From assembly GCA_013112545.1 (NCBI GenBank), contig JABFGJ010000001.1:62001-126000 (forward strand): a stretch of 64,000 nucleotides of DNA, given 5' to 3'. This stretch comes from Bacteroidota bacterium (GTDB lineage: Bacteria; Bacteroidota; Bacteroidia; Flavobacteriales_E; Vicingaceae). Under the pieces are notes generated by a model. The model was not told where the DNA came from, made no database searches, and saw only the letters and a list, made by a program, of their open reading frames with translations. The translations under genes were made by a program, and so were the position numbers. Shown here piece after piece: positions 1-64,000 of this stretch (positions are counted from its first letter, which is position 1; each line of letters begins with the position of its first letter).

Positions 1-410
1 TCACTATTTCGTTCATACTCCTTTTCAACATTTTTTTGAAGTGAATAATCTGTTCCGTAATAATCTACTTGAACCGAATGATCTATAATTAAATCTACTG
101 GGATTTTTGGGTTTATCTTACTCCCATCTCCTCCCTTTCGAACAACTTCGGAACGTAAAGAAGCTATGTCAACTACAGATGGAACTCCTGTAAAATCTTG
201 CATCAAAATTCGAGCGGGCTTAAAAGGAATTTCTTTGTTTTGTCCTTTAGATTTCCAATGCTTTAACGTGTTTAGATGCTCTTCAGTTATCGCAAAATCA
301 TCTTGATTGCGCAAAACGTTTTCTAATAATATTCGAATAGAAAAAGGTAAACGATGAATATTTACACCTTCTTGCTCTAATTTTCTAAGTGATGCTATTT
401 TTTGATTCAT
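1..410 (-). CDS. acnA: Aconitate hydratase (AcnA type), N-terminal part, cut by window edge
   Basis: This is the first 136 or so residues of an aconitase, the TCA-cycle enzyme that interconverts citrate and isocitrate using a [4Fe-4S] cluster. The ATG at 408-410 is followed by a protein beginning MNQKIASLRKLEQEG. It contains LPFSIRILLENVLRNQDD, RILMQDFTGVPSVVDIASLR and the stretch VDLIIDHSVQVDYYG, which are hallmarks of the AcnA/IRP1 branch. The cluster-binding cysteines would lie beyond the window edge. The gene is transcribed towards coordinate 1. Fumarase and KorAB elsewhere in the window are its pathway partners. The family call is firm; only the full length is unknown. Confidence 0.93.
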   Translation of the reverse strand, partial: MNQKIASLRKLEQEGVNIHRLPFSIRILLENVLRNQDDFAITEEHLNTLKHWKSKGQNKEIPFKPARILMQDFTGVPSVVDIASLRSEVVRKGGDGSKINPKIPVDLIIDHSVQVDYYGTDYSLQKNVEKEYERNS

Positions 411-489
411 GATGTATTTTTTACTGGATTTGATAAAGATAACCTTAGTATCTAAGATAAAGTACAGATTAAGAAAGTTTTTATACCTC

Positions 490-993
490 TTACTTATCTA
501 TTGCCTTTCTTAATTTTTTAATTAACAGCTTGGAATCATAGACCTTCATTTCATCAAGCTCAAAAACTTTGTATGCTAAATCAGCATTCAAGTCATAAAT
601 AAAGTATTCGAAAACAATTAACACATCTTCATCAGGATGCTTTTTAAGGTAGTTGTTTTTATACACTTCGCTAATTAAGGCATATTTATAACCAGCTTTA
701 GCTAAGCTTTTATAAGTTGATTGAGTAGCAAGAGCATACTGATAAGGATACTTCATTGCCTCAACAGTTAATTTCTTATTTGACTCTTTAATGACTTTAT
801 TGTGATTGTTTTGCCGGTGAAAGATGTATTTGTCTTCCTTGCTATTTTTAGGGTCAACTGTAATTTTAACTGGCTCATGTTTTAAAATAATGAGTTTATT
901 GCTCTCAAGATTTTCAGGTGCTCCTTTCAGATAAACTGTTTGAGAAAATGCTGTAGTAGTAAAAAGAGATAATGCGATTAGTAAAATTTTCAT
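490..993 (-). CDS. Hypothetical secreted protein, 167 aa
   Basis: The protein starts with a clear Sec signal peptide (MKILLIALSLFTTTAFSQ, cleavage expected after about residue 18). The mature part is about 150 residues, rich in lysine, tyrosine and asparagine, with no cysteine and no obvious repeat or membrane segment. I do not recognise a family. It lies 18 bp downstream of the ClC-type channel gene on the same strand, so it may be read from that transcript, but nothing in it suggests a role in ion transport. A periplasmic or exported location is the only safe inference. Confidence 0.7.
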   Translation of the reverse strand: MKILLIALSLFTTTAFSQTVYLKGAPENLESNKLIILKHEPVKITVDPKNSKEDKYIFHRQNNHNKVIKESNKKLTVEAMKYPYQYALATQSTYKSLAKAGYKYALISEVYKNNYLKKHPDEDVLIVFEYFIYDLNADLAYKVFELDEMKVYDSKLLIKKLRKAIDK

Positions 994-1011
994 TGTTATA
1001 ATTTTTATTTT

Positions 1012-2826
1012 TTATTCGTCAGAGAAGTCTTGTAACACTTTGCGATAAGCATTAAAAAGTTTTGATTTAGAAACAAATCCTATGTATTGTCCTTGATCAA
1101 TTACAGGTAAGTTCCAAGCACCAGTTTTATTAAATTTTTGCATCACCATATCCATAGAATCATCTGAAGAAATACTAGCTGGAAAACTACTCATTAGTTC
1201 TGAAACCAACACTTTATCATATTGTTTAGGTTCAAACATAATTTGACGGATGTCGTCTAGCAAAACAATGCCCTGTAATTCATTATTAGAGTTAGTTACA
1301 GGAAAAATATTTCTGTTCGATTTTGAAACAACTTTCACTAGTTCTCTTAATGAATCCTCGGGCTGTATGCACAAAAAGTCATTTTCAACTTCGGTTTTAA
1401 GGCTCATTAAAGTAAGTACTGCCTTATCTTTATTGTGCGTAATTAATTCACCTTTTCTTGCCAACAACATGGTATAAAGCGAATGTTTTATAAAAAATTT
1501 AGATGTCATAAACGAAATAGCAGCTGTAATCATCAGCGGCATTATCAATTCGTAACCACCTGTTATTTCTGCGATTAAAAAAAGTGCCGTAAGTGGAGCG
1601 TGAATCACTCCGGCAATTACACCTGCCATACCTACAAGTGTAAAATTGCGCTCAGACAAACCAACAAACTCAAATACATTCATGGCTTTTGCAAAAACAA
1701 ATCCTACCGTAGAGCCAATAAACAAGGAAGGTGCAAAGACACCACCAACTCCACCTGCTCCGAAAGTTACAGAAGTAGCGATGGCTTTCATAAAAATCAT
1801 GGCCGCCAAAAGGCCTAAAATGATAAAAGTTGACTCTCTGTATTCATAAAAGAAGCTTCCTTCTAATAGCGAAACTTCATTGCCATTTAACAAGCTTTTT
1901 ATGGTGGCAAATCCTTCTCCATACAATGGAGGAATAAAGAAAATGATAACACCAAGCATAATTGAGCCCACTAAAGCTCTTGTATAAATGCTTTTTACTT
2001 CTTCGAACTTATCTTCAATAAACCAAAAGACTTTTGAAAAATAGACTGAAACCAAGCCCGTTAAAACTCCAAGTAAAATATAGAAAGGAATGTCTCCAAA
2101 AGTAAATGCTTCCACTACTTTGATATCAAACAAAACCTCGTCACCTAAAATAAAAGTAGATGTTAGTGCTGCAGATACTGAAGCTAATAATAGTGGAATT
2201 AGCGAGGCAGCTGTTAAGTCTAACATTATTACTTCTAAAGCAAAAACGATAGCGGCAATTGGAGCATTAAATACTCCTGCCATAGCCCCAGAAGCTCCAC
2301 AGCCAAGCATTAGAGTTGTTAGTTTGTAATTTACTCTTCCAAGGCGGGCTATATTTGAACCAATTGCACTACTTGTTCCAACTGTTGGGCCTTCTAACCC
2401 AACCGAACCACCAAACCCAACTGTAATCATACTCGTTATAATTGAGCTATACATACTTCGTTTTGGCATTTTGGAGCGCTTTTTTGATATGGCAAACAAG
2501 GTTGCTGGAATTCCGTGTCCAACTCGATGCTTAATAACAAACTTTACTATAAGCACAGTTAAAAACAAGCCCACTCCAGGATAGACAAAGTATAAATAGT
2601 TCTCGTAATCTTTAACAAAGTCAGACTTCAACAAGTGTTGAATAAAATGAACCATGTTTTTTAAGGTAACTACTACCAAGCCTGACATAAAACCAACGAG
2701 TATGCTTAAAAGCAAAACAAACTGCCGCTCGCTCATGTGTTTATGGCGCCACAATAAAAAACGACGAAGATTATTGCGTAGTCGCAATTTAATTGCTTTA
2801 GAACTGAACATGTGACTCAATTGCAT
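1012..2826 (-). CDS. ClC-family chloride channel/transporter with C-terminal CBS domains
   Basis: A 604-residue ClC anion transport protein. Motifs seen in order are GHGIP (103-107, usually GSGIP), GLEGP (143-147, with the gating glutamate E145), FNAPIAAIVFALEV (187-199), GGVFAP (361-366) and a tyrosine at 451 in SLYTMLLARKG that matches the anion-coordinating Tyr. Two CBS domains fill about residues 480-600. In the E. coli exchanger the residue aligned to V199 is the internal proton glutamate (E203); its replacement by valine is typical of ClC proteins that work as channels rather than H+/Cl- exchangers. The gene is the last of dnaG-mscS-clc with only 4 bp separating it from mscS. Family call is firm; channel mode is inferred. 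Confidence 0.92.
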   Translation of the reverse strand: MQLSHMFSSKAIKLRLRNNLRRFLLWRHKHMSERQFVLLLSILVGFMSGLVVVTLKNMVHFIQHLLKSDFVKDYENYLYFVYPGVGLFLTVLIVKFVIKHRVGHGIPATLFAISKKRSKMPKRSMYSSIITSMITVGFGGSVGLEGPTVGTSSAIGSNIARLGRVNYKLTTLMLGCGASGAMAGVFNAPIAAIVFALEVIMLDLTAASLIPLLLASVSAALTSTFILGDEVLFDIKVVEAFTFGDIPFYILLGVLTGLVSVYFSKVFWFIEDKFEEVKSIYTRALVGSIMLGVIIFFIPPLYGEGFATIKSLLNGNEVSLLEGSFFYEYRESTFIILGLLAAMIFMKAIATSVTFGAGGVGGVFAPSLFIGSTVGFVFAKAMNVFEFVGLSERNFTLVGMAGVIAGVIHAPLTALFLIAEITGGYELIMPLMITAAISFMTSKFFIKHSLYTMLLARKGELITHNKDKAVLTLMSLKTEVENDFLCIQPEDSLRELVKVVSKSNRNIFPVTNSNNELQGIVLLDDIRQIMFEPKQYDKVLVSELMSSFPASISSDDSMDMVMQKFNKTGAWNLPVIDQGQYIGFVSKSKLFNAYRKVLQDFSDE

Positions 2827-2830
2827 CTTG

Positions 2831-3706
2831 CTAATCGTTTATTGGAAAATCTTTTGATTTAAAATGTAAATCTCGTTGAGGGAAAGGAATGGAAATGTTG
2901 TTTTCTCTAAATTTTCTGTCAATTGAGAACCTTAATTCACTCTTGGAGTTTTCTATCCTCCATACTTCTTCTGTCCAAAAATAAATTTCAAAATCTAAAG
3001 ACGATTCACCAAAATCTATGAAGCGTACAAAGGGTTTTATTTGTTCGGAAACTGTGTCCAACTCTTCGGCTGATTCTAATAGTAATTTTTTAACTAATTC
3101 GACATCTGAGCCATAAGCCACACCAACTTTAACATTAAACCGCGTTAATTTATTGCTGTTGCTCCAATTAATAACCCTATCGTTAATCAACTGAGAATTA
3201 GGCACTATCATCGTTATTCCATCTCTTGTTCTTAACATAGATGTTCTCAAGTTTATTTTTTTCACAACTCCCACAATGCCATTATCCATTTCTATAACGT
3301 CTCCGATTAAAACATCTCCTTCAAACAATAAAATTATTCCGGAAATTAAATCCCTAAAAGCTTCTTGCAAGCCAAACCCAAGCCCAACAAACAAAGCTGA
3401 AGAACTAATTATTAAAGTGGTTGTATTAAACCCAAATGCCTCTATCGCTAATACAAATCCAATAACATAAATGATGTATTTGCCAATCTGAACTATTGCA
3501 TGGGCTTTGCCATTATCAGTTAAAGAATTTTCTGAAATCTTATGCCTTACTATTTTTTCGAAAGACTTCACTAAAATTTTTAAAACGATGAAAAGGCATA
3601 AAACAACAACTACATTATACATCGAAATCGAATGCCCTCCTATATCGATTAGTTTAAATTCTAACCCAGTGCGGATGTTATCCCAAATACTTGTCGCTTC
3701 TTCCAT
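2831..3706 (-). CDS. MscS-family small-conductance mechanosensitive channel
   Basis: A 291-residue MscS-like channel that should release solutes on hypo-osmotic shock. Hydrophobic helices lie at about 29-49 and 70-92. The pore helix and the signature VGLGFGLQEAFRDLISGI lie at about 100-123, followed by the beta domain starting GDVLIGDVIEM, with INLRTSMLRTRDG and VPNSQLINDRVINWS typical of MscS. The C-terminal alpha/beta vestibule runs to the end. The ATG lies 1 bp from the dnaG stop codon and the stop is 4 bp from the ClC gene, so the three are almost certainly co-transcribed. Pairing a tension-gated channel with an anion channel suggests a shared osmotic role (inference). Confidence 0.92.
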   Translation of the reverse strand: MEEATSIWDNIRTGLEFKLIDIGGHSISMYNVVVVLCLFIVLKILVKSFEKIVRHKISENSLTDNGKAHAIVQIGKYIIYVIGFVLAIEAFGFNTTTLIISSSALFVGLGFGLQEAFRDLISGIILLFEGDVLIGDVIEMDNGIVGVVKKINLRTSMLRTRDGITMIVPNSQLINDRVINWSNSNKLTRFNVKVGVAYGSDVELVKKLLLESAEELDTVSEQIKPFVRFIDFGESSLDFEIYFWTEEVWRIENSKSELRFSIDRKFRENNISIPFPQRDLHFKSKDFPIND

Positions 3707-3707
3707 A

Positions 3708-5678
3708 TTAATTTAAAACTATTCTACCTAATTCTAATGCCAGTGCTTTTTTTGCTTCTAATAATCTATTTATTTCTAGCAATATCGTCTCATATTCCTC
3801 GGGATTCTCTTTTAATTTTATCTGCCTTTCTTCTATCATTAACTGAACCTTATTTAGCCGCCAAGAGCAAATCCCTTTATGTATGCTTTTATCTAAAATA
3901 TCTTCTTCATGAATGGTCAGAATGTTGTGCTTTTCAACCCAATTCACACTTAGTGAATATTTTTCCATTAAAGATTCTATCACAAACTCACTAATTTGCT
4001 TGTCTGTATGAGAAATCAATCCTCTTTCTTCTACAACCTGCTCTTTCTCTACTGCAACTTTAAATATATCATAAATTTTTTGCATCAAAGCTAATGTAAA
4101 GTCTAAACCGTCTTTTTCTACCTCATGTACAATGTATTCGGCAATTTGCACTTCGAGGAATTCCTGCTGTTCTTTTGGTAAAGTATCGTCAACTGTGATG
4201 GTTATTGTATGATTTCCGAATTTTATTAAAGTGCGAATTATGTCTTTTTCTTGAAACTCAGTTGGCGAAAACTTTTGCTTATTAATTTTATTCTCTTCCT
4301 CTTCAATAGGGGCAAACTCCTCTGAAGGCAAAGGAATTTCTGAATGAAAATTAGACTTTTGAGCTTTTTTAGAAAGCTTGTCTCTTCTTACCTTATTCAG
4401 CTCGCTTAATAAGGCTTGCTCGTCAATTTTCAATAAATTACTACACTCTTGCAAATAAACCGAACGAGCTATGGGGTCGGGAATTAAAGCAATGCTTCCA
4501 ACAATTTCTTTTATTAACCCTGCTCTTTTTATGGGATCGTCGCCAGTTTCTTCTAGTAGCAAATTGGTCTTAAAGCGAATAAAATCAAAAGCATTTGAAC
4601 TTAAAAACTCTATTAATTCTGATGTGCTGTGCTTTTTTGCATAAGAATCTGGGTCTTCTCCGTCAGGAAAAGCTAAAACTTTTACATTCATCCCTTCTTC
4701 TAAAATCATATCTATCCCTCTGAATGCTGCTTTTATACCTGCAGCATCTCCATCAAAAAGAATAGTAATGTTTTGGCTGTATCGTTTAATTAATCTTATT
4801 TGCTCAACTGTAAGTGAGGTTCCTGAAGAAGACACTACATTTTCAACTCCACTTTGGTGAAATGAAATAACATCTGTGTATCCTTCAACCAAGAAACACA
4901 CATCTTGCTCTATAATTCTCTTCTTTGCATGATTTAAACCATAAAGTACATTGCTTTTATGGTAGATTTCAGATTCTGGTGAGTTTAAATATTTAGCCGT
5001 TTTTTTATCAGCCAATAATGTTCTACCACCAAAACCAATAACTCGCCCAGAAATATTTTGAATGGGAAAAATCACCCGACCCTTAAATCGGTCAAAATGC
5101 TTTTCACCTTTTACAATGCTTAGTCCTGTCTTTTCTAAATAATCTAATCTATATCCTTTAGCTAAGGCAGTTTTTGTAAAAGCATCCCACTCATCTGGAC
5201 TATATCCCAACTTAAATTTTTCAATGATATCTTCCCGAAAACCTCTTTCTTTAAAATAACTTAAGCCTATTGCTTTTCCTTGGTCGGTATTTATTAATTG
5301 ATCTTGAAAAAATTCACTGGCAAATTGCGAAATAATAAACAAGCTTTCCTTTTCATTGGCTTGCTGTATTTGATCTGCGGTTAACTCTTCCTCTTCTAAT
5401 TCAATATTGTATTTATTAGCTAAAAACTTGAGCGCCTCAGGATAAGTAAAGTGTTCATGATCCATGATAAAATTAACAGAACCCCCAGCTTTTCCGCAAC
5501 CAAAACACTTGTAAATTCCCTTTGCGGGTGATACAGTAAAAGAAGGTGTTTTTTCATTGTGAAAAGGACATAAACCCAATAAGTTTGCTCCTCGTTTCTT
5601 CAAATTCACATAATCTCCAACAACCTCTTCAACACGAGCTGTTTCAATTATCTGATCTACTGTTTCCTTTGGAATCAA
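3708..5678 (-). CDS. dnaG: DNA primase DnaG, TTG start
   Basis: Primase makes the RNA primers for replication. The 656-residue protein has the N-terminal CHC2 zinc finger (C37, H40, C58, C61), the RNA polymerase domain with the Toprim signature EGYTDV (E265) and LFDGDAAG (D309, D311), and a C-terminal helicase-interaction region. The only start consistent with the family N-terminus (IPKETVDQIIETARVEEVV) is TTG at 5676-5678: an in-frame TAG lies two codons upstream and there is no early in-frame ATG. A TTG start may limit primase dosage (inference). The downstream genes mscS and clc follow within a few bases, which is unusual company for dnaG, more often seen with rpoD or rpsU. Confidence 0.96.
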   Translation of the reverse strand: MIPKETVDQIIETARVEEVVGDYVNLKKRGANLLGLCPFHNEKTPSFTVSPAKGIYKCFGCGKAGGSVNFIMDHEHFTYPEALKFLANKYNIELEEEELTADQIQQANEKESLFIISQFASEFFQDQLINTDQGKAIGLSYFKERGFREDIIEKFKLGYSPDEWDAFTKTALAKGYRLDYLEKTGLSIVKGEKHFDRFKGRVIFPIQNISGRVIGFGGRTLLADKKTAKYLNSPESEIYHKSNVLYGLNHAKKRIIEQDVCFLVEGYTDVISFHQSGVENVVSSSGTSLTVEQIRLIKRYSQNITILFDGDAAGIKAAFRGIDMILEEGMNVKVLAFPDGEDPDSYAKKHSTSELIEFLSSNAFDFIRFKTNLLLEETGDDPIKRAGLIKEIVGSIALIPDPIARSVYLQECSNLLKIDEQALLSELNKVRRDKLSKKAQKSNFHSEIPLPSEEFAPIEEEENKINKQKFSPTEFQEKDIIRTLIKFGNHTITITVDDTLPKEQQEFLEVQIAEYIVHEVEKDGLDFTLALMQKIYDIFKVAVEKEQVVEERGLISHTDKQISEFVIESLMEKYSLSVNWVEKHNILTIHEEDILDKSIHKGICSWRLNKVQLMIEERQIKLKENPEEYETILLEINRLLEAKKALALELGRIVLN

Positions 5679-5742
5679 TTGCTAATTATTTATTACGAAA
5701 ATACAAAGAAATCATTGGGAAATATAGCCCGAAATATTGCAT

Positions 5743-6156
5743 TTATTTTGCTTCAAGCCTTAAAGAATCTGATGCGTTAATTGGATTATCCATGTCGATC
5801 TCTTGTACTAAAGTTCCATCATCTTCCCAAACTTTCCAAATTCCTACTTTTTTATCTTGATCATAAAGGCCTTCTAGCTTCTTTTTCCCATTTTCATAAT
5901 ACACTATGCCTAGCCCCACTCGTAATCCTTTGTTAAAATTACCCTCACTCCATTTCATTCCATTCTCATAATAAGCGAACCATTTTCCATGCCTTTGCCC
6001 ATTAAGTAATTCCCCTTCCATCTTTTTAAGCCCATTGTCGTAATATTCTACAACCTGCTCAATATTTCTTTCAGGTAATTGATTTTCAACAGTTTGTTCT
6101 TTTGACTGACATGAAAAAAGAACAAAAATTATTATACTTAATAAATATTTCATCAT
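5743..6156 (-). CDS. MORN-repeat lipoprotein (YwqK-like)
   Basis: A 137-residue protein with a lipoprotein signal peptide (LLSIIIFVLFSC, lipidated Cys about residue 16). It is followed by roughly four MORN-type repeats of the form YYxNGxKxxEGxxxxGxRxGxW, for example YYDNGLKKMEGELLNGQRHG and YYENGKKKLEGLYDQDKKVG. Such proteins are annotated as YwqK-family or antitoxin-like in databases, but no toxin neighbour is present here. It starts 1 bp after the polyprenyl synthase stop codon, so it is co-transcribed with that gene. ATG codons occur at both 6156 and 6153, and the choice does not change the lipobox. Function unknown; an envelope scaffold role is plausible. Confidence 0.82.
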   Translation of the reverse strand: MMKYLLSIIIFVLFSCQSKEQTVENQLPERNIEQVVEYYDNGLKKMEGELLNGQRHGKWFAYYENGMKWSEGNFNKGLRVGLGIVYYENGKKKLEGLYDQDKKVGIWKVWEDDGTLVQEIDMDNPINASDSLRLEAK

Positions 6157-6157
6157 T

Positions 6158-7135
6158 CTACTTTTTTCTTTCTGTAGTAAACAAAACTAAATCTCTTAAC
6201 GAATTTCTGGCTTCATTTTCAGGAAATTTTTCTAAAATTTTTAAAGCTTGATCTCTGTATTGATACATTTTTTCTGTGGCATAGGTTATACCTCCATTTT
6301 GTACCACAAAATCAATTACTTCCTGAACTTGCTTATTGCTAATCTTATCTGTTTTCACTAACCTTATAACTCTTTTTCTTTCTTTTTTTGAGGTTTTTGA
6401 TAGGGCATGAATCAAAGGAAGCGTCATCTTTTTTTCTTTAATGTCAATTCCCGCAGGTTTGCCAATATCATCTCCACTACCGTAATCAAATAAATCATCT
6501 TTAATTTGAAAGCAAACTCCAACCGTTTCGCCGAAGGCTCTCATTTGCTCCACAATTTCTTTGGGTTGTTTGGCCGACTCAGCTCCTGTAGCACAACAAG
6601 AAGCTATAAGTGTTGCCGTTTTTTTAGTTATTATATCGAAATAAACAGCTTCCTCGATGTCTAGTTTTCTTGCTTTTTCTATTTGCAACAATTCTCCTTC
6701 GCTCATCAACTTTACTGACTGGCTAACAATTCTAAGCAACTCAAATTCATTGTTTTCTACCGACAGCAACAAGCCTCTAGAAAGCAAATAATCTCCAACT
6801 AATACAGCAATCTTATTTTTCCATAAGGCATTTATGCTAAAAAAACCTCTTCGCTTATATGCTTCATCAACAACATCATCATGCACAAGAGTAGCGGTGT
6901 GCAATAATTCTATTAAGGAAGCTGCGGTGTAAGTTGACTCCGTTGTTTCTCCAAACATTTTAGAAGAAAGAAAAACAAACATCGGACGCATTTGCTTTCC
7001 TTTTCGCTTTACAATATAATGCATGATTTTGTTTAACAATGGCACAGAACTCTCCATTGAAGATCTAAAATGCTTTTCAAAAGCTTGCATTTCAACTTTT
7101 ATTGGAGACTGTATTTGTTTTAACGTAATCTGCAT
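6158..7135 (-). CDS. Polyprenyl diphosphate synthase (long-chain, IspB-like)
   Basis: A 325-residue trans-prenyltransferase that extends farnesyl or geranyl diphosphate with IPP. It probably makes the menaquinone side chain. The first aspartate-rich motif is DDVVD (86-90, in LVHDDVVDEAYKRR) and the second is DDLFD (213-217, in IKDDLFDYGSGDDIGKPAG). The residue five positions before the first motif is alanine (A81), a small side chain that by family rules allows long products. ATG start at 7135. A perfect -7 element TAAATTTG (minus strand, 7144-7151) lies only 8 bp before the ATG, so the transcript leader may be only a few bases. Product chain length cannot be fixed from sequence. Confidence 0.93.
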   Translation of the reverse strand: MQITLKQIQSPIKVEMQAFEKHFRSSMESSVPLLNKIMHYIVKRKGKQMRPMFVFLSSKMFGETTESTYTAASLIELLHTATLVHDDVVDEAYKRRGFFSINALWKNKIAVLVGDYLLSRGLLLSVENNEFELLRIVSQSVKLMSEGELLQIEKARKLDIEEAVYFDIITKKTATLIASCCATGAESAKQPKEIVEQMRAFGETVGVCFQIKDDLFDYGSGDDIGKPAGIDIKEKKMTLPLIHALSKTSKKERKRVIRLVKTDKISNKQVQEVIDFVVQNGGITYATEKMYQYRDQALKILEKFPENEARNSLRDLVLFTTERKK

Positions 7136-7244
7136 GTGGTTGACAAATTTAACTTAAAATTATGCGATAGTCTGTTTTTTGTAATTGAACAATTTACAAT
7201 GATAAAGCTAATTTTTGAGCATTAAAATTCTAATTGAAAAAAGA

Positions 7245-8306
7245 CTAATCGGCCAAAATTGCTCCATTTTTATTGGCTAATTGTCCACAGGCAGCATCTA
7301 TATCTTTTCCTCGGCTTCTGCGAATATTAACCACCAGATTTTTACTTTCTAAATAAGCTGCAAAATCATCTACTTTAAGAACATCTGCTTGCTGAAACTC
7401 TCCATTATCAATTGGATTGTACTCAATGATGTTTATTTTGCATGGCACGTTTTTACAAAATTCAGCTAACTCTCTAGCGTCTTCAATTTGATCGTTGAAA
7501 TCTTTAAAAATAATGTATTCAAATGTAACCCGACTTCCAGTTTTCTCATAAAAATAACGCAATGCCTCAGCCAAAATCTCTAAATTATTTTGATCGTTAA
7601 TCGGCATGATTTTACTTCGTTTCTCATCATTAGCCGCATGAAGTGAAAGCGCAAGATTAAACTTCACCTCATCGTCGCCTAGCTTTTTAATCATTTTAGC
7701 AATGCCAGCCGTAGAAACCGTTATCCTTTTTGGTGACATGCCCAAGCCATCTTCTCCACAAATCATTTCTATGGATTTTAAAACCTGACTGTAATTCAAC
7801 AAGGGTTCACCCATTCCCATATAAACTATATTCGACAAGGGTCTTTGATAATACTTTTCTGCTTGTTCTTTAATGATGGCAACTTGATCATATATTTCAT
7901 CAAATTTGATATTTCGCATAAGCTTCAAGCGCCCAGTTCCACAAAATTTACAGGTTAAACTACAACCCACTTGCGAGGAAATACAAGCCGTCATTCGCTT
8001 TGTTGAAGGAATGAGCACCCCCTCTGTTATTCTACCATCTGCTAATTTAAAAGCATTTTTAATTGTCTTATCCTCGCTGATTTGTTCTTCAGCTATGGAC
8101 ACGGCGGGCAATTCAAAATGACTGTTTAAAAATTCTCTAGTTTGAATCGATAAATTGGTCATTACGTCAAAACTCCTAGCTGATTTTTTCCAAAGCCATT
8201 CATATAACTGCTTGGCACGAAATGCTTTTTCGCCATGCTCAACAAAAATGACTTTCAATTCTTCTAAGCTAAAATCTCGAATATTTTTTTTGACTACATT
8301 TTCCAT
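7245..8306 (-). CDS. rlmN: 23S rRNA (adenine2503-C2)/tRNA methyltransferase RlmN
   Basis: A radical-SAM dual-specificity methyltransferase that modifies A2503 of 23S rRNA and A37 of some tRNAs. Numbering from the ATG at 8304-8306, the [4Fe-4S] motif CxxxCxxC is C115, C119 and C122 (CSLTCKFCGTG). It also has the SAM-binding MGMGEPLLN, and the C-terminal cysteine that forms the methyl-transfer intermediate pair is C340 (AACGQLANK). A GTG two codons upstream (8312) could also serve, but ATG fits the family better. A perfect -7 box TAATTTTG (minus strand, 8312-8319) nearly touches the start, so the message may be leaderless. The tandem repeat array lies immediately upstream. Confidence 0.96.
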   Translation of the reverse strand: MENVVKKNIRDFSLEELKVIFVEHGEKAFRAKQLYEWLWKKSARSFDVMTNLSIQTREFLNSHFELPAVSIAEEQISEDKTIKNAFKLADGRITEGVLIPSTKRMTACISSQVGCSLTCKFCGTGRLKLMRNIKFDEIYDQVAIIKEQAEKYYQRPLSNIVYMGMGEPLLNYSQVLKSIEMICGEDGLGMSPKRITVSTAGIAKMIKKLGDDEVKFNLALSLHAANDEKRSKIMPINDQNNLEILAEALRYFYEKTGSRVTFEYIIFKDFNDQIEDARELAEFCKNVPCKINIIEYNPIDNGEFQQADVLKVDDFAAYLESKNLVVNIRRSRGKDIDAACGQLANKNGAILAD

Positions 8307-8353
8307 TGACACAAAATTAACCTTTATACCCTTAGTTCTAGAGTAGTTTTAAT

Positions 8354-8387
8354 TTTGATTTTTAAGCCTTGGACAACTTTAGGTTTA
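8354..8387 (+). promoter_or_regulatory. Candidate promoter reading into the repeat array
   Basis: TTTG at 8354-8357, a 22 bp spacer, then TAGGTTTA at 8380-8387. This fits the Bacteroidetes pattern TTTG-N17-23-TAnnTTTG with one mismatch in the -7 box. Transcription would start near 8393, just before the first repeat, on the strand opposite to rlmN and ligA. Such a match can occur by chance in AT-rich DNA, so this is only suggestive. Confidence 0.3.
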
Positions 8388-8398
8388 TCTATATAAAA

Positions 8399-9229
8399 TG
8401 TTCGACCCATTCGGGGTCGCAGATATACGCTAGGCTTATTCCATTTATAAATGTTTGATACCTTCGGTATCGGTTTGGTTCGCTGTTTAAGTAATTTGTG
8501 TTTTACAACTAAGATTTTATTCTAATATTAAGCAAACCATTAATCTCGAAGAGATTTCAGATTTATAATTATATGCAAACTAGCAGTGTTCGACCCCTTC
8601 AGGGTCGCAGATATACGCTAGGCTTATTCCATTTATAAATGTTTGATACCTTCGGTATCGCTTTGGTTCGCTGTTTAAGTAATTTGTGTTTTACAACTAG
8701 CTTTTACTCTAAAAAAAAGTAAATCATTAATCTCGAAGAGATTTCAGATTTACAATTATATGTAAACTAGCAGTGTTCGACCCCTTCGGGGTCGCAGTTG
8801 TATTCTAGGCTTATTCCGTTTATATATGTTGATACCTTCGGTATCGGTTTGATTCGCTGTTTAAGTAATTTGTGTTTTACAACAAAGCTTTTATTCTAAT
8901 ATTAAGCAAACCATTAATCTCGGAGAGATTTCAGATTTATAATTATATGTAAACTAGCAGTGTTCGACCCCATTCGGGGTCGCAGATATACGCTAGGCTT
9001 ATTCCATTTATAAATGTTGATACCTTCGGTGTCGGTTTGATTCGCTGTTTAAGTAATTTGTGTTTTACAACAAAGCTTTTATTCTAATATTAAGCAAACC
9101 ATTAATCTCGGAGAGATTTCAGATTTATAATTATATGCAAACTAGCAGTGTTCGACCCCTTTCGGGGTCGCAGATATAATCAAGGCTTATTCCGTTTATA
9201 AATGTTTGATACCTTCGGTGTCGGTTTTT
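8399..9229. repeat. Tandem array of 187-188 bp repeats, each with three short hairpins
   Basis: Fills the 957 bp gap between rlmN and ligA. Units start TGTTCGACCC at 8399, 8587, 8774, 8961 and 9149, so there are four full copies and one partial. Each full unit holds hairpin 1 (CGACCC...GGGTCG; 8403-8419, 8591-8607, 8778-8794, 8965-8982, 9153-9170), hairpin 2 (GATACC-TTC-GGTATC; 8457-8471, 8645-8659, 8831-8845, 9019-9033, 9208-9222) and hairpin 3 (AATCTC-GAA-GAGATT; 8542-8556, 8729-8743, 8916-8930, 9104-9118). The last copy ends before hairpin 3. Loops vary while stems stay paired. Hairpins 1 and 2 carry TTC loops on the plus strand and hairpin 3 a GAA/GGA loop, so it is inverted relative to them, as in REP/BIME clusters. 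No reading frame is maintained and no transposase is nearby. Confidence 0.93.
9208..9229 (+). terminator. Terminator-like hairpin plus T-run at end of repeat array
   Basis: Hairpin 2 of the last repeat (GATACC-TTC-GGTGTC, 9208-9222, one T-G wobble) is followed by GG and five T residues (9225-9229) on the plus strand. The equivalent hairpins in the other copies lack the T-run. It could end a plus-strand transcript of the array. The stem is only 6 bp, so confidence is low. Confidence 0.3.
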
Positions 9230-9269
9230 AAAATTGAGAAGCTGATTTTGAGTTCAAGCACATTCCACA

Positions 9270-11282
<2,013 letters not shown>

Positions 11283-11361
11283 CTATCTCTATATTTATGA
11301 ATTGTTTAAAATTATAAATTCACAAGCATTTCAACTATTTTTATTCCTAGAAATATCCACA

Positions 11362-12759
11362 ATGAAATTCGCAGATAAGTACGCTAAAATTTTTCAGTTT
11401 TTATTGCCTACCCCTTTTACTATAGCGGTCATATTAACCTTTATCACTTTTGTAATTGCATTCTTTTTTACAGGCAACGCTGAACTTTCAAATGCAGCTT
11501 ATGCTATAAAACTTGTTGGGTATTGGGAAGAGGGACTATGGAACAATGGTTTAATGGTTTTCGCAATGCAAATGATGTTGATTTTAGTTTTAGGTCATGT
11601 GCTGGCATTAAGCCCACTGGTAGAAAAGGGAATTAGCAAAATAACTCAATATGCGAACAACACTGCAAAAGCCGCCTTATTTGTAAGTTTTTTCACCATA
11701 ATCGTTGCATTTTTTAACTGGGGATTAGGATTAATTTTTGGTGCCATATTCGCCAGAAAAATTGCAGAACATGCTGTTAAACAAAATTTAAAAATTAATT
11801 ATCCCCTCATTGGCGCAGCCGGATATATCGGGCTTATGGTTTGGCATGGTGGAATAAGTGGCTCTTCCTTAACCAAGGTAGCTGAAAGTGGTCATTTGTC
11901 AAACATGATGCAAGGTATTCTAAGCCTTGAGCAAATTTCTAAACTACCTGTTCAAATTTCATTTTCAGAAACTGTATTCTCGCCTATGAATTTATTCAGT
12001 TCTATTGCAGTTTTAATTATTTTACCTTGCTTTTTATACCTCCTCGGAAAAAATGAGTCTAACACAAAAGTTCCAACGATACAAATAAACAGCAAGCAAG
12101 AAGAAAAAGCGTCAACCAAACATAGCGGAGCAGAAAAATTAGATTATTCAAAATTCATGGCTTACGGCTTTGCAGCAATTATTCTAGCTTTTGCTTTTTA
12201 TAAAATTACTTTAGAAAAAGAACCCAGTAAGCTAGGGTTTATCACACCCAATTATCTCAATTTTTTATTATTTGGTTTGGGAATCTTATTACATCAAAAT
12301 TTTCATTCTTTTCTAAAAGCTATTGATCAAGCAATTTCGGGTGCGGCAGGCATTCTAATCCAATTCCCGCTGTATTTTGGAATTATGGGAATCATGAAAA
12401 GTTCAGGATTAGTTGATGAGCTATCTACATTTTTTGTTAGTATATCTAATGATGCTACCTTTCCAGTTTTTACCATGATTAGTGCTGGTCTTGTAAATAT
12501 TTTTGTGCCGAGCGGTGGCGGGCAATGGGCAGTTCAAGGGCCTATTATTGTTCAAGCTTCACAGGTTTTAGGCATTTCTTTGCCTAAATCTATTTTAGCC
12601 CTAGCCTATGGAGATCAACTCACCAACATGTTACAGCCGTTTTGGGCTTTGCCACTACTGGGAATCACAGGACTGAAAGCAAAAGAGATTCTACCTTATA
12701 CCTTATTGATGATGTTAGTTGGGGGTGCTATTTATTTAACAGCACTTTTGATTTTTTGA
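11362..12759 (+). CDS. Short-chain fatty acid transporter, AtoE family
   Basis: A 465-residue polytopic membrane protein with roughly twelve hydrophobic segments. Recognisable family stretches include MKFADKYAKIFQFLLPTPFT, FNWGLGLIFGAIFARKIAE, GLMVWHGGISGSSLTKVAE and NIFVPSGGGQWAVQGPII, all typical of AtoE/DUF401-type short-chain fatty acid uptake proteins. I place the start at the ATG at 11362. The same frame is open back to 11260, but that extension would overlap the divergent ligA start and adds non-family residues. Substrate assignment (butyrate or acetoacetate) is by family only, since no CoA-transferase genes are adjacent. Confidence 0.88.
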   Translation: MKFADKYAKIFQFLLPTPFTIAVILTFITFVIAFFFTGNAELSNAAYAIKLVGYWEEGLWNNGLMVFAMQMMLILVLGHVLALSPLVEKGISKITQYANNTAKAALFVSFFTIIVAFFNWGLGLIFGAIFARKIAEHAVKQNLKINYPLIGAAGYIGLMVWHGGISGSSLTKVAESGHLSNMMQGILSLEQISKLPVQISFSETVFSPMNLFSSIAVLIILPCFLYLLGKNESNTKVPTIQINSKQEEKASTKHSGAEKLDYSKFMAYGFAAIILAFAFYKITLEKEPSKLGFITPNYLNFLLFGLGILLHQNFHSFLKAIDQAISGAAGILIQFPLYFGIMGIMKSSGLVDELSTFFVSISNDATFPVFTMISAGLVNIFVPSGGGQWAVQGPIIVQASQVLGISLPKSILALAYGDQLTNMLQPFWALPLLGITGLKAKEILPYTLLMMLVGGAIYLTALLIF

Positions 12760-12988
12760 GAAACCTCAAGGGCCTACAACTGCTTAATACATCATCCCAA
12801 ACAACCAAAGTGGTATTCTTTTTCCTGAAGAAAACTCCACGTCATCTGAAACAACATAAGCATTTTATTAAGACTTGGACTTGCTTAAACTTTTTATCTT
12901 TCCCACCAATTTCAAACATATTTTTTCAGGTTTATTCAATTGACTTATTCCTTTAGTGCTACTATACAACAATTGAATTAAGCACACT
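12760..12988. other. AT-rich intergenic stretch, no feature seen
   Basis: Between the AtoE-type transporter and the ATPase remnant I find no convincing gene, RNA or strong hairpin. A plus-strand reading frame running to 12956 begins inside the transporter gene and encodes low-complexity residues unlike any family, so I treat it as spurious. The stretch is probably further decayed sequence from the same lost gene region. Confidence 0.5.
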
Positions 12989-13362
12989 TTATCTATATAC
13001 CTTAGGTAGCGCTTGACCCGTTTTTAATAGCAAATACTCTCTAAAATAAAGCCCATTCATTTCAAAAAAATTGCTCGCCTACTTAAATTACCCTCTTATT
13101 CTAGAATTTCTGTGATAGAAGAACCCGAAACACTATGCTTTAATTCAGGTAAATTACCATATGTGTTTTTAACCTCTATAGACCAATTAGGATATTTTTG
13201 AACCTCATCTATATGAAGGTATTTACCGCCATTCGAAAAAAAAGTTTCTGCAAAATCGACTAAGGTCTTTGAGCTAAAATACAAGTTATCTAAACTAACG
13301 TAAGCCGCTTCGTTAACTGGCAAGTTTAGCAACTTTAAATGCTGAATAAAAAACGTAATTAT
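12989..13362 (-). pseudogene. Decayed remnant of a DUF4143-type AAA+ ATPase
   Basis: On the minus strand, one frame (13362-13096) gives FFIQHLKLLNLPVNEAAYVS, then GGKYLHIDEVQKYPNWSIEV (Walker B-like HIDEVQKYPNW) and GSSITEILE. These match the N-terminal ATPase part of the AAA/DUF4143 family. A stop (TAA) follows, yet the same frame continues with NLSRRAIF. A shifted frame then reads MNGLYFREYLLLKTGQALPK before another stop near 12989, again matching the family (usually LSFREYL..KTG). The Walker A region upstream is unrecognisable. Intact members are about 380-400 residues; at most 125 survive here with at least one stop and one frameshift. No partner genes are preserved. Confidence 0.72.
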
Positions 13363-13576
13363 CTAACGTTGCGACGATCAAAAAATTGATTCCATCTTTT
13401 GATTTTGACAAACCAAAGTCACAGCTATTCTTATTAATGACAATTACAAATTGCATTTTATATGTATTTAGTCTATTCTATCTTACACAATCGCCACTTA
13501 TAATCATAATTTACTTACTATCAGTTTGTTAATTGCTATATATAAACGATATTCGAAACGTATCCCTTTTTCTAAC

Positions 13577-13584
13577 TAACTTTG
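13577..13584 (+). promoter_or_regulatory. -7 promoter element for the small lipoprotein gene
   Basis: TAACTTTG is a perfect match to the Bacteroidetes TAnnTTTG box. TTCG at 13552-13555 lies 21 bp upstream (one mismatch to TTTG). The ATG at 13589 is only four bases after the box, so the transcript probably begins at or next to the start codon. Confidence 0.5.
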
Positions 13585-13588
13585 TGTG

Positions 13589-13765
13589 ATGAAAATTCGA
13601 GATTTTATTTTCTTTATTATCGTAGCTATCTTTCTTTCGGCCTGTGCTAGTGGTGCATCTGGTTATAAAAAACCAAGAAAAAAGAAAAAGAAGAATTGCG
13701 ATTGTCCCTCATGGAGTTTTCAAAACCAAACAAATAACAATACAAGTAACTATCTCTATGTTTAA
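13589..13765 (+). CDS. Small lipoprotein, 58 aa
   Basis: The ATG at 13589 opens a 58-residue frame beginning MKIRDFIFFIIVAIFLSACA. This is a lipoprotein signal peptide with lipobox LSAC, so mature lipidation would be at about residue 19. The mature part is very basic (PRKKKKKNCDCPSWS), with a CDC motif, then a polar Asn-rich tail. Short basic lipoproteins with a DCPxW-like motif occur in other Bacteroidetes, but I know of no function. A perfect -7 box sits directly upstream, supporting expression. FeoA follows after 65 bp with its own promoter-like site. Too short for most gene callers. Confidence 0.65.
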   Translation: MKIRDFIFFIIVAIFLSACASGASGYKKPRKKKKKNCDCPSWSFQNQTNNNTSNYLYV

Positions 13766-13773
13766 TTAGATAG

Positions 13774-13808
13774 TTTGCTCCTAATTCATACAAATTCTCG
13801 TATTTTTG
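13774..13808 (+). promoter_or_regulatory. Promoter of feoA-feoB
   Basis: TTTG at 13774-13777, a 23 bp spacer and TATTTTTG at 13801-13808 match the Bacteroidetes promoter pattern. Transcription would start about 13814, giving a leader of roughly 15-20 bases before the feoA ATG at 13831. I did not find a convincing Fur or DtxR box beside it. Confidence 0.55.
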
Positions 13809-13830
13809 CTATTTAGATTAATTCTAAATA

Positions 13831-14061
13831 ATGAGTTTAACCACATTAGCTACATGTACCACTGGAGAAAGTGCCAAATTACAAGGCATAGATGATGAAC
13901 AATTGTCTATTCAGTTATTTTGTATGGGTTGCATTCCAGGAGAAATCATTACCATAGAACGAATCGCTCCATTTGGAGATCCGATAATGATAAGTGTTGA
14001 AGATAGTTTTATCAGTATTCGCAAAGTTGATGCTGAGAAAATGAGGATAGAAAAAATATAA
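13831..14061 (+). CDS. feoA: Ferrous iron transport protein FeoA
   Basis: A 76-residue FeoA/SH3-like protein that supports the ferrous iron transporter FeoB in the cytoplasm. The pattern is typical: MSLTTLATCTTGESAKLQGI, then LFCMGCIPGEIITIERIAPFGDPIMI and a C-terminal SIRKVDAEKMRIEKI. It lies 4 bp upstream of feoB on the same strand and is preceded by a good promoter match. In many Bacteroidetes FeoA and FeoB are fused into one polypeptide; here they are separate genes. Confidence 0.92.
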   Translation: MSLTTLATCTTGESAKLQGIDDEQLSIQLFCMGCIPGEIITIERIAPFGDPIMISVEDSFISIRKVDAEKMRIEKI

Positions 14062-14065
14062 ACTC

Positions 14066-16039
14066 TTGCAAGTAGCTGAAAAATTTAAAATTGAAGATAA
14101 AGTTCGCATCGTTTTGGTGGGAAATCCAAACTCTGGAAAGTCATCTCTTTTCAATGCATTAACAGGTTTAAACCAACGAGTTGGAAATTTCCCTGGGGTA
14201 ACAGTTGAGAAAAAAATTGGCCATTTCAAGGTTAATGACAAAATCAAAGCAGAAATTATAGACTTGCCAGGTACTTATAGCTTAAGTCCGCGCTCGGAAG
14301 ACGAGCAAGTCACTTTTGATTATTTAAACGATAGTAATAGGACTGATATTCCAGAAATAATTGTTGTCATTGCTGATGCTTCAAACTTAAAAAGAAATCT
14401 TTTACTTGCTTCACAACTTATAGATCTAGAAAAGCCAACCATCTTAGCTTTAAACATGATGGACATTGTTGAGCGAAACAAACAAACGATTGACATTGAC
14501 TTAATGGCAAAGGAATTTGGAATTCCAGTAGTTCCTATAAATGCTAGATTAGGAAAAGGCACAGAGCAGTTAAAAGACATTATTAGTTCATACAAAGTAC
14601 CTCCTTTCAAAAAGTTTGTTGACAATCACGAAACTAAAGATGCTTTAGACAACACCTTAGTTCGTTACGAAAAAATCAAGCGCATCATAAATGCCTGTTT
14701 AACTAGCAATGGCGAAACGAAAACAGCTCTACTTACCAAAAAAATAGACAAGGTTTTAACCCATAAAGTCTTTGGGTACCTCATCTTTCTATTCACTTTA
14801 TTCATCATATTTCAAGCTATTTTTTCATGGTCCAGTATTCCAATGGATTTAATAGAAAATGGCTTTTTAGTCTTTGGAAATTGGCTTGGAGACGTTTTAC
14901 CACAAGGTATTTTAAATGATTTGCTAGTCAATGGAGTTTTAGCTGGTCTTGGAGGAATTGTAATTTTTATTCCTCAAATTGCTTTATTGTTCACCTTTAT
15001 AGCCATCTTAGAAGACACAGGATATTTATCGCGTGTTAGCTTTTTAATGGATGCACTACTAAAACGCTTTGGATTAAGTGGCAGGTCAATTATTCCATTG
15101 TTAGGTGGTGCCGCTTGTGCCGTGCCAGCCATCATGAGTGCGAGAACCATTAGCAATAAAAAAGAACGACTATTAACCATTTTTATCACTCCGCTAATTA
15201 GTTGTTCTGCAAGAATTCCAGTTTATACACTTATAATCGCTTTAATAATTCCTGCTGACCAGCAATTGTGGTCCTTCAATTTACAGGGCATTGTTATGAT
15301 GGTGCTATACTTGCTCGGATTTATAGCCGCTATTGCTACATCTTGGGTCATGAAGCGCCTCGTAAAATCAGATGAACGAAGCCACTTTATCATGGAGCTA
15401 CCTATATATAGGTCACCAAGATGGAGTAATGTTGGAATTACCATAGTAAATAAAGTAAAGGTGTTCTTATTTGAAGCAGGTAAAATCATTATAGCAGTTT
15501 CCATTATTTTATGGGTTTTATCAAGCTATGGGCCTGGTGAAGAAATGGCTAGAATTGATGAAAAATATCAAGAGATGATAAGCAATCCTGATGCTGACAA
15601 AAGCCATATTAGCGAACAAATGGCAAGTGAAAAGTTAGAAGTTTCTTATGCTGGCCACATTGGAAAGTTTATTGAACCTGCCATTAAACCACTTGGTTTT
15701 GATTGGAAAATTGGAATTTCTATCATTACTTCTTTTGCAGCAAGAGAGGTATTTGTTGGCACGATGGCTACCTTGTATAGTGTAGGAGATGAAGAAAACA
15801 CCGCTTCTATTAAAGAAAAAATGGCAAGAGCAACTAACCCAAAAACTGGTGAAAAAGTGTATTCCAGAGCAACTGGTTTTTCTTTGCTCATTTTTTATGC
15901 TTTTGCCTTGCAGTGTATGGCTACTGTAGCAATCGTTGTGAAAGAAACTGGTGGTTGGAAATGGCCAATCATACAGCTATTATATATGGGAGCACTGGCT
16001 TATTTTTCGAGTTTAATAGTATATCAAGTATTTTCCTAA
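14066..16039 (+). CDS. feoB: Ferrous iron transporter FeoB, TTG start
   Basis: GTP-gated Fe2+ permease of the inner membrane, 657 residues. The N-terminal G domain has G1 GNPNSGKS (19-26), the G2 region NFPGVTVEK, G3 DLPG (67-70) and G4 NMMD (130-133). The C-terminal part holds two Gate segments with the conserved cysteine motifs LLGGAACAVPAIMSAR and LISCSARIPVY, and about eight transmembrane helices. The frame begins with TTG at 14066, directly after the feoA stop, and no in-frame ATG occurs before the G domain, so TTG must be the start. FeoC is absent. The downstream SprT-like gene overlaps its stop (TAATG). Confidence 0.96.
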   Translation: MQVAEKFKIEDKVRIVLVGNPNSGKSSLFNALTGLNQRVGNFPGVTVEKKIGHFKVNDKIKAEIIDLPGTYSLSPRSEDEQVTFDYLNDSNRTDIPEIIVVIADASNLKRNLLLASQLIDLEKPTILALNMMDIVERNKQTIDIDLMAKEFGIPVVPINARLGKGTEQLKDIISSYKVPPFKKFVDNHETKDALDNTLVRYEKIKRIINACLTSNGETKTALLTKKIDKVLTHKVFGYLIFLFTLFIIFQAIFSWSSIPMDLIENGFLVFGNWLGDVLPQGILNDLLVNGVLAGLGGIVIFIPQIALLFTFIAILEDTGYLSRVSFLMDALLKRFGLSGRSIIPLLGGAACAVPAIMSARTISNKKERLLTIFITPLISCSARIPVYTLIIALIIPADQQLWSFNLQGIVMMVLYLLGFIAAIATSWVMKRLVKSDERSHFIMELPIYRSPRWSNVGITIVNKVKVFLFEAGKIIIAVSIILWVLSSYGPGEEMARIDEKYQEMISNPDADKSHISEQMASEKLEVSYAGHIGKFIEPAIKPLGFDWKIGISIITSFAAREVFVGTMATLYSVGDEENTASIKEKMARATNPKTGEKVYSRATGFSLLIFYAFALQCMATVAIVVKETGGWKWPIIQLLYMGALAYFSSLIVYQVFS

Positions 16040-16641
16040 TGTCAGCCATTCTTGAAAAGTATGTTCCTAAAGAGGCAATCTCTTTAATGATCAAATGGCT
16101 AAATGAGAATAGAATTCATCTAAGAATTAGCCAATCAAGAAAAACAAAACTGGGTGATTTTAGACCTGGGCTTAATAACAAAACCCATCGTATTTCGGTA
16201 AATGGCGACCTTAACCCTTTTCATTTTTTAATCACTTTTACACATGAAGTTGCGCATGCAGTAATTTGGGACAAGTACCAACGGAAGGTGAACCCTCATG
16301 GACAAGAATGGAAAAATTGCTATAGCGAAATGTTAGAAATTATGATGCAACAAGTAAATTTCCCACATGAATTAATTGAAGAACTCGAGATTCATATAAA
16401 TGCTCCAAAAGCTTCTAGTTGTAGTGATCCAAGGCTATATAAAGCCCTTAAAAAATATGATAAATATTCTAAAGGTGTGTTCTTAGAAGATTTACAAGAA
16501 GGGGATTTGTTTGTTTTAAATGAAAATCGAGTATTCAAAAAAGGGAAAAAAAGAAGAACCCGATACGAATGTATCGATTTAGATAAAAAGCGCCTATACT
16601 TAGTTAGTGGTCATGCTGAAGTTAGACTTGTAACAGCTTAA
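16039..16641 (+). CDS. SprT-like zinc metalloprotease-domain protein
   Basis: A 200-residue protein of the SprT-like family. The zinc-binding HExxH motif is H69-E70-V-A-H73 (THEVAHAVIW), and the third ligand is probably H87 in NPHGQEWKNCY. The second half (about 125-200) is the zinc-ribbon-like tail region but lacks the CxxC pairs found in some homologues; it contains GKKRRTRYECIDLDKKRLYL. The start is the ATG at 16039 that overlaps the feoB stop, so translation is coupled. A longer frame inside feoB is spurious. The substrate is unknown; eukaryotic relatives (Spartan) digest DNA-protein crosslinks. Its link to iron uptake is positional only. Confidence 0.87.
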   Translation: MSAILEKYVPKEAISLMIKWLNENRIHLRISQSRKTKLGDFRPGLNNKTHRISVNGDLNPFHFLITFTHEVAHAVIWDKYQRKVNPHGQEWKNCYSEMLEIMMQQVNFPHELIEELEIHINAPKASSCSDPRLYKALKKYDKYSKGVFLEDLQEGDLFVLNENRVFKKGKKRRTRYECIDLDKKRLYLVSGHAEVRLVTA

Positions 16642-16733
16642 AATAAAGACTAATCTGGCTTAACATATTTTAATAATTTCAAAAATGGAAAGGATTTATA
16701 TTCAGTAAATTCGCAAATCCAATAAGAGACAAA

Positions 16734-17813
16734 ATGAATAAAGAAAATAATTACTGCGTTATCATGGCAGGTGGGATTGGCAGTAGATTCTGGCCAATGA
16801 GCAGGACTGAATTCCCAAAGCAGTTCATCGATATATTAGGCACAGGTCAAACTTTGCTACAACAAACTTTTAGCAGATTAGAAAACTTAGCTCCTAAGAA
16901 AAACATCTTTATTGTCACTAATGAAATGTATAGGACCTTAGTGATAGATCAATTAGGTATAGCAGCAGATCAAGTGTTATGCGAACCAAGCAGAAAAAAC
17001 ACAGCTCCATGTATAGCTTTTGCAAATTATAAAATACTAAAGAGAAATCCAAAAGCTAACATTATAGTTGCACCCGCCGACCACCTAATTTTAAAAGAGC
17101 AAAAGTTTATTGAGGTCATGGAGAAAGCCTTAGAGTTTACTGCAAATAATGATGCTTTGGTAACTTTAGGAATTAGCCCAAGCAGACCCGATACTGGGTA
17201 TGGCTATATTCAATTTGACGATAGCTCTAATGATGAAATTAAAAAAGTTAAAACATTTACAGAAAAACCTAATCTAGAGTTGGCAAAACAATTTATCGCT
17301 AGTGGTGAATTTAGTTGGAATTCAGGTATGTTTATATGGAGCTTAGCAAGTATCAATAAAGCTTTTTCAAAGCTTTTACCTGAATTGAATTCGCTTTTTC
17401 AAGATCAAAAAGAGCAATTTGACACCCCTGAAGAAAATGAGGCGATAAACAGTATTTATGCCGTTTGTAAAAGCATCAGCATCGATTATGGTATCATGGA
17501 AAAAGCAGATAACGTTTTTGTTATAAGCGCTGATATTGGTTGGTCAGACTTGGGAACTTGGGGTTCTATTTACACACACATTAAACAAGACAAGCAAAAA
17601 AATGCATTAATTGGAAAAAACATCATGATGTATGATTCTGAAGATTGCATTGTAAGTATGCCAAAAGACAAATTAGTTGTACTACAAGGACTTAAAGGTT
17701 ATATTGTAGTTGAATCAAACGACACCTTATTGGTATGCAAAAAAGAAGATGAGCAAAAGATAAAACAGTTTGTTACCGACATTAAAATCGAAAAAGGCGA
17801 AAAGTACATTTAG
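16734..17813 (+). CDS. manC: Mannose-1-phosphate guanylyltransferase
   Basis: Makes GDP-mannose from GTP and mannose-1-phosphate for cell-surface polysaccharide. The 359-residue protein contains the nucleotidyltransferase signature GGIGSRFWPMSRTEFPKQF (13-31), the metal-binding APADHLI (about 117), GYGYIQF, and FTEKPN with FSWNSGMFIWS (sugar-binding region). It lacks the C-terminal phosphomannose isomerase/cupin half of bifunctional ManC, so it is the short monofunctional form. It stands alone, with a strong bidirectional terminator 22 bp after its stop. Confidence 0.93.
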   Translation: MNKENNYCVIMAGGIGSRFWPMSRTEFPKQFIDILGTGQTLLQQTFSRLENLAPKKNIFIVTNEMYRTLVIDQLGIAADQVLCEPSRKNTAPCIAFANYKILKRNPKANIIVAPADHLILKEQKFIEVMEKALEFTANNDALVTLGISPSRPDTGYGYIQFDDSSNDEIKKVKTFTEKPNLELAKQFIASGEFSWNSGMFIWSLASINKAFSKLLPELNSLFQDQKEQFDTPEENEAINSIYAVCKSISIDYGIMEKADNVFVISADIGWSDLGTWGSIYTHIKQDKQKNALIGKNIMMYDSEDCIVSMPKDKLVVLQGLKGYIVVESNDTLLVCKKEDEQKIKQFVTDIKIEKGEKYI

Positions 17814-17835
17814 ATTTATATAAAAATGTTCAATC

Positions 17836-17872
17836 AAAAAAGCCAGCTCAAGTTAACTTGAGCTGGCTTTTT
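17836..17872. terminator. Bidirectional terminator between manC and tonB
   Basis: AAAGCCAGCTCAAG, loop TTAA, CTTGAGCTGGCTTT: a perfect 14 bp stem flanked by A-run on the left and T-run on the right. It can end plus-strand manC and minus-strand tonB transcripts. Confidence 0.92.
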
Positions 17873-17890
17873 CATTTCAATATATTTATC

Positions 17891-18607
17891 TTAGTTTAAG
17901 GTAAATCTAACTGGTACAGTGTATTGAACTCTCACTGGTTTTCCTCTTTGTTTTCCAGGCTTCATTCTTGGTATGCTGTTAATCACTCGAACAGCTTCTT
18001 TATCTAGTGATGAACCACCGGCAACTCCTCTAATTACTTCTACATTACTGACTTTGCCATTTTCATCAATCAGGTATCTTACAAAAACAGTCCCATCAAT
18101 TCCGGCATCTCTTGCCATAGCTGGATAGTTTGTATTCTTACCAATGAAGTTATAAATTTCTGCGTTAGTGCAATTTTGAATTTCTTCTTTGCTTCCTGCT
18201 CCTTCACAACCGGGGAAAATTGGCATATCTTCAACAATCGTAAAAATTTCCGCTTCTTCAATCACCTCTTCTGGTTGTTCAAAAATCTCAGTTTCCATGT
18301 CAGCTTCACTATCCTGAATCTCTACCTCATTTTCAATCTCTTTGTCATCCTCAACAATTTCAAGAATTTCTTGTGGTGGTGGCGGTGGCGGTGGCGGTGG
18401 TGGCGGTGGCTGATTTTGTTGAGTTATAGGAATAATTTCCTCCTCAATATCATCAACTTGTAAATTTCCTAAGGAATTAGGCCCAGACTCAAACGACTTC
18501 CATTCAAATGCAACTAAAACGATAAATAAGACAAGCACTAAGCCTATCATAAAGAAGACCCCTTTTTTGTCTTCTAAATCTGCTTTAGGATTTTTCTTTA
18601 CTTCCAT
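17891..18607 (-). CDS. TonB-family energy transducer
   Basis: A 238-residue inner-membrane protein that transmits proton-motive force to TonB-dependent outer-membrane receptors. After a short basic cytoplasmic tail comes one transmembrane helix (17-35). An acidic and proline-rich periplasmic linker follows, including twelve consecutive prolines (67-78) and a Glu-rich stretch. The C-terminal TonB domain spans about 150-238 (NYPAMARDAGIDGTVFVRYL ... VRVQYTVPVRFTL). There is a C-C pair candidate (PGCEGAGSKEEIQNC, about 143-155) in the pre-TonB segment, common in Bacteroidetes TonB proteins. No ExbB/ExbD or receptor genes are adjacent, so its partner receptor is unknown. Confidence 0.93.
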   Translation of the reverse strand: MEVKKNPKADLEDKKGVFFMIGLVLVLFIVLVAFEWKSFESGPNSLGNLQVDDIEEEIIPITQQNQPPPPPPPPPPPPQEILEIVEDDKEIENEVEIQDSEADMETEIFEQPEEVIEEAEIFTIVEDMPIFPGCEGAGSKEEIQNCTNAEIYNFIGKNTNYPAMARDAGIDGTVFVRYLIDENGKVSNVEVIRGVAGGSSLDKEAVRVINSIPRMKPGKQRGKPVRVQYTVPVRFTLN

Positions 18608-18680
18608 TGTTTTTTAATTTTCTTCAAGTGCTAAAGTAATAAATTTAATAATTAAAATGTATGATTAAATTTAAACGGTA

Positions 18681-19034
18681 TTAATTTGTTTTTATTCTTT
18701 TTCGAATCAAAAGATAAGCTATTGACAAACCTATTAAATTCGCTATAAAATCCCCAAACTCTCCAGTTCTGTTTTTTATAAAAAACTCTTGAATTAATTC
18801 CGTTGAAAGTGAAAACAAAACAACAAATAATGTTGCTATTTTAAAGCGAGTTAAATTTTCTTTTAAGGGCAATATTAAAAGCAGTTCCAATATAAAATAC
18901 ATCCCAATATGGGCGATCTTATCTGCCATTAAAAATTGTGGCGACTTAAAATTTTCTAAAGAACTAAAACTAAGAAAACATATAATTGCTACCCATACCA
19001 ATAAAGGCAGCCACAAAAAATGCTTCTTATCCAA
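18681..19034 (-). CDS. VanZ-family membrane protein, TTG start
   Basis: A 117-residue protein with four hydrophobic helices in the VanZ-like pattern: [40 protein letters not shown], then [18 protein letters not shown] with [15 protein letters not shown]. The DKxxHxxxY and ExxQxFxxxRxGExxDxxxN motifs are those of the family. The start appears to be TTG at 19032-19034, which overlaps the end of gcvH by 8 bp; there is no suitable ATG nearby. Function in Bacteroidetes is not established (VanZ proper gives low-level teicoplanin resistance). Translation is probably coupled to gcvH. Confidence 0.85.
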
Positions 19035-19404
19035 TTTCAGCTTGGTAAGCTTCTGCGCTCAATAATTCATCTAATTGAGAAGCATCGCTAATTTTTACTT
19101 TAATCATCCACCCATCAGTATAAGGAGCAGTATTTACAGATTCTGGATTAGATTCGATACCAGTGTTTATTTCAATCACCTCTCCAGTTACTGGCATAAA
19201 CAAATCTGAAACTGTCTTTACAGCTTCTACGGTTCCAAAAACTTCGCCTTTATTTAAGGTTTCGCCTTCTGTTTCTATTTCAACATACACAATATCACCC
19301 AATTCGCTTTGTGCAAAATCTGTAATACCTATCGTTACTACATCACCGTCTATTTTAATCCATTCGTGATCTGAGGTGTATTTTAATTCTGATGGAATAT
19401 TCAT
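19027..19404 (-). CDS. gcvH: Glycine cleavage system H protein
   Basis: The lipoyl carrier of the glycine cleavage complex, 125 residues. Sequence runs [38 protein letters not shown] and then the lipoylation site [10 protein letters not shown] with K63. All blocks of the family are present. It lies 40 bp downstream of sprA. The gcvH-sprA neighbourhood is a recurring Bacteroidetes arrangement with no obvious biochemical reason. The other glycine cleavage subunits (GcvP, GcvT) are not in the window. Confidence 0.96.
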
Positions 19405-19444
19405 TTTGTATTTTTTTATTTTGGTAAAATTAATATTTAAGCAA

Positions 19445-22400
19445 CTATTGTGAAAGCGTAAATCGTAAACTTATTCCAGCATTTGTATTTGCTGTTGGAA
19501 ACGTTGAAGATATTAATGGTGTATTAGCAACTCTATCATAGAACAACCTTAAATTCAACTTATTGCTAAACTTATAATCTGCAGTAAACTTAATTGAAAA
19601 TATACGCTGTCCCGCTGTCAATTCATTACGATTTTCTACAACTCTTCTGATTATAGTTCTGTTGTCTCTTATCGATAAATCAGCTCTTAAATCTAAATCA
19701 CTTGCCCTTTCAATCTTTCCAACTTTGAAAGGTAACTTTAAGTTTGATATCCGATACCCCAATCCTATAATATATTCTTTTCCTTTAATTTCAGTAACTT
19801 GATTGTTTGAAAAACTCATAGAAACATTTCGATCTCGTCTTAATTCTAATCTCGTAAGCAAGCTGTTATTCCAGGTCATATCAACATTGATTAAAGGACT
19901 AAAACTTTCTACTATACTTGCCGTGGTTAACTGCCTTGACACAATAAAATTATTATTGATATCGCGCACACTAGGCGCACCATTTTCTTCTTGGTAGTTC
20001 TGATTTCTGGTAAATGAACCTACACTAAAAGTAGAACGATAACGATGATTTAAGGTTACGGTTTTAAAATACCTTTTAAAGAAAGGAATTTTGGATAATC
20101 CATCGTAGGTTACATTCCAGTTAGGCATTGGAATCAATTTTGTAAAGTCGCCAATACCTACTCCTCCAGGGTCTTGGTCAGCATAGGCCGAAACAAAAGA
20201 ATAGAGTAATACCTCTTGAGAAGATGCGCCATAACCATCTGCATAGCCATCAATTGTCCCTTCTGAGTTTGCATTGTTCTCTCCTAAGCGATGTGAAACG
20301 ATTGCTCTATTTTCCCTTAATTTTTCAAAAGTAGCATTGCTAAATGTTTTTTCGTCATCATTAATAAAAGTAGTTCCAAAGCTTAAAAAAGACATGCTGT
20401 AACTACCAGTTACTATTTTAGGGGCTTCAAAATTATAGCGATCAAAATAATTTGTACTAGCTAAAGAATCATCGTAAAAAAAATACTGATTTACATTTTC
20501 AGTTACACTTTTACTTGCTTCTAACTGTATCCTCAAGCCTTCAAATGGTCTCAAAGTAGCTCTGATATTATATTGCTTTGCCGAGGTTCTTGAAAAATCT
20601 CCACTTACAAATACTCCGTCAACTAGCCATTGATTTTCGTATGCTCGCTGCAGAAAAGCATCTCCATTTTCTTGCATTCCCGACACAAATCCTATTCCTG
20701 GTGCTTTCCATCCAGGTGCCATTCCTAACAAATACGTTTCTTGGTTATAGTTGGGTAAAATTGTCCCATTAGTTTCATTATAGTTTACCGAAATCGTTTT
20801 CAAACTCATAATAGTATGCAGCGAATAATCCAATAAGTATTTCTGAAGTATATTTTTTTCATTTTCTAAGGTGTCGGGCTCTTCTTTTTTAGGTTTCTTA
20901 GGGTCTGCTTTTTTTGCAGTTGTGTCAACAGGCATTACACCACCATTTTTCTTCAACTCTTTAGCCAGTTTTTTTGCTTCTTTCTTTTCTTCTCTTTTCT
21001 TCTTTTTATTCTCTTGTAATAATATTTTTTTGCTAATGTTTGGGTTGTTTAACTGCCTGATGTATTCAAATTTATTATACAAAGTCTCCATGTTCAAGTT
21101 ACCTTGAATGGTTTTAGTGTTCGAGTTTCTAATGGTGCTTCCTAATCGCACTGTGTCGTCGGGATTTCCCACAATATCCCAGGCATAAGTGCCAGAGTAT
21201 CTAGCACTTGCTGTCATGAAATCTAATCCGGGGATTTTATTTAATGGAATGGCGTAATTCAAATCAAAGTTTTGATTGTAGTTAGTGTTATCTCCTAGGT
21301 TTTTAATGTTATTCCACACTTCTGTTTTAAATCGATCATATTGCTCTCGGTTATTTCGATCAACTTGGCCAGGTGGTTCTCCAATTAAGGATTGGGTTGA
21401 GGCATTAAAATTAAATGTTAATGATTTGGTGAAATTATGTCTTAGGGTATATATTCTAGACCAATTAAAAGATTTCTGATAAAAAGTTGGTGACTCAAAG
21501 ATAAAAGCAGATGTAGAAGAAGTAGTGATATTTCTAGCTTTTCGTTCTTGATAAGATCGGTCAAATAGAGATTGCACACTAATTTGACTAGGCATAAAAT
21601 TGAAATTTATATCTTGAATAAATTTTAATCCTTTGCGCTTCTTCAAAAACTCACTTTTCTTAAACGGCTCTACTTCTAAAGGTTTACCCGAAAAATTGTA
21701 ATTAATAGCTCCGCGATATGTTTTTTGCCGGTTAAATGTAGTATTGATATCTCGCTTGTTTATTTCTGTGTAAGCATATGTAAATGAGAAATTTTCTACA
21801 TCATATAAATGAGATTTTGTTTTATTGGGGCCTGGCATTTTTTTCACATTAGTGAAATTTATACTTCGCCTTTGGGTATAGTCGTCTGTTATTTTTCGAA
21901 TAGAATCTTTATAGGCCTTTGTAAACTCATCGGATTTTAAAATCTCTTGTAGTTTTACATCGGGATCCAAGGGGTTGTATTCTGGCCTGATGACACTTTC
22001 AGAAATTGAATAATACATAGGTACCGTTACATTGGTTCCTTCTGGAAGAAATTTAGCTAAATCAACACTAGCAGATAAATCATATTGCTGCCTTGTTTCA
22101 CGCTGCCTTTCATTAAGCTTTTGTTCTAAGCTTCCCCAGCCAGGCGTACTCATACTTCCAGATAAATTAACAGTTCCTAAGTCGGCAATTTGTGCGTTTA
22201 TTCTTGCCTGTGCAGCCCATCCTCCTTTATTGTTAAAGTCCGACAATCTCAGTTCATTTACCCAAACCTCAGCACATTTTGACAATCCATCATCATTTAA
22301 ATTGTTTTGTCCAATTTTTGGATTTTTCACCCCTATCATAATCACGCGGACTTCTGCTAAATTTGGATTCCCTTTTACACGTATGGTGTTTTTCCCATCT

Positions 22401-25400
22401 TGAACTTCAAATGTGCTGCTAACACTAACGCCACTTCCTCCAAAGACTTGTCTATTTCTATTCTGTTTTGCACTGATCAATTTATCAAATTGAATTTCTA
22501 CATTATTGGCCTGAGGCCATATTTCATCAGGTGTGTTTTGACCAGGTAGCGTAACTTGCAATGGCACCTCATACTCGTAATAGTTGTTTTCAAAATCTGT
22601 TCCTAATCGAAGTACAACAGAAACTTCATTATTTCCTAGAGCTTGTGCTAAATCACCAGCTTCAGCATGTGAAAACATTTTCAATCGTTCATACTGTCTT
22701 ATGTCTAGGTCTAAATATCGAAACGCAAACTTGGTATAACCATCTTGCAAGTCACAAACATCTAAAACCAATGATTGCTCATTCAATTGTCTCAAATTTG
22801 AAGTTCCAAAATCAATTTCTCGAGTTATATCAGATGGAATCGCGTAATTAATCGGAACTCTATTCGAGTTTTCTTCAACATTTACCGCCCCAATATTAAA
22901 GGTTGTTGTTCCCGGTTCGTTTCCATGAGTATCGCCTGGAGGAATCTCTTCTCGATTATAAGCTCGCCACTCTCCTCGAACTAAACCTAATCTTGCAAAC
23001 CGTATAACTACATCTTCATCAAACCCTTTTAAAAACATCCTCATAAATCGAATGGATTTAAAGTCTCTAATGTCTCCTACTACCTTTTCAGGTCTTCTTA
23101 TTGGAATTTTAAATTGATACCAGTTGACTTCTTTGGTTTGTCCATTTACGCTTTTGGTGGCTCTAACTACATCAGTTATGTAATTATTCCCAACATTGTT
23201 TGTTCTTAATAATTCAGGTGTAAGTTCAACTTTATATTGATAATAAGATTCAGTTCTGTCTAAGTTAAAGTTTCGGTTTACATCTTCTGCATCGGGCAGT
23301 GTTGTTGCTGCCGTTGGATAAGACTCTGGCGACTGTTCTGCCGTTGGAGAATTACCTTCATGTCCATTATATTTCTTATACCTTTCCAAAATTGATAATT
23401 GCTGGTTATCAAAATCAGTCCCTCGATAATAATGGAAATTATCTTTAGAAGGGTCATTATAAAAAGCACTAAAAACAGAAGGGTCTAAAATATTTTGCAG
23501 GGAATCTAAATACTGTACAAAAAAGTTGCGCTCTTGCTCATCTGATAGTCCATCTAAACCAATATCTTGAAACTTTCTAGAAGTTGGATTATAGTCAAAA
23601 GCATTTACAACCGATTGTATCGTTGGGATTCTTCCCCAAACTGTAAAGTCAGTATTGTTATTTGATTCGTCTATTGGATATCCATTTTCAAAACTTTTTC
23701 GTGAGTCTTTCAAGATATCCTCAGAAACAGATCCAATATTAAAATACAAGTTACCTCCATTGTGATTTGGATTTCCATCTTGTTCGTTAAATGGATCCAT
23801 GATCCAAAATTGAATAAATTCTACATTAGATGCTTCAAAATCACTAGATTGTATTTCGCGCATTATTCCTCCCCACCTTGTTTGTGGTGCATTTAAAGTA
23901 CCATCTCTATTTAAACCAGCAGAATAAAATGATGGTCCAGTTTCATAGTTATATGGTCCTGCCTCTTTTGGATAAAAAGCTAAATCTAGGGTAGGTAAAT
24001 TATTGATTAATCCCGGGTCAGGATCCTTGTTCGGAAAGACTTCGGTTTCTATAATTTCACGAGAAAAGTTGTTGGCTTGACTTTTAGAATTCTGTATATG
24101 CCCAGGAGTTCTAGAGTCATTTCTAAAAAATAAAGGGTCAATGGTGTACCAAGCTAACTTAGCTCGATTAAAGCCATAAGATTTGCTGTTATTTACATCT
24201 CCTTCTGGAAACAAATCCTCTTGTCCTTGAGGTGTACTTGCTAAAAACCAACTGTTGGCCGAGCGAATGTCAATAACCGTTTGACTGCCTTCAAAATCGT
24301 CAATATAGGCTATTCCATTTTTTGAAATAGCTTTAGAATTCCCTGGAAAAAGTTTCGCTGCTTCACCTGTTATTGTTAAAATAGACTTTTCTTTTGTTGA
24401 ATAAAAAGGTAATAAATCAGCTGCTTTGGTTAGAAACGGAGCTTCTGTACGAAATGATCCATCAATCCCAACTACTGTATTAGAAATTGGTTCGTCGCCA
24501 ATATTAATTTTTTGAGTTAATGGTCTTTCTGTTAAATTTAAAACAGTGGCTCCTATGTTTATATCTTCAGAAACTCGATAGTCAAATCGAGAACCAATTA
24601 AAGTTTTAGTTTGAATGTTGAACAATGAATTACTACCTAAAGAAACTTTAATCGGTTGCCCAGAAGCTAAAATTCCTTCGTTTAATATTTTCACTCTTCC
24701 CAAATTATAATCAACTGTGTAATCTACATTTTCTGTTAGTTGGGCTCCACCAGCTGAAACAGTAACAGATCCCTGAGGAATATTAAATGCGTTCAACGAT
24801 ATTTCTGAGCCTGAACTAGACTGATATCTTCCTCGAAATGAATATCTATTGTGATCAACATCTTGCTGCGCTAATACTCGAGTTGTTGTGTAAAGCGAAT
24901 CATAGGCGTATTTTTTGCCTAAACTAGGGTCGTTGAACCTCGATTTTAAAAAAGCTCCAAAGGGTTCTAGTACAGGAAAATAAATTCTACCATTTTGGGG
25001 ATTAATTGTAACCCCTTGAATAAAGTCAAATAAACCATCTGGCTGTGCATCGTTAACTACCGAAATTCGATCTAAACCCAAGGTGTTGATTAAGGGCTTT
25101 CCCTCTGGTTTTCCTTCTGGGAAATAAGGAATTTCTACTCCAGTTTCTTGGTTCAAATACCAAATTTCTAGGTTAAAGTTTTCAGGGCTTATGTTAAATG
25201 CATCAAGAGAATATACGTTTTTCATCATTAAATCCCAGTTCGGAAGGGTTGGATTAATAATTGTGCCTTTTAACAATTTTAAATACAAAGCTTGCTGCCC
25301 ATCGATACCATCAGTTGACAAATCTCCAACTTGGTAAACTTGCCCATTGTAAGTATATCGATAAGAAACAGCTAACACATCTTGAGGATTTAGTGTTCTA

Positions 25401-26797
25401 TTCAAAGAAATATATCCTAACTCTGGATTAAGTGTATATTCATTTGGTGAAAGTAAAACTGCATTTTCTAATCTTTCATAATCAGACCCACTCGTTAAAC
25501 CTTGTAATTGTAATACTTCATCTGCGCTATTGAAATTTCGAATATCGCTCGCTCTGGCATAACCGCCAGTTAAATTAGCATATAAATTATTGCTTGAGTT
25601 GTCAGCATACCCCTTGCTAGGATCTCGTTGTACAACGGAATTGTTGTGTATTCTTCGGTCAGAGCCTAAATCAGTAAACGCTAAAATATTTCGCGTATTA
25701 TTAAAGTTTCCTTGTGTGTTTGTGATATAAACTTCAACAGCTGTAATGTTTATCCTAGAAGTAATTCTTGGTGGCTTCGATAAGTTAGACTCATAACTCT
25801 CTCTAAACAAGTGAGATAAAAAATAGTGTTTGTTTTCTTCATATTCTGAAGCAGACTTCTCAAACTCTTGAACTTGAGCTCCTCCGCTAATGTTAATTTC
25901 TTTCTTTTCTCCTTTTTCTTGCGAAAAAATGGTTGTTACTCTAAGCCTTCCAAACTGCAATTCTGTTTTAATTCCAAAAAGAGTTTGGCTACCTGTAATC
26001 AATGAACTTTGCAAAGGAAGTGAGACATTACCAGCTTCTATTTTTTTTATAATTTCATCTTCATAGCCAGTATATTCTAGTTTCATTTGATTTTCGAAAT
26101 CAAATGTTGCTTCGGTATTATAACTTGTCTGAATTTTAAGTTTCTCTCCAATGTTTCCAATTACATTCAATTGAATTTTCTGATTAAAATCGAATGTGCT
26201 TGTTCTTCGTTGTCTTTCGGGAAGTATTGGGTTGTCTCGTTTAGAAATGTTAACACCAAAAGACAATTCTGCTGAACCCTGTGGTCTAATATCAATCACA
26301 TTCCCGCCAAAAATCCTATCAAACAATTCGCCTTTTACATTCAATTTTGGACGAAATCCTTGAGACTCATTTAATGTTTCAGCAGCAGATTTTTGTCTCC
26401 AAAAGTCTTTTTGGCTTTTAGCCATGTCATATTCCAAATACTCTTCCAAAGTCATTTGGTTTGGTGCTCTATAATCGTCCTTTCCAAGTTTCTGAAAGTA
26501 GTTGTATTGCCCAGTTACTGGATCATATTCAAACTCCTTTTTAATATTATTGGGGTCTTTTAAAAACAATGGACTTTCATTGTTTTCATAGCCTTCATTG
26601 CTTTTATCGTCAAAAGGATAAATTAAATCTACATCATTAGAATCCGTTTCAGTTGAATCAATTAAAGTTGCTAAATACTTTAAGCGCTCTTCAGGGAAAG
26701 ACGCTAAAGGTGTAAAAGCAAGTAAGGAACCCATAAAGGTTCCTACAAGGCCAATAGGTAGTATTAGCCTACTAATATTGATTTTGGAGATCTTCAA
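19445..26797 (-). CDS. sprA: SprA/Sov, T9SS outer-membrane translocon protein, TTG start
   Basis: A 2450-residue protein of the SprA (Sov) family, the very large single-chain beta barrel that forms the type IX secretion pore. Family blocks include PDVKLQEILKSDEFTKAYKD, RGAINYNFSGKPLEVEPFKK, IPFFKRYFKTVTLNHRYRST and the terminal barrel strand ending in phenylalanine-rich ISLRFTLSQ. The N-terminus looks like a signal peptide, and the start codon is TTG at 26795-26797, since the first in-frame ATG falls inside the signal peptide core. A Lys/Glu-rich, hydrophilic run of about 60 residues lies near residues 1920-1985. It sits 11 bp after ruvA and 40 bp before gcvH. Length and order agree with other Flavobacteriales. 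Confidence 0.97.
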   Translation of the reverse strand: MKISKINISRLILPIGLVGTFMGSLLAFTPLASFPEERLKYLATLIDSTETDSNDVDLIYPFDDKSNEGYENNESPLFLKDPNNIKKEFEYDPVTGQYNYFQKLGKDDYRAPNQMTLEEYLEYDMAKSQKDFWRQKSAAETLNESQGFRPKLNVKGELFDRIFGGNVIDIRPQGSAELSFGVNISKRDNPILPERQRRTSTFDFNQKIQLNVIGNIGEKLKIQTSYNTEATFDFENQMKLEYTGYEDEIIKKIEAGNVSLPLQSSLITGSQTLFGIKTELQFGRLRVTTIFSQEKGEKKEINISGGAQVQEFEKSASEYEENKHYFLSHLFRESYESNLSKPPRITSRINITAVEVYITNTQGNFNNTRNILAFTDLGSDRRIHNNSVVQRDPSKGYADNSSNNLYANLTGGYARASDIRNFNSADEVLQLQGLTSGSDYERLENAVLLSPNEYTLNPELGYISLNRTLNPQDVLAVSYRYTYNGQVYQVGDLSTDGIDGQQALYLKLLKGTIINPTLPNWDLMMKNVYSLDAFNISPENFNLEIWYLNQETGVEIPYFPEGKPEGKPLINTLGLDRISVVNDAQPDGLFDFIQGVTINPQNGRIYFPVLEPFGAFLKSRFNDPSLGKKYAYDSLYTTTRVLAQQDVDHNRYSFRGRYQSSSGSEISLNAFNIPQGSVTVSAGGAQLTENVDYTVDYNLGRVKILNEGILASGQPIKVSLGSNSLFNIQTKTLIGSRFDYRVSEDINIGATVLNLTERPLTQKINIGDEPISNTVVGIDGSFRTEAPFLTKAADLLPFYSTKEKSILTITGEAAKLFPGNSKAISKNGIAYIDDFEGSQTVIDIRSANSWFLASTPQGQEDLFPEGDVNNSKSYGFNRAKLAWYTIDPLFFRNDSRTPGHIQNSKSQANNFSREIIETEVFPNKDPDPGLINNLPTLDLAFYPKEAGPYNYETGPSFYSAGLNRDGTLNAPQTRWGGIMREIQSSDFEASNVEFIQFWIMDPFNEQDGNPNHNGGNLYFNIGSVSEDILKDSRKSFENGYPIDESNNNTDFTVWGRIPTIQSVVNAFDYNPTSRKFQDIGLDGLSDEQERNFFVQYLDSLQNILDPSVFSAFYNDPSKDNFHYYRGTDFDNQQLSILERYKKYNGHEGNSPTAEQSPESYPTAATTLPDAEDVNRNFNLDRTESYYQYKVELTPELLRTNNVGNNYITDVVRATKSVNGQTKEVNWYQFKIPIRRPEKVVGDIRDFKSIRFMRMFLKGFDEDVVIRFARLGLVRGEWRAYNREEIPPGDTHGNEPGTTTFNIGAVNVEENSNRVPINYAIPSDITREIDFGTSNLRQLNEQSLVLDVCDLQDGYTKFAFRYLDLDIRQYERLKMFSHAEAGDLAQALGNNEVSVVLRLGTDFENNYYEYEVPLQVTLPGQNTPDEIWPQANNVEIQFDKLISAKQNRNRQVFGGSGVSVSSTFEVQDGKNTIRVKGNPNLAEVRVIMIGVKNPKIGQNNLNDDGLSKCAEVWVNELRLSDFNNKGGWAAQARINAQIADLGTVNLSGSMSTPGWGSLEQKLNERQRETRQQYDLSASVDLAKFLPEGTNVTVPMYYSISESVIRPEYNPLDPDVKLQEILKSDEFTKAYKDSIRKITDDYTQRRSINFTNVKKMPGPNKTKSHLYDVENFSFTYAYTEINKRDINTTFNRQKTYRGAINYNFSGKPLEVEPFKKSEFLKKRKGLKFIQDINFNFMPSQISVQSLFDRSYQERKARNITTSSTSAFIFESPTFYQKSFNWSRIYTLRHNFTKSLTFNFNASTQSLIGEPPGQVDRNNREQYDRFKTEVWNNIKNLGDNTNYNQNFDLNYAIPLNKIPGLDFMTASARYSGTYAWDIVGNPDDTVRLGSTIRNSNTKTIQGNLNMETLYNKFEYIRQLNNPNISKKILLQENKKKKREEKKEAKKLAKELKKNGGVMPVDTTAKKADPKKPKKEEPDTLENEKNILQKYLLDYSLHTIMSLKTISVNYNETNGTILPNYNQETYLLGMAPGWKAPGIGFVSGMQENGDAFLQRAYENQWLVDGVFVSGDFSRTSAKQYNIRATLRPFEGLRIQLEASKSVTENVNQYFFYDDSLASTNYFDRYNFEAPKIVTGSYSMSFLSFGTTFINDDEKTFSNATFEKLRENRAIVSHRLGENNANSEGTIDGYADGYGASSQEVLLYSFVSAYADQDPGGVGIGDFTKLIPMPNWNVTYDGLSKIPFFKRYFKTVTLNHRYRSTFSVGSFTRNQNYQEENGAPSVRDINNNFIVSRQLTTASIVESFSPLINVDMTWNNSLLTRLELRRDRNVSMSFSNNQVTEIKGKEYIIGLGYRISNLKLPFKVGKIERASDLDLRADLSIRDNRTIIRRVVENRNELTAGQRIFSIKFTADYKFSNKLNLRLFYDRVANTPLISSTFPTANTNAGISLRFTLSQ

Positions 26798-26808
26798 ATT
26801 AATTATTC

Positions 26809-27390
26809 CTAACGAGCTTTTAGTGCATGTTTTATTAGATCCTCAACTCCAAACTCTGAATTTGATTTTAGGATTTTAGTTATTGTTTTTTCAGCCTGTG
26901 AACGATTAAAGCCAAGCATTACCAATGCAGATAACGCTTCATCTTTTATAGTATTGTCTATTCTTGAAATATTTTCAGACCCTATATTTTCTTTTGCAAT
27001 TTTATCTTTTAAATCTATAATTATGCGTTGAGCTGATTTTGGCCCAATTCCTTTAACTGAATTAAACCAAGCCACATCTCCAGAGAGTATTGCGTCTCTG
27101 ATTTCTTCTGCATCTCCTGATGAAAGTACCATCATAGCTGTAGAAGGCCCTATTCCTGAAACAGAAACTAACAATTGAAATAGTCTTTTTTCACTTTCAT
27201 TTATAAAGCCATATAATAATTGAGCATCTTCTCTAACAACGAACTGAGAAAACAACTTACAATTTTCGTCATTAGACAGTTTTGAAAATGTATTTAACGA
27301 TATATTCAATTGATAACCCACTCCATTGCATTCAATTATAACGTATGTCGGGGTTTTCTCAACTAATTTTCCATTTATATGAGCTATCAT
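26809..27390 (-). CDS. ruvA: Holliday junction branch migration protein RuvA
   Basis: Binds four-way DNA junctions and loads the RuvB motor. The 193-residue protein has the OB-fold start MIAHINGKLVEKTPTYVIIE, the helix-hairpin-helix pair (LVSVSGIGPSTAMMVLS and FNSVKGIGPKSAQRIIIDLKDK) and the short C-terminal RuvB-binding domain (EALSALVMLGFNRSQAEKTI). Its ATG abuts the maeB stop and its stop lies 11 bp from sprA, forming a tight maeB-ruvA-sprA unit. RuvB is encoded separately at 36.9-37.9 kb. Confidence 0.97.
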   Translation of the reverse strand: MIAHINGKLVEKTPTYVIIECNGVGYQLNISLNTFSKLSNDENCKLFSQFVVREDAQLLYGFINESEKRLFQLLVSVSGIGPSTAMMVLSSGDAEEIRDAILSGDVAWFNSVKGIGPKSAQRIIIDLKDKIAKENIGSENISRIDNTIKDEALSALVMLGFNRSQAEKTITKILKSNSEFGVEDLIKHALKAR

Positions 27391-29661
27391 TTATTTCCTA
27401 TTTTGCGCATCAACTGATGCAATGGTAACCATGTTTACTATTTCTCTTACACTACTTCCTAATTGCAATATATGAACAGGTTTGTTTAAGCCCAATAAAA
27501 TTGGCCCTATAGCTTCTTGCTCTCCTAACTCCTGCACTAACTTATAGGCAATATTACCAGAAGAAAGATTCGGAAAGATAAGAACATTAACATTTTTATT
27601 TGCCAATTTTGAAAAAGGAAATTTTTCTTTCATGGCTTCTTTATTCATGGCAAAATTTGCTTGCAGTTCTCCATCAACAATTATTTCAGGATGGTTTTTA
27701 TGCAATATTTTTACTGCCTCAGCTACTTTTTTAGATTCTTCGTACTCCGAAGATCCAAAATTTGAAAAAGAAAGCATGGCTACTTTTGGTTTAATTTTTA
27801 ACCGTTCAACAGATTTAGCAGTTAAATAGGTTATATCAACTAAGTCTTGCGCTGTAGGATTAATATTAATTGTAGTGTCAGCAAAAAAGATTGGCCCATT
27901 CTTAGTAATTAAAATATACATCCCAGCTATTTTTTTAACCCCTTTTTCCGTTCCAATTACTTGCAAGGCTGGACGTATCGTTTCTGGGTAATTCCTGGTT
28001 ATGCCACTAATAAATGCGTCTGCATCTCCCAATTCAACCATCATGGCGCCAAAATGATTTCGATCTCGCATTTTATGTCTTGCTTCATACAAGGTTACAC
28101 CGCGTCTTTGTCTTTTCTTAAAAAAAACATCGCCATATTTATTCCTAGTATTTACCAGCTTTTCATCTTTTGGGTCAATTATTCTAACTCCTTCCAGTCC
28201 CAAATTATTCTCTACTATCAAGGCATTAATTCGCTCTATGTTTCCCAATAAAATTGGAATGGCAATGTTTTCATCTTTAACAATCTGAGCTGCCTTCAAA
28301 ACCTTATAATTATCTGCTTCTGCAAATACTACTCGTTGTGGTTTTCGTTGAGCTCTTTCAGTCATATTTTTAATCAACTTATTATCCAGCCCTAACCTTT
28401 TACTAAGCTCTAGCTTATAATCACCCCAGTCAGTAATTTGTTTTTGTGCTACACCAGAGTCAATTGCCGCTTTGGCAACAGCTGGCGCAACCGCTATCAA
28501 CAACCTTGGATCCATAGGCTTTGGAATAATAAAATCTCTTCCAAAAGACAAGTTTCTTGAATCATAGGCTTCGTTCACTTCTTCTGGCACTGGCTCTTTT
28601 GCAATTTTAGCAATCGCTTTCACCGCAGCCAATTTCATCTCTTCATTTATAACAGTTGCCCTTACATCTAAAGCTCCTCTAAAAATAAATGGGAATCCCA
28701 ATACATTATTTACTTGATTAGGGTGATCAGATCTGCCAGTTGCCATAATAATGTCTTTGCGAGAAGACATAGCTTCTTTATAAGAAATTTCTGGTGTTGG
28801 GTTAGCTAAAGCAAAAACGATGGGATTTTCAGCCATTGTTTTTACCATTTCCTTATTTAAAACATTCCCTTTAGATAAACCTAAAAAAACATCTGCGCCT
28901 ACTAATGCTTCTTCTAAAGTATTTAAATCAATATTTGTTGCGAATTCTTTCTTGTATTTCGTCAAATCTTTAGCATCTTTTCGAATTACTCCTTTGCTAT
29001 CAAGCATAATGATGTTTTGCTTTTTAGCACCTAATGCTTTATAAAGCTTAACACAAGCCATAGCAGAAGCACCAGCACCATTAACCACAATTTTTACATC
29101 TTGAATTTTTTTCTCGGCTATTTCTAGAGCATTTAATAAAGCTGCTGAAGATATAATTGCAGTGCCATGCTGGTCATCATGCATTACCGGTATGTTCAAC
29201 TCTTCTTTTAATCGGGCTTCAATCTCAAAGCATTCAGGAGCTTTAATGTCCTCTAAATTTATTCCGCCAAATGTTGGAGAAATTGCCTTAACCGTATTAA
29301 CAAAACTGTCCACATCTTTACAATCAACTTCTATATCAAACACATCGATATCAGCAAAAATTTTAAACAATAAACCCTTCCCTTCCATCACAGGTTTAGA
29401 TGCTAGTGGGCCAATATCACCTAAGCCAAGCACTGCTGTACCATTAGAAATTACTGCTACTAAATTGCCTTTAGCAGTGTATTTATAAGCATCTTCTGGA
29501 TCATCGGCAATTTTTAAACAAGGCTCTGCAACACCTGGTGAATAAGCTAATGCTAAATCTCGCTGAGAGCTATAAGGCTTAGTAGGCCTAACTTCTATCT
29601 TGCCTGGCTTGCCTTCTGAGTGATATTCCAGCGCCTCAATTTTTCTTCTTTGCTCCGACAT
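27391..29661 (-). CDS. maeB: NADP-dependent malic enzyme with phosphotransacetylase-like domain
   Basis: Oxidatively decarboxylates malate to pyruvate. The 756-residue protein is the MaeB two-domain form. The malic enzyme domain fills about 1-420 (YSPGVAEPCLKIADDPEDAY, the metal-binding HDDQHGTAI, and the nucleotide fold VVNGAGASAMACVKL). A phosphotransacetylase-like domain fills about 430-756 (RVVFAEADNYKVLKAAQIV, GELQANFAM, FPNLSSGNIAYKLVQELG). In studied homologues the second domain is regulatory and binds acetyl-CoA; I see nothing that departs from that. It is the first gene of the maeB-ruvA-sprA cluster. Confidence 0.95.
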   Translation of the reverse strand: MSEQRRKIEALEYHSEGKPGKIEVRPTKPYSSQRDLALAYSPGVAEPCLKIADDPEDAYKYTAKGNLVAVISNGTAVLGLGDIGPLASKPVMEGKGLLFKIFADIDVFDIEVDCKDVDSFVNTVKAISPTFGGINLEDIKAPECFEIEARLKEELNIPVMHDDQHGTAIISSAALLNALEIAEKKIQDVKIVVNGAGASAMACVKLYKALGAKKQNIIMLDSKGVIRKDAKDLTKYKKEFATNIDLNTLEEALVGADVFLGLSKGNVLNKEMVKTMAENPIVFALANPTPEISYKEAMSSRKDIIMATGRSDHPNQVNNVLGFPFIFRGALDVRATVINEEMKLAAVKAIAKIAKEPVPEEVNEAYDSRNLSFGRDFIIPKPMDPRLLIAVAPAVAKAAIDSGVAQKQITDWGDYKLELSKRLGLDNKLIKNMTERAQRKPQRVVFAEADNYKVLKAAQIVKDENIAIPILLGNIERINALIVENNLGLEGVRIIDPKDEKLVNTRNKYGDVFFKKRQRRGVTLYEARHKMRDRNHFGAMMVELGDADAFISGITRNYPETIRPALQVIGTEKGVKKIAGMYILITKNGPIFFADTTININPTAQDLVDITYLTAKSVERLKIKPKVAMLSFSNFGSSEYEESKKVAEAVKILHKNHPEIIVDGELQANFAMNKEAMKEKFPFSKLANKNVNVLIFPNLSSGNIAYKLVQELGEQEAIGPILLGLNKPVHILQLGSSVREIVNMVTIASVDAQNRK

Positions 29662-29747
29662 AATATACTTTTTTTGGGTTGATAAAATTAAGCATTAAGC
29701 TATCTAAAACATTACTTTTATAGATGAATTAGAACAAAACTTAAAAG

Positions 29748-30464
29748 ATGAAAAAACAAAGACTGGTTGTGTTTTCTGGAGCAGGAATAAGTGCTGAAAG
29801 TGGACTTAAAACTTTTAGAGGAAATGATGGACTTTGGGAAAACCACAACATTTATGAAGTGGCCACTCCAGAAGCATGGAAAAGCAATCCTGAGTTGGTT
29901 CTTAGATTTTACAATGAAAGAAGAAAGCAATTAAAAGATGCTAAGCCAAACAATGCCCACAAACTGCTTTCTAAGCTTGAAGCCTTTTTTGAAGTAATTA
30001 TTATAACACAAAACATTGATGATTTGCATGAAAGAGCAGGAAGTACAAATGTCATTCATTTACATGGTGAGTTGACAAAAGCGAAGAGTGAAAGTTACCC
30101 GAACGATATTATTAAATTGGATAAAGAAAGAATTGAGCTTGGCGATTTATGCCAAAAAGGGCATCAATTAAGACCACATGTTGTGTGGTTTGGAGAAGAA
30201 GTTCCATTAATGGAAATGGCTCTACAAACAGCTTTTACAGCAGATATTTTTATCGTGATAGGCACTTCGTTGAATGTTTATCCAGCAGCAAACATCATTA
30301 ATTACTTAAACAAAAAATGCTTGCGATATTTAATTGACCCAGAAGTTCCAACAGCACTAAATAATAATGGTTGGATTATAATTAAAGACAATGCTGTAAA
30401 TGGAATGGAAATTCTATTTAAAAAATTGACAAAAAAAGAGCCGCTAAATAGCGGCTCAAAATAA
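29748..30464 (+). CDS. cobB: Sirtuin (Sir2) NAD-dependent protein deacylase, class III-like, without zinc cysteines
   Basis: Removes acyl groups from lysines with NAD+. The 238-residue protein has the NAD-binding GAGISAESG (11-19), TQNIDDLHERAG (88-98) and the catalytic H106 in HLHGEL. It also carries Y55-N-E-R58, the tyrosine/arginine pair that marks sirtuins active on succinyl and malonyl lysine. The zinc module is reduced: between residues 107 and 142 only one cysteine (C135) is present instead of four, so it probably folds without zinc. The last codons contain a strong inverted repeat that serves as terminator for the convergent gene. Deacylase call firm; acyl preference inferred. Confidence 0.93.
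   Translation: MKKQRLVVFSGAGISAESGLKTFRGNDGLWENHNIYEVATPEAWKSNPELVLRFYNERRKQLKDAKPNNAHKLLSKLEAFFEVIIITQNIDDLHERAGSTNVIHLHGELTKAKSESYPNDIIKLDKERIELGDLCQKGHQLRPHVVWFGEEVPLMEMALQTAFTADIFIVIGTSLNVYPAANIINYLNKKCLRYLIDPEVPTALNNNGWIIIKDNAVNGMEILFKKLTKKEPLNSGSK
30431..30457 (-). terminator. Intrinsic terminator for the T9SS cargo gene, inside the sirtuin coding end
   Basis: GAGCCGCTA (30438-30446), loop AA, TAGCGGCTC (30449-30457): a perfect 9 bp stem. On the minus strand it is followed by seven T residues (30437-30431), so it should end transcription of the gene that stops at 30479. The plus strand has no T-run after the stem. It overlaps the last codons of the convergent sirtuin gene. Confidence 0.85.
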
Positions 30465-30478
30465 TCAAGTTTAAACTT

Positions 30479-31249
30479 TTACTCTATAATTATTTTTTTA
30501 GTGTCAACTTGTACTCCTTCAGCAATCAACCTGACAAAGTAAACACCTGACGAAATATCTTTAGTGTTTAACTCATAATTCAACGTTCCAAATGGAATCT
30601 TTGCATATTCAATTACTTTACCAGTAATATCAAGCACTTCGATGTATTGCTCTCTAAAGTTTAAAGCAGATTTAAAATTAATGTTTGCAAGATCATGTGC
30701 AGGATTAGGATAAATACTAAATCCATACTGTGAAATCTCTTGATCAGACAATCCAGACAAATAGCTTAATGAAAAATTTATGGTTATAGAAGCACTTTTA
30801 TTTCGATCGTTGATGTCAACAAAATCATATCGGTAATATGCTTCTCCAATATTGTCATTGTGAACAAAATAAACAGCCAATGGAATGTCCCCAGCTGCAG
30901 TATCTTGTGGATTTGTTTTAACTGGATCATTTACTTGCCAAATAGTAATGCCACCACTGGGCTCTAAATAACACAATGTTCCCCAGCAAAGTTGATCGGA
31001 AGTTCCAGGAATGTGTTGCAATTTCTCTCTAATTACATCAATAAACAAAGTGTCATTGGTATTGTTAAATGCGTTTACAAAGTCATAATGATCAAATGTT
31101 GAAGGTGAGTTATTTACATCAACTGCATGCCAAAACACTAAAGTATCACCATTAATTAAATTTCCATGTTTGCCAAATAGCTTAATATCTTGCGAGTGAG
31201 CGCTTAAAGTTGCGGCAATTATAATAAAACAAGTAATTATTTTTTTCAT
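30479..31249 (-). CDS. Secreted protein with T9SS type A sorting domain
   Basis: A 256-residue exported protein. The signal peptide MKKIITCFIIIAATLSAHSQ is followed by a beta-rich domain of about 150 residues with no family I recognise (one Cys pair in QLCWGTLCYLE, residues about 93-97). The C-terminal sorting domain spans about 175-256: YGFSIYPNPAHDLANINF, then YIEVLDITGKVIEYA, and the ending SSGVYFVRLIAEG ... KKIIIE. That domain directs export through T9SS, whose translocon SprA is in this window. The gene stands alone and ends at a terminator lying within the neighbouring sirtuin gene. Confidence 0.88.
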   Translation of the reverse strand: MKKIITCFIIIAATLSAHSQDIKLFGKHGNLINGDTLVFWHAVDVNNSPSTFDHYDFVNAFNNTNDTLFIDVIREKLQHIPGTSDQLCWGTLCYLEPSGGITIWQVNDPVKTNPQDTAAGDIPLAVYFVHNDNIGEAYYRYDFVDINDRNKSASITINFSLSYLSGLSDQEISQYGFSIYPNPAHDLANINFKSALNFREQYIEVLDITGKVIEYAKIPFGTLNYELNTKDISSGVYFVRLIAEGVQVDTKKIIIE

Positions 31250-31372
31250 ATTTTATCTTTTTTTGAACACTCAAAAGTACGAAGAATTTTAGTTTTTATA
31301 CAATATGTATTATAAGTATTAGTTGGTATCAATTTTGTAATTTAGCTTTTCTCATTTTTAAACATACTATTT

Positions 31373-31882
31373 ATGAAATTTTTTACTACTCTATTCTTGG
31401 GATTCTTCTTTTTAACACTACAAGCGCAGGATAACAACATTGTTCCAAATGTCAAAGTTCAACAACTAGATGGCAATACTTTTAACACAGGAGACTTTAA
31501 AAACGATGGAAAACCAATCATTATTAATTTTTGGGCAACCTGGTGTAGCCCTTGCAAAAGGGAATTAAACAACATTGCAGAAATGTATGATGAGTGGGTT
31601 GAGGAAACTGGTGTTAAATTAGTTGCAATTTCTATTGACGATACCCGAAACATGTCAAAAGTTGCACCTTATGTAAATGGAAAAGGCTGGGAATATGATG
31701 TTTATATTGACCCTAATGGAGATTTCAAAAGAGCTTTAGGTGTAAACAATATACCACATACCTTTTTAGTTGACGGGAATGGCAAGATTGTTTGGCAGCA
31801 CAACTCCTACTCTGAAGGAGATGAGTACGAGTTATATGAATTAGTTAAGAAACTTGCTGCAGGAAAATCCATAACAGATTAA
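31373..31882 (+). CDS. TlpA/thioredoxin-like periplasmic disulfide protein
   Basis: A 169-residue exported thioredoxin-fold protein. Signal peptide MKFFTTLFLGFFFLTLQAQ; the redox motif is WCSPC (C58, C61) in NFWATWCSPCKREL, and the cis-proline loop is NNIPHTFLVDGNG. This is the AhpC/TSA-TlpA-ResA type that reduces or exchanges disulfides in the periplasm. It is the first gene of a plus-strand run: 19 bp before the DUF6029 barrel, then the Omp28 lipoprotein. Both of those also carry cysteine pairs, suggesting they may be its partners (inference). Confidence 0.92.
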   Translation: MKFFTTLFLGFFFLTLQAQDNNIVPNVKVQQLDGNTFNTGDFKNDGKPIIINFWATWCSPCKRELNNIAEMYDEWVEETGVKLVAISIDDTRNMSKVAPYVNGKGWEYDVYIDPNGDFKRALGVNNIPHTFLVDGNGKIVWQHNSYSEGDEYELYELVKKLAAGKSITD

Positions 31883-31901
31883 AGTACTACAAAACACTAC
31901 T

Positions 31902-33551
31902 ATGAAATTAAAAACACTACTTGCAATTTGCCTTGCATTTTTTGGTTTTTCTAAACTATCAGCTCAAAACTTTGAGGAAACGATGTCAAATGGCCAAATT
32001 CGAGGAAATTTTCAGTTTGACATGCAGTACTATCAAGAAGATAGTGCAATTGGAGCTCAACAACCTTCAGAAGAAATTTTATCTAATGGGTTCTTAAACT
32101 TAATTTATACAAATGGTAATTTTTCTACTGGTATTCGATACGAAAGCTATCAAAATGCTTTGTTAGGTTTTCCTAATGGCTACAAAGGAAATGGATTAAC
32201 CTATCGATTCGCTACATTTAAAAAAGATAAATTAACGGTAACTGCAGGTAATTTTTATGAGCAATTTGGAAATGGTTTGGCATTTCGTAGTTATGAAGAA
32301 CGAGGCTTAGGTTACGATAATGCTATGGATGGAATTCGTATTAAATATGAATTAATGGAAGGTATTAATCTAACTGGTTTGACAGGAAAACAACGAATCT
32401 TTTTTGAATATGGCGAAGGCATTGTTAGAGGCTTTGATGCTGACATTAGCCTTAACTCTGTTTTTAAATCATTAAAAGAAAACAAAACTAAGATAAGAGT
32501 TGGAGGTAGTGCAGTTAGTAAATATCAAGCCGACCAAGACTCTCGATATGTATTACCAGAAAACGTTGCGACTTTTGCAGGTAGAGTCAACATTAACCGC
32601 GGAAAAATAAATTTTAATGGGGAGTATGCTTATAAAAGCAATGACCCATCAGGTGATAATGGATTTATTTACAAACCTGGAGAAGCTATCTTTCTTCAAT
32701 CTTCCTATTCGCAAAAAGGGTTAGGTTTGGTTTTGTCTGCTAAAAGAAATGACAACATGAGTTTTAGATCAAACAGAACAGAATCTCAGCAAAATTTATT
32801 AATTAATTATTTACCAGCATTAACTAAACAACACACCTATAACTTATTAGCGACTCTTTATCCTTATGCAACGCAGTTAAATGGTGAAGTTGCTTTTCAA
32901 GCAGATTTAATTTATAAGTTCAAAAAAGGGACGATGATAGGCGGTGAAAATGGAATGGATATACAAATCAATTACTCTACTGCCAACAATATAGATACCA
33001 CGCAACTTAACGATGAAAACACTTTAAGAAAAGGTTACAAATCTGATTATTTCAAAATTGGTGAAGTGTTTTTTAAGGACTTTAACTTTCAAATTGATAA
33101 AAAGTTTTCTAATAAAATTAAAGGCCGTTTTACCTATGCTAACCTAGTTTATAACCAAGAAGTTATTGCAGGAAAACCTGGAAACCCAACAGTTTATGCC
33201 AATGTGGGCATTGCAGATGTAACCTATAAGTTTACCATGCGCAACTCTTTAAGAACAGAGGCTCAAGTTTTGCTTACAGAGCAAGATCACGGTGATTGGG
33301 CCACTCTACTTTTGGAGTACTCGTATTCTCCACACTGGTTTGTTGCTATTTTAGATCAGTATAATTATGGCAATGCAATAAGCAAACAAAGAGTACATTA
33401 TTACAATGCTTCTGTGGGATACAACAACAAAGGAAATCGAATTACCATGAGTTATGGTCGCCAAAGAGCTGGAATTTTCTGTGTGGGTGGAGTTTGTAGG
33501 GTTGTTCCAGCATCTAATGGTTTATACTTATCTATAACAAGTAGTTTTTAA
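31902..33551 (+). CDS. DUF6029-type outer-membrane protein
   Basis: A 549-residue protein with a signal peptide (MKLKTLLAICLAFFGFSKLSA) and alternating amphipathic strands throughout. It starts MSNGQIRGNFQFDMQYYQED and contains FYEQFGNGLAFRSYEERGLG, features I associate with DUF6029 of Bacteroidetes. It ends in a terminal aromatic strand, YLSITSSF, so an outer-membrane beta barrel is likely. A cysteine pair, C527 and C532 in FCVGGVCRVVPA, lies just before the last strand. It is placed between a TlpA-like thioredoxin and an Omp28-type lipoprotein with short gaps (19 and 10 bp). Function is unknown. Confidence 0.82.
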   Translation: MKLKTLLAICLAFFGFSKLSAQNFEETMSNGQIRGNFQFDMQYYQEDSAIGAQQPSEEILSNGFLNLIYTNGNFSTGIRYESYQNALLGFPNGYKGNGLTYRFATFKKDKLTVTAGNFYEQFGNGLAFRSYEERGLGYDNAMDGIRIKYELMEGINLTGLTGKQRIFFEYGEGIVRGFDADISLNSVFKSLKENKTKIRVGGSAVSKYQADQDSRYVLPENVATFAGRVNINRGKINFNGEYAYKSNDPSGDNGFIYKPGEAIFLQSSYSQKGLGLVLSAKRNDNMSFRSNRTESQQNLLINYLPALTKQHTYNLLATLYPYATQLNGEVAFQADLIYKFKKGTMIGGENGMDIQINYSTANNIDTTQLNDENTLRKGYKSDYFKIGEVFFKDFNFQIDKKFSNKIKGRFTYANLVYNQEVIAGKPGNPTVYANVGIADVTYKFTMRNSLRTEAQVLLTEQDHGDWATLLLEYSYSPHWFVAILDQYNYGNAISKQRVHYYNASVGYNNKGNRITMSYGRQRAGIFCVGGVCRVVPASNGLYLSITSSF

Positions 33552-33561
33552 ATAATACAAC

Positions 33562-34485
33562 ATGAAAATAATAAAACTATTACCCCTATTATTTGTAATT
33601 TCATTTGCCTCTTGCGACAAAGTGGATGATCCTTTTCCAAGTGAATTAGGTAAGTCTATCTTTTTAAATAAAACAGAATACATTGTTGATAAAGATTTCA
33701 ATGTTGGAAATACTAATGAACTAAACACTTTTATTAATAACAACACCTGGACGAAAGTAGAGGCGCCAGATAACTCTACTAGAAGATTTATTACCCTAGA
33801 GGAATTTACAGGTCATAAATGTACCTTCTGCCCTGATGGCACTAGAGAGATTATTCGTTTAAGTGGTGTATATAATGAACAATTAATACCGGTTGGTATT
33901 CATGCGGGTGGCTTTGCTGAACCTAAACCAACAGCCAATAAGTTTTATACTGACTTCAGAGCTAAAGGAGGCCATGGTGAAATTTACATGACAACTTTTA
34001 AAGTAGCTGGATTTCCAACTGGCGTTGTTAGCAGACTTGGAGACGCCAATGGAAAAAATGACTGGGAACAAGATATCATTTCCATTAAAGATGACGCTCC
34101 TTCAGCTATTCTTAAAATGACTAATCATTATGCAGCTAGCATAAATGCAGTGAGGTCTAACATAGAAATTACTTGGCTTGAAAGCAGACCAGAAGATTTT
34201 AATCTGCAACTATATGTAACAGAAGATCATATTATAGACTGGCAATTAGACAAAGGCTTTGAAAATCCAAATTACGACCACAGGCATGTGCTTCGAAAAG
34301 TAGTAAATGATACTTATGGAAAAGCATTGATAAAATCAGAAATTAACAAGACTGAAAAAATCGAATACATCTTTACTGTAGAGCCTGGCTGGAAGGCTCA
34401 AGACATGGAAGTCGTTGCTTTTATCTTTAATTCAGATCAAACTTCATACGAAGTGATACAAGCAAATGCGGCTCACGTAAAATAA
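33562..34485 (+). CDS. Omp28-related outer-membrane lipoprotein
   Basis: A 307-residue protein with a lipoprotein signal (LLFVISFASC, lipid Cys about 18). The Omp28 domain occupies most of the rest: LEEFTGHKCTFCPDG with a CxxC pair (C87, C90), VGIHAGGFAEP, FPTGVVSR and a C-terminal beta domain (VEPGWKAQDMEVVAFIFN). The fold is thioredoxin-like at its N-terminal half in related proteins. It follows DUF6029 by 10 bp. Porphyromonas Omp28 is a surface adhesin-like antigen, but no function is known for most relatives. The CxxC placement suggests a redox partner for the upstream TlpA protein (inference). Confidence 0.88.
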   Translation: MKIIKLLPLLFVISFASCDKVDDPFPSELGKSIFLNKTEYIVDKDFNVGNTNELNTFINNNTWTKVEAPDNSTRRFITLEEFTGHKCTFCPDGTREIIRLSGVYNEQLIPVGIHAGGFAEPKPTANKFYTDFRAKGGHGEIYMTTFKVAGFPTGVVSRLGDANGKNDWEQDIISIKDDAPSAILKMTNHYAASINAVRSNIEITWLESRPEDFNLQLYVTEDHIIDWQLDKGFENPNYDHRHVLRKVVNDTYGKALIKSEINKTEKIEYIFTVEPGWKAQDMEVVAFIFNSDQTSYEVIQANAAHVK

Positions 34486-34520
34486 TTGAACTAAATTTAC
34501 TTCAAATTGTCTATTTGAGG

Positions 34521-35144
34521 ATGAGATTTTTCTTACTGTTTGTTTTATTTGCTTTGCTTTCTCAAAAGCCTTATGCCCAATCATTTAATATAGGAGCCTT
34601 GGCTGGCATCAATGCTTCTCAAATAAGTGGCGATAATTATTCTGGATTCAATAAAGCTGGAATCTTACTTGGTATGTATTCTAATACAGATGTTTCTGAA
34701 AAAATCAATCTTCAGTTTGAAATTAATTATTCACAGAAAGGCAGTAGAAAAAACCCTGACACTGAAAATGGAGATACTGAATTTTTCTTACTGCGCTTAA
34801 ATTATATGGAAGTCCCCATAATGATACGCTGGAAGTTAAATCGATTGAAACTTGAAGCAGGTGTCTATTATAGTCGCTTAATCAGCGAACACATAGAAGA
34901 TGAAATTGGAGTTTTTTCAATTCCAGAAAACCTCAATCAATTTAAAAACAATGACCTTGGAGGCTTAGTTGGTTTAAACTATCATTTAAGCGACCATATT
35001 ATTATGAATTGGAGATACAGCAATTCTTTTATTCCTGTTAGAGATTTTGACAGTGGTGCAAGTTTTAGGTTTAATAGTGGCATGTTTCACAGTTATTTAA
35101 GCTTTAATATTCGATACGAATTTATTGGGAAAAATGGAGAATAA
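34521..35144 (+). CDS. Small outer-membrane beta-barrel (porin/PorT-like), 207 aa
   Basis: Signal peptide RFFLLFVLFALLSQKPYAQ, then an eight-strand type barrel with the usual opening SFNIGALAGINASQISGD and a conserved LNYMEVPIMIRWKL block found in PorT-like outer_membrane beta-barrel (OMP_b-brl_2) proteins. The final strand is SYLSFNIRYEF followed by a short tail. ATG at 34521; an in-frame TTG at 34515 is less likely. It overlaps ubiX by 11 bp. I do not claim that it is the T9SS component PorT itself, since this family has many paralogues and another copy lies at 56.9 kb. Confidence 0.83.
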   Translation: MRFFLLFVLFALLSQKPYAQSFNIGALAGINASQISGDNYSGFNKAGILLGMYSNTDVSEKINLQFEINYSQKGSRKNPDTENGDTEFFLLRLNYMEVPIMIRWKLNRLKLEAGVYYSRLISEHIEDEIGVFSIPENLNQFKNNDLGGLVGLNYHLSDHIIMNWRYSNSFIPVRDFDSGASFRFNSGMFHSYLSFNIRYEFIGKNGE

Positions 35145-35694
35145 AATTGTAGTTGCTATAACTGGAGCCTCGGGTTCAATTTATGCCAAATTATTTTTAG
35201 ACGAACTTTTAAAACTTAATTCTCAAATTAAGGAAGTTGGTGTCATCATGTCAGACAATGCAAAAGTTGTTTGGAAATATGAATTAGGCGATGATAGCTA
35301 CTTGAATTATCCTTTTCGTTTTTACAATAAAAACGATTTTATGGCTCCCTTTGCATCTGGTTCGGCTCAATATAATCACATGGTAATTATACCCTGCTCT
35401 ATGGGTACATTAGGAAGAATAGCAAGTGGCATTTCGAATGATTTAACAAGCCGTGCAGCAGACGTAATATTGAAAGAAAGAAGAAAACTTATTCTTGTTG
35501 CAAGAGAGACTCCTCTAAATTTGATTCACTTAGATAACATGAAAACAATTAGCCAAGCTGGTGGTATCATTTGCCCTGCTGTCCCTTCATTTTATAGTAA
35601 ACCAAAAACTATTGAAGATTTGGCCTACACTGTAGTCAATAGAGTAATCGACTTATTAAATTTAGACCACCAATCTTACCGATGGGGTAATTAA
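35134..35694 (+). CDS. ubiX: Flavin prenyltransferase UbiX
   Basis: Attaches a dimethylallyl group to FMN, making the prenylated cofactor used by UbiD-type decarboxylases. The 186-residue protein starts MENKIVVAITGASGSIYAKL with the flavin-binding GASGS loop. It contains IIPCSMGTLGRIASGISNDL (phosphate and FMN binding) and ERRKLILVARETPLNLIHL, all diagnostic of UbiX/Pad1. I use the ATG at 35134; an in-frame TTG lies 9 bp earlier. The start overlaps the preceding barrel gene by 11 bp, so translation is coupled. The UbiD partner is not in this window; in this phylum it probably serves menaquinone or another decarboxylation. Confidence 0.95.
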   Translation: MENKIVVAITGASGSIYAKLFLDELLKLNSQIKEVGVIMSDNAKVVWKYELGDDSYLNYPFRFYNKNDFMAPFASGSAQYNHMVIIPCSMGTLGRIASGISNDLTSRAADVILKERRKLILVARETPLNLIHLDNMKTISQAGGIICPAVPSFYSKPKTIEDLAYTVVNRVIDLLNLDHQSYRWGN

Positions 35695-35792
35695 CAATTG
35701 ACTAACATATCAAAGTTCATAATAAGCGTTAAAAATAATTGCCAATTGTACAAAATTGCCTAAATTCATCTTTCAATCTAAAAAGCCAATTT

Positions 35793-35981
35793 ATGTTTGA
35801 ATTAAGCAAAAAAGTACTTACTCGTGTGAGTTTCGATCGGAAATTATTCCGAAAAGAATTGTATAAGTCTATAAAGTGGTTAAAACCTAAAGAATCATTA
35901 ATGTTAAAAGCTTGGTGTTTGGCAACATTTGGTCATTTATACAAAGACGTTATCAACGAAGTCTATAAATCCATTACTTAA
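35793..35981 (+). CDS. Small conserved hypothetical protein, 62 aa
   Basis: Starts at the ATG at 35793 ([20 protein letters not shown]) and continues with a helical, positively charged sequence: [21 protein letters not shown] ... [16 protein letters not shown]. It has no signal peptide or membrane segment, so it is cytoplasmic. Similar short proteins occur in other Flavobacteriales, but I know of no role. The frame is open further upstream but the longer version lacks support. Its stop overlaps the convergent queG stop by 8 bp. Confidence 0.65.
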
Positions 35982-36900
35982 GAAATTCAATATTTCGTTT
36001 CAAGCCGTTAAACTTTGTTCTCTTAACTGCTGACTTTTTAAATATTTTTTGAAATTTCTCTTGAGTTAACTCATTCCATTCCTCTTTGCTTAACTCTAAT
36101 AATCCGGGATTTGGATTAAATTTCATTTCTTGATGTTGCTTGCTAAACCGATTCCAAGGACACACATCCTGACAGATATCACAACCAAACATCCAATTTT
36201 CCATTTTCCCTTTTAAATCATTTGGTAAAACTTCGTCTTTTAGTTCTATCGTTAAATATGAAATGCACTTTTGGGCGTTTAAAACTTTATGAGGTAAAAT
36301 AGCTTCTGTTGGACAGTTGTCTATACAAGCAGTGCAAGAGCCGCAATAATCTTTAATTGGCCCATCATAGTCTAATTCTAAGTCAATGATTAGTTCTGAA
36401 ATAAAAAAATTAGACCCCTGAGCCTTATTTATTAAAAGACTGTGCTTCCCAATCCATCCAAGACCACTATTTCTTGCTAAGGCTCGTTCTAAAACAGGTG
36501 CAGAATCAACAAAAACTCGGCCTTCAACTTGCCCTATTTTTTCTTGTATGTATTCCAAAAAAATTTTTAGCTTCTCTTTAACTACAAAATGATAATCCTC
36601 ACCATAAGCATAAGTCGAGATTCTAGGTGCATCTTTATCTTTTGGCCGTAATGCTGTATGATAGTTATACAATAGTGAAACGACAGACTTTGCACCTTCG
36701 ACCAACTTACTTGGATCGCATCTTTTTTCAAAATGGTTTTCCATATAAGACATCTTACCGTGATATCCTTTGTTTAGCCATTTTTCAAGATGATTTGCAT
36801 CTTCTTCTAGAAATTCTGCTTTAGTTATTCCAACAAAATCAAATCCTAATTCAAATGCTTTCTGCTTAATTAGTAAAGTATATTTTTGTTTGTCTGGCAT
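35974..36900 (-). CDS. queG: Epoxyqueuosine reductase QueG
   Basis: Last step of queuosine synthesis: reduces epoxyqueuosine in tRNA to queuosine using cobalamin and two [4Fe-4S] clusters. The 308-residue protein has the cluster motifs [17 protein letters not shown] and [11 protein letters not shown] plus [20 protein letters not shown], typical of QueG. It lacks the C-terminal HEAT-like extension found in the E. coli protein, which is normal for the shorter Bacteroidetes form. The ATG overlaps the ruvB stop (TAATG), so the two are translationally coupled. queA, the preceding enzyme in the pathway, is at 52.4-53.5 kb. Confidence 0.95.
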
Positions 36901-37925
36901 TATTCAAAGAGTGTCCCCGCATTGCGATGATTTGTTCTTCCCAAATGCTTATAAGCTCGTTCTGTTACTTCTCTACCTCTAGGAGTTCTGGTTATAAAGC
37001 CCTCTTTGATTAGAAAAGGCTCATACACTTCTTCTATGGTTCCCGCTTGTTCTCCAACAGCTGTAGCAATCGTTGTTAATCCAACAGGCCCACCTTTAAA
37101 TTTATCGATAATGGTAATCAAAACACGATTATCCATTTCATCTAAACCATACTTATCTACATTTAAGGCGTCTAAAGCAAACAAGGCGATTTTTATGTTT
37201 ATAATCCCATTGCCTTTTATTTGTGCAAAATCTCGAACCCTTCTAAGTAAAGAGTTTACTATTCTTGGGGTTCCTCTACTTCTACCGGCAATCTCAATGG
37301 CTGCTTCATCAATAATCTCTATTCTTAAAATGCCTGCCGATCGTTTTACAATGGTAGTCAGCAGTTCTTTATCATAATACTCTAAGCGAGAATTAATTCC
37401 AAAACGAGCTCTTAAAGGCGCTGTTAAAAGACCTGCTCGGGTTGTTGCTCCAATTAAAGTAAATGGGTTTAGTTTAATTTGCACACTACGGGCATTGGGT
37501 CCAGAATCAATCATGATGTCGATTTTATAATCCTCCATGGCTGAATACAAGTACTCTTCAACTACAGGACTTAATCGGTGTATTTCATCAATAAATAATA
37601 CATCGCCTTCATCTAGATTGGTCAGCAAACCTGCAAGGTCAGCAGGTTTTTCTAAAACAGGGCCTGATGTTACTCTAAAGCCGACATTCATTTCATTGGC
37701 TATAATATTAGCTAAGGTAGTTTTTCCTAAACCAGGAGGGCCGTGCAATAAAACATGATCAAGAGCTTCTCCCCTTAAAGTCGCAGCTTCAACAAATATT
37801 TTTAAATTGTCCACAATTTTAGCTTGACCAGTAAAATCGCTAAAGTTTAAGGGCCTTAAAACCTTTTCAATTTCATTTTCTTCAGGGTTGTTTGCAAATG
37901 ACTCTGGATTAAGGTTTTCGTTCAT
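36900..37925 (-). CDS. ruvB: Holliday junction helicase motor RuvB
   Basis: AAA+ motor that drives branch migration with RuvA. The 341 residues include the start [18 protein letters not shown], Walker A GPPGLGKT (62-69), Walker B DEIH (113-116), sensor 1 IGATTRAG, the arginine-finger region ARFGI and the C-terminal winged helix ([15 protein letters not shown]). All parts of the family are intact. It is followed by queG with a 1 bp overlap. ruvA is about 10 kb away in the maeB-ruvA-sprA cluster, and ruvC is not in the window. Confidence 0.97.
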
Positions 37926-37955
37926 GGATATAAAGTAAATTTTAAAACTATGAAA

Positions 37956-38582
37956 TTATCTATTCCTTAGCTTATTATATAATTCTTGGAAATAAATTTT
38001 TGTTTTAAATATATATACTGGTGAAGTAAAGCGTTCTTCGATATCACGATTTGGCAAAATCATGAGTCGATAGCCAACTCCCATACCTAAGCCAAAATAT
38101 TTTAAAACCCGATATTCAAATGCAATTGCAGGTTCGTAACTTATCACAAATGCTTTGTTTAATTGGTTTGGTCCTTCGGGTTCTAAGTTTTTATAAAAAG
38201 AATGTCCAAATCCAAATTGTATAGGAATTGAAAGTTCCCAACGTGCATCTCTATAAAAAGTATATTCTAGGTAGGGCGACAAATAATTAAACTTTAATTC
38301 GCCTTTAAAAAATTGGGATTTAAACTCAACATTTGTTTTGTGAATGGTTGACCACAATTGATTATACCCTAGTCCTACACTCAGTTTTTTGTCAAACTGC
38401 ACTCCTATTTTTATACCAGCAATTCTAACTCCTGAAGTACTGATGAAAGAATTTCGAGAATCAAACCTAAATTCTAGTTTTGGTTTTTTTTTGATGGCTT
38501 CCTTTAGTTCCTTTTCAAATTCTTGAGCTGAAAGATTTAAAAAGAAGAACATAAAAAAGAAAAGGAATAAGCTTTTTTTCAT
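37956..38582 (-). CDS. Putative outer-membrane beta-barrel protein, 208 aa
   Basis: Signal peptide MKKSLFLFFFMFFFLNLSAQ, then a short charged stretch (EFEKELKEAIKKKPKLEFRFD). About eight predicted amphipathic strands follow with glycine and aromatic alternation, for example GIKIGVQFDKKLSVGLGYNQ and YFGLGMGVGYRLM. No named family recognised. Located 30 bp upstream of ruvB on the same strand but unlikely to be related in function. The topology call is from pattern only. Confidence 0.68.
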   Translation of the reverse strand: MKKSLFLFFFMFFFLNLSAQEFEKELKEAIKKKPKLEFRFDSRNSFISTSGVRIAGIKIGVQFDKKLSVGLGYNQLWSTIHKTNVEFKSQFFKGELKFNYLSPYLEYTFYRDARWELSIPIQFGFGHSFYKNLEPEGPNQLNKAFVISYEPAIAFEYRVLKYFGLGMGVGYRLMILPNRDIEERFTSPVYIFKTKIYFQELYNKLRNR

Positions 38583-38655
38583 AAAAAATACGAATCAAAT
38601 AAAACAGCTTTAACATAAGAACTAATAGAAACATATTAATTCCTATTTAGTTGTA

Positions 38656-39510
38656 TTAATTGATCACAATTACCATGTACTTCGATGCTTTCCAGAACTC
38701 CTCGGCATTAGTAATTACTAGGCTATCTATTTTTCCTTCTGAACTTTTAAATTCATAAGAACTCGTAGGATGCTTTGTTATCAATTCTGCTTTTTTAGCA
38801 TAGATTAAAAAAGATTTTTGTTTTGTGATATCTATTTTGCTGAAGTAGTCTTTATTGAAATTGTCATTTAAAGTTTCGCTTTTGCCTAAACCCAAAAAGC
38901 CTCCTTCTTTTGAAATAACGTTTTTCTCTTTCAGTTCTTTAAAAGTCCCATAAGCATAATAACCTTCATTAATCTTATCAATTTTACTTTGTATTTGACT
39001 GTCTTTCTGTCTATTGCTGTATTGCAAGGAGTCGATAGAAAAGTATAGGTTATTTATTTTTATGTTTTTAGCTTCCAGAGCATCGTTCAATTTGGCAATT
39101 TCTAGATTTTTCTCAGCAATTTGATTATTTAAGCCTTGAATAAGCTTTCGAAATTCAGCCATTTTAATGTTAGAGCTTTTTAATTTGGCATTTAAATCCT
39201 GAATTAATGCCTCGTTTTTCTTCATTAATTCACTGATTAACTCAATGTCTTTATTAATTTCATTAGCTCCACCATTGGTATCAAAATCATCGTTGTTGGC
39301 ATTGATAGAAATAAAACCTTCGCGTTCTTTAATCGCATTCAAATTTGCTTGAATCGTATTAAAACTAGCTAACATCTCATTAATTACAGAATCTTGATTT
39401 TCTTTAACCTCATTTAATGTTTGATTTTGATTTGACAATTCATCAATTTTATCTTGATTACAAGCTATTGTAAAAGATATGGTAAGAAGTATAAATGCTA
39501 ATTTTTTCAT
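38656..39510 (-). CDS. Coiled-coil lipoprotein, 284 aa
   Basis: Lipoprotein signal with lipobox FTIAC (Cys 17). It is followed by a long heptad-rich region (about 20-180) such as KIDELSNQNQTLNEVKENQD and LNNQIAEKNLEIAKLNDALE that must form a coiled coil. A globular C-terminal part of about 100 residues (YYAYGTFKELKEKNVISKEG ... YEFKSSEGKID) resembles an uncharacterised Bacteroidetes envelope module. A rod-like periplasmic tether is plausible. Its start faces the divergent solute-binding gene across 115 bp. Function unknown. Confidence 0.7.
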   Translation of the reverse strand: MKKLAFILLTISFTIACNQDKIDELSNQNQTLNEVKENQDSVINEMLASFNTIQANLNAIKEREGFISINANNDDFDTNGGANEINKDIELISELMKKNEALIQDLNAKLKSSNIKMAEFRKLIQGLNNQIAEKNLEIAKLNDALEAKNIKINNLYFSIDSLQYSNRQKDSQIQSKIDKINEGYYAYGTFKELKEKNVISKEGGFLGLGKSETLNDNFNKDYFSKIDITKQKSFLIYAKKAELITKHPTSSYEFKSSEGKIDSLVITNAEEFWKASKYMVIVIN

Positions 39511-39607
39511 GGGTGTTAATTTTATGCAAATATCTAATTTTTAAGTGTCACTTTAAACTTCATTCTAAATTACATATTAAAACTAAAAATATTCATCTTC
39601 AATAACT

Positions 39608-39615
39608 TAAATTTG
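39608..39615 (+). promoter_or_regulatory. -7 element of the solute-binding protein gene
   Basis: TAAATTTG, a perfect Bacteroidetes -7 box, ends 10 bp before the ATG at 39626. No clear TTTG lies at the expected upstream distance. The leader would be about 6 bases, or 12 if translation begins at the second Met (39632). Confidence 0.4.
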
Positions 39616-39625
39616 CAAAAAAAAG

Positions 39626-40474
39626 ATGAAAATGAATAAACTATTACTTTTAAGTATTTTACTTCTGAGTGTATTTGGACTGAAATCTCAAAACAATACT
39701 TGGAAAGAAGCGGTAGAGTCAAAAAATGCAGTGTTAGATGTAATTTTTTATGAGAATGAACCCTTTTCTTATTTTGATAAAGACAAGCAATTGACAGGTA
39801 TAGAAATTGACATCCTGAATTCTTTTAAAAAATGGATGTATCAAAACAAAGGGGTAGCATTAAACTACAATTATATCAAATCAACAAGTTTTCAAAATAC
39901 GCTGACAACAATAGCAAATGGAAAAACCAATTCAATTGGTGCAAGCACTGTGTCAAAAACGGATCAGAGAGCTAGAGATTATAACTTTTCAGCACCTTAT
40001 TTAAAGAATATTTCAGTTTTAATTTCTCATGGCGATGTGCCAACTTTAGTTTCAACCAATCATTTTGAAACTACTTTTTCAGGTTTAATACCAATTACAA
40101 TCCAAGGCTCTATACACGAAACCCTTTTGAAAGAAGTAGTAAAAGCATGCAAAAGTGAGCGAACTCCTGAGTTTGCAGATTCTCCCATGAAAATTTTAGA
40201 ACTTATAAGTGATAACCCAAGATATTACGGTTATGTTGATATATTAACCTATTGGAAATACATTAAAAACCATCCAAGTAATATTAAAATGCACAAAAAG
40301 GCAACGATAGGAAATGAATTTTTAGGATTTATCTTTCCTCAAAACTCAGATTGGAATATACCAATGAATGAATTTTTTGAAAGTGGCTTTGGGTTTACCT
40401 CAACTAAAGCTTATCGAGAAATTTTAGAAAAGCACTTGGGTTATGAAGTGATTGATTTTGTAGAGTTGGATTAA
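39626..40474 (+). CDS. Periplasmic solute-binding protein (family 3 type), orphan
   Basis: A 282-residue exported protein (signal NKLLLLSILLLSVFGLKSQ) with the fold of polar amino-acid binding proteins: ENEPFSYFDKDKQLTGIEID, then SIGASTVSKTDQRARDYNFSAPYL, both typical of SBP_bac_3. There is no ABC permease or ATPase nearby. Orphan members of this fold can act as sensors or enzymes (for example lytic transglycosylase MltF). The usual transglycosylase domain is absent here, so a transport or sensing role cannot be decided. A terminator follows. Confidence 0.78.
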   Translation: MKMNKLLLLSILLLSVFGLKSQNNTWKEAVESKNAVLDVIFYENEPFSYFDKDKQLTGIEIDILNSFKKWMYQNKGVALNYNYIKSTSFQNTLTTIANGKTNSIGASTVSKTDQRARDYNFSAPYLKNISVLISHGDVPTLVSTNHFETTFSGLIPITIQGSIHETLLKEVVKACKSERTPEFADSPMKILELISDNPRYYGYVDILTYWKYIKNHPSNIKMHKKATIGNEFLGFIFPQNSDWNIPMNEFFESGFGFTSTKAYREILEKHLGYEVIDFVELD

Positions 40475-40497
40475 TAAAGATCTAACTAACATAACAC

Positions 40498-40535
40498 AAA
40501 GCCCTCAATTTGACTGTTGTTAAATTGGGGGCTTT
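40498..40535 (+). terminator. Terminator after the solute-binding protein gene
   Basis: AAAGCCCTCAATTT (40498-40511), a 10 nt loop, then AAATTGGGGGCTTT (40522-40535): a 14 bp stem with one G-T wobble, followed by a T-containing run. It lies 24 bp past the stop. Confidence 0.82.
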
Positions 40536-40635
40536 GTCGTTTTATTGGTGTTTTGAAAACTTAACTAAAATGACACGAAAATTCTTTTTTTAATTAAAAG
40601 CTGCTGGCATTGTAAATTTCGCTACCTTTAACATC

Positions 40636-42207
40636 ATGTTAACTAAACCATTAGTTATAATATCACCAAAAAAAGAAGTGAAAATTCACCTCATTAAAAT
40701 TGCAAGCTATTTCATTTTATGTTTCTTTATTTTAGTTTGGTCAACTACAGCTGCCCAATCATTTCAAACAATACAAAATTTAGGTTACGAAGATGAAGCG
40801 ATTGAAGTAATTGAACTTTCCAATAATCGATATCTGATTGCTGGAGCAATTTCTAGCAGTTCAGATAATTGGTTTCCTTATTATGATAATGCTTTTGTTG
40901 CCATTGCTGATTCTATGGGAGCTATCATCTCAACTAAACCAATCCCTAATTTTTATCCAAGAGGGATGTTTTTGCTTTCAGACACTATAATTATTGCTGG
41001 ATATCAAATGATGACTCCAAGCGGTTATTTTGGCATTGCAATTCATCAATTAGACACAGCTTTGAATGTTTTACGTTCAAGTGTTTATGCGCCGAATAAT
41101 TTTGCAGCTTTTTCTGGAGTTCCCTGTATAGATTATAATAAAAAAGCAATGAAATATGCCATTTATAAAATTAATGTCAACACAAACAGATTAAGTTCAG
41201 TTTTGTTTAATTATAATATAATTCAGAATACATACACCAGTTTGGTTTATGATTCTACCTTATATGGATTACCAATAACAAATTTTATTTCTCAAAATAA
41301 AACGCTAGTATATCAATTCATAAGCTCCGGGCAAGGTTCATATCCTGGTTTGGTGACAATTAATAATTCAGGACAAGTCTTGTCATCCAAACGTGTTAAT
41401 ACAGGAATTCGTAATTATTTTATGCAACCTGATACAATCTTTCTTGGTATTTCTGTAGAAATATTAAAGTACCAAAATTATTTTTTTCTACAGGGTGAAG
41501 TGAGGAATCCGAATGCAAATACAGTTTTACTAAGTGGTAGTCAAGATGAAGATTATGCACTTATTGTTCTAGATTCTAATCTAAACCGCATAGGGGTGAG
41601 CATTATCGGTTCGCCAGATTCTGCAGATGCCCCTGCGTATAATGGCATGGTGTTTAAAAACAATCGCTTGTTTATTGGCGGCACTAAAAATTGGTGGTTT
41701 GATGATTACTACAAACCAGAGGCTAGTTTTATTCGCATTAGCGAACACAATCTAAATGGTAGTTTTATTCAAGAACGTTTTTATAGTACGGGTAAATTTT
41801 TAAAACTCAACACCATAAAAGGCACTAAAGATGGCGGTTTTATTTTAGTAGGCTCTAGTTATGATTCGTTGGGAGCGCATCAAAATGGCCTAGATTTATT
41901 TATTATGAAACTAGATTCCTTGGGCAACTTAACAGGTATAAATGGCAAAAAAGCAAGCAAATTGAGTGCTTTAAATTTTGCAGTTTATCCAAACCCTGCA
42001 AGTGAGTTTGTAACATTCCAAAAGATCAATCAATTTCAAGAATATCACTTACAAGTAGTAAATCTGCTAGGTTATGAAATTTACAACAGTTTTTGGCAAA
42101 ATGACAAATTGAATATAGACCTCAGTCAATACAAAGCAGGTTTATACCTTTATCGAATTACTGATAAAACAGGTGCTGTTTTTCAAGGGAAGTTTATAAA
42201 AAAATAA
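40636..42207 (+). CDS. Secreted protein with T9SS type A sorting domain, 523 aa
   Basis: The signal region is unusually long at its positive end (MLTKPLVIISPKKEVKIHLI) before the hydrophobic core SYFILCFFILVWSTTAAQ. The body consists of beta strands with repeated sections such as LSNNRYLIAGAISSSSDNW and GTKDGGFILVGSSYDSLGAH, which resemble propeller-like repeats seen in secreted Bacteroidetes proteins. The C-terminal 80 residues are a T9SS type A sorting domain: NFAVYPNPASEFVTFQ ... QYKAGLYLYRITDKTG ... FIKK. The substrate or role is unknown. A possible -7 box TACCTTTA (40623-40630) precedes the ATG. A perfect terminator follows. Confidence 0.85.
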   Translation: MLTKPLVIISPKKEVKIHLIKIASYFILCFFILVWSTTAAQSFQTIQNLGYEDEAIEVIELSNNRYLIAGAISSSSDNWFPYYDNAFVAIADSMGAIISTKPIPNFYPRGMFLLSDTIIIAGYQMMTPSGYFGIAIHQLDTALNVLRSSVYAPNNFAAFSGVPCIDYNKKAMKYAIYKINVNTNRLSSVLFNYNIIQNTYTSLVYDSTLYGLPITNFISQNKTLVYQFISSGQGSYPGLVTINNSGQVLSSKRVNTGIRNYFMQPDTIFLGISVEILKYQNYFFLQGEVRNPNANTVLLSGSQDEDYALIVLDSNLNRIGVSIIGSPDSADAPAYNGMVFKNNRLFIGGTKNWWFDDYYKPEASFIRISEHNLNGSFIQERFYSTGKFLKLNTIKGTKDGGFILVGSSYDSLGAHQNGLDLFIMKLDSLGNLTGINGKKASKLSALNFAVYPNPASEFVTFQKINQFQEYHLQVVNLLGYEIYNSFWQNDKLNIDLSQYKAGLYLYRITDKTGAVFQGKFIKK

Positions 42208-42253
42208 GCGTTCAATAATATTTTATTCTGTTTAGGATTTTATTCCCCTCCAT

Positions 42254-42297
42254 AAAATCAAGAAGCCTTCGCCATTTGGCGAAGGCTTCTTGATTTT
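42254..42297. terminator. Bidirectional terminator with a 20 bp perfect stem
   Basis: AAAATCAAGAAGCCTTCGCC (42254-42273), loop ATTT, and its exact complement at 42278-42297. It sits between the convergent T9SS cargo gene and the SulP gene and can serve both; the SulP stop codon begins 2 bp away. Confidence 0.92.
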
Positions 42298-42298
42298 G

Positions 42299-43852
42299 TT
42301 AATAATCTACCGTACTATATTTTGTATTGCTTTTTACTACCACTTTTATATTTTTTTCTGGAGCGGCATTTTTTCTAAAGTTTTCAATAATCTCATATAC
42401 ATCATAGTCAACTTTTATCGAATCTGTCAGGTCTATCACGATTTCTGAATTAAAAGGTAGCCGATTTAGCTCTTTTAAGATTGCTCCTTTATTTAAGAAA
42501 CTCACTTCTTCCGACAAGGTCATTTCTACTAAATGTGTGGTATTGTTTTTTTCTTTAATATGCATGAAATGAGAGTTTTTGTAATTGTCTCGAACAATAA
42601 AAAAGATAGAAACTGCAAGCCCAATGGCTATACCGCTTAATAAATCTGTAAAAACAATACCCAAAATTGTAATGATAAATGGGACAAATTGTTTGTATCC
42701 CAATTGATACATGTGTTTAAACAAACTGGGTTTTGCCAATTTAAATCCAACTACAAAAAGGATGCTAGCTAAAACACCTAATGGTATGTAATTTATAAGT
42801 TGCGGAATCACAATCACACTTATTAATAAGAGAAAACCGTGAATAATACCCGACAGTTTTGTTTTTGCTCCTGATTGAATATTTGCAGAACTTCTAACGA
42901 TAACCTGAGTTATAGGAAGCCCTCCAATAAGCCCTGAGATTACGTTGCCAGCCCCCTGAGCTATCAACTCTCTATTGGTTGGGGTCACTCTTTTAATTGG
43001 GTCTAATTTATCTGTTGCTTCTACACTTAATAATGTTTCTAAACTTGCTACTACAGCTAAAGTAAATGCAATTACATATACGTTGTAATTTCCAATTAAT
43101 GAAAAATCAGGAAAACTAAATTGACTTAAAAATGAATTGAAGTCCCCAGCAACTGGAACATTTACAAGATGTTCTCTTGTAATAGCACAAGATGGAAAAT
43201 AGTTAAGGCATAAATACTCATAGATAATTCCAAATGCAACAGCTACAATTGGGCCTTGTACTATAGAAAAGAACTTGGCCTTTTTACTTAAATAATTGTC
43301 CCAAAACAATATAATAAATAGTGATGTAGCCGAAACTACAATAACAGGCAATGATATGTAATCTAACATTTTAACAATTTCAGATAATGTATTTCCACCA
43401 TCTGCGTGCTTGAATTTCATGTCCATCTCGTAGCCAGAATCATATCCAAATGCATGAGGGATTTGCTTTAAAATAATAATGAATCCTATTCCAGATAACA
43501 TTCCTTTGATAACAGAGGAAGGGAAAAAATATCCAACAAATCCCGCTTTTAAAAGTCCCAATATCAATTGGATAATTCCTGCAAATACCACAGCAAGCAA
43601 GAATGCTTCAAATGAGCCGAGTTCTTGAATTGAGCTTAAAACAATAACTGCTAATCCAGCAGCAGGCCCACTAACCCCTAATGAAGAACCACTAATAGAC
43701 CCAACGACAATGCCTCCTACAATACCGGCAATTAAACCAGAAAATAACGGAGCGCCACTGGCTAATGCAATTCCTAAACATAAAGGGAGTGCAACAAAAA
43801 ACACAATAACACTCGAAGGCAAATCATGCTTGATTTCTTTAAAAAATTTCAT
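42299..43852 (-). CDS. SulP family anion transporter with STAS domain
   Basis: A 517-residue permease of the SulP/SLC26 family. It starts HDLPSSVIVFFVALPLCLGIALA and carries the SulP signature in GLIGGLPITQVIVRSSANIQ, with about twelve to fourteen membrane segments to residue 415. A short STAS domain ends the protein (SEIVIDLTDSIKVDYDVYEI). In marine Bacteroidetes such proteins are often bicarbonate or sulfate transporters; the substrate cannot be decided here because no carbonic anhydrase or sulfate assimilation gene is adjacent. An 8 bp inverted repeat (ATATACCC/GGGTATAT, 43869-43903) lies in its leader. Confidence 0.9.
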   Translation of the reverse strand: MKFFKEIKHDLPSSVIVFFVALPLCLGIALASGAPLFSGLIAGIVGGIVVGSISGSSLGVSGPAAGLAVIVLSSIQELGSFEAFLLAVVFAGIIQLILGLLKAGFVGYFFPSSVIKGMLSGIGFIIILKQIPHAFGYDSGYEMDMKFKHADGGNTLSEIVKMLDYISLPVIVVSATSLFIILFWDNYLSKKAKFFSIVQGPIVAVAFGIIYEYLCLNYFPSCAITREHLVNVPVAGDFNSFLSQFSFPDFSLIGNYNVYVIAFTLAVVASLETLLSVEATDKLDPIKRVTPTNRELIAQGAGNVISGLIGGLPITQVIVRSSANIQSGAKTKLSGIIHGFLLLISVIVIPQLINYIPLGVLASILFVVGFKLAKPSLFKHMYQLGYKQFVPFIITILGIVFTDLLSGIAIGLAVSIFFIVRDNYKNSHFMHIKEKNNTTHLVEMTLSEEVSFLNKGAILKELNRLPFNSEIVIDLTDSIKVDYDVYEIIENFRKNAAPEKNIKVVVKSNTKYSTVDY

Positions 43853-43868
43853 AAAAAATTTAATTAGA

Positions 43869-43903
43869 ATATACCCTATTGCTTTATCGAACTATGGGTA
43901 TAT
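43869..43903. repeat. Inverted repeat upstream of the SulP gene
   Basis: ATATACCC (43869-43876) and GGGTATAT (43896-43903) form an 8 bp inverted repeat around a 19 nt spacer, 17-51 bp upstream of the SulP ATG. It could be a regulator site or a leader hairpin. A second hairpin, CCTTCAA-N7-TTGAAGG at 43926-43946, lies just past the stop of the upstream 105-residue gene and may be a weak terminator. Confidence 0.4.
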
Positions 43904-43955
43904 CAGTTATATAATAATTTTATCGCCTTCAAAATCAACTTGAAGGGTAGTTTTA

Positions 43956-44273
43956 TTATATAGCCTCTGGAGGGGGGGTTGTCACTTTAAGATGACCTTT
44001 AGATAGTTTTAATGAATTACTTTTAAAGGCAATTGCATTTGTTTGATTGTAACCTGATATTGCTAGTGAGTTTAAAACTGAAGCTACTTTGCTTTTAACT
44101 TCTTTTACTTCACTACTTTGGGTTTCATTCTCCTCTTCTTGAGTTGTGATATTAATTGTGATTTTAATATCCCCAAAATAATCAGTAAAGTATGAGATGT
44201 TTTGTAGTGCCGATAAACCAAAAAAGGTAAACGCCGACACAATAAGCATGAAATATGTTTTCTTTATAATCAA
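43956..44273 (-). CDS. Hypothetical membrane-anchored protein, 105 aa
   Basis: One hydrophobic N-terminal segment (YFMLIVSAFTFFGLSALQ), then a polar domain with an acidic stretch (QEEENETQSSEVKEVKSK) and an Ala/Ser-rich helix. The frame opens with TTG at 44273 (MIIKKTYFM...); an ATG eight codons later (44249) would remove the two lysines that precede the hydrophobic run. It has no recognised family, and its neighbours (SulP and a YCF48-like lipoprotein) give no hint. Coding status is moderately supported by the signal-anchor layout. Confidence 0.55.
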   Translation of the reverse strand: MIIKKTYFMLIVSAFTFFGLSALQNISYFTDYFGDIKITINITTQEEENETQSSEVKEVKSKVASVLNSLAISGYNQTNAIAFKSNSLKLSKGHLKVTTPPPEAI

Positions 44274-44351
44274 ATCTGAAAAAATACTTTTAAGGTTTAC
44301 AAAACTAAAGCTATTCTATTGTAAAATTCAGCTTATGACATTAAATTTATG

Positions 44352-45410
44352 TTAATCTTGTTTTTGATTATTCATAATTTCAATTAAAAATACATTTCCA
44401 TCTTTAGTTCCAGCATAAGCTTTGGAAGAATTTGGGGCAAATTGCAAAGTGTTTACGTTTTCAGAAGTTATACTATTCCATGTTTCACCACTGTCAGTTG
44501 ACAAGTCAATTCCGTTTGTACCGCCAGCAAGCCAACAATTCTCTTTTTCAGAAAAATCTATAACCGATCGAAAGCCATTGACTGGTTCTAAGGTTTTTTT
44601 CCAGTTCATTCCATCAGTAGAAGAAATCGGAATTCGAGTTGAGTCGGGCTCTAAATAATCTCCACCTACCGCAATTAATTGCCCTTTGCCAAAAGCAATT
44701 GAGTATGCTCCTATGCTAGCATCACCAGCATACATGGGCGTTTTACTAGCTGTCCATAAATCGCCATCTTTTGAGTGAAATACTCGAACCTCTTCTCCTC
44801 CTAGGGCAATAAAATAATTTCCGTTATCATCAATTGCGATGCAAGAACCGCTAGCAGCAAAACCATTTTCAATTTCCAATGGCTTTGGAAGCTTTTCGGC
44901 TGGAATTCTTTCCCACGTTTCTCCTCCATTTTTAGTTATAAGTATCAAATGACTACCTCCTAAAACATCGCCAAATACGATTCCTTCTTGTTTATTTTTA
45001 AAAGCAATAGAATTCATAAATGCAGCTGAATCATAATTTTCATGCACCAATTTCCAATGAGCTCCAGCATCATACGTTTTGTAAATTCTAGATGGAAAAC
45101 CTGCACTAATTACTATGGCCTCATCAGAAGAAAAAGCTTCTACATCTCTAAAATCTAAAGAATCTTGATCGGGTGAGGGTAAAAGTTCCCAATGTGCTCC
45201 TGCATCCTTTGTTCTTATTATGCTTCCTTTGGCTCCGCTTAACCAAGCAAGCTCTTCGCTAAGTACAGAAATTCCGCGAAGGCTAGAATGTGTAGGAGAA
45301 ACTTGTTTGTTAATCAATATTTCAATTTCTTGACTTACCTTTTCAGCTGTTGAATGTTGTTGACAAGATGCGAAAACAACTATTAAAGACAATAAAAAGA
45401 AAACCCTCAT
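44352..45410 (-). CDS. YCF48/BNR-repeat beta-propeller lipoprotein
   Basis: A 352-residue lipoprotein (lipobox VVFASC, Cys 16) made of repeats that match the photosystem II assembly factor YCF48 and BNR (Asp-box) type. Examples are WLSGAKGSIIRTKDAGAHW, IYKTYDAGAHWKLV, LITKNGGETWERI and LSTDSGETWNSI. About seven blades would form a propeller in the periplasm or at the surface. In Bacteroidetes these proteins have no link to photosynthesis, and their ligand is unknown. The fumC terminator separates it from the fumarase gene upstream. Confidence 0.85.
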   Translation of the reverse strand: MRVFFLLSLIVVFASCQQHSTAEKVSQEIEILINKQVSPTHSSLRGISVLSEELAWLSGAKGSIIRTKDAGAHWELLPSPDQDSLDFRDVEAFSSDEAIVISAGFPSRIYKTYDAGAHWKLVHENYDSAAFMNSIAFKNKQEGIVFGDVLGGSHLILITKNGGETWERIPAEKLPKPLEIENGFAASGSCIAIDDNGNYFIALGGEEVRVFHSKDGDLWTASKTPMYAGDASIGAYSIAFGKGQLIAVGGDYLEPDSTRIPISSTDGMNWKKTLEPVNGFRSVIDFSEKENCWLAGGTNGIDLSTDSGETWNSITSENVNTLQFAPNSSKAYAGTKDGNVFLIEIMNNQKQD

Positions 45411-45434
45411 AGCTATCGATTTTGAAAATGAAAA

Positions 45435-45460
45435 AGCCGATTTGCAATTGCAAATCGGCT
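45435..45460 (-). terminator. Terminator downstream of fumC
   Basis: AGCCGATTTGCAA (45435-45447) and TTGCAAATCGGCT (45448-45460) form a perfect 26 bp palindrome. On the minus strand it is followed by TTTTTCATTTT. It lies 22 bp beyond the fumC stop, so it ends that transcript before the YCF48-like gene. Confidence 0.88.
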
Positions 45461-45482
45461 CTAAATATAGTCAATGATATTG

Positions 45483-46883
45483 TTATTTCATGGAGCCAAT
45501 CATCTTTGATGGGTCAACCCATAAATCAAACTCCTCACTGCTTAGATATCCCAAATTAATTGCTTCTTCTTTTAAAGTTGTGCCATTTTCATGAGCTGTT
45601 TTTGCAATTTTAGAGGCCTTATCGTAGCCAATATGTGTATTTAATGCGGTTACAAGCATCAATGAGTTGTTTAAGTTCTGTTTGATGTTCGCTAAATTGG
45701 GTTCAATTCCAATAGCGCAATTATCGTTGAACGAAACACAAGCATCACCAATTAATCTTGCAGATTCTAATACATTTTGAGCCATCATAGGCTTAAATAC
45801 ATTTAATTCAAAATGTCCGTTCATTCCACCAGCTGCAACAGCTACATCATTTCCAATAACTTGGGCGCAAACCATGGTTAAGGCTTCTGCCTGTGTTGGG
45901 TTTACCTTGCCAGGCATGATAGAAGATCCTGGTTCATTGGCTGGAATATTTAATTCTCCAATTCCACATCTAGGCCCTGAAGCTAGTAATCGAATGTCGT
46001 TTCCTATTTTCATTAAGCTAACTGCAAGTTGTTTCAATGCCCCATGAGTTTCTACCAGCGCATCATGAGCAGCTAATGCTTCAAATTTATTTTCAGCAGT
46101 TACAAAAGGTAAGCCTGAGAATTCTGCAATTTTTTTAGCAACCAATTCAGAATATCCTTCAGGTGTGTTTATTCCAGTTCCAACTGCTGTACCTCCTAAA
46201 GCTAATTCGGAAAGGTGGCTCAAAGTGTTTTCTAAGGCTTTTATTCCATGATTTAATTGAGAAACATATCCGGAAAACTCTTGCCCAACTGTAAGTGGTG
46301 TTGCATCCATCAAATGTGTTCTACCGATTTTTACAACATGCATGTATTCTTTCGCTTTAGTTTGCAGTGTATCTCTTAGTTTTTTAATACCAGGAATGGT
46401 AGTTTCCACAACCATCTTGTAACAAGCAATGTGCATACCGGTTGGAAAAGTATCATTGGATGATTGTGATTTATTGACATCATCGTTTGGGTGTATGAAT
46501 CGGGTGCCTTCACCTAATTTATTCCCTGCAAGTACATGAGCTCGATTAGAAATAACTTCATTCGTATTCATATTTGATTGTGTTCCAGAACCTGTTTGCC
46601 AAATAACCAAAGGAAATTGATCGTCTAGCTGACCCGCTAATATTTCATCACACACTTGTCCTATTAAATCTCTTTTTTCACTCGCTAAAACTCCTAATTC
46701 ACAATTTGTATAAGCAGCAGCCTTCTTCAAGTAGGCAAAACCGTATATAATCTCCAAAGGCATCTGCTGTTTTGAACCTCCGATTTTGAAATTATTTCTA
46801 GATCGTTCTGTTTGTGCTCCCCAATATTTATCGGCTGGCACTTTAACTTCACCCATGGTGTCTTTCTCTATTCTGTATTCCAT
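45483..46883 (-). CDS. fumC: Class II fumarate hydratase FumC
   Basis: TCA-cycle enzyme that hydrates fumarate to malate, oxygen-stable and without iron. The 466 residues include the start [20 protein letters not shown], the substrate-binding [32 protein letters not shown] and the family signature [16 protein letters not shown] with its catalytic serine loop. Full length and complete. It is monocistronic, with a strong terminator after its stop. Aconitase and KorAB in the same window supply other steps of the cycle. Confidence 0.97.
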
Positions 46884-46967
46884 CTTGTTATTTGTTTTAA
46901 TATTGCATTTCTATTATAATGATTCAGCAATTTTCCGTAAAATTGCAAAGTATTTTATTTAACTATT

Positions 46968-47120
46968 ATGACTGCAGGTTTTTTATTATTCTTAGCTATA
47001 TTCACTTTGGCATTTTGGGTTTTAATTTTTCTTTCAGCTTTTGCTTTGCCTTATGCACTTACAGTGTATATGATAGACAAATTTAGAAGCAAGAAAAACA
47101 CAGTGCAAGAAGAAGCTTAA
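46968..47120 (+). CDS. Small membrane protein, 50 aa
   Basis: ATG at 46968 begins a 50-residue frame (MTAGFLLFLAIFTLAFWVLI ...) with a long hydrophobic segment of about 33 residues, enough for one long or two short membrane passes. A basic and acidic cytoplasmic tail (DKFRSKKNTVQEEA) follows. Sense and charge layout suggest a real small membrane protein, but no family is known to me. Its stop overlaps the convergent arsC-like stop by 3 bp. It is too short for most gene callers. Confidence 0.45.
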   Translation: MTAGFLLFLAIFTLAFWVLIFLSAFALPYALTVYMIDKFRSKKNTVQEEA

Positions 47121-47455
47121 AAGAATTCCTCAACACTTTCTGGTGGACGCCCTAAGACAGCCTTATTGTTTTTAACAACAATGGGTCTTTCTATTAATTT
47201 GGGGTTTTCTATCATGATTTGAATCCACTCTTCTTCACCAAACGACTTGCCTTTTAAATTCTCTTTGTAATAAGGTTCTCCTTTTCGAATTATTTCTTCT
47301 GCTTTCAAATTTAGCTTCATCAAGATGTCTTTTAATTCAGCAGTAGTAGGTACTTCTTTTAAATATTCAACAATTTCTGGTTCTACTCCGTGATTTCGAA
47401 TCAATTGAAGCGTTTCCCTACTTTTTGAACACCTTGGATTGTGATATATTTTCAT
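47117..47455 (-). CDS. ArsC-family thioredoxin-fold protein (arsenate reductase-like)
   Basis: A 112-residue protein with the ArsC N-terminus MKIYHNPRCSKSRETLQLI (the active cysteine is C9) and the C-terminal ERPIVVKNNKAVLGRPPE that holds the arginine of the glutaredoxin-coupled arsenate reductase family. Because no arsenite efflux or ArsR gene is near, it may be a general member of the ArsC/Spx-like family, and the arsenate activity is uncertain. It lies 11 bp downstream of prfB on the same strand and is probably co-transcribed. Confidence 0.88.
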   Translation of the reverse strand: MKIYHNPRCSKSRETLQLIRNHGVEPEIVEYLKEVPTTAELKDILMKLNLKAEEIIRKGEPYYKENLKGKSFGEEEWIQIMIENPKLIERPIVVKNNKAVLGRPPESVEEFF

Positions 47456-47466
47456 AGTATTATTTA

Positions 47467-48558
47467 TTAATTTCTTTGTCCAAATTCCATTAAATAAGCT
47501 TTAATAAAACCATCTATTTCTCCATTCATTACGGCATCTACATTAGAGGTTTCATAACTTGTTCTAACGTCTTTTACCATTTTATAAGGCTGCATCACAT
47601 AGTTTCTAATTTGTGAACCCCACTCAATTTTCTTTTTATCGGCCTCTATAGCTGCTCGTTTTTCAAGCTTTTTGCGCATTTCGATTTCAAATAATTGAGA
47701 TTTCAATAATTGCAAAGCTTTTTCTTTATTTCCAAGCTGAGAACGCGATTCTGTATTGTCGATAATGATTCCCGAAGGCTTATGGTGCAACCTAACTCCA
47801 GTCTCCACTTTGTTTACATTCTGTCCTCCTGCTCCTCCAGAACGAAAAGTATCCCAAACTATATCTGCAGGGTTAATTTCAATCTCAATGGTATCATCAA
47901 CCAAGGGATAAACATAAACCGAAACAAAAGATGTGTGTCGTTTAGCATTTGAGTCAAAGGGCGAAATCCGAACCAAGCGGTGCACTCCATTTTCACCTTT
48001 TAAATAACCAAAAGCAAACTCCCCATCTATTTCAAGAGTAACCGTTTTAACTCCAGCTACATCGCCATATTGCAGGTCAAGTTCTTTTACTTTCATGTCA
48101 TTTTTCTCAGCCCACATCATGTACATGCGCATCAACATAGAAGCCCAATCGCAACTTTCTGTACCTCCTGCACCTGCAGTAATTTGAAGAACAGCACTCA
48201 AAGAATCTTCTTCGGCGCTAAGCATGTTCTTAAATTCTAAATCTTCGACTATTTCAAGCGCCTTTTTATACATGGTCATGACTTCAGATTCACTTGCGCC
48301 ACCTTCCTTATAAAACTCATAGATAACTTCCAAGTCTTCAACAGCCATTTTAGAGGCATGATAACCATCAGTCCAAATTTTCTTATTTCGAATTTGTTTC
48401 AAAAGTATTTCAGCAGCCTTAGGATCATCCCAAAACTCTGGCAACTGGCTTCTTTGTTCCTCTTCGGAGATTTCAATTAATTTATCATCGACATTCAAAT
48501 ATCCCCTTAATTCTTCTACCCTATTTTCTAAGTCTTTAATCTGATCAAGTGTAATCAT
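47467..48558 (-). CDS. prfB: Peptide chain release factor 2, no frameshift needed
   Basis: Recognises UGA and UAA stop codons and releases the peptide. The 363-residue protein has the specificity tripeptide SPF (199-201, in [15 protein letters not shown]) and the catalytic GGQ (244-246). Most bacterial prfB genes contain an in-frame UGA at about codon 25 and need a +1 frameshift. Here the frame is continuous from the ATG at 48558. The corresponding region reads Arg-Gly-Tyr-Leu-Asn-Val (18-23) with the bases AGG GGA TAT TTG AAT. This keeps the internal Shine-Dalgarno-like AGGGG and a TTTGA trace without the stop in frame. The arsC-like gene follows at 11 bp. Confidence 0.95.
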
Positions 48559-48669
48559 AAATGCGTTAAATTTCGTGGTTCAAAAGTAAACTTTAGAAGT
48601 GAAATCTATTCATAAGAATTGAAGGTTTTTAAATCAATTCATTTTCTCAATGCTTATATTTATAGCTGA

Positions 48670-50586
48670 ATGTCAGAAACCAAAAAAATACATGAAATAT
48701 TAGCTAAATACTGGGGCTATGACTCATTCCGAGACAAGCAAGAGGATATTATTCAAGCTGTTTTATCGGGCAAAGACACTTTAGCCTTGTTGCCAACGGG
48801 CGGTGGAAAATCCATATGTTTTCAAGTTCCAGCCTTAGCCAAGGATGGACTTTGTTTGGTGGTATCTCCATTAATCGCATTAATGCAAGACCAAGTTTCT
48901 AATTTAAAAAAAAGAAATATTAAGGCATTATCCATCACTTCGGGCATGACCAAAAGAGAAATTGACATCGCCTTGGACAATGCGGCATATGGCAATTATA
49001 AGTTTCTTTATGTTTCTCCCGAGCGTTTAGAAACAGAGCTTTTTAAAGCACGATTAGCAAAAATGAATGTCAACCTAGTTGCCATTGACGAGGCACATTG
49101 TATTTCGCAATGGGGCTATGATTTTAGGCCGTCTTACCTCAATATTGTTCAGCTTAGAGAGCAATTGCCAAATGTTCCTTTTTTGGCTTTAACAGCAACT
49201 GCTACAATTCAAGTGGTTGAAGATATTCAGGAAAAACTAGCTTTTAAAAAAAAGCATGTCATTCAGAAAAGTTTTGAAAGAAGCAACCTCGCCTACGTGG
49301 TCTTGCATGAAGAAAATCAATTTGAAAAAATGATGCGCATTATAGATGGCGTAAAAGGCTCGGGAATTATTTATGTCAATAGCAGAAGACGCACAAAAGA
49401 AGTAGCGCAAGTACTTTTGAATCATACAATTGCTGCAGATTATTATCATGCAGGTTTATCACATGAGGAACGCAAGCAAAAACAACATAATTGGGTTAAT
49501 AATCAATGCCGGATTATTGTAGCAACCAATGCATTTGGTATGGGAATCGACAAACCTGATGTTCGCTTTGTTATACATATTGATGTTCCAAATTCATTAG
49601 AAGCCTATTTTCAAGAAGCCGGAAGAGCAGGAAGGGATGAGCGGAAAGCCTATGCCGTATTACTGGCAAGTCCCACCCTGGCGGAGGATTTAAAAGCAAG
49701 AGTAAAGCAAAGTTTCCCAGCTTTAGAAAAAATAAAGGCTACTTATTTGGCCTTATCAAACTACTTGCAAATTCCAATTGATGGTGGAGAAAACCAAAAC
49801 TACGAATTAGACCTAGCTGATTTTTCTAAACGTTATCAATTTGATTTATTTGAGACTTATCATTGTCTGCATTTTCTAGAAAAGGAAAATTACATCGTAC
49901 TGTCTGAAAACTTCGCGATGCCCTCAAGATTGCACATTTTGTTAAACAATGAGGATTTATATAAATTTCAAGTCCAGCATAAAAATTACGATGTGTTTAT
50001 AAAAACGCTTCTTAGAACTTACGGTGGCTTATTTGATGATTTTGTAAAAATAAACGAGCAACAGATTGCAGATAATACAAAGATGCCAGTTGCGAAGGTA
50101 AAAGAATATTTATTGCGCTTGCAAGAGTTGGAAATATTGAATTATGAGCCCAAAAGCCACCTACCAAAGGTCACTTATACAAAACCGCGTTTAGACCAAA
50201 AATCCTTGCGTATTTCTAAATCTACCTATCACGATCGAAAAAAAATTGCTGAAGAAAAAGTAGCCGCAGTAATTGACTATGTCGAAACAAAAACAAGATG
50301 CAGAAGCCAAGTTTTATTAGCCTATTTTGGCGAAACCACGGCTTCAAATTGTGGTGTTTGTGATACCTGTTTGGATCGCAAAAAACACGATTTAAGTCCA
50401 GCAGACTTTAAAGCAATTGAAACAAGCCTAATGCATTTAATACCTGATGAGGGAATTCTATTAATCAAGCTTGTTGCAAAAATCAAAGGCTTTAAAAAGG
50501 ATTCCATTGTAAAAGTAATTGACTATTTAGCAGATCATGAGAAGTTGTATATAAGCTCGGGTAAGATTTCGAAACCAAAAAGTTAA
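48670..50586 (+). CDS. recQ: ATP-dependent DNA helicase RecQ
   Basis: 3'-5' DNA helicase used in recombination and repair. The 638-residue protein has motif I LLPTGGGKSICFQ (40-52), motif II DEAH (140-143), the aromatic-rich loop SQWGYDFRPSY, motif VI QEAGRAGRDE and the RecQ zinc-binding domain CRSQVLLAYFGE ... CGVCDTC. The winged helix and C-terminal part after about 520 are present but the HRDC domain is not obvious, so it may be a short-tailed RecQ. Monocistronic, divergent from prfB across about 111 bp. The next gene starts 49 bp after its stop. Confidence 0.95.
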   Translation: MSETKKIHEILAKYWGYDSFRDKQEDIIQAVLSGKDTLALLPTGGGKSICFQVPALAKDGLCLVVSPLIALMQDQVSNLKKRNIKALSITSGMTKREIDIALDNAAYGNYKFLYVSPERLETELFKARLAKMNVNLVAIDEAHCISQWGYDFRPSYLNIVQLREQLPNVPFLALTATATIQVVEDIQEKLAFKKKHVIQKSFERSNLAYVVLHEENQFEKMMRIIDGVKGSGIIYVNSRRRTKEVAQVLLNHTIAADYYHAGLSHEERKQKQHNWVNNQCRIIVATNAFGMGIDKPDVRFVIHIDVPNSLEAYFQEAGRAGRDERKAYAVLLASPTLAEDLKARVKQSFPALEKIKATYLALSNYLQIPIDGGENQNYELDLADFSKRYQFDLFETYHCLHFLEKENYIVLSENFAMPSRLHILLNNEDLYKFQVQHKNYDVFIKTLLRTYGGLFDDFVKINEQQIADNTKMPVAKVKEYLLRLQELEILNYEPKSHLPKVTYTKPRLDQKSLRISKSTYHDRKKIAEEKVAAVIDYVETKTRCRSQVLLAYFGETTASNCGVCDTCLDRKKHDLSPADFKAIETSLMHLIPDEGILLIKLVAKIKGFKKDSIVKVIDYLADHEKLYISSGKISKPKS

Positions 50587-50635
50587 TTCAATCCATATCT
50601 ACATACAAACTTCTCGATTCTTTACTTTTACATCT

Positions 50636-51781
50636 ATGAGTCATAAAGCTTTTCAAGCCGATTTTATCTATCTTGGAAATCAAGAAAAAATTTCAAATGG
50701 GATTATTGAACTTAATGCAAACAGCGAAATAACTCACCTTGGAGAAAACACATCTAGCTCTGACATTAAAACCAAAAAACTAAATGGGTTTTTATGCCCT
50801 GGTTTTATAAACACCCACTGTCACATAGAATTATCACATCTTCAACATAAAGTTTCAGAAGGAACTAAATTGCATGGTTTTGTACAGGATTTGCAAAAAG
50901 TTAGAAAAGCTGATGAAGCAACCATAAGCCAAGCAATAGCATCTGCAGAATTAAGCATGAGAAACAATGGAATTGTTGCTGTTGGTGATATTTCTAATGG
51001 AGAAGATTCCTTTCAGACTAAATCACAATCGCCCATCTTTTTTCACACTTTTGTAGAACTTTTTGGTTTTGATAAACTGCAGGCTGATAGAATATATACT
51101 AGGGGATTAGAATTAAAACATATAGCTCAAAATAGAAACTTAAATGCTTCAGTTGTTCCACACAGCTCTTATTCGGTATCGAATGAATTGATGAAGCTAA
51201 TTGGGAAAACACAAAAAAACGCTCCAATTACAATACACAATCAAGAAACTGAAGCTGAGAATAGTTTATTTCAAAAAGGAGAAGGAGAAATTAAAGAAAT
51301 GCTAAAACGTTTTGGTTTAGATTTAAGCACATTTAAACCAATTGGTAAATCTTCCATTTTTAATTATTTAGCCTTTTTAAATACTGAGGTGAATACCTTA
51401 TTGGTTCACAATACGTTTACTAAACCTGAAGACATAGAGTGGGCAGAACAAAATCATGCTCATTTATATTGGTGTTTTTGCCCAAATGCTAATCAATACA
51501 TCGAAAAACGATTGCCAAACATTCCTCAATTTATAGATGCAGGAGTCAGCTGCACTTTAGGAACAGACAGCTTGGCTTCAAACTGGCAACTATCTATTTG
51601 GGCAGAAATAGAAACGATACAAAAGCATTATCCTCAAATAAAAACTGAGCTACTAATTGAAATGGCTTGCCAAAATGGAGCTAAATTCTTAGGTATTGAT
51701 AATCAATTTGGAAAACTAGAAATTGGAAAGAAACCTGGTTTAAATTGGGTGAATCAGGGCGCTGTGAATAAGCTAGCTTAA
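50636..51781 (+). CDS. Amidohydrolase-superfamily deaminase or hydrolase
   Basis: A 381-residue metal-dependent hydrolase. The metal site includes H61 and H63 in GFINTHCHIELSHL, a histidine in VVPHSSYS, TIHNQETEAEN (substrate or metal ligand His and Glu) and the aspartate of LGTDSLASNW. This set fits the SsnA/cytosine-deaminase/aminofutalosine-deaminase branch. Which substrate is used is not clear; a role in menaquinone (aminodeoxyfutalosine deaminase) is possible, but no other Mqn gene is in the window. Its stop codon overlaps the convergent ispD stop within an 8 bp inverted repeat. Confidence 0.83.
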   Translation: MSHKAFQADFIYLGNQEKISNGIIELNANSEITHLGENTSSSDIKTKKLNGFLCPGFINTHCHIELSHLQHKVSEGTKLHGFVQDLQKVRKADEATISQAIASAELSMRNNGIVAVGDISNGEDSFQTKSQSPIFFHTFVELFGFDKLQADRIYTRGLELKHIAQNRNLNASVVPHSSYSVSNELMKLIGKTQKNAPITIHNQETEAENSLFQKGEGEIKEMLKRFGLDLSTFKPIGKSSIFNYLAFLNTEVNTLLVHNTFTKPEDIEWAEQNHAHLYWCFCPNANQYIEKRLPNIPQFIDAGVSCTLGTDSLASNWQLSIWAEIETIQKHYPQIKTELLIEMACQNGAKFLGIDNQFGKLEIGKKPGLNWVNQGAVNKLA

Positions 51782-51790
51782 AAAGCTAGC
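51772..51790. terminator. Inverted repeat at the shared 3' end of the amidohydrolase and ispD genes
   Basis: GCTAGCTT (51772-51779), loop AAA, AAGCTAGC (51783-51790). The stem contains both stop codons (TAA at 51779-51781 plus; TAG at 51773-51775 minus). T-runs are weak (plus strand: AGCAATTTTT), so terminator activity is only likely in the plus direction. Confidence 0.4.
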
Positions 51791-52432
51791 AGCAATTTTT
51801 AAATCTTCAGGACTTGTAATTTTAATGTTTTCGTTATTTCCTTCAACTAAATGAATTCTATTCCCTGCTTCTTCATAAACTGAAGCGTCATCAGTAAAAT
51901 TCCCTTTATTTGGTTTCTCATAGGCAGCCTTAATTCTAGCTGCATTAAAACATTGAGGTGTTTGCACCAGCCGAAACTTAGTTCTATCCTTAGCTCTAGA
52001 GGTTCCAGTAAAAACTCGGCGTATCGAGTCTTTTAATTCCACAACAGGAATGGCAGAACCTTTTTCTTCGGCCATTTTAAAACAAGATGCTATTGTATTT
52101 TGAGAAACAAATGGCCTAACGGCATCGTGTATTCCAACAAGTGCATCTTTGTCTATTAGCTTTAAGCCCGACTTAACTGAGTCGTACCTTGTGGCTCCGC
52201 CTAGTGCACACTTTAAGTTTTCGAACTTAGTGCCAGAAGAAAGTGCTACCCAACGATCTATTTCAGATTCAGGTAGCACTAGTATTATGTTTTCTATTTC
52301 AATTTCTTCAGCAATACGTTCTAAGGTATGCAAAAGAATGGCTTTTCCATTTAACAAAATGAATTGCTTTGGAATTTCTGTTCCCATTCGGATACCAGAA
52401 CCTCCTGCAACAACAATCATTTGCTTTTTCAT
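51773..52432 (-). CDS. ispD: 2-C-methyl-D-erythritol 4-phosphate cytidylyltransferase IspD
   Basis: Third enzyme of the MEP isoprenoid pathway. The 219-residue protein has the nucleotide-binding VAGGSGIRMGTEIPKQFI at its N-terminus, LVGIHDAVRPFV in the middle, and LVQTPQCFNAARIKAAYEKP with TDDASVYEE at the end, matching IspD. It begins 6 bp after the queA stop and is probably co-transcribed with it. The polyprenyl synthase earlier in the window uses the same pathway product. Confidence 0.95.
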   Translation of the reverse strand: MKKQMIVVAGGSGIRMGTEIPKQFILLNGKAILLHTLERIAEEIEIENIILVLPESEIDRWVALSSGTKFENLKCALGGATRYDSVKSGLKLIDKDALVGIHDAVRPFVSQNTIASCFKMAEEKGSAIPVVELKDSIRRVFTGTSRAKDRTKFRLVQTPQCFNAARIKAAYEKPNKGNFTDDASVYEEAGNRIHLVEGNNENIKITSPEDLKIAASFLS

Positions 52433-52438
52433 GCCGTT

Positions 52439-53485
52439 TTAGATAATTAGCATGGCATCGCCATAGCTATAAAATCTATATTTTTCTTTAATTGCAGTTT
52501 CGTATGCTTCCATGATTAAGTCATAACCACCAAAAGCTGCAGTCATCATCAGCAATGTAGATTCAGGCATGTGAAAATTTGTAACCATCATATCAGCAAT
52601 GCTAAAATCATAAGGAGGAAAAATAAATTTATTTGTCCAGCCACTATATGGTTTTAAAAATCCATCAGTAGAAACAGAAGTTTCAACAACACGCATTGAA
52701 GTAGTTCCTACAGCAAGAATTTTATTTTTTCTTTTTTTAGCATTGTTTACGATTTCAACTGTTTCTTCAGGAATATGAATTTCTTCAGAATCCATTTTGT
52801 GCTTAGTCAAATCTTCAACCTCTACTGACCTAAACGTGCCTAATCCAACATGCAAAGTAAGTGGGGCAAATTCAATTCCATTTATCTCAAGACGCTTCAA
52901 TAGATTTTTGCTAAAATGCAATCCAGCCGTAGGCGCTGCTACTGCTCCTTCATTTTTAGCATATACCGTTTGGTAACGTTCTTCATCTTCAGGTTCTACT
53001 GCTCTTTTAATGTATTTAGGAATTGGAGTCTCTCCTAAAGTTTCTATTATTTTCTTAAACTCATCATGAGTCCCATCAAATAAAAACCTTAAAGTTCTTC
53101 CTCTAGAAGTTGTATTATCAATTACTTCAGCAACTAAATCATCATCGCCAAAGTACAGTTTATTCCCAATTCTAATTTTTCTTGCAGGGTCCACCAAAAC
53201 ATCCCATAATAGGTTTTCAGCATTTAGCTCTCTCAACAAGAAAACCTCAATTTTTGCACCTGTTTTTTCTTTATTTCCATAAAGTCGTGCAGGAAAAACT
53301 TTAGTGTCATTCATCAACATAACATCACCTTTGTTCAGGTAACCGACTATGTCTTTAAACATTTTATGTTCTATGGTTCCATCCTTTCGATTGACAACCA
53401 TAAGTCTTGATTCATCTCTGTTTTCAGCTGGCCTTTCAGCAAGTAGCTCATCAGGCAATTCAAATTTGAATTTGGATAATTTCAT
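52439..53485 (-). CDS. queA: S-adenosylmethionine:tRNA ribosyltransferase-isomerase QueA
   Basis: Transfers the ribosyl part of SAM to preQ1 in tRNA, giving epoxyqueuosine, which QueG (36 kb) then reduces. The 348 residues contain all family blocks: [64 protein letters not shown] and the C-terminal [14 protein letters not shown]. It is followed by ispD at 6 bp and preceded by truB at 66 bp, on the same strand. Confidence 0.96.
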
Positions 53486-53551
53486 ATTACAATTCTTTTA
53501 TTACGGTAAAAAAACGGAGTGCAAATTTAATGAAAATTGGGTCACAAAAAG

Positions 53552-54253
53552 CTAGTAATTTTCTTCAGGTAAATTTTGAATCTCTTCAATGATTTTTTCT
53601 ACAGTATATGCTTCAGAAACAGCATATTCTCCAATTTTTGTTCTTCTTAACTCCTTTAAGTATGCACCAGTTTTTAATAATTCACCCAAGTCGTTGGCTA
53701 AGGTGCGTATATAAGTTCCTTTAGAACAAGTCACTCTAAAATGTACTTCTGGTAATTCTAAATTTGTAATCTCAAAATCATAAACTTCTACCTCCACAAT
53801 TCGCATTTCAGGAGTTTTGCCCTTTCTAGCAAGGTCATAGGCTCTTTTTCCATCTATTTTTTTAGCTGAAAAAATCGGTGGGGTTTGATTGATTTTACCA
53901 GTTAGTTTTTTGGCAGCACTTATAATATCAGATAAATCAACCTTATCCGTTGCTTTAAAATTTTCTGGTTCAGTTTCTAAATCAAAGGAAGGTGTTGTCG
54001 CTCCAAGAGTTATTACTCCGGTATATTCTTTAACTTGAGCCTGAATTTCAGTTATTGCTTTAGTTTTTTTACCAGTGCAAACTATTAATAAGCCAGAAGC
54101 TAATGGATCTAGGGTTCCAGCATGACCAACCTTAATCTTTTTTAGGTTTAACTTTCGTTTTAGTGAATACTTAATTTTATTCACCACATCAAAGGAAGTC
54201 CAAGTTAGGGGCTTATCAACGAGAATAATCTCGCCTACAATAAAATTGGGCAT
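53552..54253 (-). CDS. truB: tRNA pseudouridine-55 synthase TruB
   Basis: Makes the pseudouridine in the T-loop of tRNA. The 233-residue protein has the catalytic aspartate D49 in GHAGTLDPLASGLL, then GVITLGATTPSFDLETEP, QTPPIFSAKKIDGKRAYDLA and CSKGTYIRTLANDLGELL. It is the short form without a PUA tail. It lies 12 bp after DUF3098. In many Flavobacteriales the undecaprenyl-diphosphatase gene uppP lies between DUF3098 and truB; it is absent here. Confidence 0.96.
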   Translation of the reverse strand: MPNFIVGEIILVDKPLTWTSFDVVNKIKYSLKRKLNLKKIKVGHAGTLDPLASGLLIVCTGKKTKAITEIQAQVKEYTGVITLGATTPSFDLETEPENFKATDKVDLSDIISAAKKLTGKINQTPPIFSAKKIDGKRAYDLARKGKTPEMRIVEVEVYDFEITNLELPEVHFRVTCSKGTYIRTLANDLGELLKTGAYLKELRRTKIGEYAVSEAYTVEKIIEEIQNLPEENY

Positions 54254-54265
54254 AGAGAAATTTAA

Positions 54266-54508
54266 TTAATCGTCTTTTGGTCTTTTGACTATGGCATAAA
54301 ATGCCAGACCAAATCCAATTAATATAAGTATGGGGGCTACCGTTATTCTAATTGGAGAAAACAACCCGTCATAATTAAAGTGAGCAGGGTCATCAGAACC
54401 TCCACCTACCATAAGTAGATATCCAACTAATACAATCGCTGCTGCAATTGCAAACATTCTGTAGTTTTCTTTACCAAAGGCTAACTCATCTTTATCTTTA
54501 TTGCTCAT
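54266..54508 (-). CDS. DUF3098 small membrane protein
   Basis: An 80-residue protein with two transmembrane helices (about 18-36 MFAIAAAIVLVGYLLMVGG and about 52-72 ITVAPILILIGFGLAFYAIV) joined by the loop GSDDPAHFNYDGLFSPIRI. This arrangement is characteristic of DUF3098 in Bacteroidetes, nearly always next to ftsX. It starts 6 bp after ftsX. Function unknown; the location suggests a part in the divisome or envelope. Confidence 0.87.
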   Translation of the reverse strand: MSNKDKDELAFGKENYRMFAIAAAIVLVGYLLMVGGGSDDPAHFNYDGLFSPIRITVAPILILIGFGLAFYAIVKRPKDD

Positions 54509-54514
54509 AATAGT

Positions 54515-55390
54515 TTAATATAAATCTCCACTTTGCATTCTTAAAAATTTTCGAACTGCAAGGGATGTTGATATCCACGAAATTAAGATTCCCAATACAA
54601 TTACTGAAGAAAATAGAATTAGATAAACGTTAATATTTTGTAATTCCATTAATTCGGGAATATTTTTACTTACCCAATACAGCACTCCTACTAGTAATAG
54701 TATGGCAATTAATCCGCTGATTATTCCATTTAATACTCCACGTCCAACAAATGGCCTTCTGATAAAACCACTTGTTGCACCAACCAACTGCATGGTTTTT
54801 ATTAAAAACCGTTTAGAATAAATAGCCAAACGTATCGTATTGTTGATAAGCGCTATGACTACTATTAATAGCAATACACTAAACCCCAGCAAGACCAAAC
54901 CAATTTTTTGAATGTTGTCATTTACTTCTGAAATCAAATCTGGTTGATATGAAACCTCTTTTACTTTTTTGAACTTTTTAAGTTCTGCAGAAATTTGATT
55001 CATGCTTTCTGTTTCAGCAAAATCGGCATTCAAATACACATCAATACTGCCTGCAAGAGGGTTATAACCTAAAAACTCTACAAAATCTTCACCCAAATCT
55101 TCTTTCAACATGGTTGCAGCTGCTTCTTTATCGATGTATTCTATTCGATTGGTGTATGGCTTTGCTAGTAATTTTTCTTGTAAAGATTTTAATTCTGCTG
55201 GGCTAATTTCATCTTGCAAGTAAATTGAAAAACCAATGTTTTGTTTTACATGATCAGATATTTGTTTGGCATTAAGTACAATTAAGCCCAACAAGCCTAA
55301 CATAAACAGAACTAAAGAAATACTAATGATGGTAGAGACATAATTTGTCTTTACTCTCATGCTTGATTTTGCTTTTTCTACTTTTGTCAT
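54515..55390 (-). CDS. ftsX: Cell division protein FtsX (permease-like)
   Basis: The 291-residue membrane half of the FtsEX complex, which couples to peptidoglycan hydrolases at division. It has a first membrane helix (about 18-38), a periplasmic domain with the family pattern NIGFSIYLQDEISPAELKSL ... IEYIDKEAAATML, and three C-terminal helices with VVIALINNTIRLAIYSKRFL, KTMQLVGATSGFIRRPFVG and a final SLAVRKFLRM. ftsE is not adjacent, which is normal in this phylum. DUF3098 and truB follow; gldC lies 62 bp upstream on the same strand. Confidence 0.93.
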   Translation of the reverse strand: MTKVEKAKSSMRVKTNYVSTIISISLVLFMLGLLGLIVLNAKQISDHVKQNIGFSIYLQDEISPAELKSLQEKLLAKPYTNRIEYIDKEAAATMLKEDLGEDFVEFLGYNPLAGSIDVYLNADFAETESMNQISAELKKFKKVKEVSYQPDLISEVNDNIQKIGLVLLGFSVLLLIVVIALINNTIRLAIYSKRFLIKTMQLVGATSGFIRRPFVGRGVLNGIISGLIAILLLVGVLYWVSKNIPELMELQNINVYLILFSSVIVLGILISWISTSLAVRKFLRMQSGDLY

Positions 55391-55452
55391 TTGAGCTATA
55401 ATCTATCGTGGCTAAATTAATTTAACGAACTTGTATTCACAAGCCCTAAATA

Positions 55453-55785
55453 TCATTTTAAAACACCCATTTTAATTGCTATACTTTTGCCAAATTCTCT
55501 GATTTCATTGGCTATACCTTGTTCCCCTGTTGACCTTTCAAACGAATCGGCCATGGTGATAATGTTTTGGCAAGTGAATTTTTTCATCTCATCCACCATC
55601 ATTTCTTTAGTCCACAAGTCAATTCTCAAGGTATTGTTTTCATCTTGATCCCACAAAGCTAACATTATTGCTTTGCTTAAGTTTTCACCGTCTTTTTCAG
55701 AACCTTCTGCGCTCCAATCTATCTTAATTGGCACTGCATTTTCATCTAATTCTATATTAAATTTTATTTCAGATTTTTTATTCAT
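55453..55785 (-). CDS. gldC: Gliding motility protein GldC
   Basis: A 110-residue soluble protein found only in Bacteroidetes and required for full gliding in Flavobacterium johnsoniae. The sequence has the GldC core: DENAVPIKIDWSAEGSE, AIMLALWDQDENNTLRIDLW and TKEMMVDEMKKF with ITMADSFERSTGE. There is no signal peptide. The start overlaps the gldB stop by 1 bp, so the two are coupled as in other Flavobacteriales. Its biochemical role is still unknown. Confidence 0.93.
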   Translation of the reverse strand: MNKKSEIKFNIELDENAVPIKIDWSAEGSEKDGENLSKAIMLALWDQDENNTLRIDLWTKEMMVDEMKKFTCQNIITMADSFERSTGEQGIANEIREFGKSIAIKMGVLK

Positions 55786-56807
55786 TACCTACTCGGTTTA
55801 TATTTTGATTTCAATAAAATTTGATTTGCATCCTTTTCATTCATTAATTCGGCTAAGCTAACCGAAGAGTTACTATTCATATAAGATGCAACTATTCGAT
55901 AACCTATCCACTTCCCAACTCTTGCACTTGAGCCTTCAGGAAAACCAGGAATAAATGGTGCATCATCTAAGTATTTCCTAATTTTTTCGCTTTCTCCAGT
56001 GTAAAGTAAATCCATATCAACTAGATGAAACCACACTTCTGACTCGAAATCTTCGCACCAAGTTAATTCTTCTATATTATAATTAAACAATACATGTTCT
56101 TCTGTCTTCGGCAAAAATGCTTTTTGCAAATAGGCTATCTTCCCATAAAAAATCATTTGTTCCAACAAGTTCTTCCCTCCACCTTCATCAAACTCTGAGA
56201 TTAAATATGCCTTAACTGCATCGCTGACCATAAATTTTCTATCAAAGTTTTTGAATTTATATTTTGGAATGTTCGTTGAAGGATAATACTTAAAATCGCC
56301 TCCCAAATACATTTCTAAACTAATGGCAAGCAAGCTATCGTCAACAACTATATTGTATCCAAACAATGATATAATGGTATATAGTGCTGGTAGCTTACTC
56401 TCAGGAAAATAGCTTTTATATAATTTTAATGCTTCTTTAATTTCTAGCTCTTCGCTTGTTAAAGAGCCTAAAGGATATGCTTTTTCCACTTCATGAAACA
56501 AATCCAGAATGTCTTTATTGTTGACAAATTGATCAAATTCAAATGTTGCAGTTGGTGAATTAACTTGAGGTAATTTTAAAATTGCTTGGGTATATAGCTC
56601 AAACAATTGAGGGTACTTATTATTTAATTGTTTTAAAGTTGTTTCATTAATTCCAGATTCATTCAGTTTAAACAAATCAACTTCGAAGCGTTGAATTTTA
56701 GAATCGTAAGAAATAGAAGTAACATCTCTTTTCCAACGATTTGATTCACAGGAATTAAAAGCAACAGCAAGTAAAAATAAAAGAAAGATACTAATAGCTT
56801 GTTTCAT
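55785..56807 (-). CDS. gldB: Gliding motility lipoprotein GldB
   Basis: A 340-residue lipoprotein (lipobox FNSC, Cys 20) of the GldB family, required for gliding in Flavobacterium johnsoniae. Conserved parts include SYDSKIQRFEVDLFKLNESG, FHEVEKAYPLGSLTSEELEI and VWFHLVDMDLLYTGESEKIR followed by GKWIGYRIVASYM. Relatives have a predicted metalloprotease-like fold, though I see no clean HExxH in this copy. The neighbours gldC (overlapping stop) and nadE match the arrangement in Flavobacterium. Confidence 0.93.
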   Translation of the reverse strand: MKQAISIFLLFLLAVAFNSCESNRWKRDVTSISYDSKIQRFEVDLFKLNESGINETTLKQLNNKYPQLFELYTQAILKLPQVNSPTATFEFDQFVNNKDILDLFHEVEKAYPLGSLTSEELEIKEALKLYKSYFPESKLPALYTIISLFGYNIVVDDSLLAISLEMYLGGDFKYYPSTNIPKYKFKNFDRKFMVSDAVKAYLISEFDEGGGKNLLEQMIFYGKIAYLQKAFLPKTEEHVLFNYNIEELTWCEDFESEVWFHLVDMDLLYTGESEKIRKYLDDAPFIPGFPEGSSARVGKWIGYRIVASYMNSNSSVSLAELMNEKDANQILLKSKYKPSR

Positions 56808-56831
56808 ATTTATAAAAACAACTTAGTTTTG
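56798..56831 (+). promoter_or_regulatory. Promoter of the barrel gene upstream of nadE
   Basis: CTTG (56798-56801), 22 bp spacer, and TAGTTTTG (56824-56831), a perfect -7 box. Transcription would start near 56837, giving a leader of about 19 bases to the ATG at 56856. The upstream element lies inside the start of the divergent gldB gene. Confidence 0.5.
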
Positions 56832-56855
56832 CATTTACAAAAAGACAACAAAACT

Positions 56856-57602
56856 ATGAAAAAGATAGCAGCATTATTAAGCTTCATTTTTGTGATTTCT
56901 ATCACAGCTAAAGCGCAAACAGACTTCCAGTTGGGTCTTAATTTTTCTCCTAACATTAGCTGGTTTAAAGCTAAAACTGATAATGTTACCAATGAAAAAA
57001 CAAGCCTTGGTTTTAACTTTGGAATAATTGGTGATTTTAATATTGCAGATAATTATGCTTTCTCAACTGGTCTTAATATCGTAACCATTGGCGGAGAAAT
57101 CTCTTATCCTTTTGTTCAAGAAGTTGACCAAATTGGAAGTCTAAGTGGACGAAAGACCGCTGACATTACCTTAAAGTATGTTGAAATACCTTTAACTTTA
57201 AAGCTAAAAACTAACGAAATCGGATACTTAACCTATTATGGGCAATTTGGTTTTGGATTAGGAGTAAATTATGATGCAAAAGCAGATGTTAGTTTTGCAT
57301 ACCCATCAACAACAGGAGGAAGTGTTTCTGCTAAAGATGTAGATTACAAAGACGATATTAATCTTTTAAGAGCTAGTTTAATTGTTGGGCTTGGAGCCGA
57401 GTATAACTTATCTGGAAATACCTCTTTCATTATGGGCATTACATTTAACAATGGATTTACCAATGTTTTAAGCGAAGATGGCTATGCCGATGACAACAAT
57501 GACGGTTTAGGCGATGTTGATGCTTCTGGAAAAGGGTCAAGAAATAAAGATTTTAAAGCAATCAATAATTATATTTTATTGAATTTGGGTATTATTTTCT
57601 AA
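56856..57602 (+). CDS. Outer-membrane beta-barrel protein (PorT-like), 248 aa
   Basis: Signal peptide MKKIAALLSFIFVISITAKA, then a barrel with the opening TDFQLGLNFSPNISWFKAKT and the conserved block LKYVEIPLTLKLKTNEIGYL. It ends in YILLNLGIIF. This is the OMP_b-brl_2/PorT-like class, longer than the copy at 34.5 kb because of an Asp/Gly-rich loop (DGYADDNNDGLGDVDASG) near 215-235 that resembles calcium-binding thrombospondin type 3 motifs. Divergent from gldB and 13 bp upstream of nadE, so it is probably expressed with nadE. The ATG at 56856 is preferred over an upstream frame extension without a signal peptide. Confidence 0.84.
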   Translation: MKKIAALLSFIFVISITAKAQTDFQLGLNFSPNISWFKAKTDNVTNEKTSLGFNFGIIGDFNIADNYAFSTGLNIVTIGGEISYPFVQEVDQIGSLSGRKTADITLKYVEIPLTLKLKTNEIGYLTYYGQFGFGLGVNYDAKADVSFAYPSTTGGSVSAKDVDYKDDINLLRASLIVGLGAEYNLSGNTSFIMGITFNNGFTNVLSEDGYADDNNDGLGDVDASGKGSRNKDFKAINNYILLNLGIIF

Positions 57603-57615
57603 TCCCACCTTATTG

Positions 57616-59244
57616 ATGAAAATAGCTTTAGCGCAATTGAATTACCACATTGGCAATTTTGAAGCCAATGAAAAGAAAATAATTGAAGCCATTCAAGAAG
57701 CTAAAAATCAAAAGGCTGAACTTGTCGTTTTTTCAGAGTTAGCCATTTGTGGCTATCCTCCAAGAGATTTTCTAGAATTTGACGATTTTATTCTTCAGTG
57801 TGAAAAAGCTATTGCTAGAATTGCATCTACTTGCAAAGGAATACATGCCATCATTGGTTCACCAATCAAAACTAATAGTCTTAAAGGGAAAAAGCTTTAC
57901 AATGCTGCTTTACTTTTAAACGAGGGCAAAATTTTAAGTACCTATCATAAATCTCTTCTGCCGACCTACGATATTTTTGATGAAAATCGTTATTTCGAAA
58001 AAGGGGAACATGCAACTTGCATCGTGGTAAATGGTGTTAAAATCGCATTGACCATCTGTGAAGATTTATGGAATATTGACGGCAGTTTTCTTTATCAGAA
58101 TTCTCCTATGGATTCTCTTATTAAAGAAAATCCTGAGCTAATGATCAATATCGCTGCTTCTCCATTTTCTTATAATCAACAAGAACATCGAAGAAAAGTA
58201 TTTAATCATAACATCAATCAATTTCAATTACCTCTATTATACGTAAACCACATAGGTGCACAAACTGAGTTAATCTTTGATGGAAATTCATGTGCAATTA
58301 ATAACAAGGGAGAATATCACAAGCAATTAAAGGCATTTGAAGAAGAATTGAGTTATGTAGAAACGAATGATATATTTAAGTCTGAACCATATATTTCAAG
58401 AACAAAGTTTCAAAAAATTGAATCAGCCTTAGTTTTAGGAATTCAAGATTATTTTAAAAAGTTAAATTTCACAAAGGCAACCTTAGGCCTTTCAGGTGGA
58501 ATTGACTCTGCCTTAACTTTAGTTTTAGCAGTAAAAGCATTGGGGGCAAAAAACATTACACCTATTTTAATGCCTTCTCAATTTTCTTCAGATCATTCGA
58601 TTGATGACTCTATTGAACTGTGCAAATCCCTTGGATGCAATTATTTCTCTATCAATATAGAAACCATATACAATGAGTTTCAAAAACAGTTAAATCCTTT
58701 GTTTGCAGGAACATCATTTGACATTACGGAAGAAAACATACAATCAAGAATTCGTGGGACTTTATTGATGGCATACACGAATAAATTTAATGCAATCCTT
58801 TTAAACACATCAAATAAAAGTGAATTAGCTGTTGGCTATGGCACTTTATATGGAGATATGAGTGGAGGGATTTCAGTATTAGGCGACTTATACAAAACGG
58901 AAGTATTTGAACTTAGCAAACACATCAATAAAAAAAGTGAAGTAATTCCCTGGAACATCATCACTAAACCGCCATCAGCCGAACTAAGACCCAATCAGAA
59001 AGATTCAGATTCATTGCCAGAATATGAAGATTTAGATCGAATATTGAAATTATACATCGAAGGTAGTCTCAGCCCATCAAACATTATAGAACAAGGAAAT
59101 AACGCAGAACTTGTTCAAAAAACCATTAAGATGGTTAACATCAATGAATATAAAAGGCATCAAGCGCCTCCAATTCTAAGAATCTCAGATAAGGCTTTTG
59201 GTATGGGTAGAAAAATGCCCATTGTTGGCAAATATCTTTCTTAG
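57616..59244 (+). CDS. nadE: Glutamine-dependent NAD+ synthetase NadE
   Basis: Amidates nicotinate adenine dinucleotide to NAD+. The 542-residue protein has a nitrilase-type glutaminase domain at its N-terminus (catalytic E41, K112, C148 in TICEDLW) and a synthetase domain with the ATP-binding [12 protein letters not shown]. Further landmarks are [20 protein letters not shown] and RLDR-like C-terminal helices. The ATG at 57616 is preferred; an in-frame TTG is 3 bp before. Its stop overlaps the convergent korB stop by 4 bp. The neighbourhood with gldB-gldC is typical of Flavobacteriales. Confidence 0.95.
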
Positions 59245-60275
59245 CCTACTTTCCACACATTATTGCCGCTTAACAATTTAGCTAAATCCCCTTTTCCTTT
59301 TATTTCAATTGCGCGTTCTATTTGTTGGCTAATTGCATCTTCATATCTAAATCGATCTTCTTGATAAAAAACACCAAAAGGTCTTGGTAGATGGCCTTCT
59401 ACAGTTGGGTCGTCAAAAAATGAGGTTAATAACTGAGCTTTAAATCGATCTTTTTCATCATGAATCCACAGTTCATTTTTACTAACAGAAGAAAGTTCCA
59501 CAACTCGAGGAGTCGAACCATCTAGTTTAATTCCAAATTCCGATTCTGCGCCAAACACTAATGGCTGACCAGATTCCATCATCAAAGTCTCTATCGGCTT
59601 TGATCCCTTATCGGTAAAAACCTCAAATGCTCCGTCATTAAATACATTACAGTTTTGGTAGATTTCAATTATCGAAGTACCAACATGCTTACTACCTTGC
59701 AATAAAACCTCTCGCTGATGCTTAGGGTCTCTGTCTAATGTTCTTGCGATAAAAGTTGCAGAAGCTCCTAAACACAATGCCATTGGGTTAAATGGATGAT
59801 CGACTGAACCCATAGGCGTTGACTTGGTGACTTTCCCAGCTTTAGAAGTTGGCGAATATTGTCCCTTTGTTAAACCATATATTTCATTATTAAATAATAA
59901 AACATTCAAATCAAAATTCCGACGTATCATATGAATCAAGTGATTGCCACCAATTGATAGAGAGTCTCCATCGCCAGTAACGATCCATACGCTTAAATCA
60001 GGCCTTGAAATTTTCAATCCCGAAGCTATGGCTGTTGCACGACCGTGAATGCTATGCATGCCGTATGTGTTCATATAATAAGGGAACCTAGACGAACATC
60101 CAATCCCCGATATAAATACGATATCTTCTTTTTTTCTTCCAAGTTCAGGCATTATAGACTGCACTTGCTTTAATATAGAATAATCACCACAACCCGGACA
60201 CCACTTCACATCTTGATCTGTGGCAAAATCTTTAGGGCTTAGTTTAATTTGCTCTAAAACTTCTAGTTCGCTCAT
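59241..60275 (-). CDS. korB: 2-oxoacid:ferredoxin oxidoreductase beta subunit KorB
   Basis: The thiamine-diphosphate subunit of the enzyme that oxidises 2-oxoglutarate (or pyruvate) to the CoA ester with ferredoxin. The 344 residues include the cluster cysteines C26, C29 (WCPGCGDYS), C60 (SGIGCSSR) and probably C209, and the cofactor-binding [12 protein letters not shown] (101-112) with [19 protein letters not shown]. Full family length. It overlaps korA by 4 bp (ATGA), so the subunits are made together. The delta ferredoxin subunit found in four-subunit forms is not encoded here; such two-subunit enzymes use a separate ferredoxin. Confidence 0.95.
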
Positions 60276-62110
60276 ACTTTTATTATTGAATCCTCAATTG
60301 CATCAATTATTTCTTGAGTTGAAAACGGAATACCTTTTATTTTATTTATTCCTTTTGCATCAACTAAATATTTGTCTCTAAGGATTTTTACTAATTGTCC
60401 ATTATTCATTTCTGGTACAATTACATGGTCAAATTTTTGAATTAATTCTCCTAAATTTTTAGGAAGTGGGTTTAAATATCTCAGGTGTATATGCCCCACT
60501 TTTACACCTTCCTCAACTGCCTTTTTTACAGCTGTTTTAATAACTCCAAACGTTGAACCCCAACCAATGACTAAAACCTCACCTTCAGGCAAGCCATTAT
60601 TTATCTCTTGCAAGGGAATGCTATTCACTACAGCATCTACTTTGGCCTGTCTAATTTTCACCATCTTTTCATGGTTTTCAGGATCATAAGAAACATCTCC
60701 AGTTTCATCTTGTTTTTCTAAGCCTCCAATCCGATGTTCTAAACCTTCTACTCCTGGTATAGCCCATCTTCTCACAAAATTTTGGTCTCTTCTATAAGGT
60801 AAGAATGGCTTTTCTACTTCTCCATTTATGAAAGGCGCTTTAATTTCTTTTAAGCTATCTGGGTTTGGAAATTTCCATGGTTCTGAACCATTAGCAATGT
60901 ATCCATCTGATAAAAAGAAAACAGGTGTCATGTGTTCAATGGCTATTCTTACAGCTTCATATACCGTTTCAAAACAATCTGAAGGAGAAGACGCCGCAAT
61001 AACTGGCATAGGGGCTTCACCATTTCGACCATAAATTGCTTGTAGTAAATCTGATTGTTCTGTTTTTGTTGGTAAACCAGTAGAAGGGCCACCACGTTGA
61101 ACATTGCAAATTACCATAGGTAATTCTAACATTACACCTAAGCCAATTGCTTCACCTTTGAGTGCAATACCTGGCCCGGACGAAGCTGTAACTCCGAGCT
61201 TACCGCCAAAGGCAGCACCTATAACCGAACAGATGGCAGCAATTTCATCTTCAGCCTGAAATGTTTTAACCCCAAAGTTCTTGTGTTTTGCCAATTCATG
61301 TAAAATATCGGATGCTGGAGTTATTGGGTAAGTGCCATAAAACAAATCTAACCCTGCTTTTTGAGAAGCAGCAACTAAACCAATAGCAGTAGCCTGATTA
61401 CCCATGATGCTTCTATATTCACCTTTCGGTAGTTCAGCGGCTTTAACATTATACCTTGAAGTAAAAATCTCACTTGTGTCTGCATAATTATAACCAGCAT
61501 TTAACACTTTAAGGTTCGCATCAATCAGTTCTGGTTTTTTAGCAAATTTTTCTTTGATAAATTTTTCTGTATTCTCCAGCTTTCGACTATACATATAATA
61601 AAGGAAACCCAAAACAAACATATTTCGCGAACGGTCAATTTCTTTTTTGCCCATTCCAGAATCAACCAAAGCAGCTTTTGTTAATTTACTTACATCAATT
61701 TGTATGGTTCTATAATCATCCAAGCTTTTATCTTCAAGCGGATTATTTTCATACTTAGCAAGTTTGATGTCTTTGGCGTTAAATCCATCCGTGTTTAAGA
61801 TTATGGTGCCATTTTTACGCAATCTGGGTAAATTCACTTTTAATGCAGCAGCATTCATGGCTACCAAAACGTCGCAGATATCACCTGGCGTATATACCTC
61901 ATTACTTCCAAACTTTAATTGAAACCCTGAAACTCCAGCAACAGTTCCTTGAGGAGCTCTAATTTCTGCAGGATAGTCTGGAAATGTGCTTATGTCATTT
62001 CCAAACAGTGCATTGGTTGTGGTAAACTGTGTTCCTGTCAATTGAATTCCATCTCCTGAATCTCCCGCAAACACTATAGTTACCTCATTTTTTTCTTCTA
62101 CAATTTTCAT
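60272..62110 (-). CDS. korA: 2-oxoacid:ferredoxin oxidoreductase, fused gamma-alpha subunit KorA
   Basis: The 612-residue partner of KorB. Residues about 1-190 form the gamma domain ([31 protein letters not shown]). About 220-612 form the alpha domain with [59 protein letters not shown] and the C-terminal [12 protein letters not shown]. The fusion is the usual form in Bacteroidetes. Substrate preference (2-oxoglutarate versus pyruvate) cannot be read with certainty; the fused two-subunit layout favours 2-oxoglutarate and completes the TCA cycle with aconitase and fumarase nearby. Confidence 0.94.
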
Positions 62111-62180
62111 TATTCTTATCCGAAATTTTCAGTGGGTAAAGTTAATTAGTTATTCTCTAAACAAAGCACATTAAGAAGAG

Positions 62181-62211
62181 TTGTATTTTCACAAAAAAAA
62201 ATCTATTTTTA
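62181..62211 (+). promoter_or_regulatory. Promoter of the FadL-type porin gene
   Basis: TTG (62181-62183), 20 bp spacer and TATTTTTA (62204-62211), which matches the -7 box except for the last base. Transcription would begin about 62217, roughly 20 bases before the ATG at 62237. Confidence 0.4.
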
Positions 62212-62236
62212 GCAGCTATTAAATTCAACTTTTATT

Positions 62237-63490
62237 ATGAAAAAAATCATACTCCCTCTATTAGGATTACTCCCGCTCTTGACTTTTGCAGGTGGTTTTC
62301 AGGTTAACCTACAAGGCAACCAACAAACGGGCATGGGACACCTAGGAACAAGTTTCTATTTAGGAGCTTCTAGTGCCTATTTTAATCCAGCTATGTTAGG
62401 GCATGGCGAAAGTAAAATCAGTGTAGAAGCAGGTGCAAATGGTATTACTTCTTATGTAATATACCAGAACCAAGAAACTGGGGCTACTGCTGAAACAGAC
62501 AACCCTATGGGGACACCTTTTCATTTATATGGCTCTTACCGCATCAATGATCAAATAACGGCTGGTTTGGCTGTTTACACTCCATTTGGGAGTTCAGTTG
62601 TTTGGGGAGATGATTGGGATGGAAAATATTTAATTCAAGACATTTCCTTAAGTGCTATCTTTATTCAACCTACTTTTTCTATAAAAGCAAGTGATAAAAT
62701 TTCTGTTGGTTTAGGTTTAGTTTATGCGACAGGAGCATTCGAATTAAATCGTGCAATCGCATTTCAAAGTTCTCAAAGTGCTTATGGACAAACAAACTTG
62801 AAAGGGAATGCTAGTGGTTTTGGCTATAATTTTGGATTTCATTACAAACCAACTGAAAAATTAAATGTTGGTGTTACTTATCGTTCTGGTATAAAAATGG
62901 CTCTTAACGGTGGAGATGCAACTTTTACGGCACCTAAGTCAACAGCAACTAATTTGCCACCAACAAATAAATTTGACGCTGAGTTACCTTTACCAGGAAC
63001 CACAACAATTGGTTTAAGTTATGATGTATCCGAAAAATTAACTGTTGCTATTGAATACAGTAGAGTTGCATGGGATGTTTACCAATCACTTGATTTTGAT
63101 TTTGAAACAAATACCTCAGCTTTAAAAGACTCTAAAAATGCTAGAAAATATGAAGCATCTTCTATTTTCAGAGTTGGAGCTCAATACAAAGTGAATGAAA
63201 AAATAATTGCAAGAGCTGGTGCATATTACGATCAGTCTCCTGTGCAAGATGAATACTTCAATCCTGAGACACCAAACACAGACAACATTGGTTTGACTTG
63301 TGGTATTTCTTACGAAATTTCTGAGAAGCTATCAGTTGATGGTTCATTTTTATACATTGACGGACAAGAGAGAGAATCTTACTACACAGATCCAAATAAT
63401 AAAAGTGCTTCAGCAGGTGGACAAAATTTTGGAGGAAAATATAAAGCAAGAAGCTTTATTCCAGGAATTGGATTACGCTATAATTTTTAA
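62237..63490 (+). CDS. OmpP1/FadL-family outer-membrane transporter
   Basis: A 417-residue outer-membrane channel for hydrophobic compounds such as fatty acids. The signal peptide KIILPLLGLLPLLTFA is followed by the family N-terminal hatch GGFQVNLQGNQQTGMGHLGT with FYLGASSAYFNPAML. The barrel contains TAGLAVYTPFGSSVVWGDDW, LNVGVTYRSGIKM and the final strand IPGIGLRYNF, which matches the Bacteroidetes OmpP1 type. The SGNH lipoprotein starts 20 bp downstream, and this pairing recurs in the phylum and suggests lipid or ester uptake (inference). Confidence 0.92.
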   Translation: MKKIILPLLGLLPLLTFAGGFQVNLQGNQQTGMGHLGTSFYLGASSAYFNPAMLGHGESKISVEAGANGITSYVIYQNQETGATAETDNPMGTPFHLYGSYRINDQITAGLAVYTPFGSSVVWGDDWDGKYLIQDISLSAIFIQPTFSIKASDKISVGLGLVYATGAFELNRAIAFQSSQSAYGQTNLKGNASGFGYNFGFHYKPTEKLNVGVTYRSGIKMALNGGDATFTAPKSTATNLPPTNKFDAELPLPGTTTIGLSYDVSEKLTVAIEYSRVAWDVYQSLDFDFETNTSALKDSKNARKYEASSIFRVGAQYKVNEKIIARAGAYYDQSPVQDEYFNPETPNTDNIGLTCGISYEISEKLSVDGSFLYIDGQERESYYTDPNNKSASAGGQNFGGKYKARSFIPGIGLRYNF

Positions 63491-63509
63491 GACTTAAAAA
63501 ATATTGAAC

Positions 63510-64000
63510 ATGAAAAATTTAAAAAATTTACTATATATCATTCCCTTAGGTCTTGCGGTTAGTTGTGCACCTGAGTTTGAAGATGAAATTACATTTACAA
63601 ATGGACAAGCCGACTTCACTACTTATGTAGCAGTTGGTAATTCATTAACAGCGGGTTTTCAAAGTTCTGCCCTTAGAAAGGTAAGACAAGAAAATAGTTT
63701 CCCTGCAATTTTAGCTGCACAATTTGCAGAAGTTGGTGGTGGCGCTTTTAAGCAACCCTTATTAGCTGATGGAGTTGGGATTGGCTCTTCTTTAAATGCA
63801 GAGTTAAAATTAGCCTATACAACGGATTGTAAAGGAAAAACAAGCATTGGCCCTGTTCCTTCCGCTGCTGCTGGACAAGCTGACCAATTTAGCCCAACTA
63901 CTTATATCGGAGCGAATGGACCTTATAATAATGTGGGTGTACCAGGTGCAAAAACATATCATTTAGTTGCATCAGGATATGGTAATCCTGCCAATATTGC
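63510..64000 (+). CDS. SGNH/GDSL-type hydrolase lipoprotein, N-terminal part, cut by window edge
   Basis: The ATG at 63510 opens a frame that runs off the window after about 163 residues. It starts with a lipoprotein signal (MKNLKNLLYIIPLGLAVSC, lipid Cys about 19). It then has FTTYVAVGNSLTAGFQSSAL, where GNSLT takes the place of the GDSL block with its nucleophilic serine. Further residues (NVGVPGAKTYHLVASGYGNP) match block II of the family (Gly as oxyanion residue). The catalytic Asp/His block would be beyond the edge. Paired with the FadL-type porin 20 bp upstream. Confidence 0.8.
   Translation, partial: MKNLKNLLYIIPLGLAVSCAPEFEDEITFTNGQADFTTYVAVGNSLTAGFQSSALRKVRQENSFPAILAAQFAEVGGGAFKQPLLADGVGIGSSLNAELKLAYTTDCKGKTSIGPVPSAAAGQADQFSPTTYIGANGPYNNVGVPGAKTYHLVASGYGNPANI

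Follow-up and report, generated by a model that had tools for sequence, protein, structure and literature searches.

What are the tandem hairpins that separate rlmN from ligA in this member of the Bacteroidota, and how might they have come to be there? The DNA analysed (the window) is a stretch of 64,000 nucleotides, corresponding to C1:62001-126000 of a 3.27-Mb assembly in 24 contigs. A sequence-only reading of this stretch had likened the hairpins to REP/BIME clusters, and this proved right in kind: the hairpins are inverted, other copies occur in the genome and a Y1 gene lies inside a sister array. The array can with good confidence be regarded as tandem copies of a non-autonomous, REP/BIME-like element, probably spread in trans by a TnpA of the TnpA_Y1 subclass 1.2.

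The array between rlmN and ligA

The array is located between two minus-strand genes, rlmN (7245-8312; TIGR00048) and ligA (9270-11279; NF005932), both identified well above the NCBIfam cut-offs. TRF detected a single array at 8399-9227, with a period of 188, 4.4 copies, 92% matches and a score of 1402. The sequence-only reading had reported four full copies of 187-188 bp and one partial copy, which were recovered both by TRF and by inspection of the sequence, with unit starts at 8399, 8587, 8774, 8961 and 9149 reproducing the described periods of 188, 187, 187 and 188. The 14 hairpins of three types it had listed were also found (five of H1, five of H2 and four of H3), the chance expectation per window in pattern scans being 0.00 for the H1 and H2 patterns and 0.11 for the H3 pattern. 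Its variants were located as well, namely the H1 loops ATTCG, CTTCA, TTC, ATTC and TTTC, the GGA loops of H3 in copies 3 and 4 (8916 and 9104) and the GGTGTC form of H2 in two copies (9019 and 9208). Growth of the array by unequal exchange fits these shared loop and stem variants.

Since the array begins at H1 and ends at H2, the first H3 is missing. The partial first unit (8403-8471, plus strand) contains H1 at 8403-8419, CGACCC(ATTCG)GGGTCG, and H2 at 8457-8471, GATACC(TTC)GGTATC, with no clear H3. Four core units follow on the plus strand, with bit scores from a covariance model search of the own genome: unit 1 at 8542-8659 (H3 8542-8556, AATCTC(GAA)GAGATT; H1 8591-8607; H2 8645-8659; 120.8 bits), unit 2 at 8729-8845 (H3 8729-8743; H1 8778-8794; H2 8831-8845; 115.6 bits), unit 3 at 8916-9033 (H3 8916-8930, with the GGA loop; H1 8965-8982; H2 9019-9033, GGTGTC; 112.4 bits) and unit 4 at 9104-9222 (H3 9104-9118, with the GGA loop; H1 9153-9170; H2 9208-9222, GGTGTC; 120 bits). 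The core, of about 120 nt, is composed of a tagged H3 and a tagged H2 in inverted arrangement, their tags on the inner sides, around an untagged central H1 (CGACCCC..GGGGTCG). H2 and H3 thus represent a single type of tagged hairpin facing opposite ways, as the sequence-only reading had guessed from their orientation. In unit 1 the tag stands inverted to the right of H3 and as TTATAAATG to the left of H2. Another example is TTATAAATGT (8445-8454, plus strand), 5' of H2, where the distance from tag start to hairpin loop is 18 nt, the same geometry as that found beside TnpA subclass 1.2 genes. The inter-unit spacer (8472-8541, no strand assigned) spans about 70 bp and recurs with each copy; as the other arrays do not share it, homology extends over the core H3-H1-H2 (for example 8542-8659) and not over the 188-bp period.

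Folded as single-stranded DNA, the window units performed better than dinucleotide shuffles (z from -2.1 to -3.9), with z down to -6.2 for a unit on contig C2. In several of the single-strand folds the two inverted tags pair together and enclose H1. An Rfam search returned nothing near the gathering thresholds, by which a known RNA family, a riboswitch and a CRISPR repeat were excluded.

Other copies in the genome

The sequence-only reading had staked its interpretation on further copies, and about 26 units at about nine loci were found in the genome. With the window unit as a DNA query, a second array was detected at C2:31171-33263 (period 261 bp), together with weak matches to a third on C4 (period 211 bp). 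The covariance model R1, run on the own genome, recovered the arrays on C1, C2 and C4 as well as units, singly or in pairs, at C3:122970, C3:7163, C6:37538, C6:37749, C11:30220 and C14:64065. All lie outside predicted ORFs except the copy at C3:7163, which abuts or overlaps an ORF end, so that the family is intergenic and dispersed. The common part of the three arrays is the core only (about 118-150 nt), with unrelated spacers between the cores. An alignment of 15 cores has 95.8% paired cells and eight pairs changed on both sides; compensatory changes occur in all three helices, and the covariation score was reached in none of 500 shuffles. The claim of conserved pairing in the stems was therefore correct, with the covariation seen mainly between arrays.

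Two further repeats have been observed in this genome. A separate two-copy 188-bp tandem repeat (L035:5538-5918), whose consensus does not resemble the window unit, occurs near the two single C6 units, and a heptamer tandem repeat, CTTCTAA, is present in 16 copies with 93% matches (L034:5647-5759). Similar heptamer runs occur in an unrelated genome, G168 (L305:454-536).

The Y1 transposase

No RAYT transposase is encoded in the window, as had been stated, nor is any other Y1 transposase, and the IS200-like transposase predicted elsewhere was located in the sister array on C2. There, the sole PF01797 (Y1_Tnp) gene of the genome (C2:31429-31773, minus strand) is flanked to the left and right by units of the 261-bp array. 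Its 152-aa product matches PF01797 with 91.5 bits and NF033573 with 67.4 bits, above the cut-off of the latter, and the TnpA structures of ISDra2 and IS608 (PDB 2fyx, 2xm3); a match to NF047646 (E 2.3e-11) falls below the 80-bit cut-off of that model. The protein carries the motifs HIH, WQ and YVMNQKEHH, the last corresponding to the signature Y---Q--HH. Judged by these motifs and HMMs, it is an intact protein of the HUH/tyrosine type and belongs to TnpA_Y1 subclass 1.2, which Quentin et al. (2018, PMC6006769) characterised by the Y---Q--HH signature, the WQ motif and a median length of 148 aa. Among 97 intact subclass 1.2 proteins, the catalytic residues H54, H56, Y114 and Q118 and the WQ and HH motifs are invariant or nearly so; the class-2 motif Y---NP is absent, with YVMNQKEHH in the home protein and Q118 invariant in the 97. 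In the published classification, subclass 1.2 is entered as 'REP: no', and IS200 terminal structures are generally lacking (PMC6006769).

Tagged hairpins beside subclass 1.2 genes

Relatives of the transposase were taken from named genome contigs and from the phylum, giving 103 loci. Copies had been predicted in related genomes, and homologous units do adjoin the transposase genes of other genomes. The hairpins near the gene carry a 5' tag, summarised over the 103 loci as CTA(T/C)AAA(C/T)AT(G/T). Within 350 bp of the gene, the density of tagged hairpins is 1.27/kb, a value that includes the first loci, in which the tag was noticed by inspection; control densities were 0.04/kb for DNA 1.0-1.5 kb away, 0.02/kb for the interior of the genes and 0.01/kb for shuffled flanks, which amounts to an enrichment of about 30-fold in the flanks of the 103 genes. 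At 40 loci fetched after the tag had been defined, the density was 0.54/kb, with a tagged hairpin at 10 of the 40 genes. Flanks of class-2 RAYT genes from the same phylum have a similar hairpin density (2.78/kb), but the tag is found on only 1 of 38 hairpins there, compared with 89 of 207 at subclass 1.2 loci; a subclass 1.1 control comprised four loci only and was set aside as too few. A GT[AG]G foot stands beside 6 of the same 207 hairpins, against 89 for the CTAYAAA-type tag. The distance from tag start to loop was exactly 18 nt for 106 of the 111 tagged hairpins. A tagged hairpin is nearby in 41 of the 103 genes under the strict definition, and in 50 with a looser tag and a wider flank, while about 30% of the genes have no clear hairpin. 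Stem sequence and protein distance are correlated (Spearman 0.23, reached in 0 of 2000 permutations).

Some loci depart from the three-hairpin layout or have unusual neighbours. In L079 (G423) and L060, the unit is replaced by long runs of tagged hairpins, recurring about every 49-50 nt, that flank tnpA on each side or adjoin it, with stems alternating among a few sequences. In the relative Flavobacteriales H5_BAC5 (L038:1-5456, L185:45-6297; JABTUP010000009.1 / G024:C62), a subclass 1.2 tnpA and its hairpins stand inside a putative type V CRISPR-Cas locus, where by eye a putative cas12a lies on one side and cas4-cas1 on the other. A direct repeat of about 22 nt, GTTCGAAAGTTAGAAATA-like, is directly beside a tagged-hairpin unit at L308:510-600 (G193).

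Distribution among genomes

A generic tag-hairpin model of 33 nt (R2), whose paired percentage is biased since its members were chosen for pairing, was run on 148 Bacteroidota genomes. At least five matches were obtained in 23 of the 62 genomes that have a subclass 1.2 gene versus 6 of the 86 that lack one (p = 6e-6; the p-values are indicative, as the genomes are phylogenetically related and some supplied part of the model). The tagged hairpins are dispersed genome-wide, with a maximum of about 49 copies per genome. The six genomes that keep at least five of them with no detectable gene, five of which belong to one genus, mean that some families persist without the gene, and could reflect loss of the gene or a different driver. 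One such genome, G127, has 37 tagged hairpins and no detectable subclass 1.2 gene (L307, G127:C48:8500-10500), and others of its genus (f39/g95) behave likewise. With the three-hairpin model in 60 relatives, the gene was present in seven of the eight positive genomes (p = 0.007). Almost nothing was found in 60 relatives with the window unit as a DNA query, because the stems diverge, and a covariance model is therefore needed. The unrelated genome G168 has tandem arrays built from the same H1 and tag-hairpin modules at sites remote from the gene, so that array formation belongs to the system itself. Neither a transposition event nor an empty site was observed, and rlmN and ligA are not adjacent or syntenic in the relatives of the family.

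Alternative explanations

Two classes of stem, AATCCC-like and GA-type, point in opposite directions relative to the gene (15:1 versus 1:14 loci, p = 9e-7), and this orientation rule is also kept in the home genome, where H3 has the AATCTC stem and H2 the GATACC or GATGCC stem. Two distinct end hairpins in fixed opposite orientation to tnpA, with the gene often between H3-H1 and H1-H2, are what would be expected if the units were MITEs, that is, IS200-like elements with left- and right-type ends derived from a tnpA-bearing IS by internal deletion, instead of REP/BIMEs, and the transposase, being of class 1 and nearest to TnpA_IS200, would suit such an origin. Nonetheless, we consider this unlikely. 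The IS200/IS605 families are recognised by several near-identical complete IS copies, but a single gene copy is present here and between one and nine diverged copies in other genomes; no IS properties have been attributed to subclass 1.2 (PMC6006769), and many hairpins occur in the periodic runs of about 50 nt in L079 and L060 and not as paired ends. The difference between this explanation and a REP/BIME-like one is partly a matter of naming.

Less probable still is that the hairpins are ordinary regulatory structures, either intrinsic terminators or mRNA-stabilising stem-loops, tandemly duplicated by chance. Several copies do stand between convergent genes (on C2, C4, C3 and C11), and a simple scan of the array yields five terminator-like sites versus 0.7 expected. 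However, four of the five are on the plus strand, although both flanking genes are on the minus strand, and a good T run is present at 9206-9224 only. Termination as the primary function was rejected on account of strand and T runs, while a secondary role in termination is possible. Regulatory structures would also leave unexplained the fixed tag-to-loop distance, the association with the transposase and the orientation rule. An error of assembly, or a one-off local duplication without wider significance, is an extremely improbable origin for the array despite the 89-93% identity of its copies. Against it stand two further loci with homologous arrays of distinct sequence, dispersed single units and arrays of the same kind in other genomes; assembly duplication is unlikely because unit sequence, period and spacer all vary among the three arrays.

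Comparison with known systems

The REP/BIME-like element preferred here shares several features with the REP/BIME and RAYT systems (TnpA_REP class 2; E. coli, and the REPINs of Pseudomonas): short intergenic hairpins with a 5' tag in many dispersed copies, inverted pairs and tandem clusters (of 188, 261 and 211 bp in this genome), and a single Y1 HUH transposase gene that they flank, as in the REPtron layout. Nonetheless, the tag is CTAYAAAYAT(G/T) instead of GT[AG]G, an additional hairpin without a tag lies at the centre, and the transposase is of class 1 (Y---Q--HH) instead of class 2 (Y---NP). With neither a GTAG foot nor a class-2 transposase, the element is therefore a variant of REP/BIME and not a canonical REP. 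Subclass 1.2 as published agrees in its length of about 150 aa, its HIH, WQ and Y---Q--HH motifs, its low copy number and its occurrence in Bacteroidota, and differs in being listed without REPs, whereas a tagged-hairpin partner is found here (Quentin et al., 2018, PMC6006769). The IS200/IS605 elements (TnpA_IS200 subclass 1.1, such as IS608 and ISDra2) resemble the system in the HUH/Y1 domain, by sequence, in hairpins near the gene and in two end types of fixed orientation. They differ from it in their Y motif; in the present system the non-coding units are far more numerous than the gene, and no IS occurs in multiple identical copies. Hairpins that lack GTAG and lie close to a Y1 gene, Bacteroidota included, are also found among the 'atypical secondary structures' of TnpA_REP subclass 2.6 and class 3, which belong to other protein subclasses (Y---NP or Y---EQ). 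The CGTC-tagged palindromic repeats, likewise without GTAG and also reported in Bacteroidetes, have another tag and no reported flanking transposase (Di Nocera, 2013, PMC3733652). In a literature search for a Bacteroidetes REP family with a subclass 1.2 transposase, with subscription literature mostly outside its scope, only PMC6006769 and PMC3733652 were relevant, and neither the CTA(T/C)AAA(C/T)AT(G/T) tag nor a REP partner of subclass 1.2 was described in the literature so covered.

Proposed mechanism and significance

The association of the hairpins with the gene, their geometry, their orientation and their dispersal are direct observations. Mobility of the element, and binding and cleavage of its hairpins by TnpA, are suggested by analogy with TnpA_REP and IS200/IS605, the models for the proposed mechanism (PMC8266576). 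TnpA would bind the hairpins as single-stranded DNA, with the tag acting as a 5' foot or guide sequence in its choice of cleavage site, as in REP and IS200/IS605, and would disseminate the element in trans via single-stranded DNA of the lagging strand. Inserted copies, together with some local flank, may then be amplified by unequal exchange or replication slippage, and co-amplification of the flank would give rise to the locus-specific periods of 188, 261 and 211 bp.

More broadly, and with somewhat less assurance, we favour the view that subclass 1.2 drives a separate REP-like superfamily, characterised by the CTA(T/C)AAA(C/T)AT(G/T) tag in place of GTAG and by two end hairpins of fixed orientation, often with a central third. 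Such a superfamily would be widespread in Bacteroidota, with a few cases in Planctomycetota, KSB1 and other contigs, would have been missed for want of a GTAG foot, and would hold an intermediate position in evolution between IS200/IS605 (class 1, with left and right ends) and the domesticated REP/RAYT systems. The orphan subclass 1.2 transposase gains a likely substrate, and its function can be tested directly on a defined module of DNA, a 33-nt tagged hairpin with 18-nt spacing from tag to loop. For annotators, the tag provides a searchable signature of a common, unannotated intergenic repeat of Bacteroidota. The biology of REP/BIME elements would be widened beyond the GTAG tag and into this phylum, and a link is suggested between two-ended IS200-type transposons and domesticated REP systems.
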